Origin: Rhodobiaceae bacterium
GTDB taxonomy: Bacteria; Pseudomonadota; Alphaproteobacteria; Puniceispirillales; Puniceispirillaceae
Direction: 5' to 3'
Assembly: GCA_018624035.1 (NCBI GenBank)
Contig: JAAZUU010000002.1
Coordinates: 1 to 54,963 of the forward strand
DNA: 54,963 bases
Shown: positions 1 through 54,963 of the stretch, piece by piece
Layout of the letters: the number at the start of each line of letters is the position of its first letter
Position numbering within the stretch: the first letter of the stretch is position 1
The notes under the pieces: generated by a model
Seen by the model: the letters and a program-made list of their open reading frames with translations, nothing else
The model's database searches: none
Told to the model about the DNA's origin: nothing
Program-made: the position numbers and the translations under genes

Positions 1-356
1 CGATCGTCACCACGCTGAACTATCTGCCGCATGCTGACGAGGTGGATATCGTGGCGGCGAAACTGACATCCTATGACAGTGCCGAGGGGCGCGAGACACT
101 TGCCAATATGGTGCGCATGGCCGATCTGACGCGAAGCGGGTTCATGTCGGGCGACCTGTCGACAGTGATGTCGCCGCGAACGGTCATCACCTGGGCCGAG
201 AACACGCTGATCTTCGGTGACATGACGCTGGCCTTCCGGATGAGCTTCCTGAACAAATGCGACGAGGTCGAGCGCCCGACCGTGGCCGAATATTACCAGC
301 GCTGCTTTGGCATCGACCTGCCGGAAGCGCCGGTCCGTCAGGCAACCGCCGGCTAG
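1..356 (+). CDS. cobS: Aerobic cobaltochelatase subunit CobS, C-terminal part (gene enters from the left)
   Basis: The open frame runs from base 3 to the TAG at 354-356 with no start inside the window, so only about 117 C-terminal residues are visible. They begin [17 protein letters not shown] and end in a short tail, which fits the end of the AAA+ subunit CobS. CobS and CobT together form the ATP-driven motor that helps CobN insert cobalt into hydrogenobyrinic acid a,c-diamide in the aerobic B12 pathway. cobT follows after 9 bases in the same direction, the usual order, so the two are probably co-transcribed. The Walker motifs lie outside the window, so the call rests on the tail and on its partner. 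Confidence 0.85.
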
Positions 357-365
357 GCATGCCGC

Positions 366-2216
366 ATGGCGAACGGTGACGCGAACCAGCAATTCCTGAA
401 ATCGACTGCCGCGGCGATGCGCGCGGTGGCCGGCGGTGTTGATCATCAGGTCAGCTATGCCGGTACCGACACGCATGTCGGCAAGGCGGAAGTGCGGCTT
501 CCGGCCTTGCCGCCACGCGCCACCGCCCAGCAACGCGCCAGCCTGCGCGGTGCCGCCGACGGGGCGGCGCTGTGGCTTGCGCACCATGATGACGCCACGC
601 ACCGCAAGCTGTGCCCAAGCCTGGATGGCGCGAGGGCGATTTTTGAATCCGCCGAACGGGCCCGTGTCGAGGCCATCGGTGCCCGTGACCTGAAAGGCGT
701 TGGCGACAATCTGGAGGCGGCGCTGAACCAGCGCTACGAAAGCCGCCAGATCGAAGCCCCGGGACAGGCCGACGAGGCTGGTATCGCCGAGGTGGTACGG
801 CTGTTGCTTCGCGAGAAACTGACCGGCGCACCGCCACCGCAGAACCTGTCGATGGTGATGGATCTGTGGCGGCCCTGGGTTGAAAGCCGCGCCGGCGAGC
901 TGTTTTCCGAGCTTGATGACTCACTTGAGGATCAGGCCCGGTTTGCCGAGGTGTCACGCCGTCTCATCGGCGCGCTGGAAACCGATCTTGGCGATTCCGC
1001 CTCCGACCAGGACGAGTCGGAGGATGATGGCGATGAGTCGGAGGATAGCGGCGACCAGCAGAATGAGGATGGCGGCGAGCAGTCGGCGGTCGGCGAGGAC
1101 CAGTCCGAGGGCGAGGACGGCCAGAGCATGGAAGATGCCGGTGATGGCGGCGCCTCCGAGGATGGCGACATGGTCGATGCCGACGGCGCCGAGGACGGCA
1201 TGTCGGACGGTGACTCGCCACATTCCGACATGCAGGGCCACAATCAGGACCGCGGCCCGACAAGGGATGCCTACCGTGTCTTCGAAACCCGCTTTGACGA
1301 AATAGTCGCGGCCGCCGATCTGTGCGACCCGGAGGAGTTGGACCGGCTTCGCATGATGCTGGACCGGCATATGGAGAATGTCGCCTCGGTCGTCGGAAAG
1401 CTTGCCAACAGACTGCAGCGCAAGCTGATGGCGCATCAGAACCGGTCCTGGGATTTCGACCTCGAGGAGGGCATTCTTGATGCCGGCAAGCTTCACCGCG
1501 TGGTGACGCAGCCGCTCAGCCCGCTATCCTACAAGATGGAGCAGGACACGAAATTCCGCGACACGGTGGTGACGCTGCTTCTCGACAATTCGGGATCAAT
1601 GCGTGGCCGGCCGATCACCATCGCCGCGGTCACCGCCGACATTCTGGCCCGCACACTCGAGCGCTGCGGCGTCAAGGTCGAGATCCTCGGCTTCACGACC
1701 CGCGCCTGGAAAGGCGGTCAGTCGCGCGAGATCTGGCAACAGGCCGGCAAGCCGCCGGCACCCGGACGACTGAACGATCTGCGGCACATCATCTATAAAG
1801 GCGCCGACGCGCCCTGGCGGCGGGCCCGCAAATCGCTTGGCCTGATGCTGCGCGAGGGCATCCTGAAGGAGAATATCGACGGCGAGGCGTTGCTCTGGGC
1901 GCATGAACGATTGCTGGCGCGCACCGAGGACCGGCGCATCCTTCTGGTCATTTCCGACGGCGCGCCGGTCGATGATTCAACCCTGTCGGTAAACAGTGGC
2001 AGCTATCTGGAAAAACATCTTCGCGAGGTGATCGGCTATATCGAAACGCGCTCGCCGGTCGAGCTTCTCGCCATCGGGATCGGCCATGATGTCACCCGCT
2101 ATTACCGCCGGGCGGTCACCATCACCGATGTCGACCAGCTTGGCGGGGCGGTTGTCGGCCAGCTGACCGACCTGTTCGACGAGGATGCCAACCGGCGCCA
2201 GCGCCGCGTCGCCTGA
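366..2216 (+). CDS. cobT: Aerobic cobaltochelatase subunit CobT (VWA protein)
   Basis: A 616-residue protein, the normal size for CobT, starting at ATG 366 just after cobS. The N-terminal third is the helical CobT domain. Residues about 211-295 are a very acidic, low-complexity stretch of Asp/Glu/Ser/Gly, as known in CobT. The C-terminal third is a von Willebrand factor A domain with a MIDAS motif DNSGSMRG near residue 406 for metal-ion binding. CobT works with the AAA+ protein CobS and with CobN in late cobalt insertion of aerobic cobalamin synthesis. A run of 12-bp repeats begins directly after its stop codon. The identification is secure. Confidence 0.96.
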
Positions 2217-2220
2217 CCCC

Positions 2221-2292
2221 TCACCCGGCGCATCACCCGATCCATCACCCGATCCGTCACCCGGGCCGTCATGTGGTCCCTCATGTGACCGG
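2221..2292. repeat. Six tandem 12-bp degenerate units downstream of cobT
   Basis: Starting four bases after the cobT stop, the sequence falls into 12-base units: tcacccggcgca, tcacccgatcca, tcacccgatccg, tcacccgggccg, tcatgtggtccc, tcatgtgaccgg. Units 2 and 3 differ at one base; the outer units drift. The array is outside any convincing gene, between cobT and the rpmB terminator. Confidence 0.85.
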
Positions 2293-2328
2293 AACCGGCC
2301 CGAACACCCTGCCGACACCCTGACGCAT

Positions 2329-2355
2329 AAAAAAAGCCCCGCCTGACAGCGGGGC
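2329..2355 (-). terminator. Rho-independent terminator of rpmB
   Basis: On the minus strand a perfect 7-bp stem (gccccgc / gcggggc) with a 6-base loop is followed by seven T. It lies 24 bases after the rpmB stop. The plus-strand reading has no T-run, so it acts for rpmB rather than cobT. Confidence 0.88.
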
Positions 2356-2378
2356 CCTTACAATCGTGACAGGGCAGT

Positions 2379-2666
2379 TCAGCCGGCGGCCCGGGCGGCC
2401 ATGATCTCGCGCTTCAGCTGGCGTGCCTCATCGGCAAGCTCGGCATTGCGGGCCTGCATCAGAAAGGCGTCGAGGCCGCCATGCTTTTCGATGGTGCGCA
2501 TGGCACTGGTCGACAGCCGCAGGCTGACCCGGCGGCCAAGGACCTCGCTCTGCATCGTGGCATGCTGCAGGTTCGGAAGAAAACGCCGACGTGTCTTGTT
2601 GTTCGCGTGGCTGACATTATTGCCCGACATCACGGTTTTGCCGGTGATCTGACAACGCTTGGCCAT
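2379..2666 (-). CDS. rpmB: 50S ribosomal protein L28
   Basis: A 95-residue basic protein beginning [20 protein letters not shown], the characteristic L28 N-terminus, followed by the conserved block around RRFLPNLQ. L28 is part of the large ribosomal subunit. The length matches the long alphaproteobacterial form. It is a single gene with its own terminator, convergent with cobT, an arrangement common in this class. Confidence 0.97.
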
Positions 2667-2862
2667 ATTTCGGCTCCCATCTTTCCAGATATCCGCCGCG
2701 TCCGACGCGGCGTGGCGACCATCAGGTCTGCCTTGAATAATGATGTGAATAACGATGCGTGGGTATAGGCCACGACCCGGATCAGGTCAAGACCGAATCA
2801 CCGGCCAACCCGGCCGATACAGGCCCCTCGTAAAAACGACATGGCCTTAGCGGAATATTAAA

Positions 2863-2893
2863 CCTTTCGGATTATCATGGATCACCCGAAAGG
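2863..2893. promoter_or_regulatory. Inverted repeat between rpmB and the RHH gene
   Basis: cctttcgg at 2863-2870 and its exact complement ccgaaagg at 2886-2893 are separated by 15 bases. The repeat sits about 70 bases before the start of the ribbon-helix-helix gene in a 297-base region (2667-2963) that otherwise holds only the divergent upstream regions of rpmB and that gene. An operator, possibly for autoregulation, is an inference. Confidence 0.35.
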
Positions 2894-2963
2894 ATCATAT
2901 CCACCGCCCCGCGACACCCCTTGGTGCCACCGAGAGGGTCGTGGACGCCCGGAGTAACGACAA

Positions 2964-3392
2964 ATGATGCATGGACACGAACCCTCCCTCACCGCGGCGC
3001 GCCGCGGGCCCCAGCCAAACCCGGCCTCTACCGGACGACGCCTGAAACGCAACGTCCGCATTGGCGAGCGCCGCACGACGATCGTGCTGGAGGCCTATGT
3101 CTGGGACAGTATTGACAGCATGCTGCTGCGCGAGGCGGTATCGCTCGACGAATTCTGCAACCGTGTCGAGGATACGCGCCGGAATTCCAGCATGGCGTCG
3201 TCAGCAAGGCTTGTCGTGCTGATCTATTTCCGACTTCTCGGCCAGATCAACAGCCCGCCCTTTGTCGATGCCGATCTGGGTCACCTGCAGCAGGAAGGGC
3301 TGTTGCGGGCCCCGGCGCCAGCTGACCCGCCAATCCCCCTGCTACCGCTGGCGCTCAGGCGCTTTGCGCAAGACGAAGCGCATGTTGCATAG
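2964..3392 (+). CDS. Ribbon-helix-helix domain protein
   Basis: A 142-residue protein. Residues about 28-70 (KRNVRIGERRTTIVLEAYVW onward, then EFCNRVEDTR) match the RHH_4 type of ribbon-helix-helix domain common in Alphaproteobacteria: a basic beta strand that contacts DNA and two helices for dimerisation. The rest is proline- and leucine-rich and unrecognised. Two ATGs at 2964 and 2967 are both possible. Its last 38 bases overlap the end of pyrD, which comes from the other strand. A DNA-binding repressor role is likely but the target is unknown. Confidence 0.75.
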   Translation: MMHGHEPSLTAARRGPQPNPASTGRRLKRNVRIGERRTTIVLEAYVWDSIDSMLLREAVSLDEFCNRVEDTRRNSSMASSARLVVLIYFRLLGQINSPPFVDADLGHLQQEGLLRAPAPADPPIPLLPLALRRFAQDEAHVA

Positions 3393-4455
3393 CCTTGTCC
3401 GCATCCGGAATCTGGCCGCGGGCCATGGCAATGTCGGTAATGCCGTCCGCCGCCATCAATGCCGCCAGTTCCTGGATGACGCGCGCCGGCAGGTCCGGCC
3501 CCTCAAGCGCCAGCGCGGTATAAAGCTGTACCAGGCTGGCGCCGACGAGAATCTTCGCATAGGCCTGCCAGCCGCTGGCAACACCCCCCGCGCCAACCAG
3601 AACCGGTCCGCCGGCGGGCAGCCATCCGGCCATTTCAGCCAGCACATGCGTTGACATCGCAAACAGTGGCGCGCCGGACAGGCCGCCAGCCTCAAAGGCA
3701 TGCGCCGAGCGCAGCCCGTCAGGCCGCTTGATGGTGGTGTTGGTGGCGATCAGCCCGGCAACGCCCTCATCCGCCGCCGTGGCGGCGATGGCCTCGATAT
3801 CGGCCGGTGCCAGGTCCGGCGCAAGCTTGATGAAAAGCGGGCGCTCACAGCCGGCATCGACCAGCCCGTTGCGACCGGCGGCAATCAGCAGGCGCAGATT
3901 GTCCGCTGTCTGCAGATCGCGAAGCCCCGGCGTGTTCGGAGAGGAAATGTTCAGCGTGATGTAGTCGGCAAAGCCGGCAAGCCGCGCCACGGCGATACGG
4001 TAATCCTCGGTTGGCGCGGCGCTGGTCTTGTTGGCCCCGACATTGATTCCGATGACGCCGCCCTGCTTCCTGCCGGACCGACGCCGCCGCGCCAGTTCCG
4101 CCGCCACCGCCTCCAAACCACGGCTGTTGAACCCGTAGCGGTTGATAACGGCGCCGTCACCGGCGAGCCGAAAGACTCGCGGCCGCGGGTTGCCGGGCTG
4201 GGGATGGGGCGTGATGGTGCCAAGCTCGACATGACCGAAGCCGAGCCGAAGCGCGCCGTCAGGGCAGGTCGCATCCTTGTCAAAGCCGGCCGCAAGGCCA
4301 AGCGGATTGGTGAAATCAAGGCCGGCCACACTGACCGTGAGAGTCGGCAGCACGGGTGCCGGGCCGATGCCATGCCGCAGCGTCATCACCGCCGCCCAGT
4401 GCGCTGCCTCGGGCGGCAGCAGCCGCGCCATGCCGGCGGCGAGGCGCCAGATCAA
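3355..4455 (-). CDS. pyrD: Dihydroorotate dehydrogenase, class 2 (quinone)
   Basis: A 366-residue flavoprotein that oxidises dihydroorotate to orotate in pyrimidine synthesis, passing electrons to the membrane quinone pool. The class 2 signs are an N-terminal helical extension (MIWRLAAGMARLLPPEAAH), GLAAGFDKD, the NRYGFNS block, INVGANK, and the catalytic serine in NISSPNTPGLR. I chose the TTG at 4455 because it overlaps the lysK stop as TTGA and gives the N-terminal length seen in relatives; an ATG at 4431 is the alternative. It is co-directional and translationally coupled with lysK. Confidence 0.95.
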   Translation of the reverse strand: MIWRLAAGMARLLPPEAAHWAAVMTLRHGIGPAPVLPTLTVSVAGLDFTNPLGLAAGFDKDATCPDGALRLGFGHVELGTITPHPQPGNPRPRVFRLAGDGAVINRYGFNSRGLEAVAAELARRRRSGRKQGGVIGINVGANKTSAAPTEDYRIAVARLAGFADYITLNISSPNTPGLRDLQTADNLRLLIAAGRNGLVDAGCERPLFIKLAPDLAPADIEAIAATAADEGVAGLIATNTTIKRPDGLRSAHAFEAGGLSGAPLFAMSTHVLAEMAGWLPAGGPVLVGAGGVASGWQAYAKILVGASLVQLYTALALEGPDLPARVIQELAALMAADGITDIAMARGQIPDADKAMQHALRLAQSA

Positions 4456-6071
4456 GCCGCGTCTCCGTCTTGGGCCAACTCCCCGGCCAATTCCCCGGCG
4501 AGCGCACTATTCATCAGCTCGACCGACTGTTCGCGGCCATAGAGCGCGAAGAAAGATCCCATGCGCGGGCCTTCCGACTGGCCAAGAAGAACCTCATAGA
4601 GGCACTGGAACCAGGCCCGCAGATTCTCATAGCCGGCCGCCTTGCCGGTGGCATAGACGGCGGACTGGATGGCCTCGGCGTCGGCGTCGGCCGGCAGCGC
4701 GCGGATCGCCTCGATCAGCGCGGTGATATGGCCGGCTTCATCATCATCCGGCCGCCGGTAGGTCTTGTGCGGGCGCACCCGGTCCTGATAATAGGTGACC
4801 GCATAGCCGATCATCCGGTCGAGTTCGGGATGCGTTTCGGGGCTGACCCCGGGTGCGTAGTCGCTGACATAGTTCCAGACAATGTCAGGCGTTTCGGCAA
4901 GGCAGACCGAGGCAAGGTTCAGCAGCAATGTGTAGCTGACCGGCAGGCTGTCCGAAGGCGGTGTGCCGGCATGGATATGCCAGGCCGGGTTCTCCAGCAG
5001 TTCGGCCGGTGTCTGTGACGCCGCCTTGCCGCGATGCTGGTAATATTCGTCGACCGTCTTCGGAATGACGTCGAAATGCATCCGCTTGGCGCGGCGCGGC
5101 TGGGCATACATGAACAGCGACAGCGATTCCGGGCTGCCATAGCTGAGCCATTCCTCGATGCTGAGACCATTGCCTTTCGATTTGGAGATTTTCTCGCCGG
5201 CGGAATCAAGGAACAGCTCGTAGGAGATGCCGTTCGGCGGCGTGCCGCCCATCGCGCGGGTGATCTTCGAGGATTGCCGTACCGAATCGATCAGGTCCTT
5301 GCCAGCCATCTCGTAATCAACGCCAAAGACGAACCAGCGCATCGCCCAATCGGCCTTCCATTGCAGCTTGCAGGCGCCGCCGGTGATTCCGGTCTCGATC
5401 TCGGCATGGGTGTCGGGATGAAGATAGGTGATGGCGTCGCGCTCCGGATGCGTGGCGATGACCTTGGCCTGCAGCACCAGTCCGCTGTCCGGACAGACCG
5501 GAAAAAACGGGCTGTAGGTGGCGCGGCGTTCCTCGCCAAGGGTCGGCAGCATGATATCCATGATGGCATCGTAATTCGCCAGTACGCCGCGCAGCCCGTC
5601 ATCAAAGCGGCCGGAGCGATAGCAGTCGGTCGAGCTGACAAATTCATAGTCAAAGCCGAAGGAATCAAGAAACGCCTGAAGGCGGGCATTGTTATGCGCG
5701 CCAAAGGAGGGATGCGTGCCAAACGGGTCGCGAACCGATGTCAGCGGCAGTCCCAGATCCGCTTTCAAAGCCTCGCCATTCGGGACATTGTCCGGCACCT
5801 TGCGAAGCCCGTCCATATCGTCCGAGAAACAGACAAGCCGTGTTGCTGCGCCGGTCATCACCTCGAAGGCATGCCTCACCATGCTGGTCCGCACAACCTC
5901 GCCAAATGTGCCGATATGCGGCAGTCCTGACGGGCCGTAGCCTGTCTCGAACAGCACCTCGCCATGATGGTTCATGCCGTCGAGCCGTTTGACCAGATCG
6001 CGCGCCTCGGCAAAGGGCCAGGCTTTCGCGTCGCTGGCGACGGCCTTCAGTTCGGCGGCAATGTCGGTCAT
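4452..6071 (-). CDS. lysK: Class I lysyl-tRNA synthetase
   Basis: A 539-residue class I enzyme that charges tRNA-Lys. The class I signatures are the HIGH-like PHIGTFGEVVRT near residue 50 and the KMSKS-like KISKSKGNGLS near residue 290. This Rossmann-type enzyme is unrelated to the class II LysRS of most bacteria and is standard in many Alphaproteobacteria. ATG 6071 gives the canonical N-terminus MTDIAAELKAVASDAKAWPF; upstream codons of the longer frame do not look like protein. The C-terminus ends GELAGELAQDGDAA, made by a 12-bp tandem duplication. Confidence 0.96.
   Translation of the reverse strand: MTDIAAELKAVASDAKAWPFAEARDLVKRLDGMNHHGEVLFETGYGPSGLPHIGTFGEVVRTSMVRHAFEVMTGAATRLVCFSDDMDGLRKVPDNVPNGEALKADLGLPLTSVRDPFGTHPSFGAHNNARLQAFLDSFGFDYEFVSSTDCYRSGRFDDGLRGVLANYDAIMDIMLPTLGEERRATYSPFFPVCPDSGLVLQAKVIATHPERDAITYLHPDTHAEIETGITGGACKLQWKADWAMRWFVFGVDYEMAGKDLIDSVRQSSKITRAMGGTPPNGISYELFLDSAGEKISKSKGNGLSIEEWLSYGSPESLSLFMYAQPRRAKRMHFDVIPKTVDEYYQHRGKAASQTPAELLENPAWHIHAGTPPSDSLPVSYTLLLNLASVCLAETPDIVWNYVSDYAPGVSPETHPELDRMIGYAVTYYQDRVRPHKTYRRPDDDEAGHITALIEAIRALPADADAEAIQSAVYATGKAAGYENLRAWFQCLYEVLLGQSEGPRMGSFFALYGREQSVELMNSALAGELAGELAQDGDAA
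4473..4496. repeat. 12-bp tandem duplication in the lysK C-terminus
   Basis: ggccaactcccc and ggccaattcccc are adjacent and differ at one base. They encode the doubled GELA at the end of lysyl-tRNA synthetase. The unit keeps the reading frame. Confidence 0.7.
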
Positions 6072-6253
6072 GTCTCGTATCCTGTGTCCCGGTCGAACCG
6101 CGCGGCAGGGCGCTGCTGGCGGATCGCGCCATCTATGCCGCAAAACACCCCGGCAGGCAAGCCTGCTTGCCGGATATGGACAGGCGGGACACCTTGCCAT
6201 GGACGGCTATTTGCCGGCTGGTCGCCCACCATGTTTGCGGCTATATCAGGGGT

Positions 6254-9067
6254 ATGGTTTCTCTCCCCTCAGACGGGCTCGGGCTGACGACGATCAGCAT
6301 TCCCGAGCTGCATGCGGCGCCGGTCTTCTACCCGGCCGGCACCAGGCTGATCTGGATTTCGGACGCCGGCGAGATTGCCACCATCGATCGGCAGACAGCA
6401 ACGGCCCGGCTTGCCCGCGAGGTGCCGATTGTCTGCCACCGGCGCTGGAGCGAGGCGCGGGCCGGCCATGAGATTGCGACCTGCCTTGATGTGATGGAAC
6501 TCTACGCCTTCGTCCGGCCGGCGCGGTTCTGTCTGCCGACACCGCGCGGGCTGGCGGCACAGCTGGCGTTGCCGCGACCGGCCGCGGGCGAGGATATGGC
6601 GGCGGTGCTGCCACGCGCCGCCTACACGCTTCTTGATGAACTTGCCGCGGCACCTGACCCGCAGCGCCGCGAGGCCGCCGCCATTGCAACGATGATGGCC
6701 GCGTCGGGTTGGCCGTGGGGGCCAATCATTCTCGCACATCTCGGGATGGCCATGCCAGCGGCCGCGCCGCCGGATGGCCGGCAGGCGGCGATCTGGCACC
6801 GGCTTGCCGAATATACCGATTTCACCGCCAATCCACCGCCCGGCACCGCGCCGGTGATCGCCGATACCGCGCGCCGGCGGCTGGCAAGCATGCTGGGAAC
6901 GGGTGCCGAGCCGCGGCAGTCCCAATCCGATTACGCCGCCGCGCTGGCGGCCGGATTCGACACGCCGGAGGCCGGGCCCACACCCGCCATGGTGCTTGCC
7001 GAGGCCGGCACCGGCACCGGCAAGACGCTTGGATATCTGGCGCCGGCGACCTTGTGGGCCGAGACGAACGCGGCGCCGGTCTGGATTTCAACCTACACCC
7101 GCACATTGCAGCATCAGATCGCCGCCGAACTGACCCGCCTCTATCCCGATCCCGCCGACTGGGCGCGCAAGGTGGTGATCCGCAAGGGGCGCGAGAACTA
7201 TCTGTGCCTTCTCAATCTGGAAGAGGCGCTTGGCCAGCTTGCCGGCGCGCCGCGGCGCGGCACCGCGCTGGGGCTGATGGCGCGTTGGGCCGGGACGACG
7301 AATGATGGCGATCTGACAGGCGCGACCTTTCCGGCCTGGCTGACCGACCTTGTCGGACGGGCGCAGACAATCGGCCTTGCCGACCGGCGTGGGGAGTGCA
7401 TTCACAGCGCCTGCGCGCATTACAACCGGTGCTTTGTCGAGAAATCGGTGCGTCGCTCGCGCCGCGCCGACATCGTAATCAGCAATCACGCGCTGGTGAT
7501 GATCAACGCCGCCTACGCCCCGCCCCCCGACCCGAATGACGAGCGCAGCAGCGAGCGTCGGCGCCCGATGCGCTATGTCTTCGATGAGGGGCATCATCTG
7601 TTCGACGCCGCCGACAGCGCCTTCTCGCTCTATCTCAGCGCGCAGGAGGCGGCCGAGCTTCGGGGCTGGATCCGCGGTGCCGAAGACGGGCGGCGCGGCC
7701 GCGCGCGGGGGCTGAAACGCCGGCTTGACGAGCTGCTGGCCGATGATCCGGAAGCGCTTGCCGATCTCGAGGCGGCGCTCGAGGCGGCGCGGGCGCTGCC
7801 GGGGCAGGGCTGGCAGAAACGGATCAGCAACGCCGCGCCGGTCGGGCCGGCCGAACAGTTCTTCATGGTGCTTCGCCAGACCCTCTATGGCCGTGTCGAG
7901 GATGTCGAGAGCCCCTATGACCTGCAGGCGCATTTCCATCCGGCACCGGAACCGCTGCTGGCGACCATCACGCCCTTTGGCGCCGCGCTGGCCGGTCTTG
8001 CCACCCCGCTTCACAAGCTGGCGGCGCGGCTTCGGGCCATTCTGGACAACCGCGCCGAGGAGCTGGAGAGCGCCGAGCGGGCGCGTCTTGAAGGCGCGAT
8101 ACGGGGGCTGGAACTTCGCGCCGCCGGGCCCGTATCAGGCTGGCAGGCGCTTCTCGACAGCGCGCTGTCCGGCCCTTCCGACGGGTTTGTCGACTGGATG
8201 CAGATCGACCGCATCGACGGCACAGACCGTGATGTCGGGGTGGCGCGGCACTGGCTGGATCCGACCATTCCGTTTGCCAGCATGGTGCTGCAGCCGGCGC
8301 ATGGCGTCGCCGTCACCTCGGCGACGCTTCGCGACCCACTGCCGGCGACAAAGGGGGCAGAGACGCCGGAGCCGGCCCCCTGGGATTCAGCTATGGCGCT
8401 GACCGGCGCGCTGCATCTGGAACATCCGTCGATGCGGGCGGCGTTCGAGTCACCCTTCGACTATGCCGCGCAGACGCGTATTCTGGTGGTCAATGATCTT
8501 GAGCGCGAACGGCCGGCGGCCATCGCCGCGGCGATGGCGGCGCTGATGACGGCGGCGGGTGGCGGGGCGCTGGGGCTGTTCACCGCGATCAGGCGGCTCC
8601 GCGCCGTCTATCCCGAACTGGCAAGCCGTCTTGAGGCCGAGGGGCTGCCGCTCTATGCGCAGCATGTGGACCGGATGAATTTGCAGACACTGCTGCAGAT
8701 CTTCCGCGAGGAGCGGCATTCCTGCCTGCTTGGCACCGACGCGGTGCGCGATGGCATCGATGTGCCTGGCGAGGCGTTGCGGCTGATCATCTTCGACCGC
8801 ATGCCCTGGCCGCGTGCCGACATCCTGTTCAAGGCGCGGGCCGACTGGCAGGGGCGCGATGCCTGGGTTGACAGGGTGACCCGCCTGAAGCTGCGCCAGG
8901 CCTTCGGAAGGCTGATCCGGCGCGGCACCGACCGGGGCGTGTTCGTGATGCTGGACAGCCGCCTGCCGACGCGCCTGACAAGCGCCTTTCCGGCCGGCAC
9001 GACGGTGGAACGGGTCGGGCTCGCCGACGCCATCCGTCTGACCGGAGATTTCCTGGGCGAAACATAA
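6254..9067 (+). CDS. DinG/XPD-type ATP-dependent DNA helicase with Fe-S cluster
   Basis: A protein of about 937 residues, superfamily 2. Walker A is AEAGTGTGKT near residue 249 and the DEAH-type box is DEGHHLFDAAD near 443. Four cysteines in the XPD/DinG arrangement (one in YLCLLN near 318, then CIHSACAHYNRC near 382-393) should hold a 4Fe-4S cluster. The C-terminal helicase motifs include LGTDAVRDGIDVPG and QAFGRLIRRGTDRG. Relatives unwind DNA 5'-to-3' at damaged or stalled forks. ATG 6254 is preferred; the frame stays open upstream to 6167 with poor protein character. It is divergent from lysK. Confidence 0.88.
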   Translation: MVSLPSDGLGLTTISIPELHAAPVFYPAGTRLIWISDAGEIATIDRQTATARLAREVPIVCHRRWSEARAGHEIATCLDVMELYAFVRPARFCLPTPRGLAAQLALPRPAAGEDMAAVLPRAAYTLLDELAAAPDPQRREAAAIATMMAASGWPWGPIILAHLGMAMPAAAPPDGRQAAIWHRLAEYTDFTANPPPGTAPVIADTARRRLASMLGTGAEPRQSQSDYAAALAAGFDTPEAGPTPAMVLAEAGTGTGKTLGYLAPATLWAETNAAPVWISTYTRTLQHQIAAELTRLYPDPADWARKVVIRKGRENYLCLLNLEEALGQLAGAPRRGTALGLMARWAGTTNDGDLTGATFPAWLTDLVGRAQTIGLADRRGECIHSACAHYNRCFVEKSVRRSRRADIVISNHALVMINAAYAPPPDPNDERSSERRRPMRYVFDEGHHLFDAADSAFSLYLSAQEAAELRGWIRGAEDGRRGRARGLKRRLDELLADDPEALADLEAALEAARALPGQGWQKRISNAAPVGPAEQFFMVLRQTLYGRVEDVESPYDLQAHFHPAPEPLLATITPFGAALAGLATPLHKLAARLRAILDNRAEELESAERARLEGAIRGLELRAAGPVSGWQALLDSALSGPSDGFVDWMQIDRIDGTDRDVGVARHWLDPTIPFASMVLQPAHGVAVTSATLRDPLPATKGAETPEPAPWDSAMALTGALHLEHPSMRAAFESPFDYAAQTRILVVNDLERERPAAIAAAMAALMTAAGGGALGLFTAIRRLRAVYPELASRLEAEGLPLYAQHVDRMNLQTLLQIFREERHSCLLGTDAVRDGIDVPGEALRLIIFDRMPWPRADILFKARADWQGRDAWVDRVTRLKLRQAFGRLIRRGTDRGVFVMLDSRLPTRLTSAFPAGTTVERVGLADAIRLTGDFLGET

Positions 9068-9094
9068 AAAAACCGGAGGGCGGCTGCCCTCCGG
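9066..9094 (-). terminator. Rho-independent terminator of groESL
   Basis: On the minus strand a perfect 9-bp stem (ccggagggc / gccctccgg) with a 4-base loop is followed by seven T, 30 bases after the groEL stop. The T-run overlaps the stop codon of the convergent helicase gene. Confidence 0.92.
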
Positions 9095-9123
9095 CCTGAT
9101 TTCGGTGCGTGGGTGATGCCGGG

Positions 9124-10779
<1,656 letters not shown>

Positions 10780-10823
10780 TCATCCTTCTAATTTGTATGT
10801 GGTCAGACGATGGTCGGGACCGG

Positions 10824-11111
10824 TTACTCGATGATTCCCATGATGTCGGATTCCTTCATGATCAGGAAATCCTGCCCATCGATCTTGACTTCCGTTCCGG
10901 ACCATTTGCCGAACAGAACGGCGTCGCCTGCCTTGACATCGAGCGGCTGTACCTTGCCCTGCTCGTCACGGGCGCCACCACCGACGGCAATGACCTTGCC
11001 TTCCATCGGCTTTTCCTTGGCGGTGTCCGGGATAATGATGCCACCTGCGGTCTTTTCCTCGGACTCGGTCCGTTGAACAACCACACGGTCGTGAAGGGGC
11101 CTGAACTTCAT
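10824..11111 (-). CDS. groES: Co-chaperonin GroES
   Basis: A 95-residue protein beginning [20 protein letters not shown], with the mobile-loop region [16 protein letters not shown] that contacts GroEL. The heptameric lid closes the GroEL cage. ATG 11111 is right because the frame upstream is not GroES-like and crosses the CIRCE element. First gene of the groESL operon. Confidence 0.98.
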
Positions 11112-11147
11112 GCCTCTTTCTCCTCCAGTTGGGTTTGTAATCGATTG

Positions 11148-11174
11148 CTGGCACTCACCGAAAGCGAGTGCCAG
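11148..11174 (-). promoter_or_regulatory. CIRCE element (HrcA operator) upstream of groES
   Basis: ctggcactc at 11148-11156, nine bases, then gagtgccag at 11166-11174: a perfect 9-9-9 inverted repeat that matches the CIRCE consensus ttagcactc-N9-gagtgctaa except for the outer bases. It lies 36 bases upstream of the groES start. HrcA repression with release on heat shock is therefore expected; hrcA is not in this window. Confidence 0.93.
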
Positions 11175-11235
11175 CCAGCACACGCCAGAGGTGGGCGCAA
11201 TGCCACGGATTGTCAAGAAATTCCGACGAAAAAAA

Positions 11236-12321
<1,086 letters not shown>

Positions 12322-12393
12322 CTAGATAGGGGGAATTCTGCGTCAGGGCAATAGAGGAAGAGGTGAGACAAACTGGCCTGAGAGGGTCGGCCC

Positions 12394-12429
12394 GGGCGTC
12401 AGTCCGGGCATCAGTCCGGTCGGCGGTCC
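12394..12429. repeat. 12-bp tandem units at the end of the DUF934 gene
   Basis: gggcgtcagtcc, gggcatcagtcc and ggtcggcggtcc are three adjacent 12-base units. The third overlaps the C-terminus of the DUF934 gene; the first two lie just beyond its stop. Confidence 0.75.
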
Positions 12430-12845
12430 CGATGTTTCGGGTTCTGGACACGACGGCACGCGGCCAGTGAGCGGGCGCGCGGCGAACCGAGAACAGGCTG
12501 CATGGCGGGCGGTGCCAGTGCCAGCGAACGGCGCCATTGCGGCGCCGCTGAAAGGCTGATTTCGGCATGGGTGAAGCCGCAACGCCGCAGATAGTCGGCC
12601 TGGTCGGGAATGACATGTCCCTGCGCCACAAGCGCGCCTTCATAGGCCAGCATCTCACGAATATGACGGGCGGCGGTAAAACCCCGCCCGTCGGAAAATC
12701 TGTCAAACCGGACCGCCAGCGCCGCGCCGCCAAGCCCCGCGATATCGGCGGGGGTGATGTCCGCCAGGGGTGCGTTGCCGGAAAGGACATGGCCAATCAC
12801 ACCGCGGCGCAGAAGATTGCCGCTGGCAAGGTCAAACCAGGTCAT
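12411..12845 (-). CDS. DUF934 protein (sulfite reductase-associated)
   Basis: A 144-residue protein with the DUF934 core IAVRFDRFSDGRGFTAARHI-like block (here AVRFDRFSDGRGFTAARHIR, followed by YLRRCGFTHAEI). DUF934 proteins sit beside cysI in many Proteobacteria; their biochemical role is not established. The start ATG overlaps the cysI stop (ATGA at 12842-12845), so translation is coupled. The C-terminus is arginine-rich and runs into a tandem repeat, suggesting the tail is poorly conserved. Confidence 0.85.
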   Translation of the reverse strand: MTWFDLASGNLLRRGVIGHVLSGNAPLADITPADIAGLGGAALAVRFDRFSDGRGFTAARHIREMLAYEGALVAQGHVIPDQADYLRRCGFTHAEISLSAAPQWRRSLALAPPAMQPVLGSPRARSLAACRRVQNPKHRDRRPD

Positions 12846-14518
12846 GATGCGCGCGCCCTTGCAGCGCCATCATCATAGACAGCCGCCTTCAGCCCGTCCG
12901 TGCCGGACCGCGCGACATAGGCGGCAAAACTCTCATTCCCTTCACGGCCAGCCAGATAGGTGTCGATAATGGTCTCGACGACGGCCGGCACCTCATCGCC
13001 GGCAAAGGACGGGCCGATGATCCGGCCAATCGCCGCCGCCTCGCCAGCGCGCCCGCCAATGGTGATCTGGTAATGCTCGACCCCTTTCTTGTCGACACCC
13101 AGAATGCCGATATCCGCCGCGTGATGATGACCGCAGGCATTGATGCAGCCGGAAATATTCACCTGCAGCCTGCCGATCGCCATGCGTCTTTGTGGGTCAT
13201 CGAAACGTTGAAAGATGCGGTCGGCAAGCGGCAATGAGCGGGCATTCGCAAGGTTGCAGTAATCAAGACCCGGGCAGGCGATGATGTCGCTGACCAGCCC
13301 GTTTTCGCCGCCACCAAGGCCGGCCGCGCGGGCATCCTCATAAAGCGCCGGCAGGGCGTCGCGCCGGACATGCGGGATGATGATGTTCTGCTGATAGGTG
13401 ACACGGATCTCGCCGGTGCCATGATCATCGGCAAGACCGGCAATCGCCTCCATTTCCGAGGCCGAGGCATCGCCGGGGGGCCGACCGGCCGATTTCAGCG
13501 AGATGACCGCATTGGCATGGCCCGCAAGCCGATGCGGCAGACAATTGCGCCGCGCCCATCTGGCAAAGCCGGCATCATGCCGCTGCGCCAGCGCCAGCGC
13601 TTGCGGCACCGGCGGCGCGGCGGCAAGGTCCGGCGGCGCGAAATAATCGGCAATGCGTCGATATTCCGATTCCGGCAGGTCGGCAGCGCCGTCCTTGATC
13701 AGACCCCATTCGGTGGTGACAGCCTCGGCGAAGGAACCGATTCCCATGGCATCGACAAGGATCTTGATCCGCGCCTTGTAGATATTGTCGCGCCGGCCAG
13801 CGGCGTTATAGACCCGCATCACCGCCTCGAGATAGGACAGGAGGTGGCGCTTCGGGATGAAATGCGCCAGCTGGCGGGCCACCCGCGGCGTGCGCCCCTG
13901 GCCACCGCCAACAAGAATCCGAAACCCTGTCTCGCCACCGCGATTCCTGACAAGCCGCACACCGATATCATGGAACCCGGTCGCCGCCCGGTCCTCGGCA
14001 CCGGCGGAGATGGCGATCTTGAACTTGCGCGGCAGAAAGGCAAATTCGGGATGCAGCGTCGACCATTGCCGGATGATTTCGGCCCAGACCCGCGGATCCT
14101 CGATTTCATCATGCGCCGCGCCGGCAAGCGGGTCGCAGGTGACATTGCGGATACAGTTCCCCGATGTCTGGATGGCGTGCATGTCGAAAGCCGCCAGCCG
14201 GTCAAGAATATCGGGGGCGTCGACAAGCCTGATCCAGTTGAACTGGATGTTCTGGCGGGTCGTGAAATGCCCGAAACCACGATCGAAATCACGGGCGATG
14301 CCGGCCAGCCCGCGAAGCTGGTCGCTCGACAGCACACCATAGGGGATGGCAATACGCAGCATATAGGCGTGAAGCTGCAGATAGAGGCCGTTCTGCAGGC
14401 GCAGCGGCTTGAATTCATCCTCGCTCAGCTCGCCGCGAAGCCGCCGGTCGACCTGGTCGCGAAACTGTGCCGCCCGGCTTTCCACAAACCCCCTGTCGAA
14501 TTCATCATAGCGATACAT
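12842..14518 (-). CDS. cysI: Nitrite/sulfite reductase hemoprotein (assimilatory sulfite reductase)
   Basis: A 558-residue siroheme-4Fe-4S reductase that reduces sulfite to sulfide with six electrons. The cluster/siroheme cysteines are in ACPGLDYCNLA near residue 420 and ISGCINACGHHH near 465. Both ferredoxin-like halves are present, with FTTRQNIQF and TYQQNIII marking the duplicated substrate-site strands. Sulfite rather than nitrite is favoured by the neighbours: DUF934, DUF2849 and the siroheme gene. No cysJ flavoprotein is present; the ferredoxin of this operon and the downstream FNR could serve instead. It directly follows the DUF2849 stop codon. Confidence 0.92.
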   Translation of the reverse strand: MYRYDEFDRGFVESRAAQFRDQVDRRLRGELSEDEFKPLRLQNGLYLQLHAYMLRIAIPYGVLSSDQLRGLAGIARDFDRGFGHFTTRQNIQFNWIRLVDAPDILDRLAAFDMHAIQTSGNCIRNVTCDPLAGAAHDEIEDPRVWAEIIRQWSTLHPEFAFLPRKFKIAISAGAEDRAATGFHDIGVRLVRNRGGETGFRILVGGGQGRTPRVARQLAHFIPKRHLLSYLEAVMRVYNAAGRRDNIYKARIKILVDAMGIGSFAEAVTTEWGLIKDGAADLPESEYRRIADYFAPPDLAAAPPVPQALALAQRHDAGFARWARRNCLPHRLAGHANAVISLKSAGRPPGDASASEMEAIAGLADDHGTGEIRVTYQQNIIIPHVRRDALPALYEDARAAGLGGGENGLVSDIIACPGLDYCNLANARSLPLADRIFQRFDDPQRRMAIGRLQVNISGCINACGHHHAADIGILGVDKKGVEHYQITIGGRAGEAAAIGRIIGPSFAGDEVPAVVETIIDTYLAGREGNESFAAYVARSGTDGLKAAVYDDGAARARAS

Positions 14519-14827
14519 TCATCGATCTCCTGTTGCGGGCCGCGCCGGGCGCGCCCGGTTATCCTGCGGCGGGGTGATGGTCGGGCCACGGCCGGCGCGG
14601 ATGCGCTCGCGCATGGATGTGTCGGCGCGGCCATCCACCGCCACCTCATAGGCGGCGACGATGAAATTCCGGTGGCAGGCGATGGCCACCGCGTCGCGCG
14701 CCGCCTCGGCGCCATCATCCGAAAAGACGGCGGCCTGCGTTGATGCCTCGCTCCAGCTCAGCGCGCCCGTAAGCCATATGACGGCTCCGTCATCCAGCCT
14801 GTTGGCGGTGAACATCACATCGCTCAC
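14519..14827 (-). CDS. DUF2849 protein
   Basis: A 102-residue protein of the DUF2849 family (FTANRLDDGAVIWLTGALSW, then NFIVAAYEVAVDG), repeatedly found between siroheme synthase and sulfite reductase genes in Alphaproteobacteria; function unknown. I place the start at GTG 14827 because it overlaps the upstream stop as GTGA, matching the ATGA overlaps elsewhere in this operon; ATG 14815 is the alternative. The stop is immediately followed by the cysI start. Confidence 0.85.
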   Translation of the reverse strand: MSDVMFTANRLDDGAVIWLTGALSWSEASTQAAVFSDDGAEAARDAVAIACHRNFIVAAYEVAVDGRADTSMRERIRAGRGPTITPPQDNRARPARPATGDR

Positions 14828-16029
14828 GGCCGGTCTCCCGAATGCCGCGCCCTGCCACCCCGTCCCGCGGACTGAATGGCAGGCTGGGCGACCGGAGGAA
14901 TCATGGCCCCGGTGCCGGGTCGGCCAATGCCGGACCGCCCAATGCCGGACCACCCAGTGCCAGCATCGTCAAACGGTCTGGCTGCCGGAATGATGGCGGC
15001 GTTCTGACCGCTGGCGGCAAGCCGATCAACAAGCATCATCATCAGCGACGATGATGGCGGCAGCAACAGCACCACGAACTGTCCACCGAGAAGCGCGTCG
15101 ACCACCATGTCTGCAACCTTCTTGACAGGACCGCGCATCGCCCGGCCCGACAGGCCGTCCGGAAGCGCGGCGAAATCGGCCTCGCGCCGCGCCAGGTCGA
15201 TGATCGCCGCATCGGTGCCGGTCTGATGAACAACAAGATCGGCATTGCGGATGGCCTCGACGCCGCGAAGGCTGAGCAGGCCGACATCACCGCTGCCCAT
15301 ATCGATGATCTTGAACTGCCCAGCATTCATCTGCCCGGCATTCATCTGCCCGGCTTTCATTTGTCCGGCAGCCCTTGCGCGATCCGCCGCGATCAGACCG
15401 GCAAGCTGCCTGTCGGCGGCGGACTCATCACCGGCGATGATCTGCGCTGCCGCCGGACCATCGATAATCCGATGCTGGATGGCGCGCCGCCGCGCCGGCA
15501 CCAGGCCCTGCAGTTCGTCCCGGCGACGGCTCAGATAGGTGGCAATCCTGCCGAACCCGGCAGGCAGCATGGATTCGATGCGGGCACGAACCCGCTGGCC
15601 AAGCACCGGCGCCGCACCGGCGGTCGAGATGGCGATGAGGACCGGCGCGCGGTCGACAATCGAACCGAGCCAGGCGCTGCTGAGCGCGGTATTGTCGGGA
15701 ACATTGACCGGCACGCCGGCGGCGCGGGCCACCGCCGACAGGCTGGCGTTGAGCGCTGGGTCGGCGGTGTCGAGTATGACCAGCGGACGTCCGGCAATGT
15801 GGTCATGCGCCCGGCGGCAGGGCACATCCGCGAGGACACGCACAGCCCTGTCACCGCCAAGGCGCGAGACCGGCCGCATATCGGTGACAAGATCGACAAT
15901 CGGCGCGAATTTCAGCAGCAGCCTGATCTTCGCTTCCAGAACCGCCGCATTGCCAATGACAAGCGGCGGCACCGAATCGACGGTGAGAAAACAGGGAAAC
16001 AGCCCCGGTCTCGTCCGGCCCGCCGTCAT
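14824..16029 (-). CDS. cysG: Siroheme synthase-like protein with eroded methyltransferase half
   Basis: A 401-residue protein. The N-terminal half matches precorrin-2 dehydrogenase/ferrochelatase (Met8/CysG-N): VNVPDNTALSSAWLGSIVDR and PVLIAISTAGAAPVLG are its conserved core. The glycine-rich NAD motif is altered to VIGNAAVLEAK. The C-terminal part begins like a SUMT methyltransferase (GSGDVGLLSLRGVEAIRNAD near residue 245) but is only about 110 residues before a low-complexity tail, and the expected RLKGGDPFVFGRG segment is absent. Two 15-bp tandem repeats lie in the linker and tail. Dehydrogenase/chelatase activity is plausible; methyltransferase activity is doubtful. It overlaps its neighbours on both sides. 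Confidence 0.8.
   Translation of the reverse strand: MTAGRTRPGLFPCFLTVDSVPPLVIGNAAVLEAKIRLLLKFAPIVDLVTDMRPVSRLGGDRAVRVLADVPCRRAHDHIAGRPLVILDTADPALNASLSAVARAAGVPVNVPDNTALSSAWLGSIVDRAPVLIAISTAGAAPVLGQRVRARIESMLPAGFGRIATYLSRRRDELQGLVPARRRAIQHRIIDGPAAAQIIAGDESAADRQLAGLIAADRARAAGQMKAGQMNAGQMNAGQFKIIDMGSGDVGLLSLRGVEAIRNADLVVHQTGTDAAIIDLARREADFAALPDGLSGRAMRGPVKKVADMVVDALLGGQFVVLLLPPSSSLMMMLVDRLAASGQNAAIIPAARPFDDAGTGWSGIGRSGIGRPGTGAMIPPVAQPAIQSAGRGGRARHSGDRP
14911..14970. repeat. 15-bp tandem units in the cysG C-terminal tail
   Basis: ggtgccgggtcggcc, aatgccggaccgccc, aatgccggaccaccc and agtgccagcatcgtc are four consecutive 15-base units; the middle two differ at one base. They encode the SGIGR-type repeat of the tail and keep frame. 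Confidence 0.8.
15321..15365. repeat. 15-bp tandem units in the cysG linker
   Basis: cagcattcatctgcc, cggcattcatctgcc and cggctttcatttgtc are three consecutive 15-base units that encode the repeated AGQMN pentapeptide between the dehydrogenase part and the methyltransferase remnant. Confidence 0.85.
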
Positions 16030-16412
16030 GACACACCCCCCGCCACAAAATCATCCCACAGCGAATCCATCGCCAGCCTCACGGCAAGGCCGTCGGTCTG
16101 CGGTCCGGTCAGGATCTGGCAGGCAAGGCGCGAGCTGTCATCAGCGTCAAAAATCTCGGCAAGCCGGTCCAGCTCGTCACCTTCAGGCGCGCTGAGCGGC
16201 AGGCGTCCCGGCCCCGCGACATGAACATGGCAGGTCGCACAGGCGCAGGCACCGCCACATTCGGCCCTGATGGGAAGGCCATGGTCACGCAAGACCTCCA
16301 TCAGGCGCCAGCCGGCCGGCGCCTGCAAGCTGTGGCTCTCGCCATTCGGCAGCAACGCAAGCGTTGTGAAGACACCGTCCGGTTCCATCCATTCATCGTG
16401 CGGCATTGCCAT
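16026..16412 (-). CDS. 2Fe-2S ferredoxin, adrenodoxin/plant type
   Basis: About 128 residues. The cluster ligands are in ECGGACACATCHVHV (Cys spacing x5, x2) with the fourth Cys in RLACQI about 40 residues later, the pattern of a [2Fe-2S] beta-grasp ferredoxin. ATG 16412 or 16406 are both possible; the frame also has an in-phase TTG at 16427. It is the first gene of the sulfite-reduction operon and overlaps cysG by ATGA, which suggests it is the electron donor to CysI. Confidence 0.88.
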   Translation of the reverse strand: MAMPHDEWMEPDGVFTTLALLPNGESHSLQAPAGWRLMEVLRDHGLPIRAECGGACACATCHVHVAGPGRLPLSAPEGDELDRLAEIFDADDSSRLACQILTGPQTDGLAVRLAMDSLWDDFVAGGVS

Positions 16413-16677
16413 GTCCAATCGCTTCAAATTCCATCGCGGCCCATTGTTGAAATGATTTTCTGGAATCGGAATGGTTTCGCGCCTCGGAAATTAGATTTTT
16501 TCCTGCGTGGGCGAATTTGACGAAATTTTTCCTGCCCGCGACATCGGAGCAGAAGCGTGATGCCCCCGCTCGTGCCGATGCGGCAATTCTGATGGTTTGC
16601 AGGCCGGTGTCGAAATTGTTATATCCGCACACGAATTATCGAAGCCTTCCCGGCAGGGAATCCGTTCGGGGTCTGCA
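16413..16677. promoter_or_regulatory. Divergent upstream region of the sulfite-reduction operon and ctaA
   Basis: A 265-base AT-richer stretch with no convincing gene. It must contain the promoters of the ferredoxin-cysG operon (minus) and ctaA (plus). A small hairpin aattt-gacg-aaatt is visible near 16516. I recognise no known riboswitch or regulator site. Confidence 0.5.
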
Positions 16678-17709
16678 ATGCCGTCTCACATGTCCGCAAC
16701 CGAGGTTGCCAACCGCGCGCCGCTTGGCGCGCGCACTGACAATTTCACCTTCTGGTGGTTGATCGTCATGGCCGGCCTTGTCGGCATCATGGTGCTGATC
16801 GGCGGGGTCACACGCCTGACCGGCAGCGGCCTGTCGATGGTCGAGTGGCGCCCGTTGATGGGAACATTGCCACCGCTGACCGCCGCCGAATGGGACCGGG
16901 TCTACCAGCTCTATGTCGATTCGCCCGAATATGCGGAATTCAATTACGGGATGGATCTGGCCGGCTTCAAGACGATTTTCTTCTGGGAATATGTACACCG
17001 TCTCTGGGGGCGGCTCCTTGGTATCGCCTTCGTCATTCCCTTTGTCTGGATGATTATTCGCGGCCGGGTGCCAAACGGATTCGGCGGGCGGCTGTTCCTG
17101 TTGCTGATCCTCGGCGGCCTCCAGGGCGTGATCGGCTGGTGGATGGTCAAGTCCGGGCTGACGGCCGATGCCACGGTATCGCAATACCGTCTGGCCGTGC
17201 ATCTTGGCATGGCCCTGGTGATTTTCGCGCTGCTTCTGTGGACCGCCTTCGACGTCCGTTACGGGCGGGCCGGTTTCCCGGGCGGGCATGCCGGCGGCAC
17301 CCTGCTGATTGTCGCGCTGACCATCTTTGCCGGCGCGCTTGTCGCCGGCATGGATGCCGGCCTTCTGTACAATCATTACCCGATGATGGGTGCCGGTCTG
17401 GTGCCGGTCGAATATGGCGAGATGGGGATACGCGATGCGTTCGAGAATCCCGCCTCGGCGCAGTTCCACCATCGCTGGATCGCGGCGCTGGCCGTGCTGG
17501 CAGTGGTCACGCTTGTCGTGAAGGCCCGTCGCCAGCCGGCAAGTCGCGGCCCGGCACTGCTGGCGCTACTGCTTGTCTTTGGCCAGTTCATACTCGGCAT
17601 CACCGTGCTCTTGCATGGCGTGCCGGTATCACTTGGCGCGATGCATCAGACCGGCGCGGTGCTGCTTCTTGGCAGTGTCGTCTGGACAGCACACCGGATG
17701 GCGCGCTGA
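16678..17709 (+). CDS. ctaA: Heme A synthase (COX15/CtaA, type 2)
   Basis: About 343 residues with roughly eight hydrophobic membrane segments. It oxidises the C8 methyl of heme O to formyl, giving heme A for cytochrome aa3 oxidase. The signature blocks are GGVTRLTGSGLSMVEWRP, EYVHRLWGRLLG, RLAVHLGMALVIF, HHRWIAALAVL and MHQTGAVLLLGS, which carry the conserved heme-ligand histidines. ATG 16678 is chosen for the ggggt ribosome site six bases upstream; the frame is open further up. It ends four bases before the convergent aspS stop. Confidence 0.95.
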   Translation: MPSHMSATEVANRAPLGARTDNFTFWWLIVMAGLVGIMVLIGGVTRLTGSGLSMVEWRPLMGTLPPLTAAEWDRVYQLYVDSPEYAEFNYGMDLAGFKTIFFWEYVHRLWGRLLGIAFVIPFVWMIIRGRVPNGFGGRLFLLLILGGLQGVIGWWMVKSGLTADATVSQYRLAVHLGMALVIFALLLWTAFDVRYGRAGFPGGHAGGTLLIVALTIFAGALVAGMDAGLLYNHYPMMGAGLVPVEYGEMGIRDAFENPASAQFHHRWIAALAVLAVVTLVVKARRQPASRGPALLALLLVFGQFILGITVLLHGVPVSLGAMHQTGAVLLLGSVVWTAHRMAR

Positions 17710-17713
17710 GGGG

Positions 17714-19483
17714 TCAGCTTTTTTTCGGCACCGGCGCACGGCGGATATAAAGTTCGGTCAGCGCGCTGTCATCGACGGTGGACGGTGCCGCCATCATCAG
17801 GTCCTCGGCCTTGCCGTTCATCGGGAACAGGATGACCTCGCGGATATTCGGCTCGTCGGCGATCAGCATCACGATGCGGTCGATGCCGGGGGCGATGCCG
17901 CCATGCGGCGGCGCGCCAAAGCGGAACGCATTGATCATCGCCGGGAACTTGTCATCGACCACCTGCGAGTCATATCCGGCAATCTCGAACGCCTTGTACA
18001 TCACGTCGGGAAGATGGTTCCGGATGGCCCCGGATGACAGCTCGACCCCGTTACAGACAAGATCATACTGCCAGGCCTTGATGGTCAGCGGGTCCTGTTC
18101 CTGAAGCGCCTTCAACCCGCCCTGCGGCATCGAGAAAGGGTTGTGCGAGAAATCGATCTTGCCGGTTGTCTCGTCACGCTCATACATCGGGAAATCGACA
18201 ATCCAGGCGAAGCGGAAGACATTCTCGTCGATCAGCCCCTGCTCCTCGCCGATCCGCACCCGCGCGCGGCCGGCCAGCTGTGCCGCCGCCATCTCTTCGG
18301 CACAGGCAAAGAACACCGCATCGCCGTCACCGACACCCGTCGCCAGGCGAATCTCCTCGGCCTTTTCCTGCCCCAGCGCCTTGGCCACCGGGCCCCGCGC
18401 CTCGCCATCACCATAGATGATATAGGCCATGCCGGGCGCGCCTTCGGACTGTGCCCAGCTGTTCATCCGGTCGGCGATGGCGCGACTGCCGCATTTCGGC
18501 CCCGGCACCGCGCGCACGACACTGCCGCCCTCGACAGCCCTGGCGAAGATCGAGAAGCCCGACCCGCGGAAGATGTCGGTGACGTCACGAATTTCGATGG
18601 GAATCCGCAGATCCGGCTTGTCATTGCCATATTTCAGCATCGACTCGGCGAACGGGAGATGGATGAACTCCTGGTCCACCTTCTTGTCGGAAAACTCCTC
18701 GAACACCCCGCGGATGACCGGCTCGACCGCGTCGAACACATCCTGCTGCTCGACAAAGCTCATCTCGAGGTCGAGCTGGTAGAACTCGCCGGGGCTGCGG
18801 TCGGCGCGGCTGTCCTCGTCACGGAAACAGGGGGCGATCTGGAAATAGCGGTCGAATCCGGAGACCATGACAAGCTGCTTGAATTGCTGCGGTGCCTGCG
18901 GCAACGCATAGAACTTGCCAGGGTGAAGGCGCGCCGGCACGAGGAAATCACGCGCGCCCTCGGGCGATGACGCGGTCAGGATCGGTGTCTGGAATTCGGT
19001 GAAATCCTGCGCCACCATGCGCGCCCGGATCGACTGGATGATCCTGGCGCGAAGCATGATGTTGTCGTGCGGGCGGGTCCGGCGCAGATCGAGATAGCGA
19101 TAGCGAAGCCGCGTCTCCTCGCCAGAATCAGCGTCCGAATTCACCTGCAGGGGCAGTGTGTCCGCCGCCGACTGCACCTCGAAACTCTCGATGCGAACCT
19201 CGACATGTCCGGTAGGCAGCCCGGCATTGATCGTCTCATCGCTGCGTTTCAGGACAGTGCCGGTGATGGTCACCACGGATTCAAGCCGTGTCGCCTCGAC
19301 AGCGGCAAAGCTGGGGTCGGAGGAGTCAACAACGCATTGTGTCAGCCCGTAATGGTCGCGAAGATCGACGAAAACCAGCTGGCCGTGATCGCGCTTCCGG
19401 TTGATCCAACCCGACAGGCGAACCGACTGGCCCACATTGGCCTCGGCAAGCTCGCCGCATGTATGTGAGCGATAGGCGTGCAT
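17714..19483 (-). CDS. aspS: Aspartyl-tRNA synthetase
   Basis: A 589-residue class II synthetase. It starts [20 protein letters not shown], followed by the OB-fold anticodon domain ([20 protein letters not shown]). Motif 2 is [21 protein letters not shown]-like (key residues FRDED...R near residue 220) and motif 3 is [12 protein letters not shown] near the C-terminus; the GAD insertion domain lies between. The proteobacterial length fits. It charges tRNA-Asp and, lacking evidence either way, may also charge tRNA-Asn. A 12-bp repeat lies in the 5' region. Confidence 0.98.
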
Positions 19484-19518
19484 CTTGATACTCCGACTGG
19501 GAACTGGGGGCGACAAAA

Positions 19519-19555
19519 CCGGTCCTGGGGCCGGTCCCGGTGGCCGGTCCGGGGG
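19519..19555. repeat. About 12-bp tandem units upstream of aspS
   Basis: ccggtcctgggg, ccggtcccggtgg and ccggtccggggg follow each other 36 bases upstream of the aspS start, in the leader rather than in a gene. Confidence 0.6.
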
Positions 19556-19647
19556 CCGTCTGCCTTGAAAGGCGCGCGCAGTATGCAAAGATTGCCGGGC
19601 TTCCGCAACATGCTTGTCACGGTGGTCCGGCGGCAGTTCCATAAGGG

Positions 19648-20673
19648 CTAGTCGCGGCCGCGCCGCCGGCCGCGGCCACGTCGCCCGGCACCGCCCTCGG
19701 GCCGCGCCTCACCCGGTGCGGGAACATCCTTCCATGGCCTGCCAAGCGCGGCCAGCGCGGCATCACTGTCGAACGCGCGGGCCGGGGTGGCCCGAAGCGC
19801 CGCCGCCATCGCCGCCACATGATCAGGCGTGGTGCCGCAACAGCCACCGATGATGCTGATCCCGGCATCACGCGCGAAACAGGCATATTCGGCCATCAAT
19901 TCGGGCGTCCCGTGATAATGAATACCGCCATCGGCATATTCCGGGATACCGCAATTGCCCTTGGCGATGACCGGCGTCTCGACCACCGGCACCATCTCCC
20001 GCACCGAATGCAGAAGCTCGGCCGGACCGATGCCACAATTCGCACCGACGCAGGCGGCGCCAAAGCCGGCGGCCTGCCGTGCGAAATCGGCCGGCATGAC
20101 ACCCATCATGGATCTGGCAGCGGTATCGAATGTCATGCAGGCCGCCACTTCAAGACCGGTTGATGCGGCGGCATTGATCGCCGCCTGCACCTCTTCCAGC
20201 GACGACATCGTCTCGACCCACAGACAATCGACTCCGCCCTCGGCAAGGGCTTCGGCCTGTTCGGTGAAGGCGGCGCGGGCGTCATCATAATCAAGCGCGC
20301 CCATCGGGGCGAACAGCTCGCCGGTCGGGCCGATGGAGCCGGCGACAAGAACCGCACGGCCATTGCGATCCTTGCCAGCATCGGCCGCCGCACGGGCAAG
20401 ACGCGCCGCCGCATGATTGAGTTCACCGACGCGGTCCTGGGCCTGATGAAGGCGAAGCCGATGATGCGTGCCGCCAAAGGAGTTGGTCAACACGAGCTGC
20501 GCGCCGGCGTCGATGAAGGCGGCGTGGAGCGCCTCGACCTCCTCCGGCCGCTCGATATTCCACAATTCGGGCGGATAGCCGGTCTCAAGGCCCTGTTTGA
20601 AATAGTTGGTGCCAGTGGCACCGTCAGCAAGAAGCCAGCCTGTCTCGGCGATGATTGTATTCAGTTTGGTCAT
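19648..20673 (-). CDS. Homocysteine S-methyltransferase family protein (betaine-homocysteine type)
   Basis: A 341-residue TIM-barrel protein. [11 protein letters not shown] at the N-terminus and the zinc-binding cysteines in GANCGIGP and [10 protein letters not shown] identify the family that transfers a methyl group to homocysteine to form methionine. Whether the donor is betaine, S-methylmethionine or another compound cannot be read from the sequence, though relatives in marine Alphaproteobacteria are usually called betaine-homocysteine methyltransferase. The last 20 residues are extremely Arg/Gly-rich ([12 protein letters not shown]), unlike the rest. No B12-binding domain is fused. Confidence 0.88.
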
Positions 20674-20717
20674 GGCGGATGGCTGGTCTTTCTGTAGGCT
20701 GTCTGCCTGATTCCTGT

Positions 20718-20945
20718 CTAGCTGCGACGGCGGCGGGTCGGCCGCCGCGTGACGCCGGTCGCGGCGGCGCGGCGGCCGCGAAGTTCATCCAGCAATGCAC
20801 GCTGCTCATCCGCGGCCATCGACCGCCAGGCGGCGATTTCAGCACCGGTGCGAAAACACCCCAGACACTGACCCGAAACAGGGTCGAGCCGACAAACCGA
20901 AATGCAGGGTGAGGGAAGGGCGGCATTGTCTGTCGCGCGACTCAT
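20718..20945 (-). CDS. DUF1289 small cysteine protein
   Basis: A 75-residue protein with the DUF1289 pattern PCISVCRLD-(x)6-CLGCFRT-(x)2-EIAAW: four cysteines that look like a metal site. The function of the family is unknown. The C-terminus is Arg/Thr-rich (RRPTRRRRS). It lies just upstream of the methyltransferase gene in the same direction. Confidence 0.88.
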   Translation of the reverse strand: MSRATDNAALPSPCISVCRLDPVSGQCLGCFRTGAEIAAWRSMAADEQRALLDELRGRRAAATGVTRRPTRRRRS

Positions 20946-20987
20946 CTCGTCTCATCCCCTGCCGGTGGTTGGCGGGCCGTCCGGTGG

Positions 20988-21500
20988 TCAGGCAGCGACG
21001 CTCTCACCGTCGTCAGACAGCAACGCATCGTTCAATGATGCAAGCGCCGCGTCAAGGTTCTCGCGGCCGGCGACAACAAGCTTGCCATCGACACCGACCC
21101 CGGTGTCGCCATCGCGCGCCGGCACGGCCAGATCGACAAGCTCAAGAAGCGCGCCCGCCTCTTCAAGCGCCAGCACCGGCATTTCCTCGCGGGTGAAGGC
21201 CCGCATCAGACGCTTGGCGTGCGCCTCCGGGGACAAAGTCGTGACATGCCGCTCACCCGACGGGATGATCAGCGCGTCATAATCAATGGCGAGCGTCGTC
21301 GACAGCGTCGAATCAACAGGATAGGACATGCCCCAGCCGCTTCCATTCCAGGCATTCGTCAGGCCGGCATCGCGTGAGATGACACGCAGTTTTGCGTTGA
21401 CGGACATCATGGCGCGCTGAATGGCGATGAAAATGTCCTCGTCAAAGCCGCTGGCGACCATGATGGCGACGGTTTTGCCTGTGAAATTGGAAAGCTGCAT
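20988..21500 (-). CDS. DJ-1/PfpI-like protein lacking the nucleophile cysteine
   Basis: A 170-residue alpha/beta protein. KTVAIMVASGFDEDIFIAIQ and DYDALIIPSGERHVTTL match the DJ-1/PfpI fold. At the usual nucleophile-elbow position (AICHG in active members) the sequence is LALEEAGALL, with no cysteine. It resembles the catalytically silent DJ-1-like domain at the C-terminus of large catalases, but is free-standing. A binding or structural role is more likely than peptidase or glyoxalase activity. It is upstream of DUF1289 with a 42-base gap. Confidence 0.72.
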   Translation of the reverse strand: MQLSNFTGKTVAIMVASGFDEDIFIAIQRAMMSVNAKLRVISRDAGLTNAWNGSGWGMSYPVDSTLSTTLAIDYDALIIPSGERHVTTLSPEAHAKRLMRAFTREEMPVLALEEAGALLELVDLAVPARDGDTGVGVDGKLVVAGRENLDAALASLNDALLSDDGESVAA

Positions 21501-21678
21501 CTATCAAGCTCCTGTGCTGGGAAAGGCGACGACCCGTGATCCGACCCTGTGAATCCACCCGCCAGACGTCGGACGGGACTGTCCGGAGGCGGATGTTGGC
21601 TGGAGGCGGTGACGAGATTTTGACGCTGATATACAGTCCCTTTGCGGCAGGTTCAACCCCGTATTGTCAGAAGCCGGC

Positions 21679-23307
21679 TCAGCTCTCCGGTTCCGGTCCG
21701 GAGCGGACAAGGTCATCGGCAGTGTCGATATCGCGATGAATGCTGTCATCATGCCAGCCGATGCTGTTCACCGCGGCCGGATTCTCGCTCAGGACGCGCC
21801 TGCCACCCATGTCACCGCTGAGCCCTCCAAGCGCCACGAAAAACCCGCGGCCCCACAGAACCGGATTGCCGCGCCTCCCTTCATAAACCGGGAATGAAAC
21901 CCGGCTTTCATGGTCACCAAGGCCGCCATGATCGTGGATCATCTCGGTCACAAGATCGGGCGCGATGAAGGGCATGTCGCCAAGCGCGATCAGCGCGCCG
22001 GACACCGAATCCGGCAGGCCGGCGATCCCGACCGCCACCGACCCGGCCTGGCCAGCCGCAAAGTCCGCATTATGCGCAAAGGTGACGTCCAGCCCGGCAA
22101 GCGCCGCGACAACATCCTCATGCTGGTGGCCGGTCACCACGACGAGATCCCTGATCCCGCCATCCAGCATCGCCCGTGCGGCGTGCCGCACCAGGGGCTC
22201 GCCGTCAATCTCGATGAGGAGCTTGTTGACATCGCCCATTCGCCGGGACGATCCGGCAGCCAGCAGGATGCCGCCAATGGTGATGGTGCCCGGCTGCCGG
22301 CGTTCGACCATCTTTCGTGGCAGGGGGCGCGACGCGATCTCCATCAGCAGCCCGCCAATGGCCATATCGGCGATTTCGTCATCATCGATCTCGATACCGG
22401 CCAGCACCAGCTGCAGCACCCAGTCGAACCCGTTCAACCGGGGTGAGCGCGCGCAGCCTGGCATGCCGATCACCGGCATCTCGCCAAGCCGTGCCATCAT
22501 CAGCAGATTGCCCGGGTCGGCGGGCAGACCGAGCCTGTCGATCCTGCCGCCGGCCGCCCCGACGGCCATCGGCACAACATCCCGCCGGTCACTAATGGCC
22601 GAAGCGCCGCAAATCAGGACCGCCTCGGCGCCATGGCGTCGCGACTCGCCGATGGCGGCGGCAATATCGGCGCTGGCATGGGCAACGATGCGGCTGTCGA
22701 CAAGCGCGCAGCCAAGCTGGTCAAGGCGCTGCTTCGTCACCTTTTCAGTGGCCGTCAGCAGCGCCGGCTTCATCCCCTCGACACGCGTCTGGATCAGCGC
22801 GAAGGGTTTTGCGTGAAGAGGATGAAAACTGAAAACCGGCATACCGCCGGCCTCGGTGATGGCCGCCTCTATGACCGGTTCAGGCAAGCTGTAGGGGATG
22901 ATCTTCAGGGTGGCGATCATGTCGCCATCCTCGACCAGCTGGTTATGCTGCACGCAGGCAAGCGTGATTCCCTCATCCACCCGGTTCAGCTGTTTCAGCC
23001 GCTGTCTGTCAAACCTGACAAGACCACGCCCGACGGCATAGATGTTAACGCGGCCAGTGGCGGCAGGCGACATCCGCAGACCGGGCGGCACCAGCGCTGT
23101 CGCCAGCCTGTCGGCGGCACTGTCCTCGTCAAGATCTCCCGGCTCCAGCCGCGCCACGGTGATCGTCCCGATGCCAGCGGTGATCAACCGCGCGATATCG
23201 GCACGGTCCAGCCTGGTGCCCTTGCGGATCCGGCCATCCGGAAGATAGACGGCATGGGCAAGGGTGGCACCCTCACAGGTGTCCGGTGCTGCCGGTCCGA
23301 ACTTCAT
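21679..23307 (-). CDS. Molybdopterin-binding / MobA-like nucleotidyltransferase fusion
   Basis: A 542-residue two-domain protein. Residues about 1-335 resemble the MoeA/MogA molybdopterin-binding fold (GAEAVLICGASAISDRRDVVP, then GMPGCARSPRLNGFDWVLQL). Residues about 345-535 are a MobA/MocA-type NTP transferase with GGILLAAGSSRRMGDVNKLL and LIALGDMPFI. Such fusions activate the molybdenum cofactor, and MocA relatives add CMP to form the cytosine dinucleotide used by CoxL-type enzymes. The start overlaps the XdhC stop (ATGA), so it belongs to the cox accessory operon. Confidence 0.9.
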   Translation of the reverse strand: MKFGPAAPDTCEGATLAHAVYLPDGRIRKGTRLDRADIARLITAGIGTITVARLEPGDLDEDSAADRLATALVPPGLRMSPAATGRVNIYAVGRGLVRFDRQRLKQLNRVDEGITLACVQHNQLVEDGDMIATLKIIPYSLPEPVIEAAITEAGGMPVFSFHPLHAKPFALIQTRVEGMKPALLTATEKVTKQRLDQLGCALVDSRIVAHASADIAAAIGESRRHGAEAVLICGASAISDRRDVVPMAVGAAGGRIDRLGLPADPGNLLMMARLGEMPVIGMPGCARSPRLNGFDWVLQLVLAGIEIDDDEIADMAIGGLLMEIASRPLPRKMVERRQPGTITIGGILLAAGSSRRMGDVNKLLIEIDGEPLVRHAARAMLDGGIRDLVVVTGHQHEDVVAALAGLDVTFAHNADFAAGQAGSVAVGIAGLPDSVSGALIALGDMPFIAPDLVTEMIHDHGGLGDHESRVSFPVYEGRRGNPVLWGRGFFVALGGLSGDMGGRRVLSENPAAVNSIGWHDDSIHRDIDTADDLVRSGPEPES

Positions 23308-24287
23308 GCCGGCATGCCCTTTCGCTCTATGGCGATCATCTGGGCAAGGATGGAAACGGCGATCTCAGCCGGTGTCCTCGCCCCGATATCCAGCCCCACC
23401 GGCCCGTGAATTCGTGCCAGGTCGCGATCACAGAATCCGGCCTCGCGAAGCCTGTCACAGCGCGCCGCATGCGTGCGCCGCGACCCGAGGCACCCGATAT
23501 AGAACGCCTCGCTCGCCAGCGCCGCCTGCAGTCCCGGATCATCGATCTTTGGATCGTGCGTCAGGGTCACGACGGCGGTGCCGGCGTCTGGTCGCAGTTC
23601 GGCCAGCGCCTCGTCCGGCCAGGCGGTCAGGCATGTCGTGCCGGGAAACCGGCTTTCACTGCTGAACACGGCGCGCGGGTCGATAACGACGACATCATAG
23701 CCGGCCTGCCGCGCCATCGGTGCCAGGAACTGTGTGATATGCACTCCGCCGATCACGACAACACGACGCGGCGGCTGATGGCTGAAGGTGAACTGCGCCT
23801 CATCCCCGGACAGCGCGGAATCTGAACCCGCCGCGCCGCTATATATCTTCAGCATCGCACCTGTCCGCGCATCAAACATCGCCGCCCCGGCGCGCCGTGC
23901 CGCCATGTCATCCGCCAGCGTTTCAAGATCCGCCAGCGGCAGGCCGTCCTCACCCACCGGCGTCACGAGCACCGCGATCCGGCCGCCGCAGGACAGCCCC
24001 ACCTCCCAGGCGGCGGCGTCGGCAATGCCGAAATCGAGTCGCGTGCCGGTGCCGGTGGCAAGCGATTCCAGCGCGGCGTCGATCACCGCGCCCTCGACGC
24101 ATCCTCCCGAGACCGACCCCTCGACACTCATATCGTCGCGCACCACCATCACACTGCCGACCGGACGCGGCGATGACCCCCAGGTCCGGATGACAAAGGC
24201 AAGCGCCACGCCATGACCCGCCGCCCATTGTCGTGCCGTCGCGATCAGGCTGGCATTGGTCATTGTATCGGTGCTTTGACCGGTCAT
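23304..24287 (-). CDS. xdhC: XdhC/CoxI family molybdoenzyme maturation factor
   Basis: A 327-residue protein. The XdhC N-terminal block has SSPRPVGSVMVV, GSVSGGCVEGAV and LSCGGRIAVLV; the C-terminal Rossmann block has VVVIGGVHITQFLAPMARQA and LGSRRTHAARCDRLREAG. XdhC binds molybdenum cofactor, protects it and helps sulfurate it before insertion into xanthine-dehydrogenase-family enzymes. The ATG at 24287 is fixed by a strong aaggagg seven bases upstream. It lies between coxE and the MobA fusion gene. Confidence 0.92.
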   Translation of the reverse strand: MTGQSTDTMTNASLIATARQWAAGHGVALAFVIRTWGSSPRPVGSVMVVRDDMSVEGSVSGGCVEGAVIDAALESLATGTGTRLDFGIADAAAWEVGLSCGGRIAVLVTPVGEDGLPLADLETLADDMAARRAGAAMFDARTGAMLKIYSGAAGSDSALSGDEAQFTFSHQPPRRVVVIGGVHITQFLAPMARQAGYDVVVIDPRAVFSSESRFPGTTCLTAWPDEALAELRPDAGTAVVTLTHDPKIDDPGLQAALASEAFYIGCLGSRRTHAARCDRLREAGFCDRDLARIHGPVGLDIGARTPAEIAVSILAQMIAIERKGMPA

Positions 24288-24297
24288 CTCTGCCTCC

Positions 24298-25590
24298 TTA
24301 CGCCTCGGCCTGCACGGCCCGAAGCCGGTCGCGCCATCCGTCAAGGTCATGGTGCCGCCAGCCTGCCGGCAGGTCAGCGGCGAGAACACCGGCAAGGTCG
24401 GCCATACTGTCAAGCGAGTGGATCGGCACAAAGGCATCGACATGCGGCAGAATCTGCCGGATGCCGGTGCTTCGCGGCTCGAATCCGTCAAAACGCAGCA
24501 GCGGGTTCAGCCAAATCAGCCGCGCGCAGGATTTGTGCAGCCGCTCGATCTCGAAACCCAGATTGCCGTCGCTGTCACGATCCAGCCCGTCGGTAATCAG
24601 CAGCACGACAGCCCCCTGACCAAGAACACGGCGCGACCAGTCGCGGTTGAAACTGGCAACAGCGCTGGAGATGCGGGTCCCGCCCGACCAGTCCTCGACA
24701 AGCATGGAGACATTCCGCAGCGCCGCATCCGGGTCACGACCCTGCATCTGCCGCGAGATATTCGTCAGGCGGGTGCCGAACAGAAAGCTGTGCACGGTGC
24801 CGCGCCGCTGCGTCAGCGCATGGGTGAAGCGAAGCAGCATGCGTGAATAGCGCTCCATCGACCCGGAAATATCGCAGATCACGACAAGCGGGCGCGGGTG
24901 CCGGCGCGGCGCCTCGCGGACCGGCAAGGCCAACCCGCCATTTCGGGTCACCCGGCGCAGCGTCTGCCGGAAGGACAGGCGGCCGCGGCTGCCATGTGGC
25001 CGGAAGCGACGCGAGGGACGGTGTGGCAGGGGGAGCCGCATCATATCAATGGCCTGTTCGGCCTCGGCAATCTCGGCCGCCGACATCAGCTGGAAATCCA
25101 TGCCGCGAAAATGCTCGTCCGCCGATGACGTCATCGACATGTCGATCTCGACGCGCTCGCTGTCCTCGATCCCGGACTCTGGCGGCGGCGCGTCCGGGCG
25201 CAGCGCCTCCTCGATACGGCGCGCCGTTGCCGGTGCCCCCTCGCTCTCGCCCTCCCGTGCCAGCGTCGGCAGCAGCAGATCGCGCATTTTTTCCATCAGG
25301 CGCGGATTGCGCCAGAAGATGTGAAAGGCCCGATCGAACAACAACCGGTCCTCCGGACGCTTCACAAGGCAGCTTGCCAGCGCGTGATAGAACTCGTCGC
25401 GATTGCCAAGATCGATCTCGCGGCTTGCTTCCACACAGTCCAGCACCGCGGCCGGGCCGACGGCCATGCCGGCGCGCCGCAACGTCCGCACGAAATGGGT
25501 GATATTCTCGGCAAGCTTCATGCCACGCCATGACACCCGGCGCCGTCGCGGCGCCGGAAAATCAATGATCGTGGCATTCGGTGTCGTCAT
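24298..25590 (-). CDS. coxE: VWA domain protein CoxE
   Basis: A 430-residue protein of the CoxE family. A von Willebrand A domain in the C-terminal half has the MIDAS motif VICDISGSMERYSRM near residue 230 and a later LLITDGLDRD. CoxE pairs with the MoxR-type ATPase CoxD during maturation of the CO-dehydrogenase active site. It overlaps coxD by ATGA and ends 11 bases before xdhC. Confidence 0.92.
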   Translation of the reverse strand: MTTPNATIIDFPAPRRRRVSWRGMKLAENITHFVRTLRRAGMAVGPAAVLDCVEASREIDLGNRDEFYHALASCLVKRPEDRLLFDRAFHIFWRNPRLMEKMRDLLLPTLAREGESEGAPATARRIEEALRPDAPPPESGIEDSERVEIDMSMTSSADEHFRGMDFQLMSAAEIAEAEQAIDMMRLPLPHRPSRRFRPHGSRGRLSFRQTLRRVTRNGGLALPVREAPRRHPRPLVVICDISGSMERYSRMLLRFTHALTQRRGTVHSFLFGTRLTNISRQMQGRDPDAALRNVSMLVEDWSGGTRISSAVASFNRDWSRRVLGQGAVVLLITDGLDRDSDGNLGFEIERLHKSCARLIWLNPLLRFDGFEPRSTGIRQILPHVDAFVPIHSLDSMADLAGVLAADLPAGWRHHDLDGWRDRLRAVQAEA

Positions 25591-26510
25591 CCGGTGCGAT
25601 ATCCCGACATTTCAGCCTGAATCTCGGTCAGCATGCGCGCCGCCTCGCTGCCGGTGATCCGGGCGATGTCATCCTGATATTTCAGCAATACGCCCATTGT
25701 CGAATCGGCCTGGGCAGGATCAATGGCGACACAGTCCAGCTCGACCAGCGCCTGCGCCCAGTCGATCGTCTCGGCAACGCCGGGGGCCTTGAACAGGTTC
25801 GCATCGCGAAGCTTGTGGACGAACCGCACGACATGTTCGCTGAGGTCGGCAGGCGCCTCGGGGGCGCGGCGTTTCAGGATCGCCAGCTCGTCCTCGAGCG
25901 AGGGATAGTCAACCCAATGATAGAAACAGCGGCGCTTCAGCGCGTCATGGATTTCGCGGGTCCGGTTCGAGGTGATGATGACAATCGGCGGTGTGGCGGC
26001 CGCCACGGTGCCGAATTCCGGAATCGTCACCTGCCAGTCCGACAGGATCTCCAGCAGATAGGCCTCGAAAGCCTCATCGGCGCGATCCAGTTCATCGATC
26101 AGCAGCACCGGCGCGCCGGCCTCATCAGCGCGGAGCGCCTCGAGCAACGGCCGCTCGATCAGATTTTCAGCCGTGAACAGCTCGGCGCTCGACAGCCGGC
26201 CCTGGCCGGCGCTCTGGATCTCGATCATCTGGCGAGCATAATTCCATTCATAGGCGGCGGCGGCGATATCCAGCCCCTCATAGCATTGCAGCCGGATCAG
26301 ACGCCGGCCAAGCAACGCCGCCAGCGTCTTTGCCACCTCGGTCTTGCCGACCCCGGCCTCGCCCTCGAGGAACAGTGGCCGCTGCCTGCGAAGCGCAAGG
26401 AACAGGCTCACAGCAAGCCCGTCCGACAGAATATAATCCTGCCCGGCCATGTCCTCGGTCAGTGATGACACGGTTTTCGGCGTTTCTGGTTTTGGCCTAT
26501 CCGGAACCAT
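25587..26510 (-). CDS. coxD: MoxR-family AAA+ ATPase CoxD
   Basis: A 307-residue AAA+ ATPase. Walker A is GEAGVGKTEVAK near residue 52 and Walker B is VLLIDELDRADEAF near 118; sensor 1 is IVIITSNRTRE. In the studied CO-dehydrogenase system CoxD is needed for building the metal-sulfur site of CoxL. It is the first gene of the accessory operon and divergent from coxS; a ggagg lies a few bases before ATG 26510. Confidence 0.93.
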   Translation of the reverse strand: MVPDRPKPETPKTVSSLTEDMAGQDYILSDGLAVSLFLALRRQRPLFLEGEAGVGKTEVAKTLAALLGRRLIRLQCYEGLDIAAAAYEWNYARQMIEIQSAGQGRLSSAELFTAENLIERPLLEALRADEAGAPVLLIDELDRADEAFEAYLLEILSDWQVTIPEFGTVAAATPPIVIITSNRTREIHDALKRRCFYHWVDYPSLEDELAILKRRAPEAPADLSEHVVRFVHKLRDANLFKAPGVAETIDWAQALVELDCVAIDPAQADSTMGVLLKYQDDIARITGSEAARMLTEIQAEMSGYRTG

Positions 26511-26747
26511 TGGCCCCTCCCTGCATCGACGTATGACAGCGCCTCGCGGGCTGCTGTAACATTGTCGACATCACCACATTACACCCGGTTAAAGCGATAT
26601 GGGCGAGACGATTTGCCACCGCCACTACACGCGATTGTGCACACAAATCTGTTTACATGATGTTTGCAAGGCTAGACGATATTCAAGGGCGCGCCTGCAT
26701 AAGTGCACAAAATGCGAAGAACGCGCCGCGAACTATGGAGGAATGGA
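26511..26747. promoter_or_regulatory. Divergent coxD / coxS control region
   Basis: 237 bases without a gene between the accessory operon (minus) and coxSLM (plus). Two copies of gtgcac occur at 26637-26642 and 26703-26708, each in an A/T-rich surround (gattgtgcacacaaatc; taagtgcacaaaatg). They could be half of a regulator site, but this is only a visual match. An AT-rich stretch at 26640-26665 could hold a promoter. Confidence 0.45.
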
Positions 26748-27215
<468 letters not shown>

Positions 27216-27218
27216 GAC

Positions 27219-29603
27219 ATGCCTGAAGGAAGCATCAAAGACGGTATCGGCGCCTCGGTGCGCCGCAAGGAAGACAAGCGGTTCCTGACCGGATCCGGTC
27301 GTTATACGGCTGACATCACCCGCCCGGGCCAGCTTCACGTTCATTTCATCCGCTCGGTCCACGCGCATGCCAACATCAAGGCGATCCGCAAGGACGCCGC
27401 CGCGGCCGCCGAGGGCGTTGTCGCCATCTTCACCGGCGAGGATGTTGCGGCCGACGGAATTGGCGGACCGATCTGCGGCTGGGTCGTCACCAACCGTGAC
27501 GGATCACCAACCAATGAGCCGCCGCATCCCATTCTGGCGAATGGCGCGGTGCGCTATGTCGGCGACCATGTCGTCGCGGTGATTGCCGAAACGCTCGAAC
27601 AGGCGATGAACGCCGCCGAGCTGGTCGAGATCGATTATGAGGTGCTGGCACCGGTGGTTGATCTGGCACATGCCGGATCAGGCCCGCAGATCCATGAAAA
27701 CGTGCCTGGCAACATGTATTTCGATTTCGAGCTTGGTGATGAGGCGGCAGCCGCGGCGGCGCTTGATTCGGCGGCGACCGTGGTCGAGCTGGAGGTGCGC
27801 AACAACCGGCTGATCCCGAACGCGATGGAGCCGCGGGCAGCGCTGGCGGAATATGACCCGATCGATGATTCCTACACGCTGTTCACGACCTCGCAGAACC
27901 CGCATCTGACGCGGCTTGTGATCGGGGCCTTCATGCTGAGCATTCCGGAATCCAAGCTTCGTGTCGTCGCACCCGATGTCGGTGGCGGGTTCGGGTCGAA
28001 GATCTATGTCTATCCGGAAGAGGCGGTCTGCACCTGGGCCAGCAAGAAGCTGCAACGCCCGGTCAAATGGACCGCCGACCGCAGTGAATCCTTCCTCGCC
28101 GACGCGCATGGCCGCGACCACATCAACAAGGTCCGGATGGCGCTCGACAAGGACAACCGGATCACCGGCCTGCGGGTTGATACCGTGGCCAATATCGGGT
28201 CCTACCTGTCCGCCTTCTCGGTTGTGACGCCGACCATCCTGCATGCCCCGCTGCTGTCGGGCTGCTACCGGATCCCGGCGATCTACACCAATGTAAAGGG
28301 CATGGCGACAACGACCGCACCGGTTGACGCCTATCGCGGCGCCGGCCGTCCGGAAGCGACCTACCTCCTTGAACGGGTGATGGACACCGCTGCGCGTCAG
28401 GTCGGCATGGACCCGGCCGAGTTCCGGCGGATGAACTTCATTCCGAAGGATGCCTTCCCGTACCAGACGCCGGTGGCGCTGCAATATGACATCGGCGACT
28501 ATGAGCCGCCGCTGGACAAGGCGCTGGAGATGATCGACTACAAGGGCTTCGAGGCCCGCCGTGCCGAGGCCGCCTCGCGCGGCAAATATCGCGGCATCGG
28601 CCTGTCGAGCTATATCGAGGCCTGCGGAATCGCGCCGTCGGCGGTTGCCGGCGCGCTTGGCGCGCGGGTTGGCCTGTATGAATCGGCAACGGTTCGTGTC
28701 GACCCGACCGGCACCGTCAATGTGTTCACCGGCACGCACAGCCATGGCCAGGGCCACGACACCACCTTCGCGCAGATCGTCGCCGACAAGCTTGGCGTCG
28801 ATATCGGCAGCGTCGAGATCATCCATGGCGATTCGGACAGAATTCCGTTCGGCATGGGAAGCTACGGCTCGCGCTCGCTTGCCGTTGGCGGCGCGGCCAT
28901 CGCCAAGGCGGTCGACAAGGTGATCGAGAAATCGAAGATCATCGCCGCGCATCTGATGGAAGCGGCCGATGCCGATGTGGTGTTCGCCGACGGCAAGTTC
29001 ACCGTCGCCGGCACCGACAATGAGAAAGGGTTTGGCGAGATCGCGCTGGCGGCCTATGTGCCGCACAATTATCCGCATGACCGGCTGGAGCCGGGTCTCG
29101 AGGAAACAGCGTTCTATGACCCGCTGAACTTCACCTACCCGTCGGGAACGCATATCGCCGAGGTCGAGATCGACCCGTCAACCGGCGTTGTCGAACTTGT
29201 CGACTGGGCCTGCTGTGACGATTTCGGCAATCTGATCAACCCGATGATTGTCGAGGGGCAGGTTCATGGCGGCATCGCGCAGGGTGTTGGCCAGGCGCTT
29301 CTGGAAAACGCCCATTATGACGAGACCGGCCAGCTGATCACGGCGTCCTACATGGATTACTGCATGCCGCGCGCCGATGATCTGCCAAACTTCAAGGTCG
29401 ATTACACGGTCACCGCCTGCACGCATAATGATCTTGGCGTCAAGGGATGCGGCGAGGCCGGGGCGATTGCCTCGCCACCGGCGCTGATCAACGCCGTCAT
29501 CGACGCGCTGGCGCCGCTTGGCGTCACCGACATGTCGATGCCGGCAACGCCCGAAAAGGTCTGGCGCGCGATCAATGACGCGCAGACCGAAGCGGCGGAA
29601 TAA
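27219..29603 (+). CDS. coxL: Form II CO-dehydrogenase-like molybdenum subunit (xanthine dehydrogenase family)
   Basis: A 794-residue molybdopterin subunit. The active-site loop near residue 371 reads [16 protein letters not shown], the form II signature; true aerobic CO dehydrogenases (form I) have a cysteine-containing AYRCSFR here. [25 protein letters not shown] and the C-terminal [19 protein letters not shown] carry the cofactor contacts and the catalytic glutamate. The physiological substrate of form II enzymes is not settled, so CO oxidation should not be assumed. It starts three bases after the coxS stop. Confidence 0.93.
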
Positions 29604-29615
29604 AGGAGGACCATC

Positions 29616-30401
29616 ATGCATCACACAACCTATATGAAAGCCGGCAACACCGACGATGCCGTCGCCAGAATGGCCGATGGCGGCCAGCTTCTGGCTGGCG
29701 GCATGACGCTGATCCCGACGATGAAGCAGCGGCTTGCCAATCCCGAGACGCTGGTCGATCTTGCCGGCTGCGGCCTTGCCGGGATCGAGGATCAGGGTGA
29801 TTCGATCAGGATCGGTGCCATGACAAGGCATGCCGATGTGGCCGGATCCGACCTTGTCCGCGGTGCCATTCCGGCGCTGGCGGCGCTTGCCGGTGGCATC
29901 GGTGACCGTCAGGTCCGCAACCGCGGCACCATTGGCGGGTCGGTTGCCAACAATGACCCGTCAGCCTGCTATCCGGCGGCGGTTCTCGGCCTCGGCGGCA
30001 CCGTCCACACCGACAGACGCGACATCGCGGCCGATGATTTCTTCACCGGCATGTTCGAGACGGCGCTTGACGAGGACGAGATGATCACCGCGGTCAGCTT
30101 TCCGAAAACCGGCAAGGCGGCCTATGTGAAATTCCCCAACCCGGCGTCGCGCTACGCCATGGTCGGGGTGTTCGTCGCCAGCGCCGTGGACGGAACACGC
30201 GTTGCCGTGACCGGCGCCGGCAGTGATGGTGTCTTCCGCCATGCCGGCATGGAGGCTGCGCTCGATGCCGGCTTCAGCGCCGGCTCGCTTGACGGCATCA
30301 CCGTCGATGCCGACGAGATGATCAGCGATATCCACGCCTCCGGCGATTATCGCGCGCATCTTGTTCGCGAGATCGCGAAACGCGCCGTGGCCGCCTGCTG
30401 A
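29616..30401 (+). CDS. coxM: CO-dehydrogenase-like FAD subunit
   Basis: A 261-residue FAD-binding medium subunit. GGMTLIPTMKQRL near residue 29 and the second FAD loop RNRGTIGGSVANNDPSA near 104 are diagnostic. It accepts electrons from the CoxS clusters and hands them to the respiratory chain or another acceptor. It follows coxL by 12 bases with an aaggagga ribosome site and is closed by a terminator about 40 bases on. Confidence 0.94.
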   Translation: MHHTTYMKAGNTDDAVARMADGGQLLAGGMTLIPTMKQRLANPETLVDLAGCGLAGIEDQGDSIRIGAMTRHADVAGSDLVRGAIPALAALAGGIGDRQVRNRGTIGGSVANNDPSACYPAAVLGLGGTVHTDRRDIAADDFFTGMFETALDEDEMITAVSFPKTGKAAYVKFPNPASRYAMVGVFVASAVDGTRVAVTGAGSDGVFRHAGMEAALDAGFSAGSLDGITVDADEMISDIHASGDYRAHLVREIAKRAVAAC

Positions 30402-30441
30402 CCTGGCCTGCCGCGCTGCCGAATTCATCACCGGAATGACG

Positions 30442-30467
30442 AAGGGGCGGGTTTTCCCGCCCCTTTT
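30442..30467 (+). terminator. Terminator of coxSLM
   Basis: aaggggcggg, tttt, cccgccccttttc: a perfect 10-bp stem with a 4-base loop and a short T-run, 40 bases after the coxM stop. It separates coxSLM from the ABC transporter genes. Confidence 0.88.
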
Positions 30468-30666
30468 CGTTTGCCCTTGATCGATTCACGGCGGGCGCGC
30501 GGCTGCTGACCACCTGGCAAACAGGTTGATCAGGCCCACTCTTTTCAAGAAATTCTGGACTCTCGGATATCGAATGATACGATTTCCGCAGAAGTGAACC
30601 TGCCTGACGAAACAGTTGCGTTGCCGACCAGACCAAAAAGCCCCGTTACATTTCCATGCCGTACAG

Positions 30667-31353
30667 ATGAGGTCCTCCTTGGATTTGCGGTTTTTCGAAC
30701 TTTACCGATCCCAGGAATATCTGGGCCTTCTTCTTGATGGTGCATTGATATCACTGGGGTTGACCGTTGCCGCGGGCATCGCGGGGTTCATGGTGGCCTT
30801 CGCGCTGGCGGCGTTGCGGTTCTGGAAAGTCCCGGTGCTGGACTACATGGCCGCCGCCTATATCGATTTCATCAGAAACACACCGCTGATCGTGCAGTTA
30901 TTCTTCATAGCTTTCGGGCTTCCCATGCTGTTCGGATATGTGTGGCCGTTCTGGTGTCACGCGCTTTTTGCGCTGACCATCAATTTTTCCGGTTATTTCG
31001 CCGAAATCCTGAGAAGCGGGTTCGCCTCGACACAGAAGGGCCAGCTTGAAGCGGCGGCGGCGCTGAACCTGTCGAACAGCACGATTTTCAAATCCATCAT
31101 CGTTCCCCAGACACTTATCAAGATGTTCCCGTCGCTTTCCAGCCAGTTCATTTTCCTGTTTCTGACGACAGGTGTGATTTCAGAGATAGGTGTCGAGGAT
31201 CTCACCCATGCCGGTCTGTATATCGACAGCCGGACATTCAGGTCGTTTGAGGTCTTCATCACGCTGACGGCATTATATGTGGCCCTTGCCCTCACCCTGA
31301 AAGCCGGTTTGCAGTACCTGTTTGCCAGGACATTGGGTCGGAGAATGGCCTGA
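30667..31353 (+). CDS. Amino-acid ABC transporter permease 1
   Basis: About 228 residues, five or so membrane segments, of the HisM/GlnP type. The permease-ATPase contact loop is LEAAAALNLSNSTIFKSIIVP near residue 125, preceded by IDFIRNTPLIVQLFF, typical of polar amino-acid importers. ATG 30667 is chosen; the frame is open back to a TTG at 30616. It overlaps the next gene as TGATG. Base composition is clearly less GC-rich than the cox genes before it. Confidence 0.88.
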   Translation: MRSSLDLRFFELYRSQEYLGLLLDGALISLGLTVAAGIAGFMVAFALAALRFWKVPVLDYMAAAYIDFIRNTPLIVQLFFIAFGLPMLFGYVWPFWCHALFALTINFSGYFAEILRSGFASTQKGQLEAAAALNLSNSTIFKSIIVPQTLIKMFPSLSSQFIFLFLTTGVISEIGVEDLTHAGLYIDSRTFRSFEVFITLTALYVALALTLKAGLQYLFARTLGRRMA

Positions 31354-32036
31354 TGGCAGATTTGTTGATTGAAATCTTCGGCAAACCGCAGGGCATCATC
31401 ATTTTTCAACTCCTGTCCGCCTGTCGGTTCACGATTTACCTCTCCCTGATCGCGTTTCTGGGGGGCGGGGCGGTCGCCGGCATGGTCACGCTTCTTCGGA
31501 TCTCGCAAATTCCACCGCTTCAACGACTCGCCACATCCTATATCTGGATGTTCCAGTCCGTACCCCTGCTGATGCTTCTGTTCCTGATCGGCCTTGGCGT
31601 GCCAAGACTGTTCGACATCAACGTGAACCCCTGGACGGCGGCTACCGTGGCCCTGATTTTGTTCACATCGGCCTATTTGGCCGAAGTCTGGCGTGGCGCC
31701 ATCGAATCAGTGGCACGCGGGCAATGGGAAGCCAGTTTTGCGCTCAACATCCGATATTCACTGCTGCTCAGAAGAGTTATCCTGCCGCAGGCGATCAAAT
31801 TCGGAATAGCCCCGACCGTCGGCTTCATGGTTCAGATTATCAAGGGAACCTCCCTTGCCTATATCATCGGATTCAACGATCTGATGCTGGCCGGAAAAAG
31901 ATGGGCCAACGCGCCGGTCCTCGGCTCCGAGCCATTTGTTGTATTTCCGCTTATGGCGGTCATGTATTTTTGTATTTGCTACCCGCTTGCGATCTTCGCA
32001 CGCAAGCTGGAGGCAAAGTCGCTAACAGGAAGTTAG
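31353..32036 (+). CDS. Amino-acid ABC transporter permease 2
   Basis: A 227-residue second permease of the same family, with YIWMFQSVPLLMLLFLIGLG and the coupling loop QWEASFALNIRYSLLLRRVI-like segment followed by LPQAIKFGIAPTVG. It would pair with the upstream permease as a heterodimer. The start overlaps the upstream stop, so the two are translationally coupled. Confidence 0.9.
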   Translation: MADLLIEIFGKPQGIIIFQLLSACRFTIYLSLIAFLGGGAVAGMVTLLRISQIPPLQRLATSYIWMFQSVPLLMLLFLIGLGVPRLFDINVNPWTAATVALILFTSAYLAEVWRGAIESVARGQWEASFALNIRYSLLLRRVILPQAIKFGIAPTVGFMVQIIKGTSLAYIIGFNDLMLAGKRWANAPVLGSEPFVVFPLMAVMYFCICYPLAIFARKLEAKSLTGS

Positions 32037-32064
32037 CAATCCCCCCCAACAGAAAGGTAATTCA

Positions 32065-32850
32065 ATGAGAAAGATACTAAGCATATTCGCCGCGGCGTTG
32101 CTGACTGTAACTTCGGTTACCATGGCAAAGGCTGGCGACCTGTCAGAAATTCTGGCCGATGGTGTTGTGAAGATTGCGGTTCCGGAATCCTTCGCCCCTT
32201 TCGGGTCCGTTGGCGCATCAGGTGAGCATGAAGGCTATGATGTCGATGTGGCGAAGCTGATCGCCGAAGACCTCGGGGTGAAGCTGGAACTTGTTCCGGT
32301 CGTATCCAAGCAACGTATCCCCTTCCTCGAGACCGATCGCGTAGACCTGGTGGTGTCGGTAATGGGCGCCAACCCGTCACGTGCCAAGTCGATCAATTTT
32401 TCCAGTGCCTACGCCCCGTTCTATTCGGGTGCCTTTGCATCATCGAAGCTGGATATCTCGTCTCCTGACGATCTGAGCGGACTGACTGTTGGCGTGACCG
32501 GAGGAACGCTGGAAGATCTGGAGCTTACAAAGGTTGCCCCGTCCGACGCGAAGATCACGAGGTTTGGCGACAATGCGGCCACCCTGAGCGCCTTCACCTC
32601 CGGTCAGGTTCAGGTGCTCGTCACCGGCAACACGGCTGCCGCGTCCCTTACCGAGGCGGACCCGAACCTTGATCTTGAGCGCAAATACATCATCAAGGAC
32701 AGCCCGTGTTTCATCGGCGTCAAAAAGGGAAATGAGGATCTGCTGCGCTGGGTGAATGTCTTCATCCTGCACAAGAAACTTGGCGGCAACCTCGATGCCA
32801 TTTCCAGAAAATGGCTGGGTCAGGCCCTGCCACCCCTGCCGGCCCTGTAG
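32065..32850 (+). CDS. Periplasmic amino-acid-binding protein (family 3)
   Basis: A 261-residue extracytoplasmic binding protein. A signal peptide is clear (MRKILSIFAAALLTVTSVTM, cleavage after AKA near residue 23). EGYDVDVAKLIAEDLGVKLE and LVVSVMGANPSRAKSINFS are the two hinge-side blocks of the glutamine/histidine-binding family. ATG 32065 has agaaagg upstream. The ligand cannot be predicted; it is the specificity component for the two permeases and the ATPase around it. Confidence 0.92.
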   Translation: MRKILSIFAAALLTVTSVTMAKAGDLSEILADGVVKIAVPESFAPFGSVGASGEHEGYDVDVAKLIAEDLGVKLELVPVVSKQRIPFLETDRVDLVVSVMGANPSRAKSINFSSAYAPFYSGAFASSKLDISSPDDLSGLTVGVTGGTLEDLELTKVAPSDAKITRFGDNAATLSAFTSGQVQVLVTGNTAAASLTEADPNLDLERKYIIKDSPCFIGVKKGNEDLLRWVNVFILHKKLGGNLDAISRKWLGQALPPLPAL

Positions 32851-32928
32851 GTCGCCTTAACCTTCGGAGGGGTGACAACCGGCACCTCGGGTTTTCGCCC
32901 CTCCCATCCTCCAGAGCGAGCACTGCAT

Positions 32929-33681
32929 ATGCCAAAGAACGCGGAAGACGCCATCGTGAAGATGGAGAAGGTCAACAAGTGGTTTGACGATTTCCAGGCC
33001 ATCTGTGACGTCGACCTGACGATTTTCGAGGGTGAGAGAATCGTGATTTGCGGGCCATCAGGTTCCGGCAAGTCCACATTGATACGGTGCCTGAATGGCC
33101 TTGAGCAACATCAGTCAGGGACAATTACCGTTCATGGCACCGAATTGACCGGCAAGGATTCAGCTGTGCGACAGGTGCGTGAGAATGTTGGAATGGTCTT
33201 CCAGCAATTCAATCTGTTCCCACACCTCACCGTTCTTGAGAACTGCACGCTGGCGCCGATCAGCAACGGGAAACTGGACGAAAATGCAGCCCACGAAAAA
33301 GCCATGGAATATCTTGAAAGGGTACAGATTCCGGAACAGGCGGACAAACTGCCCGGGCAATTGTCAGGTGGCCAACAGCAACGCGTCGCGATAGCAAGGG
33401 CGCTTTGTATGGAGCCAAAGCTGATGCTCTTTGACGAGCCGACCTCCGCCCTCGATCCGGAAATGATCAAGGAGGTTCTTGATACCATGGTGAGTCTCGC
33501 CGAGGACGGAATGTCGATGATCTGTGTGACGCATGAATTGAATTTTGCGAAAAGCGTGGCCCACCGGATTATCTTCATGGACAATGGCAGGATCGTCGAG
33601 GACCAGCCACCCGATGATTTCTTTGAACGGCCGAAATCAGCGCGCGCGAAACTGTTTCTGGACCAGATACTCAGCCATTGA
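32929..33681 (+). CDS. Amino-acid ABC transporter ATP-binding protein
   Basis: About 250 residues: Walker A GPSGSGKST, Q-loop near QQFNLFPHLTV, signature LSGGQQQRVAIARAL, Walker B LMLFDEPTSALDPE and the switch histidine in VTHEL. It is the GlnQ/HisP-type ATPase for the two permeases upstream. I use ATG 32929, which fits relatives; a GTG at 32872 would add 19 residues. Confidence 0.93.
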   Translation: MPKNAEDAIVKMEKVNKWFDDFQAICDVDLTIFEGERIVICGPSGSGKSTLIRCLNGLEQHQSGTITVHGTELTGKDSAVRQVRENVGMVFQQFNLFPHLTVLENCTLAPISNGKLDENAAHEKAMEYLERVQIPEQADKLPGQLSGGQQQRVAIARALCMEPKLMLFDEPTSALDPEMIKEVLDTMVSLAEDGMSMICVTHELNFAKSVAHRIIFMDNGRIVEDQPPDDFFERPKSARAKLFLDQILSH

Positions 33682-33684
33682 GAC

Positions 33685-33764
33685 AGATACATACGGTGTC
33701 AGATACATATGATGTCAGATACATATGATGTCAGGCACATATGGTGTCAGGCACATATGGTGTC
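33685..33764. repeat. Five tandem 16-bp units with a CATATG core
   Basis: Units: agatacatacggtgtc, agatacatatgatgtc (twice, identical), aggcacatatggtgtc (twice, identical), then a decayed sixth copy at 33765-33780. Adjacent identical pairs show stepwise duplication. Each unit is an imperfect palindrome around catatg. The array lies between the end of the ABC ATPase gene and the 3' end of the convergent tRNA-Gly gene, so it is not in an obvious promoter. Confidence 0.92.
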
Positions 33765-33808
33765 AGGTATTGGGTATTTCACACCCCGACACCGCAGGAT
33801 GAGGCAAA

Positions 33809-33884
33809 TGGAGCGGGCGACGGGGTTCGAACCCGCGACTCCGAGCTTGGGAAGCTCGTGCTCTACCAACTGAGCTACACCCGC
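33809..33884 (-). tRNA. tRNA-Gly (anticodon CCC)
   Basis: The minus strand folds as a 76-base cloverleaf. The acceptor stem gcgggtg pairs with cgcccgc (one G-T pair), and CCA is encoded. The D arm has agctcagttggtagagc. The anticodon stem is cgagc/gctcg with loop ttcccaa, giving anticodon CCC (33849-33851 on the plus strand). The T arm is cgggttcgaacccc-like. It reads the glycine codon GGG. Confidence 0.97.
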
Positions 33885-34042
33885 AAACCGCCCGAAGTCT
33901 GTCGGTTTTAAACTGTCCGGACAAGTGATTTTTCGAAGGGTTTGCGCTGTCGCCCGGACCGGCTGTTTTCGTGCGAACCAGCCACAGACACCTAACCTGT
34001 TGCCTTGACCGGCCTTTAACGCCATATAGGCTCAGGGGAAAG

Positions 34043-34090
34043 AACGCATGTAAGGGCGCATGTAAGGGCGCCTGCCGGGGCGCACCGCGG
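34043..34090. repeat. 12-bp tandem units upstream of folE
   Basis: aacgcatgtaag, ggcgcatgtaag, ggcgcctgccgg and ggcgcaccgcgg: four consecutive 12-base units, the first two nearly identical. They end 20 bases before the folE start, so they lie in its leader. Confidence 0.75.
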
Positions 34091-34110
34091 CAGAGCGGCA
34101 GAGGGACGTG

Positions 34111-34743
34111 ATGACACCATATGACAACGCCAACGGCAAACCCGCCAAGCCGGCCGATCAACAGGATACTGCCGCGCGTCCGACGCGCGAAGAGGCCGAG
34201 GCCGCCGTCGAGACCTTGCTCCGCTGGATGGGCGAATCCCCGGCGCGCGAGGGGCTGGCCGACACACCGGCCCGCGTGGTCCGCGCCTGGGAGGAATTCT
34301 GTTCCGGTTATGGCGAGGATCCCGCCGCGCTGCTGAGCAGCACCTTCGACGAGGTAGAGGGCTATGACGATATGGTGATGCTGCGCTCGATCCGCATGGA
34401 GAGCCATTGCGAGCATCATCTCGTGCCGATTCTCGGCACCGCCCATATCGCCTATCTTCCCGACCGGCGCGTTGTCGGCATTTCTAAGCTGGCGCGGGTG
34501 CTGGACAGTTTCGCCCGTCGTCTGCAGACGCAGGAAACGCTGACAGCGCAGGTTGCCGACTGTATCCAGACAGCATTGCAGCCGCGCGGCGTGGCGGTGC
34601 TGATCGACGCGCAGCATCAATGCATGACGACCCGCGGCGTTCACAAACCGGATGTGTCGATGGTCACGACCCGCTTCACCGGTGCCTTTCAGGACGACCA
34701 AGACCTTCGCAACAGGTTCCTCGACCAGGCACGGCATCTCTGA
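34111..34743 (+). CDS. folE: GTP cyclohydrolase I
   Basis: A 210-residue enzyme that converts GTP to dihydroneopterin triphosphate, the first step of folate synthesis. The zinc ligands are in MESHCEHHLVPI (Cys and His) and QHQCMTTRGVHK (second Cys); GISKLARVLDSFARR is the conserved helix. ATG 34111 is used; a GTG lies directly before it at 34108. The first 25 residues are variable, as in relatives. Confidence 0.96.
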   Translation: MTPYDNANGKPAKPADQQDTAARPTREEAEAAVETLLRWMGESPAREGLADTPARVVRAWEEFCSGYGEDPAALLSSTFDEVEGYDDMVMLRSIRMESHCEHHLVPILGTAHIAYLPDRRVVGISKLARVLDSFARRLQTQETLTAQVADCIQTALQPRGVAVLIDAQHQCMTTRGVHKPDVSMVTTRFTGAFQDDQDLRNRFLDQARHL

Positions 34744-34883
34744 CGCTGGCTTGATCGCGGCTGGCAACCTTTACCCCTGCTGCCGGATTTTTGTGTGACC
34801 TTACCGGGTGATCGGCTATGCTCCCGGGAAAACGGCCCGCAAGACCGGGTCCCGCAACACTGGGAAAAACGGGTGCCCGAGAC

Positions 34884-36329
34884 ATGATCCTCTCACCGGT
34901 GCTGAACATCCTTGGCCTGCTGACCACCATTCTGGGGGCGGCTATGCTGATTCCGATGTGTGTTGACCTGTATTTCGGATCTTCCGACTGGCAGGTTTTT
35001 GCGCTCTCAGCGCTGCTGACCGCCTTTGTCGGCGTGTCGGTCTGGCTTGCCACCTCGCAGCGTGACGGGTTTGATCTGGGCCTGCGGCAGGCATTCCTGC
35101 TGACCAACGGGTCCTGGATCTCGATCGGTATCTTCGGTGCCCTTCCCTTCATGTTCTGCGAATTGCAGCTCAGCCTTACCGACGCCATTTTCGAATCGGT
35201 GTCGGGGATCACCACCACGGGATCGACCGTTCTGCAGGACATCGAGATGGCCTCGCCCGGGATTCTGATCTGGCGGGCCCTGCTGCAATGGCTCGGCGGA
35301 GTGGGAATCATCGTCATGGCGATGGCCGTGCTGCCGATGCTGTCGGTTGGCGGGATGCAGCTGTTCCGCACCGAATCCTACGACACCGCGGACAAGGTCG
35401 TGCCACGCGCGACACAGCTTGCCGGCGGTATCGGGCTTGTCTATGCGGGGCTGACCGCCAGCTGGGCGATCATGCTGTCGCTCGCCGGAATGAGCAATTT
35501 CGACGCGGTCGCGCATGCCATGACGACCATCGCAACCGGCGGCTATTCCACGCGCACGGCGTCGATCGCCGCCTTTGATTCGGTGGCCATCGAATGGATC
35601 ATCATCTTCGGCATGATCGTCGGCAGCCTGCCCTTTGCGCATTATCTGGCGATGGTCCGCGGTGGATGGCGGCCGCTTCTTCAGGATCCGCAGGTGCGAT
35701 GGTTCCTGGCACTGCTTGCCACGGTTGTTCTGGTGCTGATCTGGTTCCTCAGCAATGACGGCATGCCGGTCACGGTGGCGATCCGCCAGGCGAGCTTCAA
35801 CGCCGTCTCGATCATGACCGGGACCGGCTATGGTAGCGCGAATTTCTCCGCCTGGGGCGGCTTCGCCTCCACTCTGTTGCTGATCACCATGTTCATCGGG
35901 GGATGCGGCGGCTCGACAACCTGTGGCATCAAGATGTTCCGTCTGCAGGTTCTGGCGACGACCACGCGGGTTCAGATTGGCCGGCTGTTGCGCCCTCACG
36001 CGGTGATCCTCGCCTATTACAACCGCCGGCCGGTGGCAAACGAGGTGATGGATTCGGTGATGGGGTTCTTCTATCTCTACATCATCTGTTTCGTCGTTCT
36101 GGCAATCCTGCTTGGCGCCCTTGGCCTTGATTTCATCACCGCCCTGTCAGGCGCGGCGACCTCGATCAGCAATGTCGGGCCCGGGCTCGGCAATCTGATC
36201 GGGGCCGAAGGTAATTTCTCGTCATTGCCGGATCTGGCGAAATGGATCATGGCCTTCGGCATGCTGCTTGGCAGGCTCGAGCTGTTTACCGTTCTTGTCA
36301 TGCTGAACCCGGGATTCTGGCGCCGCTAG
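34884..36329 (+). CDS. trkH: Trk-type potassium uptake protein, membrane subunit
   Basis: About 481 residues with the fourfold M1-P-M2 architecture of TrkH/KtrB. The four filter loops are visible: SGITTTGSTVL, TTIATGGYSTR, SIMTGTGYGSAN and TSISNVGPGLG. It conducts K+ (or Na+) across the inner membrane, gated by the NAD-binding protein TrkA, which is not in this window. ATG 34884 gives a normal N-terminus; the frame upstream to 34818 is Pro/Arg-rich. Confidence 0.94.
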   Translation: MILSPVLNILGLLTTILGAAMLIPMCVDLYFGSSDWQVFALSALLTAFVGVSVWLATSQRDGFDLGLRQAFLLTNGSWISIGIFGALPFMFCELQLSLTDAIFESVSGITTTGSTVLQDIEMASPGILIWRALLQWLGGVGIIVMAMAVLPMLSVGGMQLFRTESYDTADKVVPRATQLAGGIGLVYAGLTASWAIMLSLAGMSNFDAVAHAMTTIATGGYSTRTASIAAFDSVAIEWIIIFGMIVGSLPFAHYLAMVRGGWRPLLQDPQVRWFLALLATVVLVLIWFLSNDGMPVTVAIRQASFNAVSIMTGTGYGSANFSAWGGFASTLLLITMFIGGCGGSTTCGIKMFRLQVLATTTRVQIGRLLRPHAVILAYYNRRPVANEVMDSVMGFFYLYIICFVVLAILLGALGLDFITALSGAATSISNVGPGLGNLIGAEGNFSSLPDLAKWIMAFGMLLGRLELFTVLVMLNPGFWRR

Positions 36330-36388
36330 GGGCGGCCATGGACGGCTGTCCAACAAGGTGACTGAAACCTGTGTAACGCCGACCCTTC

Positions 36389-36439
36389 GGCAGGATCATT
36401 CCAAGGGCAGAATCATTTCTAGGGCAGGATTACATTATC
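36389..36439. repeat. 17-bp tandem units at the end of the lipoprotein gene
   Basis: ggcaggatcattccaag, ggcagaatcatttctag and ggcaggattacattatc are three consecutive 17-base units. The third lies in the C-terminal codons of the lipoprotein gene, the others just beyond its stop. Confidence 0.7.
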
Positions 36440-37012
36440 GAGTTTGGCAAGTTCGGTCCGCGCCTGGCTGTCCAGCCCGACAAGCGCCCTGTTCAGACAC
36501 CCGTTCACCGCGCGCTGTACATCATTCGCCGAGGATGATTCCGGGATTGTCACGGAATGCGAGGCGGCCAGCTTGATCATCGCCTGCGACCCGCCAACAG
36601 GTTGCAGCCACATCAGCTGTGCCTCGAACTCGACCCTGATCTCGCTGTCCTGCTGGTCGGTCAGCGCGCTGGCCAGACCGGTCTGCGGCGGCAGCTTGAC
36701 CTTGGTGACCGCGGCACGGGTGATATCGAGGATCATTTCACCGCTGCCCCCTGCCGGTATCAGCACTCCGGTCGCCCATTGCGACACAAGGTTGCCGGGA
36801 TAGGGCTGCTGCAGATGGCCAATATAGGGAGGCTTGATGGGCATCTCCCAGTTCTCGATGATCTCGAGCTGTCTGGCATTCAGCGGCAAGGCCTCGAACC
36901 CGGCCGACTTGACCGATACCGGCGCCGGTGCCGGGGAGGTGGCCGTGCAGGCTGCAAGGGCCAGCCACAGCATAAACATTGGCATCGCCAAGGTGACCAC
37001 GCGCTTGAGCAT
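36419..37012 (-). CDS. Predicted lipoprotein of unknown function
   Basis: About 197 residues. From ATG 37012 the N-terminus is a lipoprotein signal (MLKRVVTLAMPMFMLWLALAAC) with the lipobox LAAC and acceptor Cys at residue 22. The mature part has no domain I recognise; WEMPIKPPYIGHLQQPYPGN and SDQQDSEIRVEFEAQL-like segments are soluble. It probably sits on the inner leaflet of the outer membrane. It lies downstream of hslO in the same direction with a gap of about 70 bases. Confidence 0.72.
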   Translation of the reverse strand: MLKRVVTLAMPMFMLWLALAACTATSPAPAPVSVKSAGFEALPLNARQLEIIENWEMPIKPPYIGHLQQPYPGNLVSQWATGVLIPAGGSGEMILDITRAAVTKVKLPPQTGLASALTDQQDSEIRVEFEAQLMWLQPVGGSQAMIKLAASHSVTIPESSSANDVQRAVNGCLNRALVGLDSQARTELAKLDNVILP

Positions 37013-37080
37013 CTTTCGGCATCTCCCCGTTTGACCGGATTTGGTCAATACGACAAGAAGGCGGCATGATTATGGCGACA

Positions 37081-38034
37081 TCACTGTCGCGTCAGGGTCG
37101 TATTCGCGAAGGGCGGCTCGATGGAGCGTGTGGTCTTGCAGAACTCGCAGGTGACATCGATGGTGCCTGACTCCGTTACCAGATCGGCCAGTTCGGCTGC
37201 GGACATGCGTTCCAGAACCGCAACCACCCTGTCAGGACTGCACCGGCATCTGTCCTCGACCGGTTGCGCCGGTGCCACATGCGGGCGAAGTGAATTGAAC
37301 AGCCGGAAAATCAACGCCTCAGGCGCCAGATCAGGGTCGACAAGCTCTTCGCGGCGGACCGAACGAAGCAGCATTTCCGCCGTCGTCCAGGCATCATCCC
37401 GGGAATCACGCGAAACACCGGCAAGCCTGCCACCATCAGCGGCCACGCGCTGCACCATCATCGCGCTGGCTGTCCAGCTGTCTCCTGTCCGCCCGGCCGC
37501 GGCGACAATGTGGCTGTCAACCTGCTCGGAATTGGCGAACCAGGCCGTCGCGGCGTCGCTCAAAGTCTCGCCACTCAGTTCAACGATACCCTGATAACGG
37601 CCATTCTCGCTTCCCTGGTCGACGGTGAAGGCCGCATAGCCGGAGCCAAGAAGCGCCGGAACGCTGGCTGGCAGGCTTTCCGCCATGTCTATCCCGACCG
37701 GTGGCGGCGCGCCCTCGTCAAAAGCGGTATAGCCACGCAGCGCGCCTTCCGAGGTCATGTCGGCAAGAAGCGTCTTCACATAGCCGTCGCCCTTGGCCTG
37801 CAGGGTGAACACGCCGTTAAACTTCATGAAGGTCGACAGGCAGGCGGCAATGGCCATGGCCTCGGCCTGAAGGCTGGCTACCGCCTCGGGATAACCATGG
37901 CGTGTCAGAATCCGGGTCGCCGGTACGCCGACACTGGCGAACCGCCCCCTGATCAGCGCGGTATCGTCAGTCTCGCCGGCAAGATAGAAGGGCACGATCT
38001 GCGCGCCGGCGCTGCCTGCATCGATTGACGCCAC
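37081..38034 (-). CDS. hslO: Redox-regulated chaperone Hsp33
   Basis: About 317 residues. The C-terminal zinc switch has the CxC...CxxC pattern: RCRCSPDRV near residue 250 and CEFC near 300. On oxidation the zinc is lost and the protein becomes an active holdase. I choose GTG 38034 (MASIDAGSAGAQIVPFYLAG) with ggaga just upstream; the longer frame runs antisense through argF. It follows argF in the same direction. Confidence 0.93.
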   Translation of the reverse strand: MASIDAGSAGAQIVPFYLAGETDDTALIRGRFASVGVPATRILTRHGYPEAVASLQAEAMAIAACLSTFMKFNGVFTLQAKGDGYVKTLLADMTSEGALRGYTAFDEGAPPPVGIDMAESLPASVPALLGSGYAAFTVDQGSENGRYQGIVELSGETLSDAATAWFANSEQVDSHIVAAAGRTGDSWTASAMMVQRVAADGGRLAGVSRDSRDDAWTTAEMLLRSVRREELVDPDLAPEALIFRLFNSLRPHVAPAQPVEDRCRCSPDRVVAVLERMSAAELADLVTESGTIDVTCEFCKTTRSIEPPFANTTLTRQ

Positions 38035-38077
38035 ATGTCTCTCCGCTGTGTTGACGGGCCGCCAGCCCGGGTTTCGC

Positions 38078-38986
38078 CTAATTGCCGGCCATGCACCAGG
38101 ACAGGATGGCCTTTTGCGCATGAAGCCTGTTCTCGGCCTCGTCAAACACCGCCGATTGCGGGCCGTCAATGACCTCGGCGGTGATTTCCATGCCGCGCCA
38201 GGCCGGAAGGCAATGCAGAACGATGGCATCGCCAGCCGCCATTTCGAGAAGTTCGCGATTGACCTGGAACGGCCTGAAATCCTCGCGCCGGCTACCTTCC
38301 TCATCGCCCATTGAAATCCAAACATCGGTCACCAGGGTCTGGCTGCCGGTGGCCGCCTCGATCGCCGAATCATACAGCACCAGATCGGCGCCCTCGGCCC
38401 GTGCCCAGGCCAGAAGCTCAGCCGAAGGGGCATAACCTTCCGGACAGGCAAGCCGCAGTTGGAAACCGAACCTTGCCGCCGCCTCGATCCAGCTTGCCGC
38501 CACATTGTTGCCGTCGCCAATCCAGGTCACGATCTGGCCATCAAGCGCGCCATGCCGTTCGATCATCGTCTGCAGATCGGCCATGATCTGACAGGGGTGC
38601 GAACGTTCGGTCAGCGCGTTGACCACCGGCACGCTGGCATGCGCGGCCAGTGTCAACAGGGTCTCATGCGCAAAGCAGCGGATGGTGATGGCGTCGACAT
38701 AGCGCGACAGCACGCGCGCCGTATCCTCGATGCTTTCACCACGGCCAATCTGCAGATCCTGCGCCGAAAGCATGAGCGGCGTGCCACCAAGCTGTGTGAT
38801 TCCAACCTCGAAAGACACACGGGTGCGGGTCGAGGGTTTCTCGAAGATCATCGCCACGCTTTTGCCGGCAAGCGGTTTGGCCGTTTCGGCTCCCGCCTTC
38901 AGCGCCGCCTTTGTTGCCGCGGCATCATCCAGCATCACCTGCAGCGTTTCGGTGCTGAAATCCCTGATATCCAGAAAATGTCGCAT
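38078..38986 (-). CDS. argF: Ornithine carbamoyltransferase
   Basis: A 302-residue enzyme that joins carbamoyl phosphate and ornithine to give citrulline in arginine synthesis. The signatures are the carbamoyl-phosphate site EKPSTRTRVSFE, HPCQIMADL, and the ornithine-site HCLPAWRG. ATG 38986 overlaps the argD stop by one base (TAATG), so argD-argF form a coupled pair. Confidence 0.97.
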   Translation of the reverse strand: MRHFLDIRDFSTETLQVMLDDAAATKAALKAGAETAKPLAGKSVAMIFEKPSTRTRVSFEVGITQLGGTPLMLSAQDLQIGRGESIEDTARVLSRYVDAITIRCFAHETLLTLAAHASVPVVNALTERSHPCQIMADLQTMIERHGALDGQIVTWIGDGNNVAASWIEAAARFGFQLRLACPEGYAPSAELLAWARAEGADLVLYDSAIEAATGSQTLVTDVWISMGDEEGSRREDFRPFQVNRELLEMAAGDAIVLHCLPAWRGMEITAEVIDGPQSAVFDEAENRLHAQKAILSWCMAGN

Positions 38987-40218
38987 TAGAGCCTGTCCTG
39001 TTGAGGGGTCTGCCGAGAATTCATCCCGGCAAGGGCCGTGTCGAAGCTCTTTACCGCCAGCCTGATCTCGTCCTCGCAGATGATCAGCGGCGGCAGGAAG
39101 CGGACGGTATTCTCGCCGGCTGGCACGGTCAGTATTTTCAGTTCGCGAAGCGCCGCCACCAGATCGCCGGCCGGCACGGAATCGGCGAGCCGCACCCCAC
39201 ACAGGAAACCGCGCCCGCGGATTTCTGCAATGGCATCCGGATGGCGCGCGGCCACCTCGGCCAGCAGGCCGCGCATGACATCGGCGCGGCGGCGTACATC
39301 CTCAAGAAACCCCGGCGCCGTCACCTCGTCGAGAATGACCTCGGCCACCGCCATCGCCAGCGGATTGCCGGCAAAGGTCGAGCCATGCGTTCCCGGGGTC
39401 ATGGCGTTGCCGACCGCCTCGCTTGCGATGACCGCGCCAACCGGAAACCCGCCACCAAGACCCTTCGCCATGGCGATGATGTCGGGCTTGATTCCGGAGG
39501 TCTGATAGGCGAACAGCGTGCCGGTACGGCCAATGCCTGATTGCACCTCGTCGGCGATGACGAGCGTGCCGAACTCATCGGCCGCCTCGCGGACACCGCG
39601 AAGATAGTCATCCGGCGCGTCCCGCGCGCCGCCCTCGCCCTGCACGGGCTCGATCATCACCGCCGCGACATGCTCGCCAAGCGCGGCGCGAAGCTCGTTC
39701 AGGTTGCCGAAGGGGACATGGTCGAAACCATCCGGCATCGGGCCGAAACCGGTCCGGTTCACCGGCTTGTCGGTGGCCGCAAGCATGCCGAGTGTCCGCC
39801 CGTGGAATGACCCGGTGGCGCACAGGATGGTCGTGCGATCGGGCTGCCCGTTTTCGTAGGCGGCGCGGCGCGCCATCTTCACCGCGGATTCATTGGCCTC
39901 GGCGCCCGAATTGCAGAAATAGACCTGATCCAGACCGGTCAAGGAGGTCAGTTTCCCAGCCACACGCTCCTGCCCCGGAATCCGGTAGAGGTTCGATGTA
40001 TGCCACAGCTTGCCAGCCTGGTCACGAAGTGCCTCGATCAACCGCGGATGCGAATGGCCAAGTGTGTTTACAGCGATGCCGCTGGCGCAGTCGAGATAGC
40101 GATCACCATCCTCGGTGATCAGCCAGCACCCGTCCCCGCGAACGAAGGACAGATCGGCGCGGCCATAGGTTTTCATTACCGCCGATGTCGGCGTCTTGGC
40201 TGGTTGCGAGGCGGTCAT
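38986..40218 (-). CDS. argD: Acetylornithine aminotransferase
   Basis: A 410-residue class III PLP aminotransferase. The PLP lysine is in IIAMAKGLGGGFPVGAV and the cofactor aspartate in IADEVQSGIGRTG. It transfers an amino group to N-acetylglutamate semialdehyde, and in many bacteria also acts in lysine synthesis. ATG 40218 gives MTASQPAKTPTSAVMKTYGR; a later ATG in that sequence is also possible. It is directly upstream of argF. Confidence 0.95.
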   Translation of the reverse strand: MTASQPAKTPTSAVMKTYGRADLSFVRGDGCWLITEDGDRYLDCASGIAVNTLGHSHPRLIEALRDQAGKLWHTSNLYRIPGQERVAGKLTSLTGLDQVYFCNSGAEANESAVKMARRAAYENGQPDRTTILCATGSFHGRTLGMLAATDKPVNRTGFGPMPDGFDHVPFGNLNELRAALGEHVAAVMIEPVQGEGGARDAPDDYLRGVREAADEFGTLVIADEVQSGIGRTGTLFAYQTSGIKPDIIAMAKGLGGGFPVGAVIASEAVGNAMTPGTHGSTFAGNPLAMAVAEVILDEVTAPGFLEDVRRRADVMRGLLAEVAARHPDAIAEIRGRGFLCGVRLADSVPAGDLVAALRELKILTVPAGENTVRFLPPLIICEDEIRLAVKSFDTALAGMNSRQTPQQDRL

Positions 40219-40437
40219 GTCGAATTCCGTTCCATCGGCCCGTTCATTGACCGGACCATGATCATTCAGCATCACATTCCGGACACCCCGGCGGCGCGCC
40301 CGGCCCATACCCCAAAAACCAAACCACCAGCACGTCGGCGACGGCACCGGTGGTTCTGTTCGCGGCATCGGAAAGGTGTCAAATTCGGCATTTCCGGCAA
40401 ACTTGTCAAGGCGTTTGCGGGTCCGTGTCCGATCCGG

Positions 40438-41550
40438 TCAGTCCTGGATGAAATGCTTGGCCAGACGAAGACCCTGGGACTGGTAGTTCGACCCTGAGCC
40501 GCTGGCACCATAAAGGCTGTCCGGCACCGCCGCCATCGGCTCATAGACAAGACGACAGACCGTCTGGCCCTCCTCGATGAGGAACGGCACATCATGCGAG
40601 CGCACCTCGAGAACCGCGCGGGTCGCGCCGGCGCCAAGCTCCGCCATCCCGAATCCGGGATCGAAGAAGCCGGCATAATGCGCGCGGAATTCGCCCACGC
40701 GGGTATCATAGGCCCGCATCTCGGCCGCATGGTCGCGCGGCACGGTGACAAATTCGCGGCTTGCCAGAATGTAGAATTCATCGGGATGCAGCACCAGCCC
40801 GCCAGCCACAAGGTCAGCCGCCGTCAGGCGTTCCCAGAAGGCGTCAACCTCACAGCTTGCCGGCGCGTCGATATCGATCAGCCCGGCATGTTTGCGCGCG
40901 CGCCAGCCGATGATGCCGTCGGCCGCTGTCGCTGTCAGATTGACGCCAAGCGCCACGCCGTCGCGGATGTCGACATCATCCGCCCCGCGTACCAGCCCGA
41001 CGTCACGTTGCAGGGCGATCATCGCGGCGTCCGACAGGGCTGCCGGCCCGCGCCGCAGGCGAAGCTGCGACAGACATGATCCGGGGCGCACCAGAACCGA
41101 AAAGGTCCGTGGCGAAATCTCGGCATAGAGCGGGCCTTGATAGCCGTCGGGAACGGTTTCGAACTCGGAAGCCTGATCGGCAATCAGGCGGGTGAAAATA
41201 TCAAGCCGTCCGGTCGAACTCTTCGGGTTCGCCATCGCGTTCATCCCCGTGTCGAGGCGAAGCGATTCCTGAAGCTCGACGATATAGACACAGCCACGTT
41301 CCAGAACCGCGCCACCGGTCAGGTCGATCTGGTGCATGGCCACACGGGCAAGCTTGTCCTCGACGCGCATGCCGGCGCCGGGAAGAAAGGATGACTGGAC
41401 CCGCCAGGCTCGGCTGCCAAGCCGCAGATCAAGGCTTGCCGGCTGCAGCTGCGCATCGCTGATCGCTGTGGCCGCGGCAATCATGCCGGAGTCAATGGCA
41501 TCACGAATCTCCTGCACCGGCAGGATGCCTTCATTCAAACTGGCACTCAT
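40438..41550 (-). CDS. dcd: 2'-deoxycytidine 5'-triphosphate deaminase, two-domain form
   Basis: A 370-residue protein of the long alphaproteobacterial dCTP deaminase family, about twice the E. coli Dcd. Two dUTPase-like halves are visible: the first has QPASLDLRLGSRAW and ANPKSSTGRLDIF, the second VGEFRAHYAGFFDPGFGMAE and VPFLIEEGQTVCRLVYEPM. It supplies dUTP for thymidylate synthesis. The gene stands alone, 219 bases downstream of argD on the same strand. Confidence 0.9.
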   Translation of the reverse strand: MSASLNEGILPVQEIRDAIDSGMIAAATAISDAQLQPASLDLRLGSRAWRVQSSFLPGAGMRVEDKLARVAMHQIDLTGGAVLERGCVYIVELQESLRLDTGMNAMANPKSSTGRLDIFTRLIADQASEFETVPDGYQGPLYAEISPRTFSVLVRPGSCLSQLRLRRGPAALSDAAMIALQRDVGLVRGADDVDIRDGVALGVNLTATAADGIIGWRARKHAGLIDIDAPASCEVDAFWERLTAADLVAGGLVLHPDEFYILASREFVTVPRDHAAEMRAYDTRVGEFRAHYAGFFDPGFGMAELGAGATRAVLEVRSHDVPFLIEEGQTVCRLVYEPMAAVPDSLYGASGSGSNYQSQGLRLAKHFIQD

Positions 41551-41624
41551 TCTGGTTTACCCGTTCCTGTCCCGGCCCTGATGGTGGTGACCGTCACTCC
41601 GCCGCCTGTCATGCGCCGTTTCCT

Positions 41625-42500
41625 TCAACTCTTCAGCCGATAGCCGGATTTCAGCACACGGTAGCACAGCCATCCCAGAACGCCATTCACAACGACAAGA
41701 CAGACCAGACCGGTGGCGACGGGTCGGTCGGCGATTCCGATCAGCCCATAACGGAACCCGTCAATGGCATAGAAGAAGGGGTTCAGCGTGGCGATGGTGT
41801 CAAAGGGCGCCGGCAGCCGTTCCACCGAGTAGAAGGTGCCCGACAGGAAGGCCAGCGGCTGGATCACGAAATTTGTGATGGCGGCCATCTCGTCGAACTT
41901 GTTGGCCCAGATCCCGGCAAGGATCCCGGCAAAGGCCAGCGCCAGCGATCCGAGCACGAGAAAGGCAAAGGCGACAAGCGGCGCGGCCGGCAAGGACAAT
42001 CCACCAAAAAGACCAAGCACCAGTGCGGCGACAAGACCGACAGCAATGCCGCGCGTCATCCCGCCGGCCGCCAGCCCGAACAGAAGCTCGGCCGGGCCGA
42101 TCGGCGGCATCAGCAGATCAACGATATTGCCCTGCACCTTGGACACGACAAGCGAGGACGAGCTGTTCGCAAAGGCGTTCTGAAGCACCGTCATCATCAC
42201 CAGCCCGGGAACGAGAAAGGTGATGAAGTCGACATCACCGGCCAGTTTGGCACGATCGCCAATCGCCACCGCGAACACCATCAGAAACAGCATCGAGGTG
42301 ATCACCGGGGCGGCGACAGTCTGCATCGCCACCTTGGCGAACCGATGCACTTCGCGAAGATACAGCGTCCACAGGCCGATCCAGTTGACGCGCTCTATCC
42401 GTACCGGCCGCACCGGTGCCGGATGTGGCCTGGTCAGATGGTGAATTTCGGGATCGGCGGCCGGATCATCGGCAGGGATCGAGGAAGTCTGGTCATTCAT
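41625..42500 (-). CDS. ABC-2 type transporter permease
   Basis: A 291-residue permease with six membrane segments. PLAFLSGTFYSVERLPAPFDTIATLNPFFYAIDGFRYG-type residues (key SGTFYS, P, NP, IDG.RYG) mark the ABC-2 exporter C-terminus. The substrate could be lipid, polysaccharide or drug. No ATPase gene lies beside it here, so the partner is elsewhere. ATG 42500 is used; the upstream frame is proline-rich and not protein-like. Confidence 0.88.
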   Translation of the reverse strand: MNDQTSSIPADDPAADPEIHHLTRPHPAPVRPVRIERVNWIGLWTLYLREVHRFAKVAMQTVAAPVITSMLFLMVFAVAIGDRAKLAGDVDFITFLVPGLVMMTVLQNAFANSSSSLVVSKVQGNIVDLLMPPIGPAELLFGLAAGGMTRGIAVGLVAALVLGLFGGLSLPAAPLVAFAFLVLGSLALAFAGILAGIWANKFDEMAAITNFVIQPLAFLSGTFYSVERLPAPFDTIATLNPFFYAIDGFRYGLIGIADRPVATGLVCLVVVNGVLGWLCYRVLKSGYRLKS

Positions 42501-42619
42501 GTCGCAGAAGATAGGCCCGCCGGGATGGTTTCGCAATGTCGGCGACACCGGTTGCGGTGGTGGCGGGGGGCGCATGCGGCTGTTAGACTGCGGGACAGCC
42601 CGACAGGGAGCCGAACCCG

Positions 42620-43171
42620 ATGACCGACAGCAAGCCGGCCGCAGAACGCCGCCTGATGAACAAGGCCGTCCATTATCTCGGCCGCTACACCGCGTCCAGG
42701 CAGCGTCTTCGCGAGGTATTGCGGCGCTTTGCGGTCCGCAAGCTTGAGTCCCACGACAAGGCCGAGCTCGCCCGCGCCATCGAGGCGGTGATCGATGACT
42801 GCGTCAGGCTTGGCTATGTCGATGATTCAGCATTCGCGCTGGCCAGGGCAAGAAGCAAGCGCCGCGGCGGGCGCTCGGCGCTGGCGATCCGTCGCAGCCT
42901 GCAGGAGCATTCAATCGATCCGGATCTTGTCGATGAGGCGCTTGCCGCTGCCGACGAGGACACCAGCGACGGCGAGCTGGCGGCGGCGCTTCGTCATGCG
43001 GCCCGGCGGCGGCTTGGCCCCTTTGCCACGCGGCCCGGCGACGAGGCGACGCGGCAACGCCATCTGGCCTCGCTGGCGCGGGCCGGCTTCACACTCGGCA
43101 TCGCCCGCCGGGTGATGGATCTTGAGGATGCCGAAGCGGCCGAGCGGCTGGCCGATGAACTCCGGGTCTAG
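42620..43171 (+). CDS. recX: Regulatory protein RecX
   Basis: A 183-residue helical protein with the RecX repeats: AVHYLGRYTASRQRLREVL, LGYVDDSAFALARARSKRR, and a third repeat near the C-terminus (ARAGFTLGIARRVMDLE). RecX modulates RecA filaments. recA is not next to it here. A 13-bp tandem repeat follows its stop codon. Confidence 0.9.
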   Translation: MTDSKPAAERRLMNKAVHYLGRYTASRQRLREVLRRFAVRKLESHDKAELARAIEAVIDDCVRLGYVDDSAFALARARSKRRGGRSALAIRRSLQEHSIDPDLVDEALAAADEDTSDGELAAALRHAARRRLGPFATRPGDEATRQRHLASLARAGFTLGIARRVMDLEDAEAAERLADELRV

Positions 43172-43182
43172 ACGACACGCCT

Positions 43183-43215
43183 GCCTTGCCAGCCCGCCTT
43201 GCCAGCCCGCCTTGC
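43183..43215. repeat. 13-bp tandem repeat after recX
   Basis: gccttgccagccc occurs twice in a row at 43183-43208 and a third partial copy begins at 43209. It starts 11 bases after the recX stop. Confidence 0.75.
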
Positions 43216-43328
43216 GATGCGTCATGCCATCAGTCTAAAATACCGGCCAGATTTCAACAGCCGTTCCGGATGTTGCACGACATGGGGATCATGCGTGACG
43301 GGCGGCACGCCGGGTAGGAGGACTATCG

Positions 43329-45269
<1,941 letters not shown>

Positions 45270-45308
45270 CGGCTTCCTCGCCGAATGGTGGACCGGCGGC
45301 GGTGTCCG

Positions 45309-45914
45309 TCACCGGATCTGCAGCTCGTTCGCCCGGCAGACAGCGTGAAGCCGGTTGCGCGCGCCAAGCTTGCCGCGCAGGCTCTTGATGTGATGTTTCA
45401 CCGTGACCTCGCTGACTGACAGCGACTTGGCGATGTCACGGTTGCTGAGCCCGCCGCGCAGGCCGGCCAGCACATCATGTTCGCGCCGCGTCAGCTCGAT
45501 CGACAAGGGTGGCGGCAGATTCATCATATCAACGGGAAAATGGCGCTCACCGGCGGCCAGTAGGCGAAGCGCCCCCAGAAACGCAGCGGGGCCGAGATTA
45601 TAGGGCAGAAAACCGGATGCCCCGGCCGCCGTGAGATCGGCAACAGACATCATGTCGGGGCGCGAATCCATCACCGCGACGGGCACGCGGTGGCGGCAAT
45701 CCCGGCGAAACTGCCGCAGGCCCCGGAGGCCCCGCATGTCCGGCATCTGCAGGTCCAGCGCCACCACGGCCAGATCCTGCGCCTCATTCGCCAGCGCCAG
45801 CGCCTCGGCAAGGCTCGCGGCGGTCATCATGACAGGGCCGGGATCTGACGTCGCCAGATGGTTCTGCGCGAAGTCGCGGCTAAGGCTGTTTTCAAAGGCC
45901 AGCAGAATGCGCAT
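45309..45914 (-). CDS. LuxR/NarL-type regulator with degenerate receiver
   Basis: A 201-residue protein. The N-terminal receiver-like domain keeps the likely phosphoacceptor in VVALDLQMPDMRG near residue 54, but the usual Thr/Ser is Asp (VAVMDSRPD) and the usual Lys region reads GFLPYNLGP. The C-terminal LuxR HTH is intact: LTRREHDVLAGLRGGLSNRD then VSEVTVKHHIKSLRGKLG. No histidine kinase gene is adjacent. An inverted repeat and a 13-bp tandem repeat lie upstream, so autoregulation is possible. Confidence 0.85.
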   Translation of the reverse strand: MRILLAFENSLSRDFAQNHLATSDPGPVMMTAASLAEALALANEAQDLAVVALDLQMPDMRGLRGLRQFRRDCRHRVPVAVMDSRPDMMSVADLTAAGASGFLPYNLGPAAFLGALRLLAAGERHFPVDMMNLPPPLSIELTRREHDVLAGLRGGLSNRDIAKSLSVSEVTVKHHIKSLRGKLGARNRLHAVCRANELQIR

Positions 45915-45938
45915 CCCTACCCCCTGTTCGGATATCGG

Positions 45939-45964
45939 CGCTCAAAGAGTCCGCTCAAAGAGTC
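45939..45964. repeat. Perfect 13-bp tandem duplication upstream of the LuxR-type gene
   Basis: cgctcaaagagtc occurs twice in a row with no mismatch, 25 bases upstream of the regulator's start codon. Confidence 0.85.
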
Positions 45965-45965
45965 C

Positions 45966-46005
45966 GAGTGATCAAAATGAATGATATTTGAGTATCATTT
46001 CACTC
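45966..46005. promoter_or_regulatory. Nested inverted repeat upstream of the LuxR-type gene
   Basis: Inner arms aatgata (45980-45986) and tatcatt (45993-45999) are perfect complements around six bases; outer arms gagtg (45966-45970) and cactc (46001-46005) also pair. The site is in a 295-base AT-rich region (45915-46209) with no gene. It could be an operator for the regulator; this is inference. A second palindrome, aaccttaaggtt, is at 46186-46197. Confidence 0.5.
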
Positions 46006-46209
46006 AAGCTATCCGCACAGGCCGCGATGCGCACATGATTTTTTGTAAACAAATCAACCGATAATAGTGTTTTTGCACTAGCGGCTGCTGAAGATTTCAC
46101 GGGATATTCGCACCATTAAAGTCTTGTTTGATGGCAGAAGGTACGGATTGGGCGTGGAAATTTTTCGATACTCCATGGAAATCACAACCTTAAGGTTAAA
46201 CCATCTCAG

Positions 46210-47505
46210 TTAATCGGTTGTCATCAAGTCCAGCCTTGTGGTGCGTATTCCGGCGCGGTGCGGGGCGGCAAGGAAGGGCAATTGGCCGAAAAAGGCTTCG
46301 CGCCGGTGCCCGTGATGAAGATGGGCCGCAACATGATCGCCGCGCCAGTGCAGACCGATTCCGACCTCGCGGGCCCGCGATCCCGGAATCAGGCCGGGCC
46401 CCTTCTGACGTGAAATTTCACGCGCACCGGCAAATGATAATGTCGTCGTCCTGTGTAGTGTCTTGCCAAGCCTGTATTCATATCTCCGCTGGTTCAGATC
46501 GAGCCATTGCGAGCGCACGGCAAGGTGCGAGACGCCGATTTCGGATTGCAGGTCGGCTGCGTGGGCAAAAGAGAGGCCTATTTCACCGCGACGGTGCCGC
46601 TGCGAGATGCCGAGATCGGCGCGTCCCTGCTGGAAATGGGAGTGGCCTGTTTCGGCTCCGATCCGGACCTGCCGACCGGCAGCCTGACTGTATGTCGCCA
46701 TGGCCCGCAATATACCACCCTCACCGGCATAGCCCGGTCGGCGCGGCCGCCGCCGGAACAGGGTCGTCTCAAGATCGAGGTTCCAGTCGCCACCGGCGCG
46801 ATAGAGATGTCGGACCGTCAGATTCACCCACAGATCGATGCCGCTGTCCGGCTGACCGCGAGAAACAAGAGGGCGGTCGGGATCGCACAGCGACACAAGG
46901 CGCGCGCAGAGCCCATAGAGGCGGGATCCGGGCTGCAGCCTGATTTCAACATCGCGCTGGCGGTCGACAAGCGACGGCCGGTAACCGGCGACCGCGCCTA
47001 TCAGCGCCTGCCACCGCCACGGCCCCCGACACCCGGCGCGCACGATGTCGGTTCGACGGCGATGCCCCGCTGAAAGCCGTCTGCCGCGCAGCGCGTCAAG
47101 GTGCCGGATGGCGGACTGGCAGCGAGCGGACCGCATCGCCGCGAACGCCGCGCCAAGCCGCAGATCGACCGAATCAGGGTAGAGGTCCAGTGCCGCCCTT
47201 GCGATCTGATATGCCTCGGCGGCACGGCCATCATGAAGCAGGCCTCTTGTCCGATTGAGAAACCAGGCCGCCGACATGGCGGGCAGCACCACCGAAACCT
47301 GTCGGGCGGGATCGGGCCGGGCGGGATTGAACTGGGCGGGATCGAACTGGGCAGCGCCGGACTGCAGTGGCGGACCCGCTTCCTGCGGCCGTGACATGGC
47401 CGGGCCGGGGTCTGCCCCGTTTGCCGGACGGGGGTGGGTCAGAAAGCCACAGACAAGCAATAGCATCGCCATACCGGCGAGCCGCCATACCGCCCGGATA
47501 CGCAC
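46210..47505 (-). CDS. Slam-like (DUF560) outer-membrane protein, predicted
   Basis: A 431-residue protein from GTG 47505. A signal peptide is visible (hydrophobic AGMAMLLLVCGFL, cleavage near ANG-AD). Next comes a linker of AQF-DP-type repeats made by 15-bp duplications, then a TPR-like helical part (LHDGRAAEAYQIARAALDLY, PDSVDLRLGAAFAA). The second half alternates polar/apolar strands (GIGLHWRGDHVAAHLHHGHR, FLAAPHRAGIRTTRLDLMTT) like the barrel of surface lipoprotein assembly modifiers. The Slam assignment is my reading of architecture and C-terminus, not a strong motif match. No lipoprotein substrate gene is adjacent. Confidence 0.55.
   Translation of the reverse strand: MRIRAVWRLAGMAMLLLVCGFLTHPRPANGADPGPAMSRPQEAGPPLQSGAAQFDPAQFNPARPDPARQVSVVLPAMSAAWFLNRTRGLLHDGRAAEAYQIARAALDLYPDSVDLRLGAAFAAMRSARCQSAIRHLDALRGRRLSAGHRRRTDIVRAGCRGPWRWQALIGAVAGYRPSLVDRQRDVEIRLQPGSRLYGLCARLVSLCDPDRPLVSRGQPDSGIDLWVNLTVRHLYRAGGDWNLDLETTLFRRRPRRPGYAGEGGILRAMATYSQAAGRQVRIGAETGHSHFQQGRADLGISQRHRRGEIGLSFAHAADLQSEIGVSHLAVRSQWLDLNQRRYEYRLGKTLHRTTTLSFAGAREISRQKGPGLIPGSRAREVGIGLHWRGDHVAAHLHHGHRREAFFGQLPFLAAPHRAGIRTTRLDLMTTD
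47301..47360. repeat. 15-bp tandem units in the Slam-like gene linker
   Basis: gtcgggcgggatcgg, gccgggcgggattga, actgggcgggatcga and actgggcagcgccgg: four consecutive 15-base units. On the coding strand they give the AAQFDPAQFNPARPDPARQ-type linker right after the signal peptide. Confidence 0.85.
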
Positions 47506-47625
47506 ATGCCTCCCCTATGCGGATAATGATCCGAAAGCATGATGCCCCGGGTTAATCCCGGATTGCGCGAAAAACCTGCTGGTGGTTGGCCAGTCAGACA
47601 TCGGCAGGGCGGGGGTTGACGTGAG

Positions 47626-48243
47626 CTAGAGAAGCCTTGCCAGCTTTTCGACGGTGAATTCCGGCGGCTCGTTGAAAGTGATGGTGCCGGTGAAGGCGCC
47701 GGTCCGATCGTAAAGATAGACGGTGGCGGTATGGTCGAACAACACCACACCATCCTCTTCCTCGACGCGCTTTGCATAGACCCCGAAGGCCCGGTGCGCA
47801 TCGGCAAGCTGTCCGGCCTTGCCGGTCAGGCCGGTGACCGGCAGGTCGAACAGCGACAGATAGGCGGCAAGCTGTTCCGGCGTGTCACGCTCGGCATCGA
47901 CGGTTATGAAGATGGTCTGTAGCGCCTGCGCATCACCACCGCGCGCCGCCACCTCGTCAAGCGAGCTGGCAAGCAGGGTCAGCGTCATCGGGCAGACATC
48001 CGGACAGTAGGTATATCCAAAAAACAGCGCCACCGGCGCGCCGGCGAAATCGACATTGCCCCGCATTGTGCCGGTCTGATCAACTAGCTCGAAGGCCTGA
48101 TCCTGAAAATTTCCAAACCCGGCATCCATCTGCCGGGCCTGCCGTTCGGCCAGCCAGAACACGCCCCCGGCAAGGAGGCAAAATCCGATGACGGCGGCGA
48201 TGACAATCCGGCGGCCACCGTTTTTTCGCGCAGCATGTCCCAT
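47626..48243 (-). CDS. SCO1/SenC-type copper chaperone
   Basis: A 205-residue thioredoxin-fold protein with an N-terminal membrane anchor (IVIAAVIGFCLLAGGVFWLA). The copper-binding CPDVCP motif near residue 83 and a distal His in LFDHTATVYLYD are those of Sco proteins, which deliver copper to the CuA site of cytochrome c oxidase. ATG 48243 is chosen; upstream codons are not protein-like. This fits with ctaA earlier in the window. Confidence 0.93.
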   Translation of the reverse strand: MGHAARKNGGRRIVIAAVIGFCLLAGGVFWLAERQARQMDAGFGNFQDQAFELVDQTGTMRGNVDFAGAPVALFFGYTYCPDVCPMTLTLLASSLDEVAARGGDAQALQTIFITVDAERDTPEQLAAYLSLFDLPVTGLTGKAGQLADAHRAFGVYAKRVEEEDGVVLFDHTATVYLYDRTGAFTGTITFNEPPEFTVEKLARLL

Positions 48244-48340
48244 GGCGCGTGGTTTAGTGCCTGCCTCGGCCCGGCGCAACCGGAAATCGAGGCGGACAGG
48301 GGAGGGCCGGCCCATTCCTGTCCTGTTCCCGCCACATCCT

Positions 48341-48376
48341 GATCCCGGATCCGATCCCTGATCCGATCCCGGGCAC
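48341..48376. repeat. 12-bp tandem units between the Sco gene and yggT
   Basis: gatcccggatcc, gatccctgatcc and gatcccgggcac are three consecutive 12-base units in the divergent intergenic region. Confidence 0.75.
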
Positions 48377-48420
48377 ATCCTTGTCATTGAATCGGCATGG
48401 CCAGTGCGTGTAGTCTGCGC

Positions 48421-48452
48421 GACAAGCAGACAGACAGGCAGACAGGCAGACA
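48421..48452. repeat. 8-bp tandem units just upstream of yggT
   Basis: gacaagca, gacagaca, ggcagaca, ggcagaca: four 8-base units ending 17 bases before the yggT start. It is the second array in the same 226-base intergenic region (48244-48469), which also has to hold the divergent promoters. Confidence 0.7.
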
Positions 48453-48469
48453 AGCCCGGACAGGATCGC

Positions 48470-48757
48470 ATGACCGCTCTCATCATTCTCATCGACCAGA
48501 TCGTCAATCTCTATATCTGGACGATGGTGGCCTATATCATCATCACCTGGCTGATCGCCTTCAAGATCGTGAATCCATGGCAGCCCTTTGTTCGCATGGC
48601 GCTGACATTTCTTGGCCGCATCCATGAACCGCTGATGAGCCTGGTGCGCCGCGTGCTGCCGGATCTTGGCGGCATCGATGTCAGCCCGATCATCCTTCTT
48701 CTGGCGGTGCAGTTCCTGCGCAATCTTGTCATCGGCCTTCTCGCCGGACCGACCTGA
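48470..48757 (+). CDS. yggT: YggT family membrane protein
   Basis: A 95-residue protein with two membrane segments: one at the N-terminus ([18 protein letters not shown]) and one near the end ([18 protein letters not shown]). [25 protein letters not shown] is the conserved loop of the family, whose role in the envelope is poorly defined. ATG 48470 gives the canonical length. folD follows 134 bases downstream in the same direction. Confidence 0.9.
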
Positions 48758-48890
48758 CAGAGCCCGGCCGCGTCCGGCATGTCGCCTCGGGCGAACAAAA
48801 CGGCGTATACCCGGCGGGACAATCCGCAGCGCCGCCGCACAATGCGAACGTGCCGGGTTCAGTGGGGCACCGGATAATGTGGGGGATATC

Positions 48891-49817
48891 ATGACACAGA
48901 CAGGAGCCACGCAGGCACCGACAACCGGCGCCGCGGTGATTGACGGCAAGGCCTTTTCCGACCGGCTGGTGACGCGCGTCGCCGATGCCGCATCCGCATT
49001 GGCCGCCCGGATCGGCCGGGCACCGGCGCTGGCGGTGGTACTGGTCGGCGACAATCCGGCAAGCGCCGTCTATGTGCGCAACAAGATCGAACGCACAACT
49101 GCCGCCGGCATGCGCTCCATCGAAAGACGTCTTGACGCGACAACCGGTCAGGACGAGCTTCTGGCCATCATCGACGAGCTGAATGCGGATGACGGTGTCG
49201 ACGGCATCCTCGTACAGCTTCCGCTGCCGCCGCAGATCGACGAGGCCGCGGTGATCAACGCCATCTCGCCTGACAAGGATGTCGACGGCTTTCACGTGGT
49301 GAATGCCGGGCGACTTGCCACCGGCCAGGACGCGCTTGTTCCCTGCACGCCCTATGGCTGCCTGATGCTGTTGCAGGATCATCTTGGCGATTTGTCCGGC
49401 CTGAACGCGGTTGTTGTCGGCCGTTCCAACATCGTCGGCAAGCCGATGGCCCAGCTGCTTGTGCAGCAAAGCTGTACGGTGACCATCGCACATTCGCGAA
49501 CGCGCGATCTGCAGGCTGTCTGCGCCGCCGCCGATATCCTGGTTGCGGCGGTCGGCCGGCCGGAGATGATCACCGGCGATTTCATCAAGCCGGGGGCGAC
49601 GGTCATTGATGTCGGGATCAACCGGGTGCCGGCGCCGGAGCGCGGCGAAGGGAAATTCCGGCTTACCGGCGATGTGGATTTCGCCAGCGCCGCGGCTGTT
49701 GCCGGCGCCATCACGCCGGTGCCGGGCGGCGTCGGTCCGATGACCATTGCCTGCCTTCTTCGCAACACGCTGGTTGCCGCCGCGCGACGCTTTGACGCCG
49801 AGCTCGCCGATCTCTAG
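48891..49817 (+). CDS. folD: Methylenetetrahydrofolate dehydrogenase / cyclohydrolase
   Basis: A 308-residue bifunctional folate enzyme that interconverts methylene- and formyl-tetrahydrofolate with NADP. The catalytic lysine is in [14 protein letters not shown], with [12 protein letters not shown], and the NADP site [27 protein letters not shown] closes the family signature. ATG 48891 is used; the longer frame upstream overlaps yggT in another phase and is not FolD-like. Together with folE it supports one-carbon supply. Confidence 0.97.
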
Positions 49818-49892
49818 CTTTTTGCCGCGTGGCATCCTATTTATCAGGCATCAGCGCGTGCACCCATCCCCTTCACAAGGCAGCCCTCTTCC

Positions 49893-50093
49893 ATGGCCGC
49901 AGACAAGTTCATCCTCATTGCCGCGCTCGGCATCGTCGCCGCGATCCTGTTCTGGGGTGTGATCACGATGGCGCGTGGTGGTGAATACAACGTCAAGAAT
50001 TCCAACCGGATCATGCGGTATCGGATCGTCTTCCAGGCGGTCGCGCTGGCCCTGATCCTGATCCTGATGTGGTTCCGGCAGGCCAGCAGCTAG
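49893..50093 (+). CDS. HIG1 domain twin-transmembrane protein
   Basis: A 66-residue protein with two membrane segments (FILIAALGIVAAILFWGVIT and FQAVALALILILMWF) separated by a basic loop GGEYNVKNSNRIMRYRI. This matches the HIG1 domain found in Alphaproteobacteria and in mitochondrial Rcf1, which associates with cytochrome c oxidase. It ends 44 bases before the adenosyltransferase gene, an arrangement seen in other Alphaproteobacteria. Confidence 0.85.
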   Translation: MAADKFILIAALGIVAAILFWGVITMARGGEYNVKNSNRIMRYRIVFQAVALALILILMWFRQASS

Positions 50094-50137
50094 GCCAGCC
50101 GCGAAACCGCGGACGTCCACAGGAGACGCCTCCCACA

Positions 50138-50707
50138 ATGGTGAAACTGAACAAGATCTATACCCGTACCGGCGATGATGGCGAGACAAGCCTTGTCGAC
50201 GGGCGCCGCGTCGCCAAATCATCACGCCGGCCAAGCGCGTTCGGCGAGGTTGACGAGGCCAATTCGGTGATCGGGCTGGCGCGGCTTCATTGCGAGGATG
50301 ACGCCGACGCCGACGCCATGCTTGGTCGCATCCAGAATGATCTGTTCGATCTTGGTGCCGACCTCGCCACGCCGGAAAGCGATACGCCGGCACTGCGAAT
50401 CACCGACGAGCAGGTGGCGCGCCTCGAGTCCGAAATCGACCGGCTGAACACATCATTGAAGCCGCTGACATCCTTCATCCTGCCGGGCGGGTCACCAGCG
50501 TCGGCATGGCTTCATCTAGGCCGCACGGTGGTACGCCGGGCCGAGCGCCGGATGACCGAACTGGCGTCCGAGGAAGTGGTCAATGAGGCGGCGATGCGGT
50601 ACATCAACAGGCTGTCGGATCATCTGTTCGTGTTGGCCCGGACTCTCAACACAGGTGGTGAAACCGACGTGTTGTGGCGTCCCGGACAAAATTCTGGCCA
50701 GAAATGA
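50138..50707 (+). CDS. Cob(I)yrinic acid a,c-diamide adenosyltransferase, PduO type
   Basis: A 189-residue ATP:cob(I)alamin adenosyltransferase. The ATP loop KIYTRTGDDGETSLVDGRR at the N-terminus, FGEVDEANSVIGLAR, and LGRTVVRRAERR then INRLSDHLFVLAR are the PduO signature blocks. It makes adenosylcobalamin or its precursors, downstream of the CobST step. ATG 50138 has aggag upstream; the frame open further up is not conserved. Confidence 0.95.
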   Translation: MVKLNKIYTRTGDDGETSLVDGRRVAKSSRRPSAFGEVDEANSVIGLARLHCEDDADADAMLGRIQNDLFDLGADLATPESDTPALRITDEQVARLESEIDRLNTSLKPLTSFILPGGSPASAWLHLGRTVVRRAERRMTELASEEVVNEAAMRYINRLSDHLFVLARTLNTGGETDVLWRPGQNSGQK

Positions 50708-50805
50708 GCAAGTTTTTCCCTGTTCGGGGTATTATTCCAGACAGAGAGACATTTTGAACACAGGCTGTGTGATCTCTCGTAATCTCTCTTTGCAAGGAGT
50801 GACAG

Positions 50806-51555
50806 ATGAAGGTGCTAGTCCCGGTCAAGCGGGTCATCGACTACAACGTCAAGGTGCGGGTGAAAGCCGACAACACCGGCGTTGAGCTGGCGAATGTGAA
50901 GATGGCGATGAATCCATTCGACGAGATCGCCGTTGAAGAGGCCCTGCGGCTGAAGGAATCCGGCGGTGCGGACGAAGTCGTCGCCGTGTCGATCGGCCCG
51001 ACCCAGAATCAGGAAACCATCCGCACCGCGCTGGCGATGGGCGCGGATCGCGGCATCCATATCGAGGCACCGCACGAGATTGAGCCGCTGGCCGTTGCCA
51101 AGCTGCTGAAGGAAGTGGTGGCGCGCGAGGAACCCGGACTGGTCTTTGTCGGCAAGCAGGCCATCGATGATGACTGCAACCAGACCGGCCAGATGCTGGC
51201 CGCGCTTCTTGGATGGGCGCAGGGAACCTTTGTCTCGGGAATCGAGATCAAGGGAGACAGCGCCGCCGTCATTCGCGAGGTTGACGGAGGTCTTGAACAT
51301 CTCGAGATCAGGATGCCTGCCGTCGTCACCGTCGACCTGCGTCTGAATGAACCGCGCTATGCGTCGCTGCCGAATATCATGAAGGCGAAGAAGAAGCCGC
51401 TTGATTCGATGAGTGCCGCCGATCTTGGCGTCGATATCGCACCCCGGCTGACCATTACCCGCGTCGAAGAGCCACCTGCCCGCGAGGCCGGAATCAAGGT
51501 ATGCGATGTGGCCGAGCTGGTAGACAAACTGAAAAACGAAGCAAAGGTGATCTGA
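50806..51555 (+). CDS. etfB: Electron transfer flavoprotein beta subunit
   Basis: A 249-residue protein starting [20 protein letters not shown], with the family signature around [20 protein letters not shown] (AMP-binding loop). With EtfA it carries electrons from acyl-CoA and other dehydrogenases to ETF:quinone oxidoreductase. A strong gcaaggag precedes ATG 50806. The etfA start follows the etfB stop by two bases. Confidence 0.97.
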
Positions 51556-51557
51556 TC

Positions 51558-52490
51558 ATGAGCATTCTCATCCTTGCAGACCATGATGACGGCCAGCTGG
51601 CCCCGGCTACGCTGAACACCGTCACCGCCGCCACCCAGATCGGTGGCGACATCCATATCCTCGTTGCCGGAGATTCCGGCGGCGAGGTCGCAAAATCCGC
51701 GGCCGCCATCGCCGGCGTGTCAAAGGTGCTGACAGCCGATGACGCCGCGCTTGCGCATGGCATCGCGGAAAATGTGGCGCCGCTGATGCAGTCGATGGCG
51801 TCGTCCTACACACATCTGATGGCACCGGCCACAACGACCGGCAAGAACATCATGCCGCGCGTCGCCGCGTTGCTCGATGTGATGCAGGTCTCCGACATCA
51901 TCAAGGTCGAGAGCGCGGACAGCTTCCAGCGTCCGATTTATGCCGGCAACGCCATTGCCACCGTCACATCGAACGAGGCGATCAAGGTGGTGACGGTTCG
52001 CAGCACGGCCTTCGAGGCCGCCGCCGCCGAGGGTGGAAGCGCCGCCATCGAATCCGCGTCCGGATCCGCAGATGTCGGCCTGTCGAACTATGTCAAATCC
52101 GAACTTTCGAGCTCCGAGCGTCCGGAACTGACCTCGGCGCCAATCGTGATCTCGGGTGGCCGCGGCATGCAGGATGGCGCGAATTTCGCGATGCTGGAGA
52201 AGGTCGCCGACAAGCTTGGCGCGGCGGTCGGCGCATCCCGCGCGGCGGTCGATGCCGGTTTCGTGCCAAACGACTATCAGGTTGGTCAGACCGGCAAGGT
52301 GGTCGCGCCGGACCTGTATGTGGCTGTCGGCATCTCGGGGGCGATCCAGCATCTCGCCGGCATGAAGGACAGCAAGGTGATTGTCGCCATCAACAAGGAT
52401 GAAGAGGCGCCGATCTTCCAGGTCGCCGATTTCGGCCTTGTGGCGGACCTGTTCGACGCCGTTCCGGAGCTGGAAACGACGCTTGGCTGA
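51558..52490 (+). CDS. etfA: Electron transfer flavoprotein alpha subunit
   Basis: A 310-residue FAD-binding subunit. The C-terminal domain has the FAD motif: [20 protein letters not shown], then [20 protein letters not shown] and [20 protein letters not shown]. It pairs with EtfB. ATG 51558 directly follows the etfB stop; the longer frame overlaps etfB and is not conserved. A terminator lies downstream. Confidence 0.97.
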
Positions 52491-52516
52491 TCCGGCACGG
52501 CACAAATCTGTGACAG

Positions 52517-52539
52517 GGGCGGCTGCGGCCGCCCTTTTT
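52517..52539 (+). terminator. Rho-independent terminator of etfBA
   Basis: gggcggc (52517-52523), loop tgcg, gccgccc (52528-52534), then five T: a perfect 7-bp GC stem 27 bases after the etfA stop. Confidence 0.92.
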
Positions 52540-52546
52540 CATGGTT

Positions 52547-52582
52547 GGGGTTTGGCCGGGGGATTGGCCCGGGATTGGCCGG
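52547..52582. repeat. 11-12-bp tandem units between etfA and the TlpA-like gene
   Basis: ggggtttggccg, then gggattggccc and gggattggccg: three consecutive near-copies between the etfBA terminator and the stop of the convergent gene. Confidence 0.65.
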
Positions 52583-52606
52583 AGGTTTATGCGCGCAAGG
52601 GGGCGA

Positions 52607-53188
52607 TCACTCGGGCAGAAGATCGCGGACCAGTGTCAGCATTGCCGGATCATCCCATTCGAAAGGGCCCACAAAACGCCAGGCCGCATCCTGCCTGGCC
52701 GGCAGCAGAATGGTCGTCGGCAGACCGCGGACCCGCATCCCGCGCGACAGCCGTGCCTTCGGGTCGAACCCCAGCCGCACGCCGGTGACCCCATGTTTTT
52801 CCAGAAACGGCATGGCTTTTGCCGCCCCGCCCCGGTCAATCGAGACCAGCAGCACGGTGACCTCGTCACCGGCAAGCGCGGCGGCGGCGCGCGACAATGC
52901 CGGAAGTTCGGCAATGCAGGGGGCACACCATGTGGCCCAGAGGTTGATCAGCACCGGCCGGCCGATGAAATCCGAGATTCTGATTTCGGCACCGGCCCGG
53001 TCAGTGATCGGGCTGGTCAGATCAGGCGGCGCTTCGCGTGGCGGTGCCTCGGGCGCGCCGGATGCGCCCGTCAGGGACGGCATAGCGGTAGCCAGCACCA
53101 GGAACAGCAACAGGACCGGGACCGGCGACCGTGGCACCAACACCGGTGTTTTTGGCTGTAAAATCGATAAAAGCCGTCTATAACTCAT
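52607..53188 (-). CDS. TlpA-like thioredoxin-fold protein
   Basis: A 193-residue protein with an N-terminal hydrophobic anchor (VPVLLLFLVLATAMPSL) and a Pro-rich linker, then a thioredoxin fold with the active-site WATWCAPCIAELPALS near residue 87 and the cis-Pro block GLPTTILL. It should face the periplasm and reduce thiols, for example in cytochrome c or oxidase assembly. It is divergent from argH with 55 bases between starts, a common alphaproteobacterial arrangement. Confidence 0.92.
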   Translation of the reverse strand: MSYRRLLSILQPKTPVLVPRSPVPVLLLFLVLATAMPSLTGASGAPEAPPREAPPDLTSPITDRAGAEIRISDFIGRPVLINLWATWCAPCIAELPALSRAAAALAGDEVTVLLVSIDRGGAAKAMPFLEKHGVTGVRLGFDPKARLSRGMRVRGLPTTILLPARQDAAWRFVGPFEWDDPAMLTLVRDLLPE

Positions 53189-53243
53189 GCAATTTTCCGG
53201 ATTATGAGGGCGCCATAAAGCTGGTGCGCGGACAGATCAGGCC

Positions 53244-54671
53244 ATGACCGACAGGGACACATCGCCGGACAACGGCCCATCGAAGTCTAGCATCTGGGGC
53301 GGCCGCTTCTCAAGCGGACCGTCGCAGCTGATGCAGGACATCAATGCGTCGATCGATTATGACAGACGACTCTATCGTCAGGATATTGCCGGCTCGAAGG
53401 CGCATGCCACGATGCTGGCGGCCTGCGGCATCATCAGCGAGGCTGACCGTGACGCGATCCACCAGGGGCTGGACAGCATCCTTGATGAAATCACGCGCGG
53501 TGATTTCGCCTTTTCCGCCGCTCTTGAGGATATCCACATGAATATCGAGTCGCGGCTTGCCGAAATGATCGGCGAGCCGGCGCGCCGGCTCCATACCGCG
53601 CGCTCGCGCAATGACCAGGTGGCGACCGACTTCAGGCTGTGGGTGCGGGAGCTCATTGATTCGGTCGATTCCGCGCTGGCCGAACTGCAGCAGACATTGC
53701 TGCGGCGGGCAGAGCAGCATGTCGACACGCTGATGCCGGGATTCACCCATCTGCAGACAGCACAGCCTGTCACATTCGGCTTTCACCTGATGGCCTATGT
53801 CGAGATGTTCGGGCGCGATCGCGGGCGCTTTGCCGATGCGCGCCGGCGGCTCAATGAATCACCGCTTGGCGCCGCGGCGCTCGCCGGCACCTCTTTTCCG
53901 ACCGACCGTCACATGACAGCCGATTTGCTGGGCTTCGACCGGCCGGCGGCGAATGCCATGGACGCGGTCTCCGACCGCGACTTCGCCGTGGAGTTCCTCG
54001 CCGCCGCCGCGCTGTGCGCCGTCCATATGTCGCGGCTTGCCGAAGAGATGGTGATCTGGTGTTCGGACAGGTTCGGTTTCATCACCCTGTCCGATGCCTT
54101 CACCACCGGATCCTCGATCATGCCGCAGAAGCGCAACCCCGACGCGGCCGAGCTTGTGCGTGCAAAGCCGGGCCGGATCATCGGGTCGCTGAACGGACTC
54201 CTGATTGTGCTGAAGGGACTGCCGCTGGCCTATGGCAAGGACATGCAGGAGGACAAGGAAGGCGTCTTTGATGCCGCCGACGCGCTTGGCATCGCCATCG
54301 CCGCGACGACCGGCATGGTTGCCGACATGACCGCCAGGCCCGAAGCCATGCGCGCCGCGCTGGCACAAGGCTTTCCGACCGCCACCGACCTTGCGGACTA
54401 TCTGGTGCGCGAGCTTGGGCTGCCCTTTCGCGAGGCGCATCATGTCAGCGGCAGCATTGTCGCCATCGCCGCCGAGCGGGGATGCGACCTTGACGCGCTG
54501 GCCCTTGCCGACATGCAGGCTGTAGAGCCCCGCATCACCGCCGATGTGCTGGCAGTGCTGTCATGCGAGGCGGCGGTCTCGATGCGGCGCAGTTACGGTG
54601 GTACCGCGCCTGAAGAGGTGCGCGCGCGGATTGCCGAGGCGCGGACGCGCTATGCGCTGGATGAAGGCTGA
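53244..54671 (+). CDS. argH: Argininosuccinate lyase
   Basis: A 475-residue enzyme that splits argininosuccinate into arginine and fumarate. [20 protein letters not shown] at the N-terminus, [17 protein letters not shown], and the flexible-loop signature [16 protein letters not shown] near residue 290 are all intact. It is the last step after ArgF and ArgG; argG is not in this window. A small lipoprotein gene and lysA follow in the same direction. Confidence 0.98.
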
Positions 54672-54683
54672 GCGGGAAGGAAA

Positions 54684-54818
54684 ATGACAATGAAGCGTTT
54701 CGGATTTGCAATGCTGGTGCTGGCTCTTGTCGCCGGCGGTCTGACCGCCTGTGGCAAGCGGGGCGATCCCTATCGCCCGTCCGAGATCCCGGCGCAGTCC
54801 GCCGACAGCGCCTCCTGA
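54684..54818 (+). CDS. lptM: Small lipoprotein LptM-like
   Basis: A 44-residue lipoprotein: MTMKRFGFAMLVLALVAGGL then the lipobox TAC, with CGKRGDPYRPSEIP as the mature part. The mature CG.RGPLY-like segment and its position between argH and lysA match the small LptM/YifL family, which in E. coli assists the LPS transporter LptD. It starts 12 bases after argH with ggaag upstream. It is too short to be found by long-ORF calling. Confidence 0.82.
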   Translation: MTMKRFGFAMLVLALVAGGLTACGKRGDPYRPSEIPAQSADSAS

Positions 54819-54840
54819 CACCGGTGGGGATGCAAGCGGC

Positions 54841-54963
54841 ATGACAAGCAGTTTTACGCGTGATGACAGCGGACGCCTGACCGTCGGCGGCCTCGTGCTG
54901 GAGGATATCGCGGCGGCGCACGGTACCCCGCTCTATGTCTATTCGGGCGACGGCATTCGCGCC
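54841..54963 (+). CDS. lysA: Diaminopimelate decarboxylase, N-terminal part (gene leaves the window)
   Basis: 41 codons from ATG 54841 to the window end with no stop. The start MTSSFTRDDSGRLTVGGLVL followed by AAHGTPLYVYSGDGIRA matches the N-terminus of LysA, which decarboxylates meso-diaminopimelate to lysine. The PLP lysine comes later and is out of view. The argH-lptM-lysA order supports the call. Confidence 0.88.
   Translation, partial: MTSSFTRDDSGRLTVGGLVLEDIAAAHGTPLYVYSGDGIRA

Follow-up and report, generated by a model that had tools for sequence, protein, structure and literature searches.

What is a run of five near-identical 16-bp units doing between an amino-acid transporter operon and a tRNA gene? 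The question arises in a contig of 54,963 nucleotides (JAAZUU010000002.1, forward strand; hereafter the window) from Rhodobiaceae bacterium, assembly GCA_018624035.1, a member of the Puniceispirillaceae. One relative (G055) has a contig that matches the record of SAR116 cluster bacterium AG-325-I21 at all of the 6,277 bases compared, and the host family therefore includes that organism. A sequence-only reading of the window had described the repeat and suggested that it might bind a protein, form a structured RNA 3′ end or mark a site of integration at the tRNA gene.

A five-unit array between convergent genes

TRF places the repeat at 33684–33766, with a period of 16, 5.2 copies, 92% matches and a score of 117, the highest in the window. 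Units matching within 3 mismatches number five (33684–33763), while shuffles of the window gave a mean of 0.23 and never reached five, which excludes a chance origin. The five-copy array reported beside tRNA-Gly is thus real. The interval first assigned to it (33685–33780) has limits that are slightly off: nucleotides 33764–33780 begin as a partial sixth unit (CAGGTA) and then turn into unique sequence. The units lie head to tail, and because they are contiguous, without unique spacers, the locus does not qualify as a CRISPR array.

Three unit types are present, differing from each other at 2–3 bases. Copy 1 stands alone, copies 2 and 3 are the same, and so are copies 4 and 5, a pattern of mismatches that supports the stepwise duplication proposed earlier. 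Each unit had also been called an imperfect palindrome. A dyad can indeed be read from the sequence, but it is weak: ACAT-ATG-ATGT in copies 2 and 3, and GGCAC-ATATG-GTGTC, which needs one G-T pair, in copies 4 and 5.

The array begins 2 bp 3′ of the stop codon of a transporter ATPase gene on the + strand (gene end, 33681), and 45 bp separate its end from the 3′ end of tRNA-Gly(ccc) on the – strand (33809–33884). It therefore lies between converging genes, as had been noted. Its last unit supplies one arm of an inverted repeat, GGTGTCAGG ... CCCCGACACC (33759–33793), that extends to the tRNA side and occurs at a single site in the host genome. This is the first strong hairpin downstream of tRNA-Gly, and no T run follows it on the tRNA strand.

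The array borders a transporter segment absent from close relatives

In the closest relative, G002, homology to the window ends at 30467 and resumes at 33803, such that the host genome has 3,335 bp (30468–33802, + strand) where G002 has 58 bp. The segment carries four + strand genes of an amino-acid ABC transporter. These encode polar amino-acid permeases A (HEQRo_perm_3TM; 30664–31353, start codon uncertain) and B (31353–32036), a substrate-binding protein (32065–32850) and a GlnQ-like ATPase (32929–33681) that scores below the curated equivalog cut-off. Eight of 11 relatives in the same genus have the cutL-like, coxM-like, tRNA-Gly, folE and trkH genes without the transporter in between. Among the remaining three, G011 carries different sequence next to the tRNA, the G009 contig starts inside the tRNA region, and G003 gave no folE match. 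Loss of the segment in the relatives is formally possible; insertion in the host's own lineage is simpler. GC content across 30001–34000 is 53–59%, compared to mostly 60–66% in the flanks, and so the array does sit at the boundary of a lower-GC transporter block, as first described, this boundary being the edge of a lineage-specific insertion. The insertion displaced tRNA-Gly by ∼3.3 kb from a GC-rich terminator hairpin with a T run (approximately 30442–30467), which in relatives occupies the gap between the coxM-like gene and tRNA-Gly.

The empty site of G002, from tRNA-Gly to the coxM terminator, contains a two-copy direct repeat of its own. This repeat, whose unit differs from that of the array, has 16 identical bases at a spacing of ∼19 and is located where the host genome has the insertion.

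Relatives of the transporter occur in many other contexts (80 loci kept of 110 found). TRF and tRNA scans of these 80 substrate-binding-protein loci revealed no comparable multi-copy 16-bp array. At four loci inspected downstream of the ATPase gene (in G006, in G055, and at L145 and L146) there was none either, which argues against an array that travels with the transporter. In G006 (contig C53, locus L122; the G055 locus is L119), the transporter lies beside M20 peptidase and gamma-glutamyltransferase-like genes, and at L145 (OY288107.1) it follows Rieske-oxygenase-like and carboxymuconolactone-decarboxylase-like genes, with all these names assigned by eye. Such contexts hint at its substrate.

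The unit is confined to this locus

Within the 207 contigs of the host genome, a 24-mer pattern allowing up to 3 mismatches matches at this array only. When the pattern was relaxed to 20 bases, three more single sites appeared, at 2–3 mismatches each. The two-unit pattern was found in none of 100 relatives, where the segment bearing the array is also missing. Hence the further genomic copies for which a search had been suggested do not amount to a second array. A dispersed repeat or REP-like element can be discounted, given the confinement of the 24-mer and the single occurrence of the inverted-repeat pattern in the host genome. There were no exact matches to the array in viral_contigs or genome_contigs, and a phage or plasmid origin was rejected, the best matches having E values of only ∼4. 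Comparison with known RNA families yielded only the tRNA above cut-off in this region.

One-off arrays with a shared unit length

Short arrays abound in 20 other contigs of the host genome, and every array inspected there has a distinct unit. To avoid the length bias of TRF (whose rows were merged where they overlapped a better row), we scanned all lags of 4–100 for runs of exact self-match spanning 14 bp or more. The host sample outside the window covers 248,059 bases in these 20 of the 207 contigs, or ∼303 kb with the window. Its contigs were picked partly by number and partly since they were named in earlier results, and the control loci are also non-random. Genes were called by a hexamer script, which tends to choose upstream starts.

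The host has 14 noncoding runs outside the window, of which 13 fall at lags 14–16 (eight at lag 15, three at lag 16 and two at lag 14) and one at lag 19. Including the window, there are 17 noncoding runs at lags 13–17 versus 2 at all other lags, and when the whole 303-kb sample was doublet-shuffled ten times, no runs arose at lags 13–17. The corresponding counts are 8 versus 2 in G001, 4 versus 2 in G002, 2 versus 4 in G003-11, 3 versus 2 in other genera of the family, and 3 versus 6 in the order relative G061. For E. coli and Shinella they are 0 versus 2 (26.4 kb) and 0 versus 0 (15.3 kb), respectively. Noncoding runs at lags 13–17 numbered 0 in 31.1 kb from 25 SAR116-like control loci and 1 in 56.9 kb from 51 other loci. 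The host sample is clearly distinct from the pooled control sets (P ∼ 3e-12). Thus, the length peak is strongest in the host, G001 and G002, weaker in other members of the genus (P = 0.004), and not a trait of SAR116 overall. In the single-contig relative G016, 8 runs in coding DNA fall at lag 15, and its 5 noncoding runs at lags 13–17 all lie at lags 14–16. Another 24 runs in this genome, at lags 51–100, were left out, as we attribute them, from the repeat consensus, to a CRISPR-like array. The latter lies at the genome start (L240:106–1785) and, based on the TRF consensus, resembles a CRISPR array in its 36-bp repeat and varying spacers of ∼30 bp.

Three smaller members of the class lie in the window: a 13-bp unit in 2.8 copies just after a stop codon (43179–43215), present as one copy in G002; a 13-bp unit in 2.2 copies (45939–45966); and a 12-bp unit in 2.2 copies upstream of folE (34045–34071), absent in G002. 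The first and last of these represent extra copies relative to G002. Host contig C1 starts with a 15-bp unit in 6.9 copies, 100% identical and reaching the contig end (L142:1–103), an array that may have broken the assembly there. We did not find a 15-bp duplication peak in SAR116 described in the open-licence literature, which is weak evidence of absence.

Reading frame, indels and junction homology

Pooling five samples (host, G001, G002, G003-11 and G016), the lag of coding runs is divisible by 3 in 58 of 65 cases; 29 fall at lag 15, one at lag 17, and none at lags 13, 14 or 16. Noncoding runs in the same samples have lags divisible by 3 in 19 of 48 cases, with 2, 8, 13, 12 and 1 at lags 13, 14, 15, 16 and 17, respectively. 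One length distribution, combined with a reading-frame filter, explains both sets of counts.

Lineage-specific events can be seen by aligning the host to G002. Across 53,956 aligned bp there are 38 gaps of at least 5 bp, of which 7 are tandem duplications, and those of at least 9 bp measure 15, 15, 15, 15 and 16 bp (two in the host, three in G002). The sole tandem-duplication indel against G001 is 7 bp, and the six against G003-11 are 6–12 bp. Because indels at these larger distances are 6–12 bp, only the closest pair displays the 15–16-bp pattern clearly.

Of 71 exact duplications at lags 12–18, we retained 54 two-copy cases, dropping runs that were shorter than one unit or had about three or more copies. 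Junction homology of at least 3 bp was seen in 36 of the 54 (chance, ∼2%), and its mean was 4.1 bp versus ∼0.4 bp by chance, although these values are inflated, as some runs sit inside longer arrays, including two from the array at 33684. This excess of microhomology argues against target-site duplications left by transposon excision. Taken together, the frame filter, the 15–16-bp indels and the microhomology point to misalignment between short repeats ∼15 bp apart. Loss of the PolA 5′ nuclease or of MutS was rejected as the cause of the 15-bp preference, since the host genome, like the two other members of the genus that are at least 90% complete, carries both MutS and the 5′ nuclease domain of PolA.

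Origin of the array

Minisatellites, or VNTR loci, of bacteria form by replication slippage. The array at 33684 shows testable features of such a locus, namely head-to-tail units and, at the level of the class, microhomology at the borders. We consider it probable that the array is a locus-specific minisatellite, generated by slippage between short repeats through a process elevated in this SAR116 genus. A single stretch of ∼16 bp in the lightly constrained gap between the transporter and tRNA-Gly would have been tandemly duplicated, and further duplications, with point mutations intervening, would have led to the present order of units (1; 2=3; 4=5). The events would be of the replication slippage or template misalignment type, between short direct repeats ∼15 bp apart, and would be unusually frequent in this genus and centred on 14–16 bp. 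We infer that replication slippage is the mechanism; the array itself was presumably formed in place and is likely neutral. We found no ancestral single copy of the unit, and the weaker length peak in G003-11 (2 runs at lags 13–17, 4 at others), the shorter tandem-duplication indels against G003-11 and G001, and the presence of the PolA 5′ nuclease and MutS are counterpoints to slippage. A broader proposal, which comes close to persuading us and is offered tentatively, is that a mutational process in a SAR116 sublineage makes tandem duplications of 15 ± 1 bp chromosome-wide, their length set by a physical ruler in the replication or repair machinery. Proteins would thereby keep acquiring new 5-codon repeats, and gene ends new minisatellites, with the array at 33684 as one product.

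The location of the arrays bears on another reading, that of a 3′-end element in which a long mRNA hairpin ends or protects the transporter message and insulates it from convergent tRNA-Gly transcription. In this reading, the element would date from after the insertion had severed tRNA-Gly from the shared terminator, which in the host is now 3.3 kb distant. Besides the close spacing to the stop codon (2 bp), there is the tendency of host arrays to concentrate near gene 3′ ends: 17 of 28 (window plus L123–L142) lie no more than 30 bp away, compared to a random mean of 6.2, and 0 of 300 trials were as high. Pure mutation would not predict this clustering, unless those sites are the least constrained. 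Furthermore, the + strand of the array folds better than most shuffles (MFE –38.5 kcal/mol, z = –2.21; 8 of 200 shuffles equally good), which also runs counter to simple slippage; the value for the – strand is unremarkable (z = –0.42). However, the array has no T run and drew no terminator call, and hence is not an intrinsic terminator with a GC stem and T run. The sense strand is not favored over 34 near-gene-end arrays in the genus samples (14 versus 20, P = 0.27), and the arrays have no common sequence. On the first of these results we rejected a general role for RNA structure of the sense strand, and the earlier idea of a structured RNA 3′ end is left unsupported, despite the + strand z value. 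Clustering in the other samples (9 of 16 in G001, P = 0.07; 5 of 9 in G003-11, P = 0.07; 3 of 11 in G002) is weak in G001 and absent in G002. The concentration of host arrays near gene 3′ ends may reflect either relaxed constraint immediately behind stop codons or a gene-end role. Overall, we judge a 3′-end element to be unlikely.

Three other explanations fare worse. That the units are binding sites for a putative DNA-binding protein, in the manner of iterons or an operator array, would suit the fact that they recur every 16 bp and carry a partial dyad (CATATG). Yet the unit occurs elsewhere in the host genome only as single weak matches and in none of the relatives, other arrays carry unrelated units, and this one is positioned after a gene rather than before it. 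We regard this as quite improbable, and the earlier protein-binding suggestion, taken to mean a dispersed site, finds no second array to back it. Highly improbable, in our view, is a scar or attachment region left by a genomic island that integrated at tRNA-Gly. The segment is missing from 8 of 11 relatives, adjoins the 3′ side of the tRNA and has lower GC, as an island might, but its far border lacks a tRNA-Gly 3′ fragment. The check proposed for such a fragment returned a best match of 12 of 20 bases, which is the shuffle level (mean 12.2). No integrase or recombinase was seen beside the four transporter genes, and in relatives the block occupies other contexts with no comparable array following; the integration reading is accordingly abandoned. 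Repeats adjoining tRNA genes are not necessarily marks of integration. As to assembly artefacts of metagenome-derived contigs, the host genome is in 207 contigs and one array lies at a contig end (L142:1–103). Nevertheless, assembly errors would not be expected to keep the reading frame as the coding lags do (58 of 65), and G016, a single contig, has its own coding runs at lag 15 (8) and noncoding runs at lags 14–16 (5), making this explanation extremely unlikely.

Relation to known repeats

A single array of this kind is ordinary; it is the length-tuned duplication habit of the genus that deserves specialist attention. Like minisatellites and VNTRs, these arrays consist of head-to-tail, locus-specific units with stepwise duplication and point-mutated copies, and are in frame within genes. 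Unlike them, the unit length is held tightly to 14–16 bp over unrelated loci of one genus, and array density is far above that in the E. coli and Shinella samples. In this class, indel lengths peak sharply whatever the sequence, and they do so in a lineage of free-living marine bacteria that has PolA 5′ nuclease and MutS genes, which makes the size-setting of slippage events directly testable. The class also represents a steady supply of in-frame 5-residue insertions and of fast-changing typing loci in ocean bacteria.

REPs are dispersed palindromic repeats in many copies. The inverted repeat adjoining the array, of GTGTC...GACAC type, is reminiscent of REP/RAYT systems, but differs in its single occurrence in the host genome and in the restriction of the 24-mer to the array.

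Judging from passages of PMC9879509, the nearest published parallel that we found is the tandem repeats of Borgs, which are extrachromosomal archaeal elements. These passages describe one-off units of independent, recent and lineage-specific origin, with flanking partial (seed-like) repeats and genic units divisible by three; the repeats are perfect and A-rich, with units of 18, 20 and 21 nt. The array itself is no Borg repeat, lying as it does in an alphaproteobacterial genome contig rather than a Borg element. The arrays described here share with the Borg repeats, as far as those passages go, their one-off, recent and lineage-bound character, partial-repeat flanks and in-frame placement in genes (PMC9879509). 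They differ in being on a bacterial chromosome, with units averaging 56% GC, copies that are often mutated and a length peak at 15.
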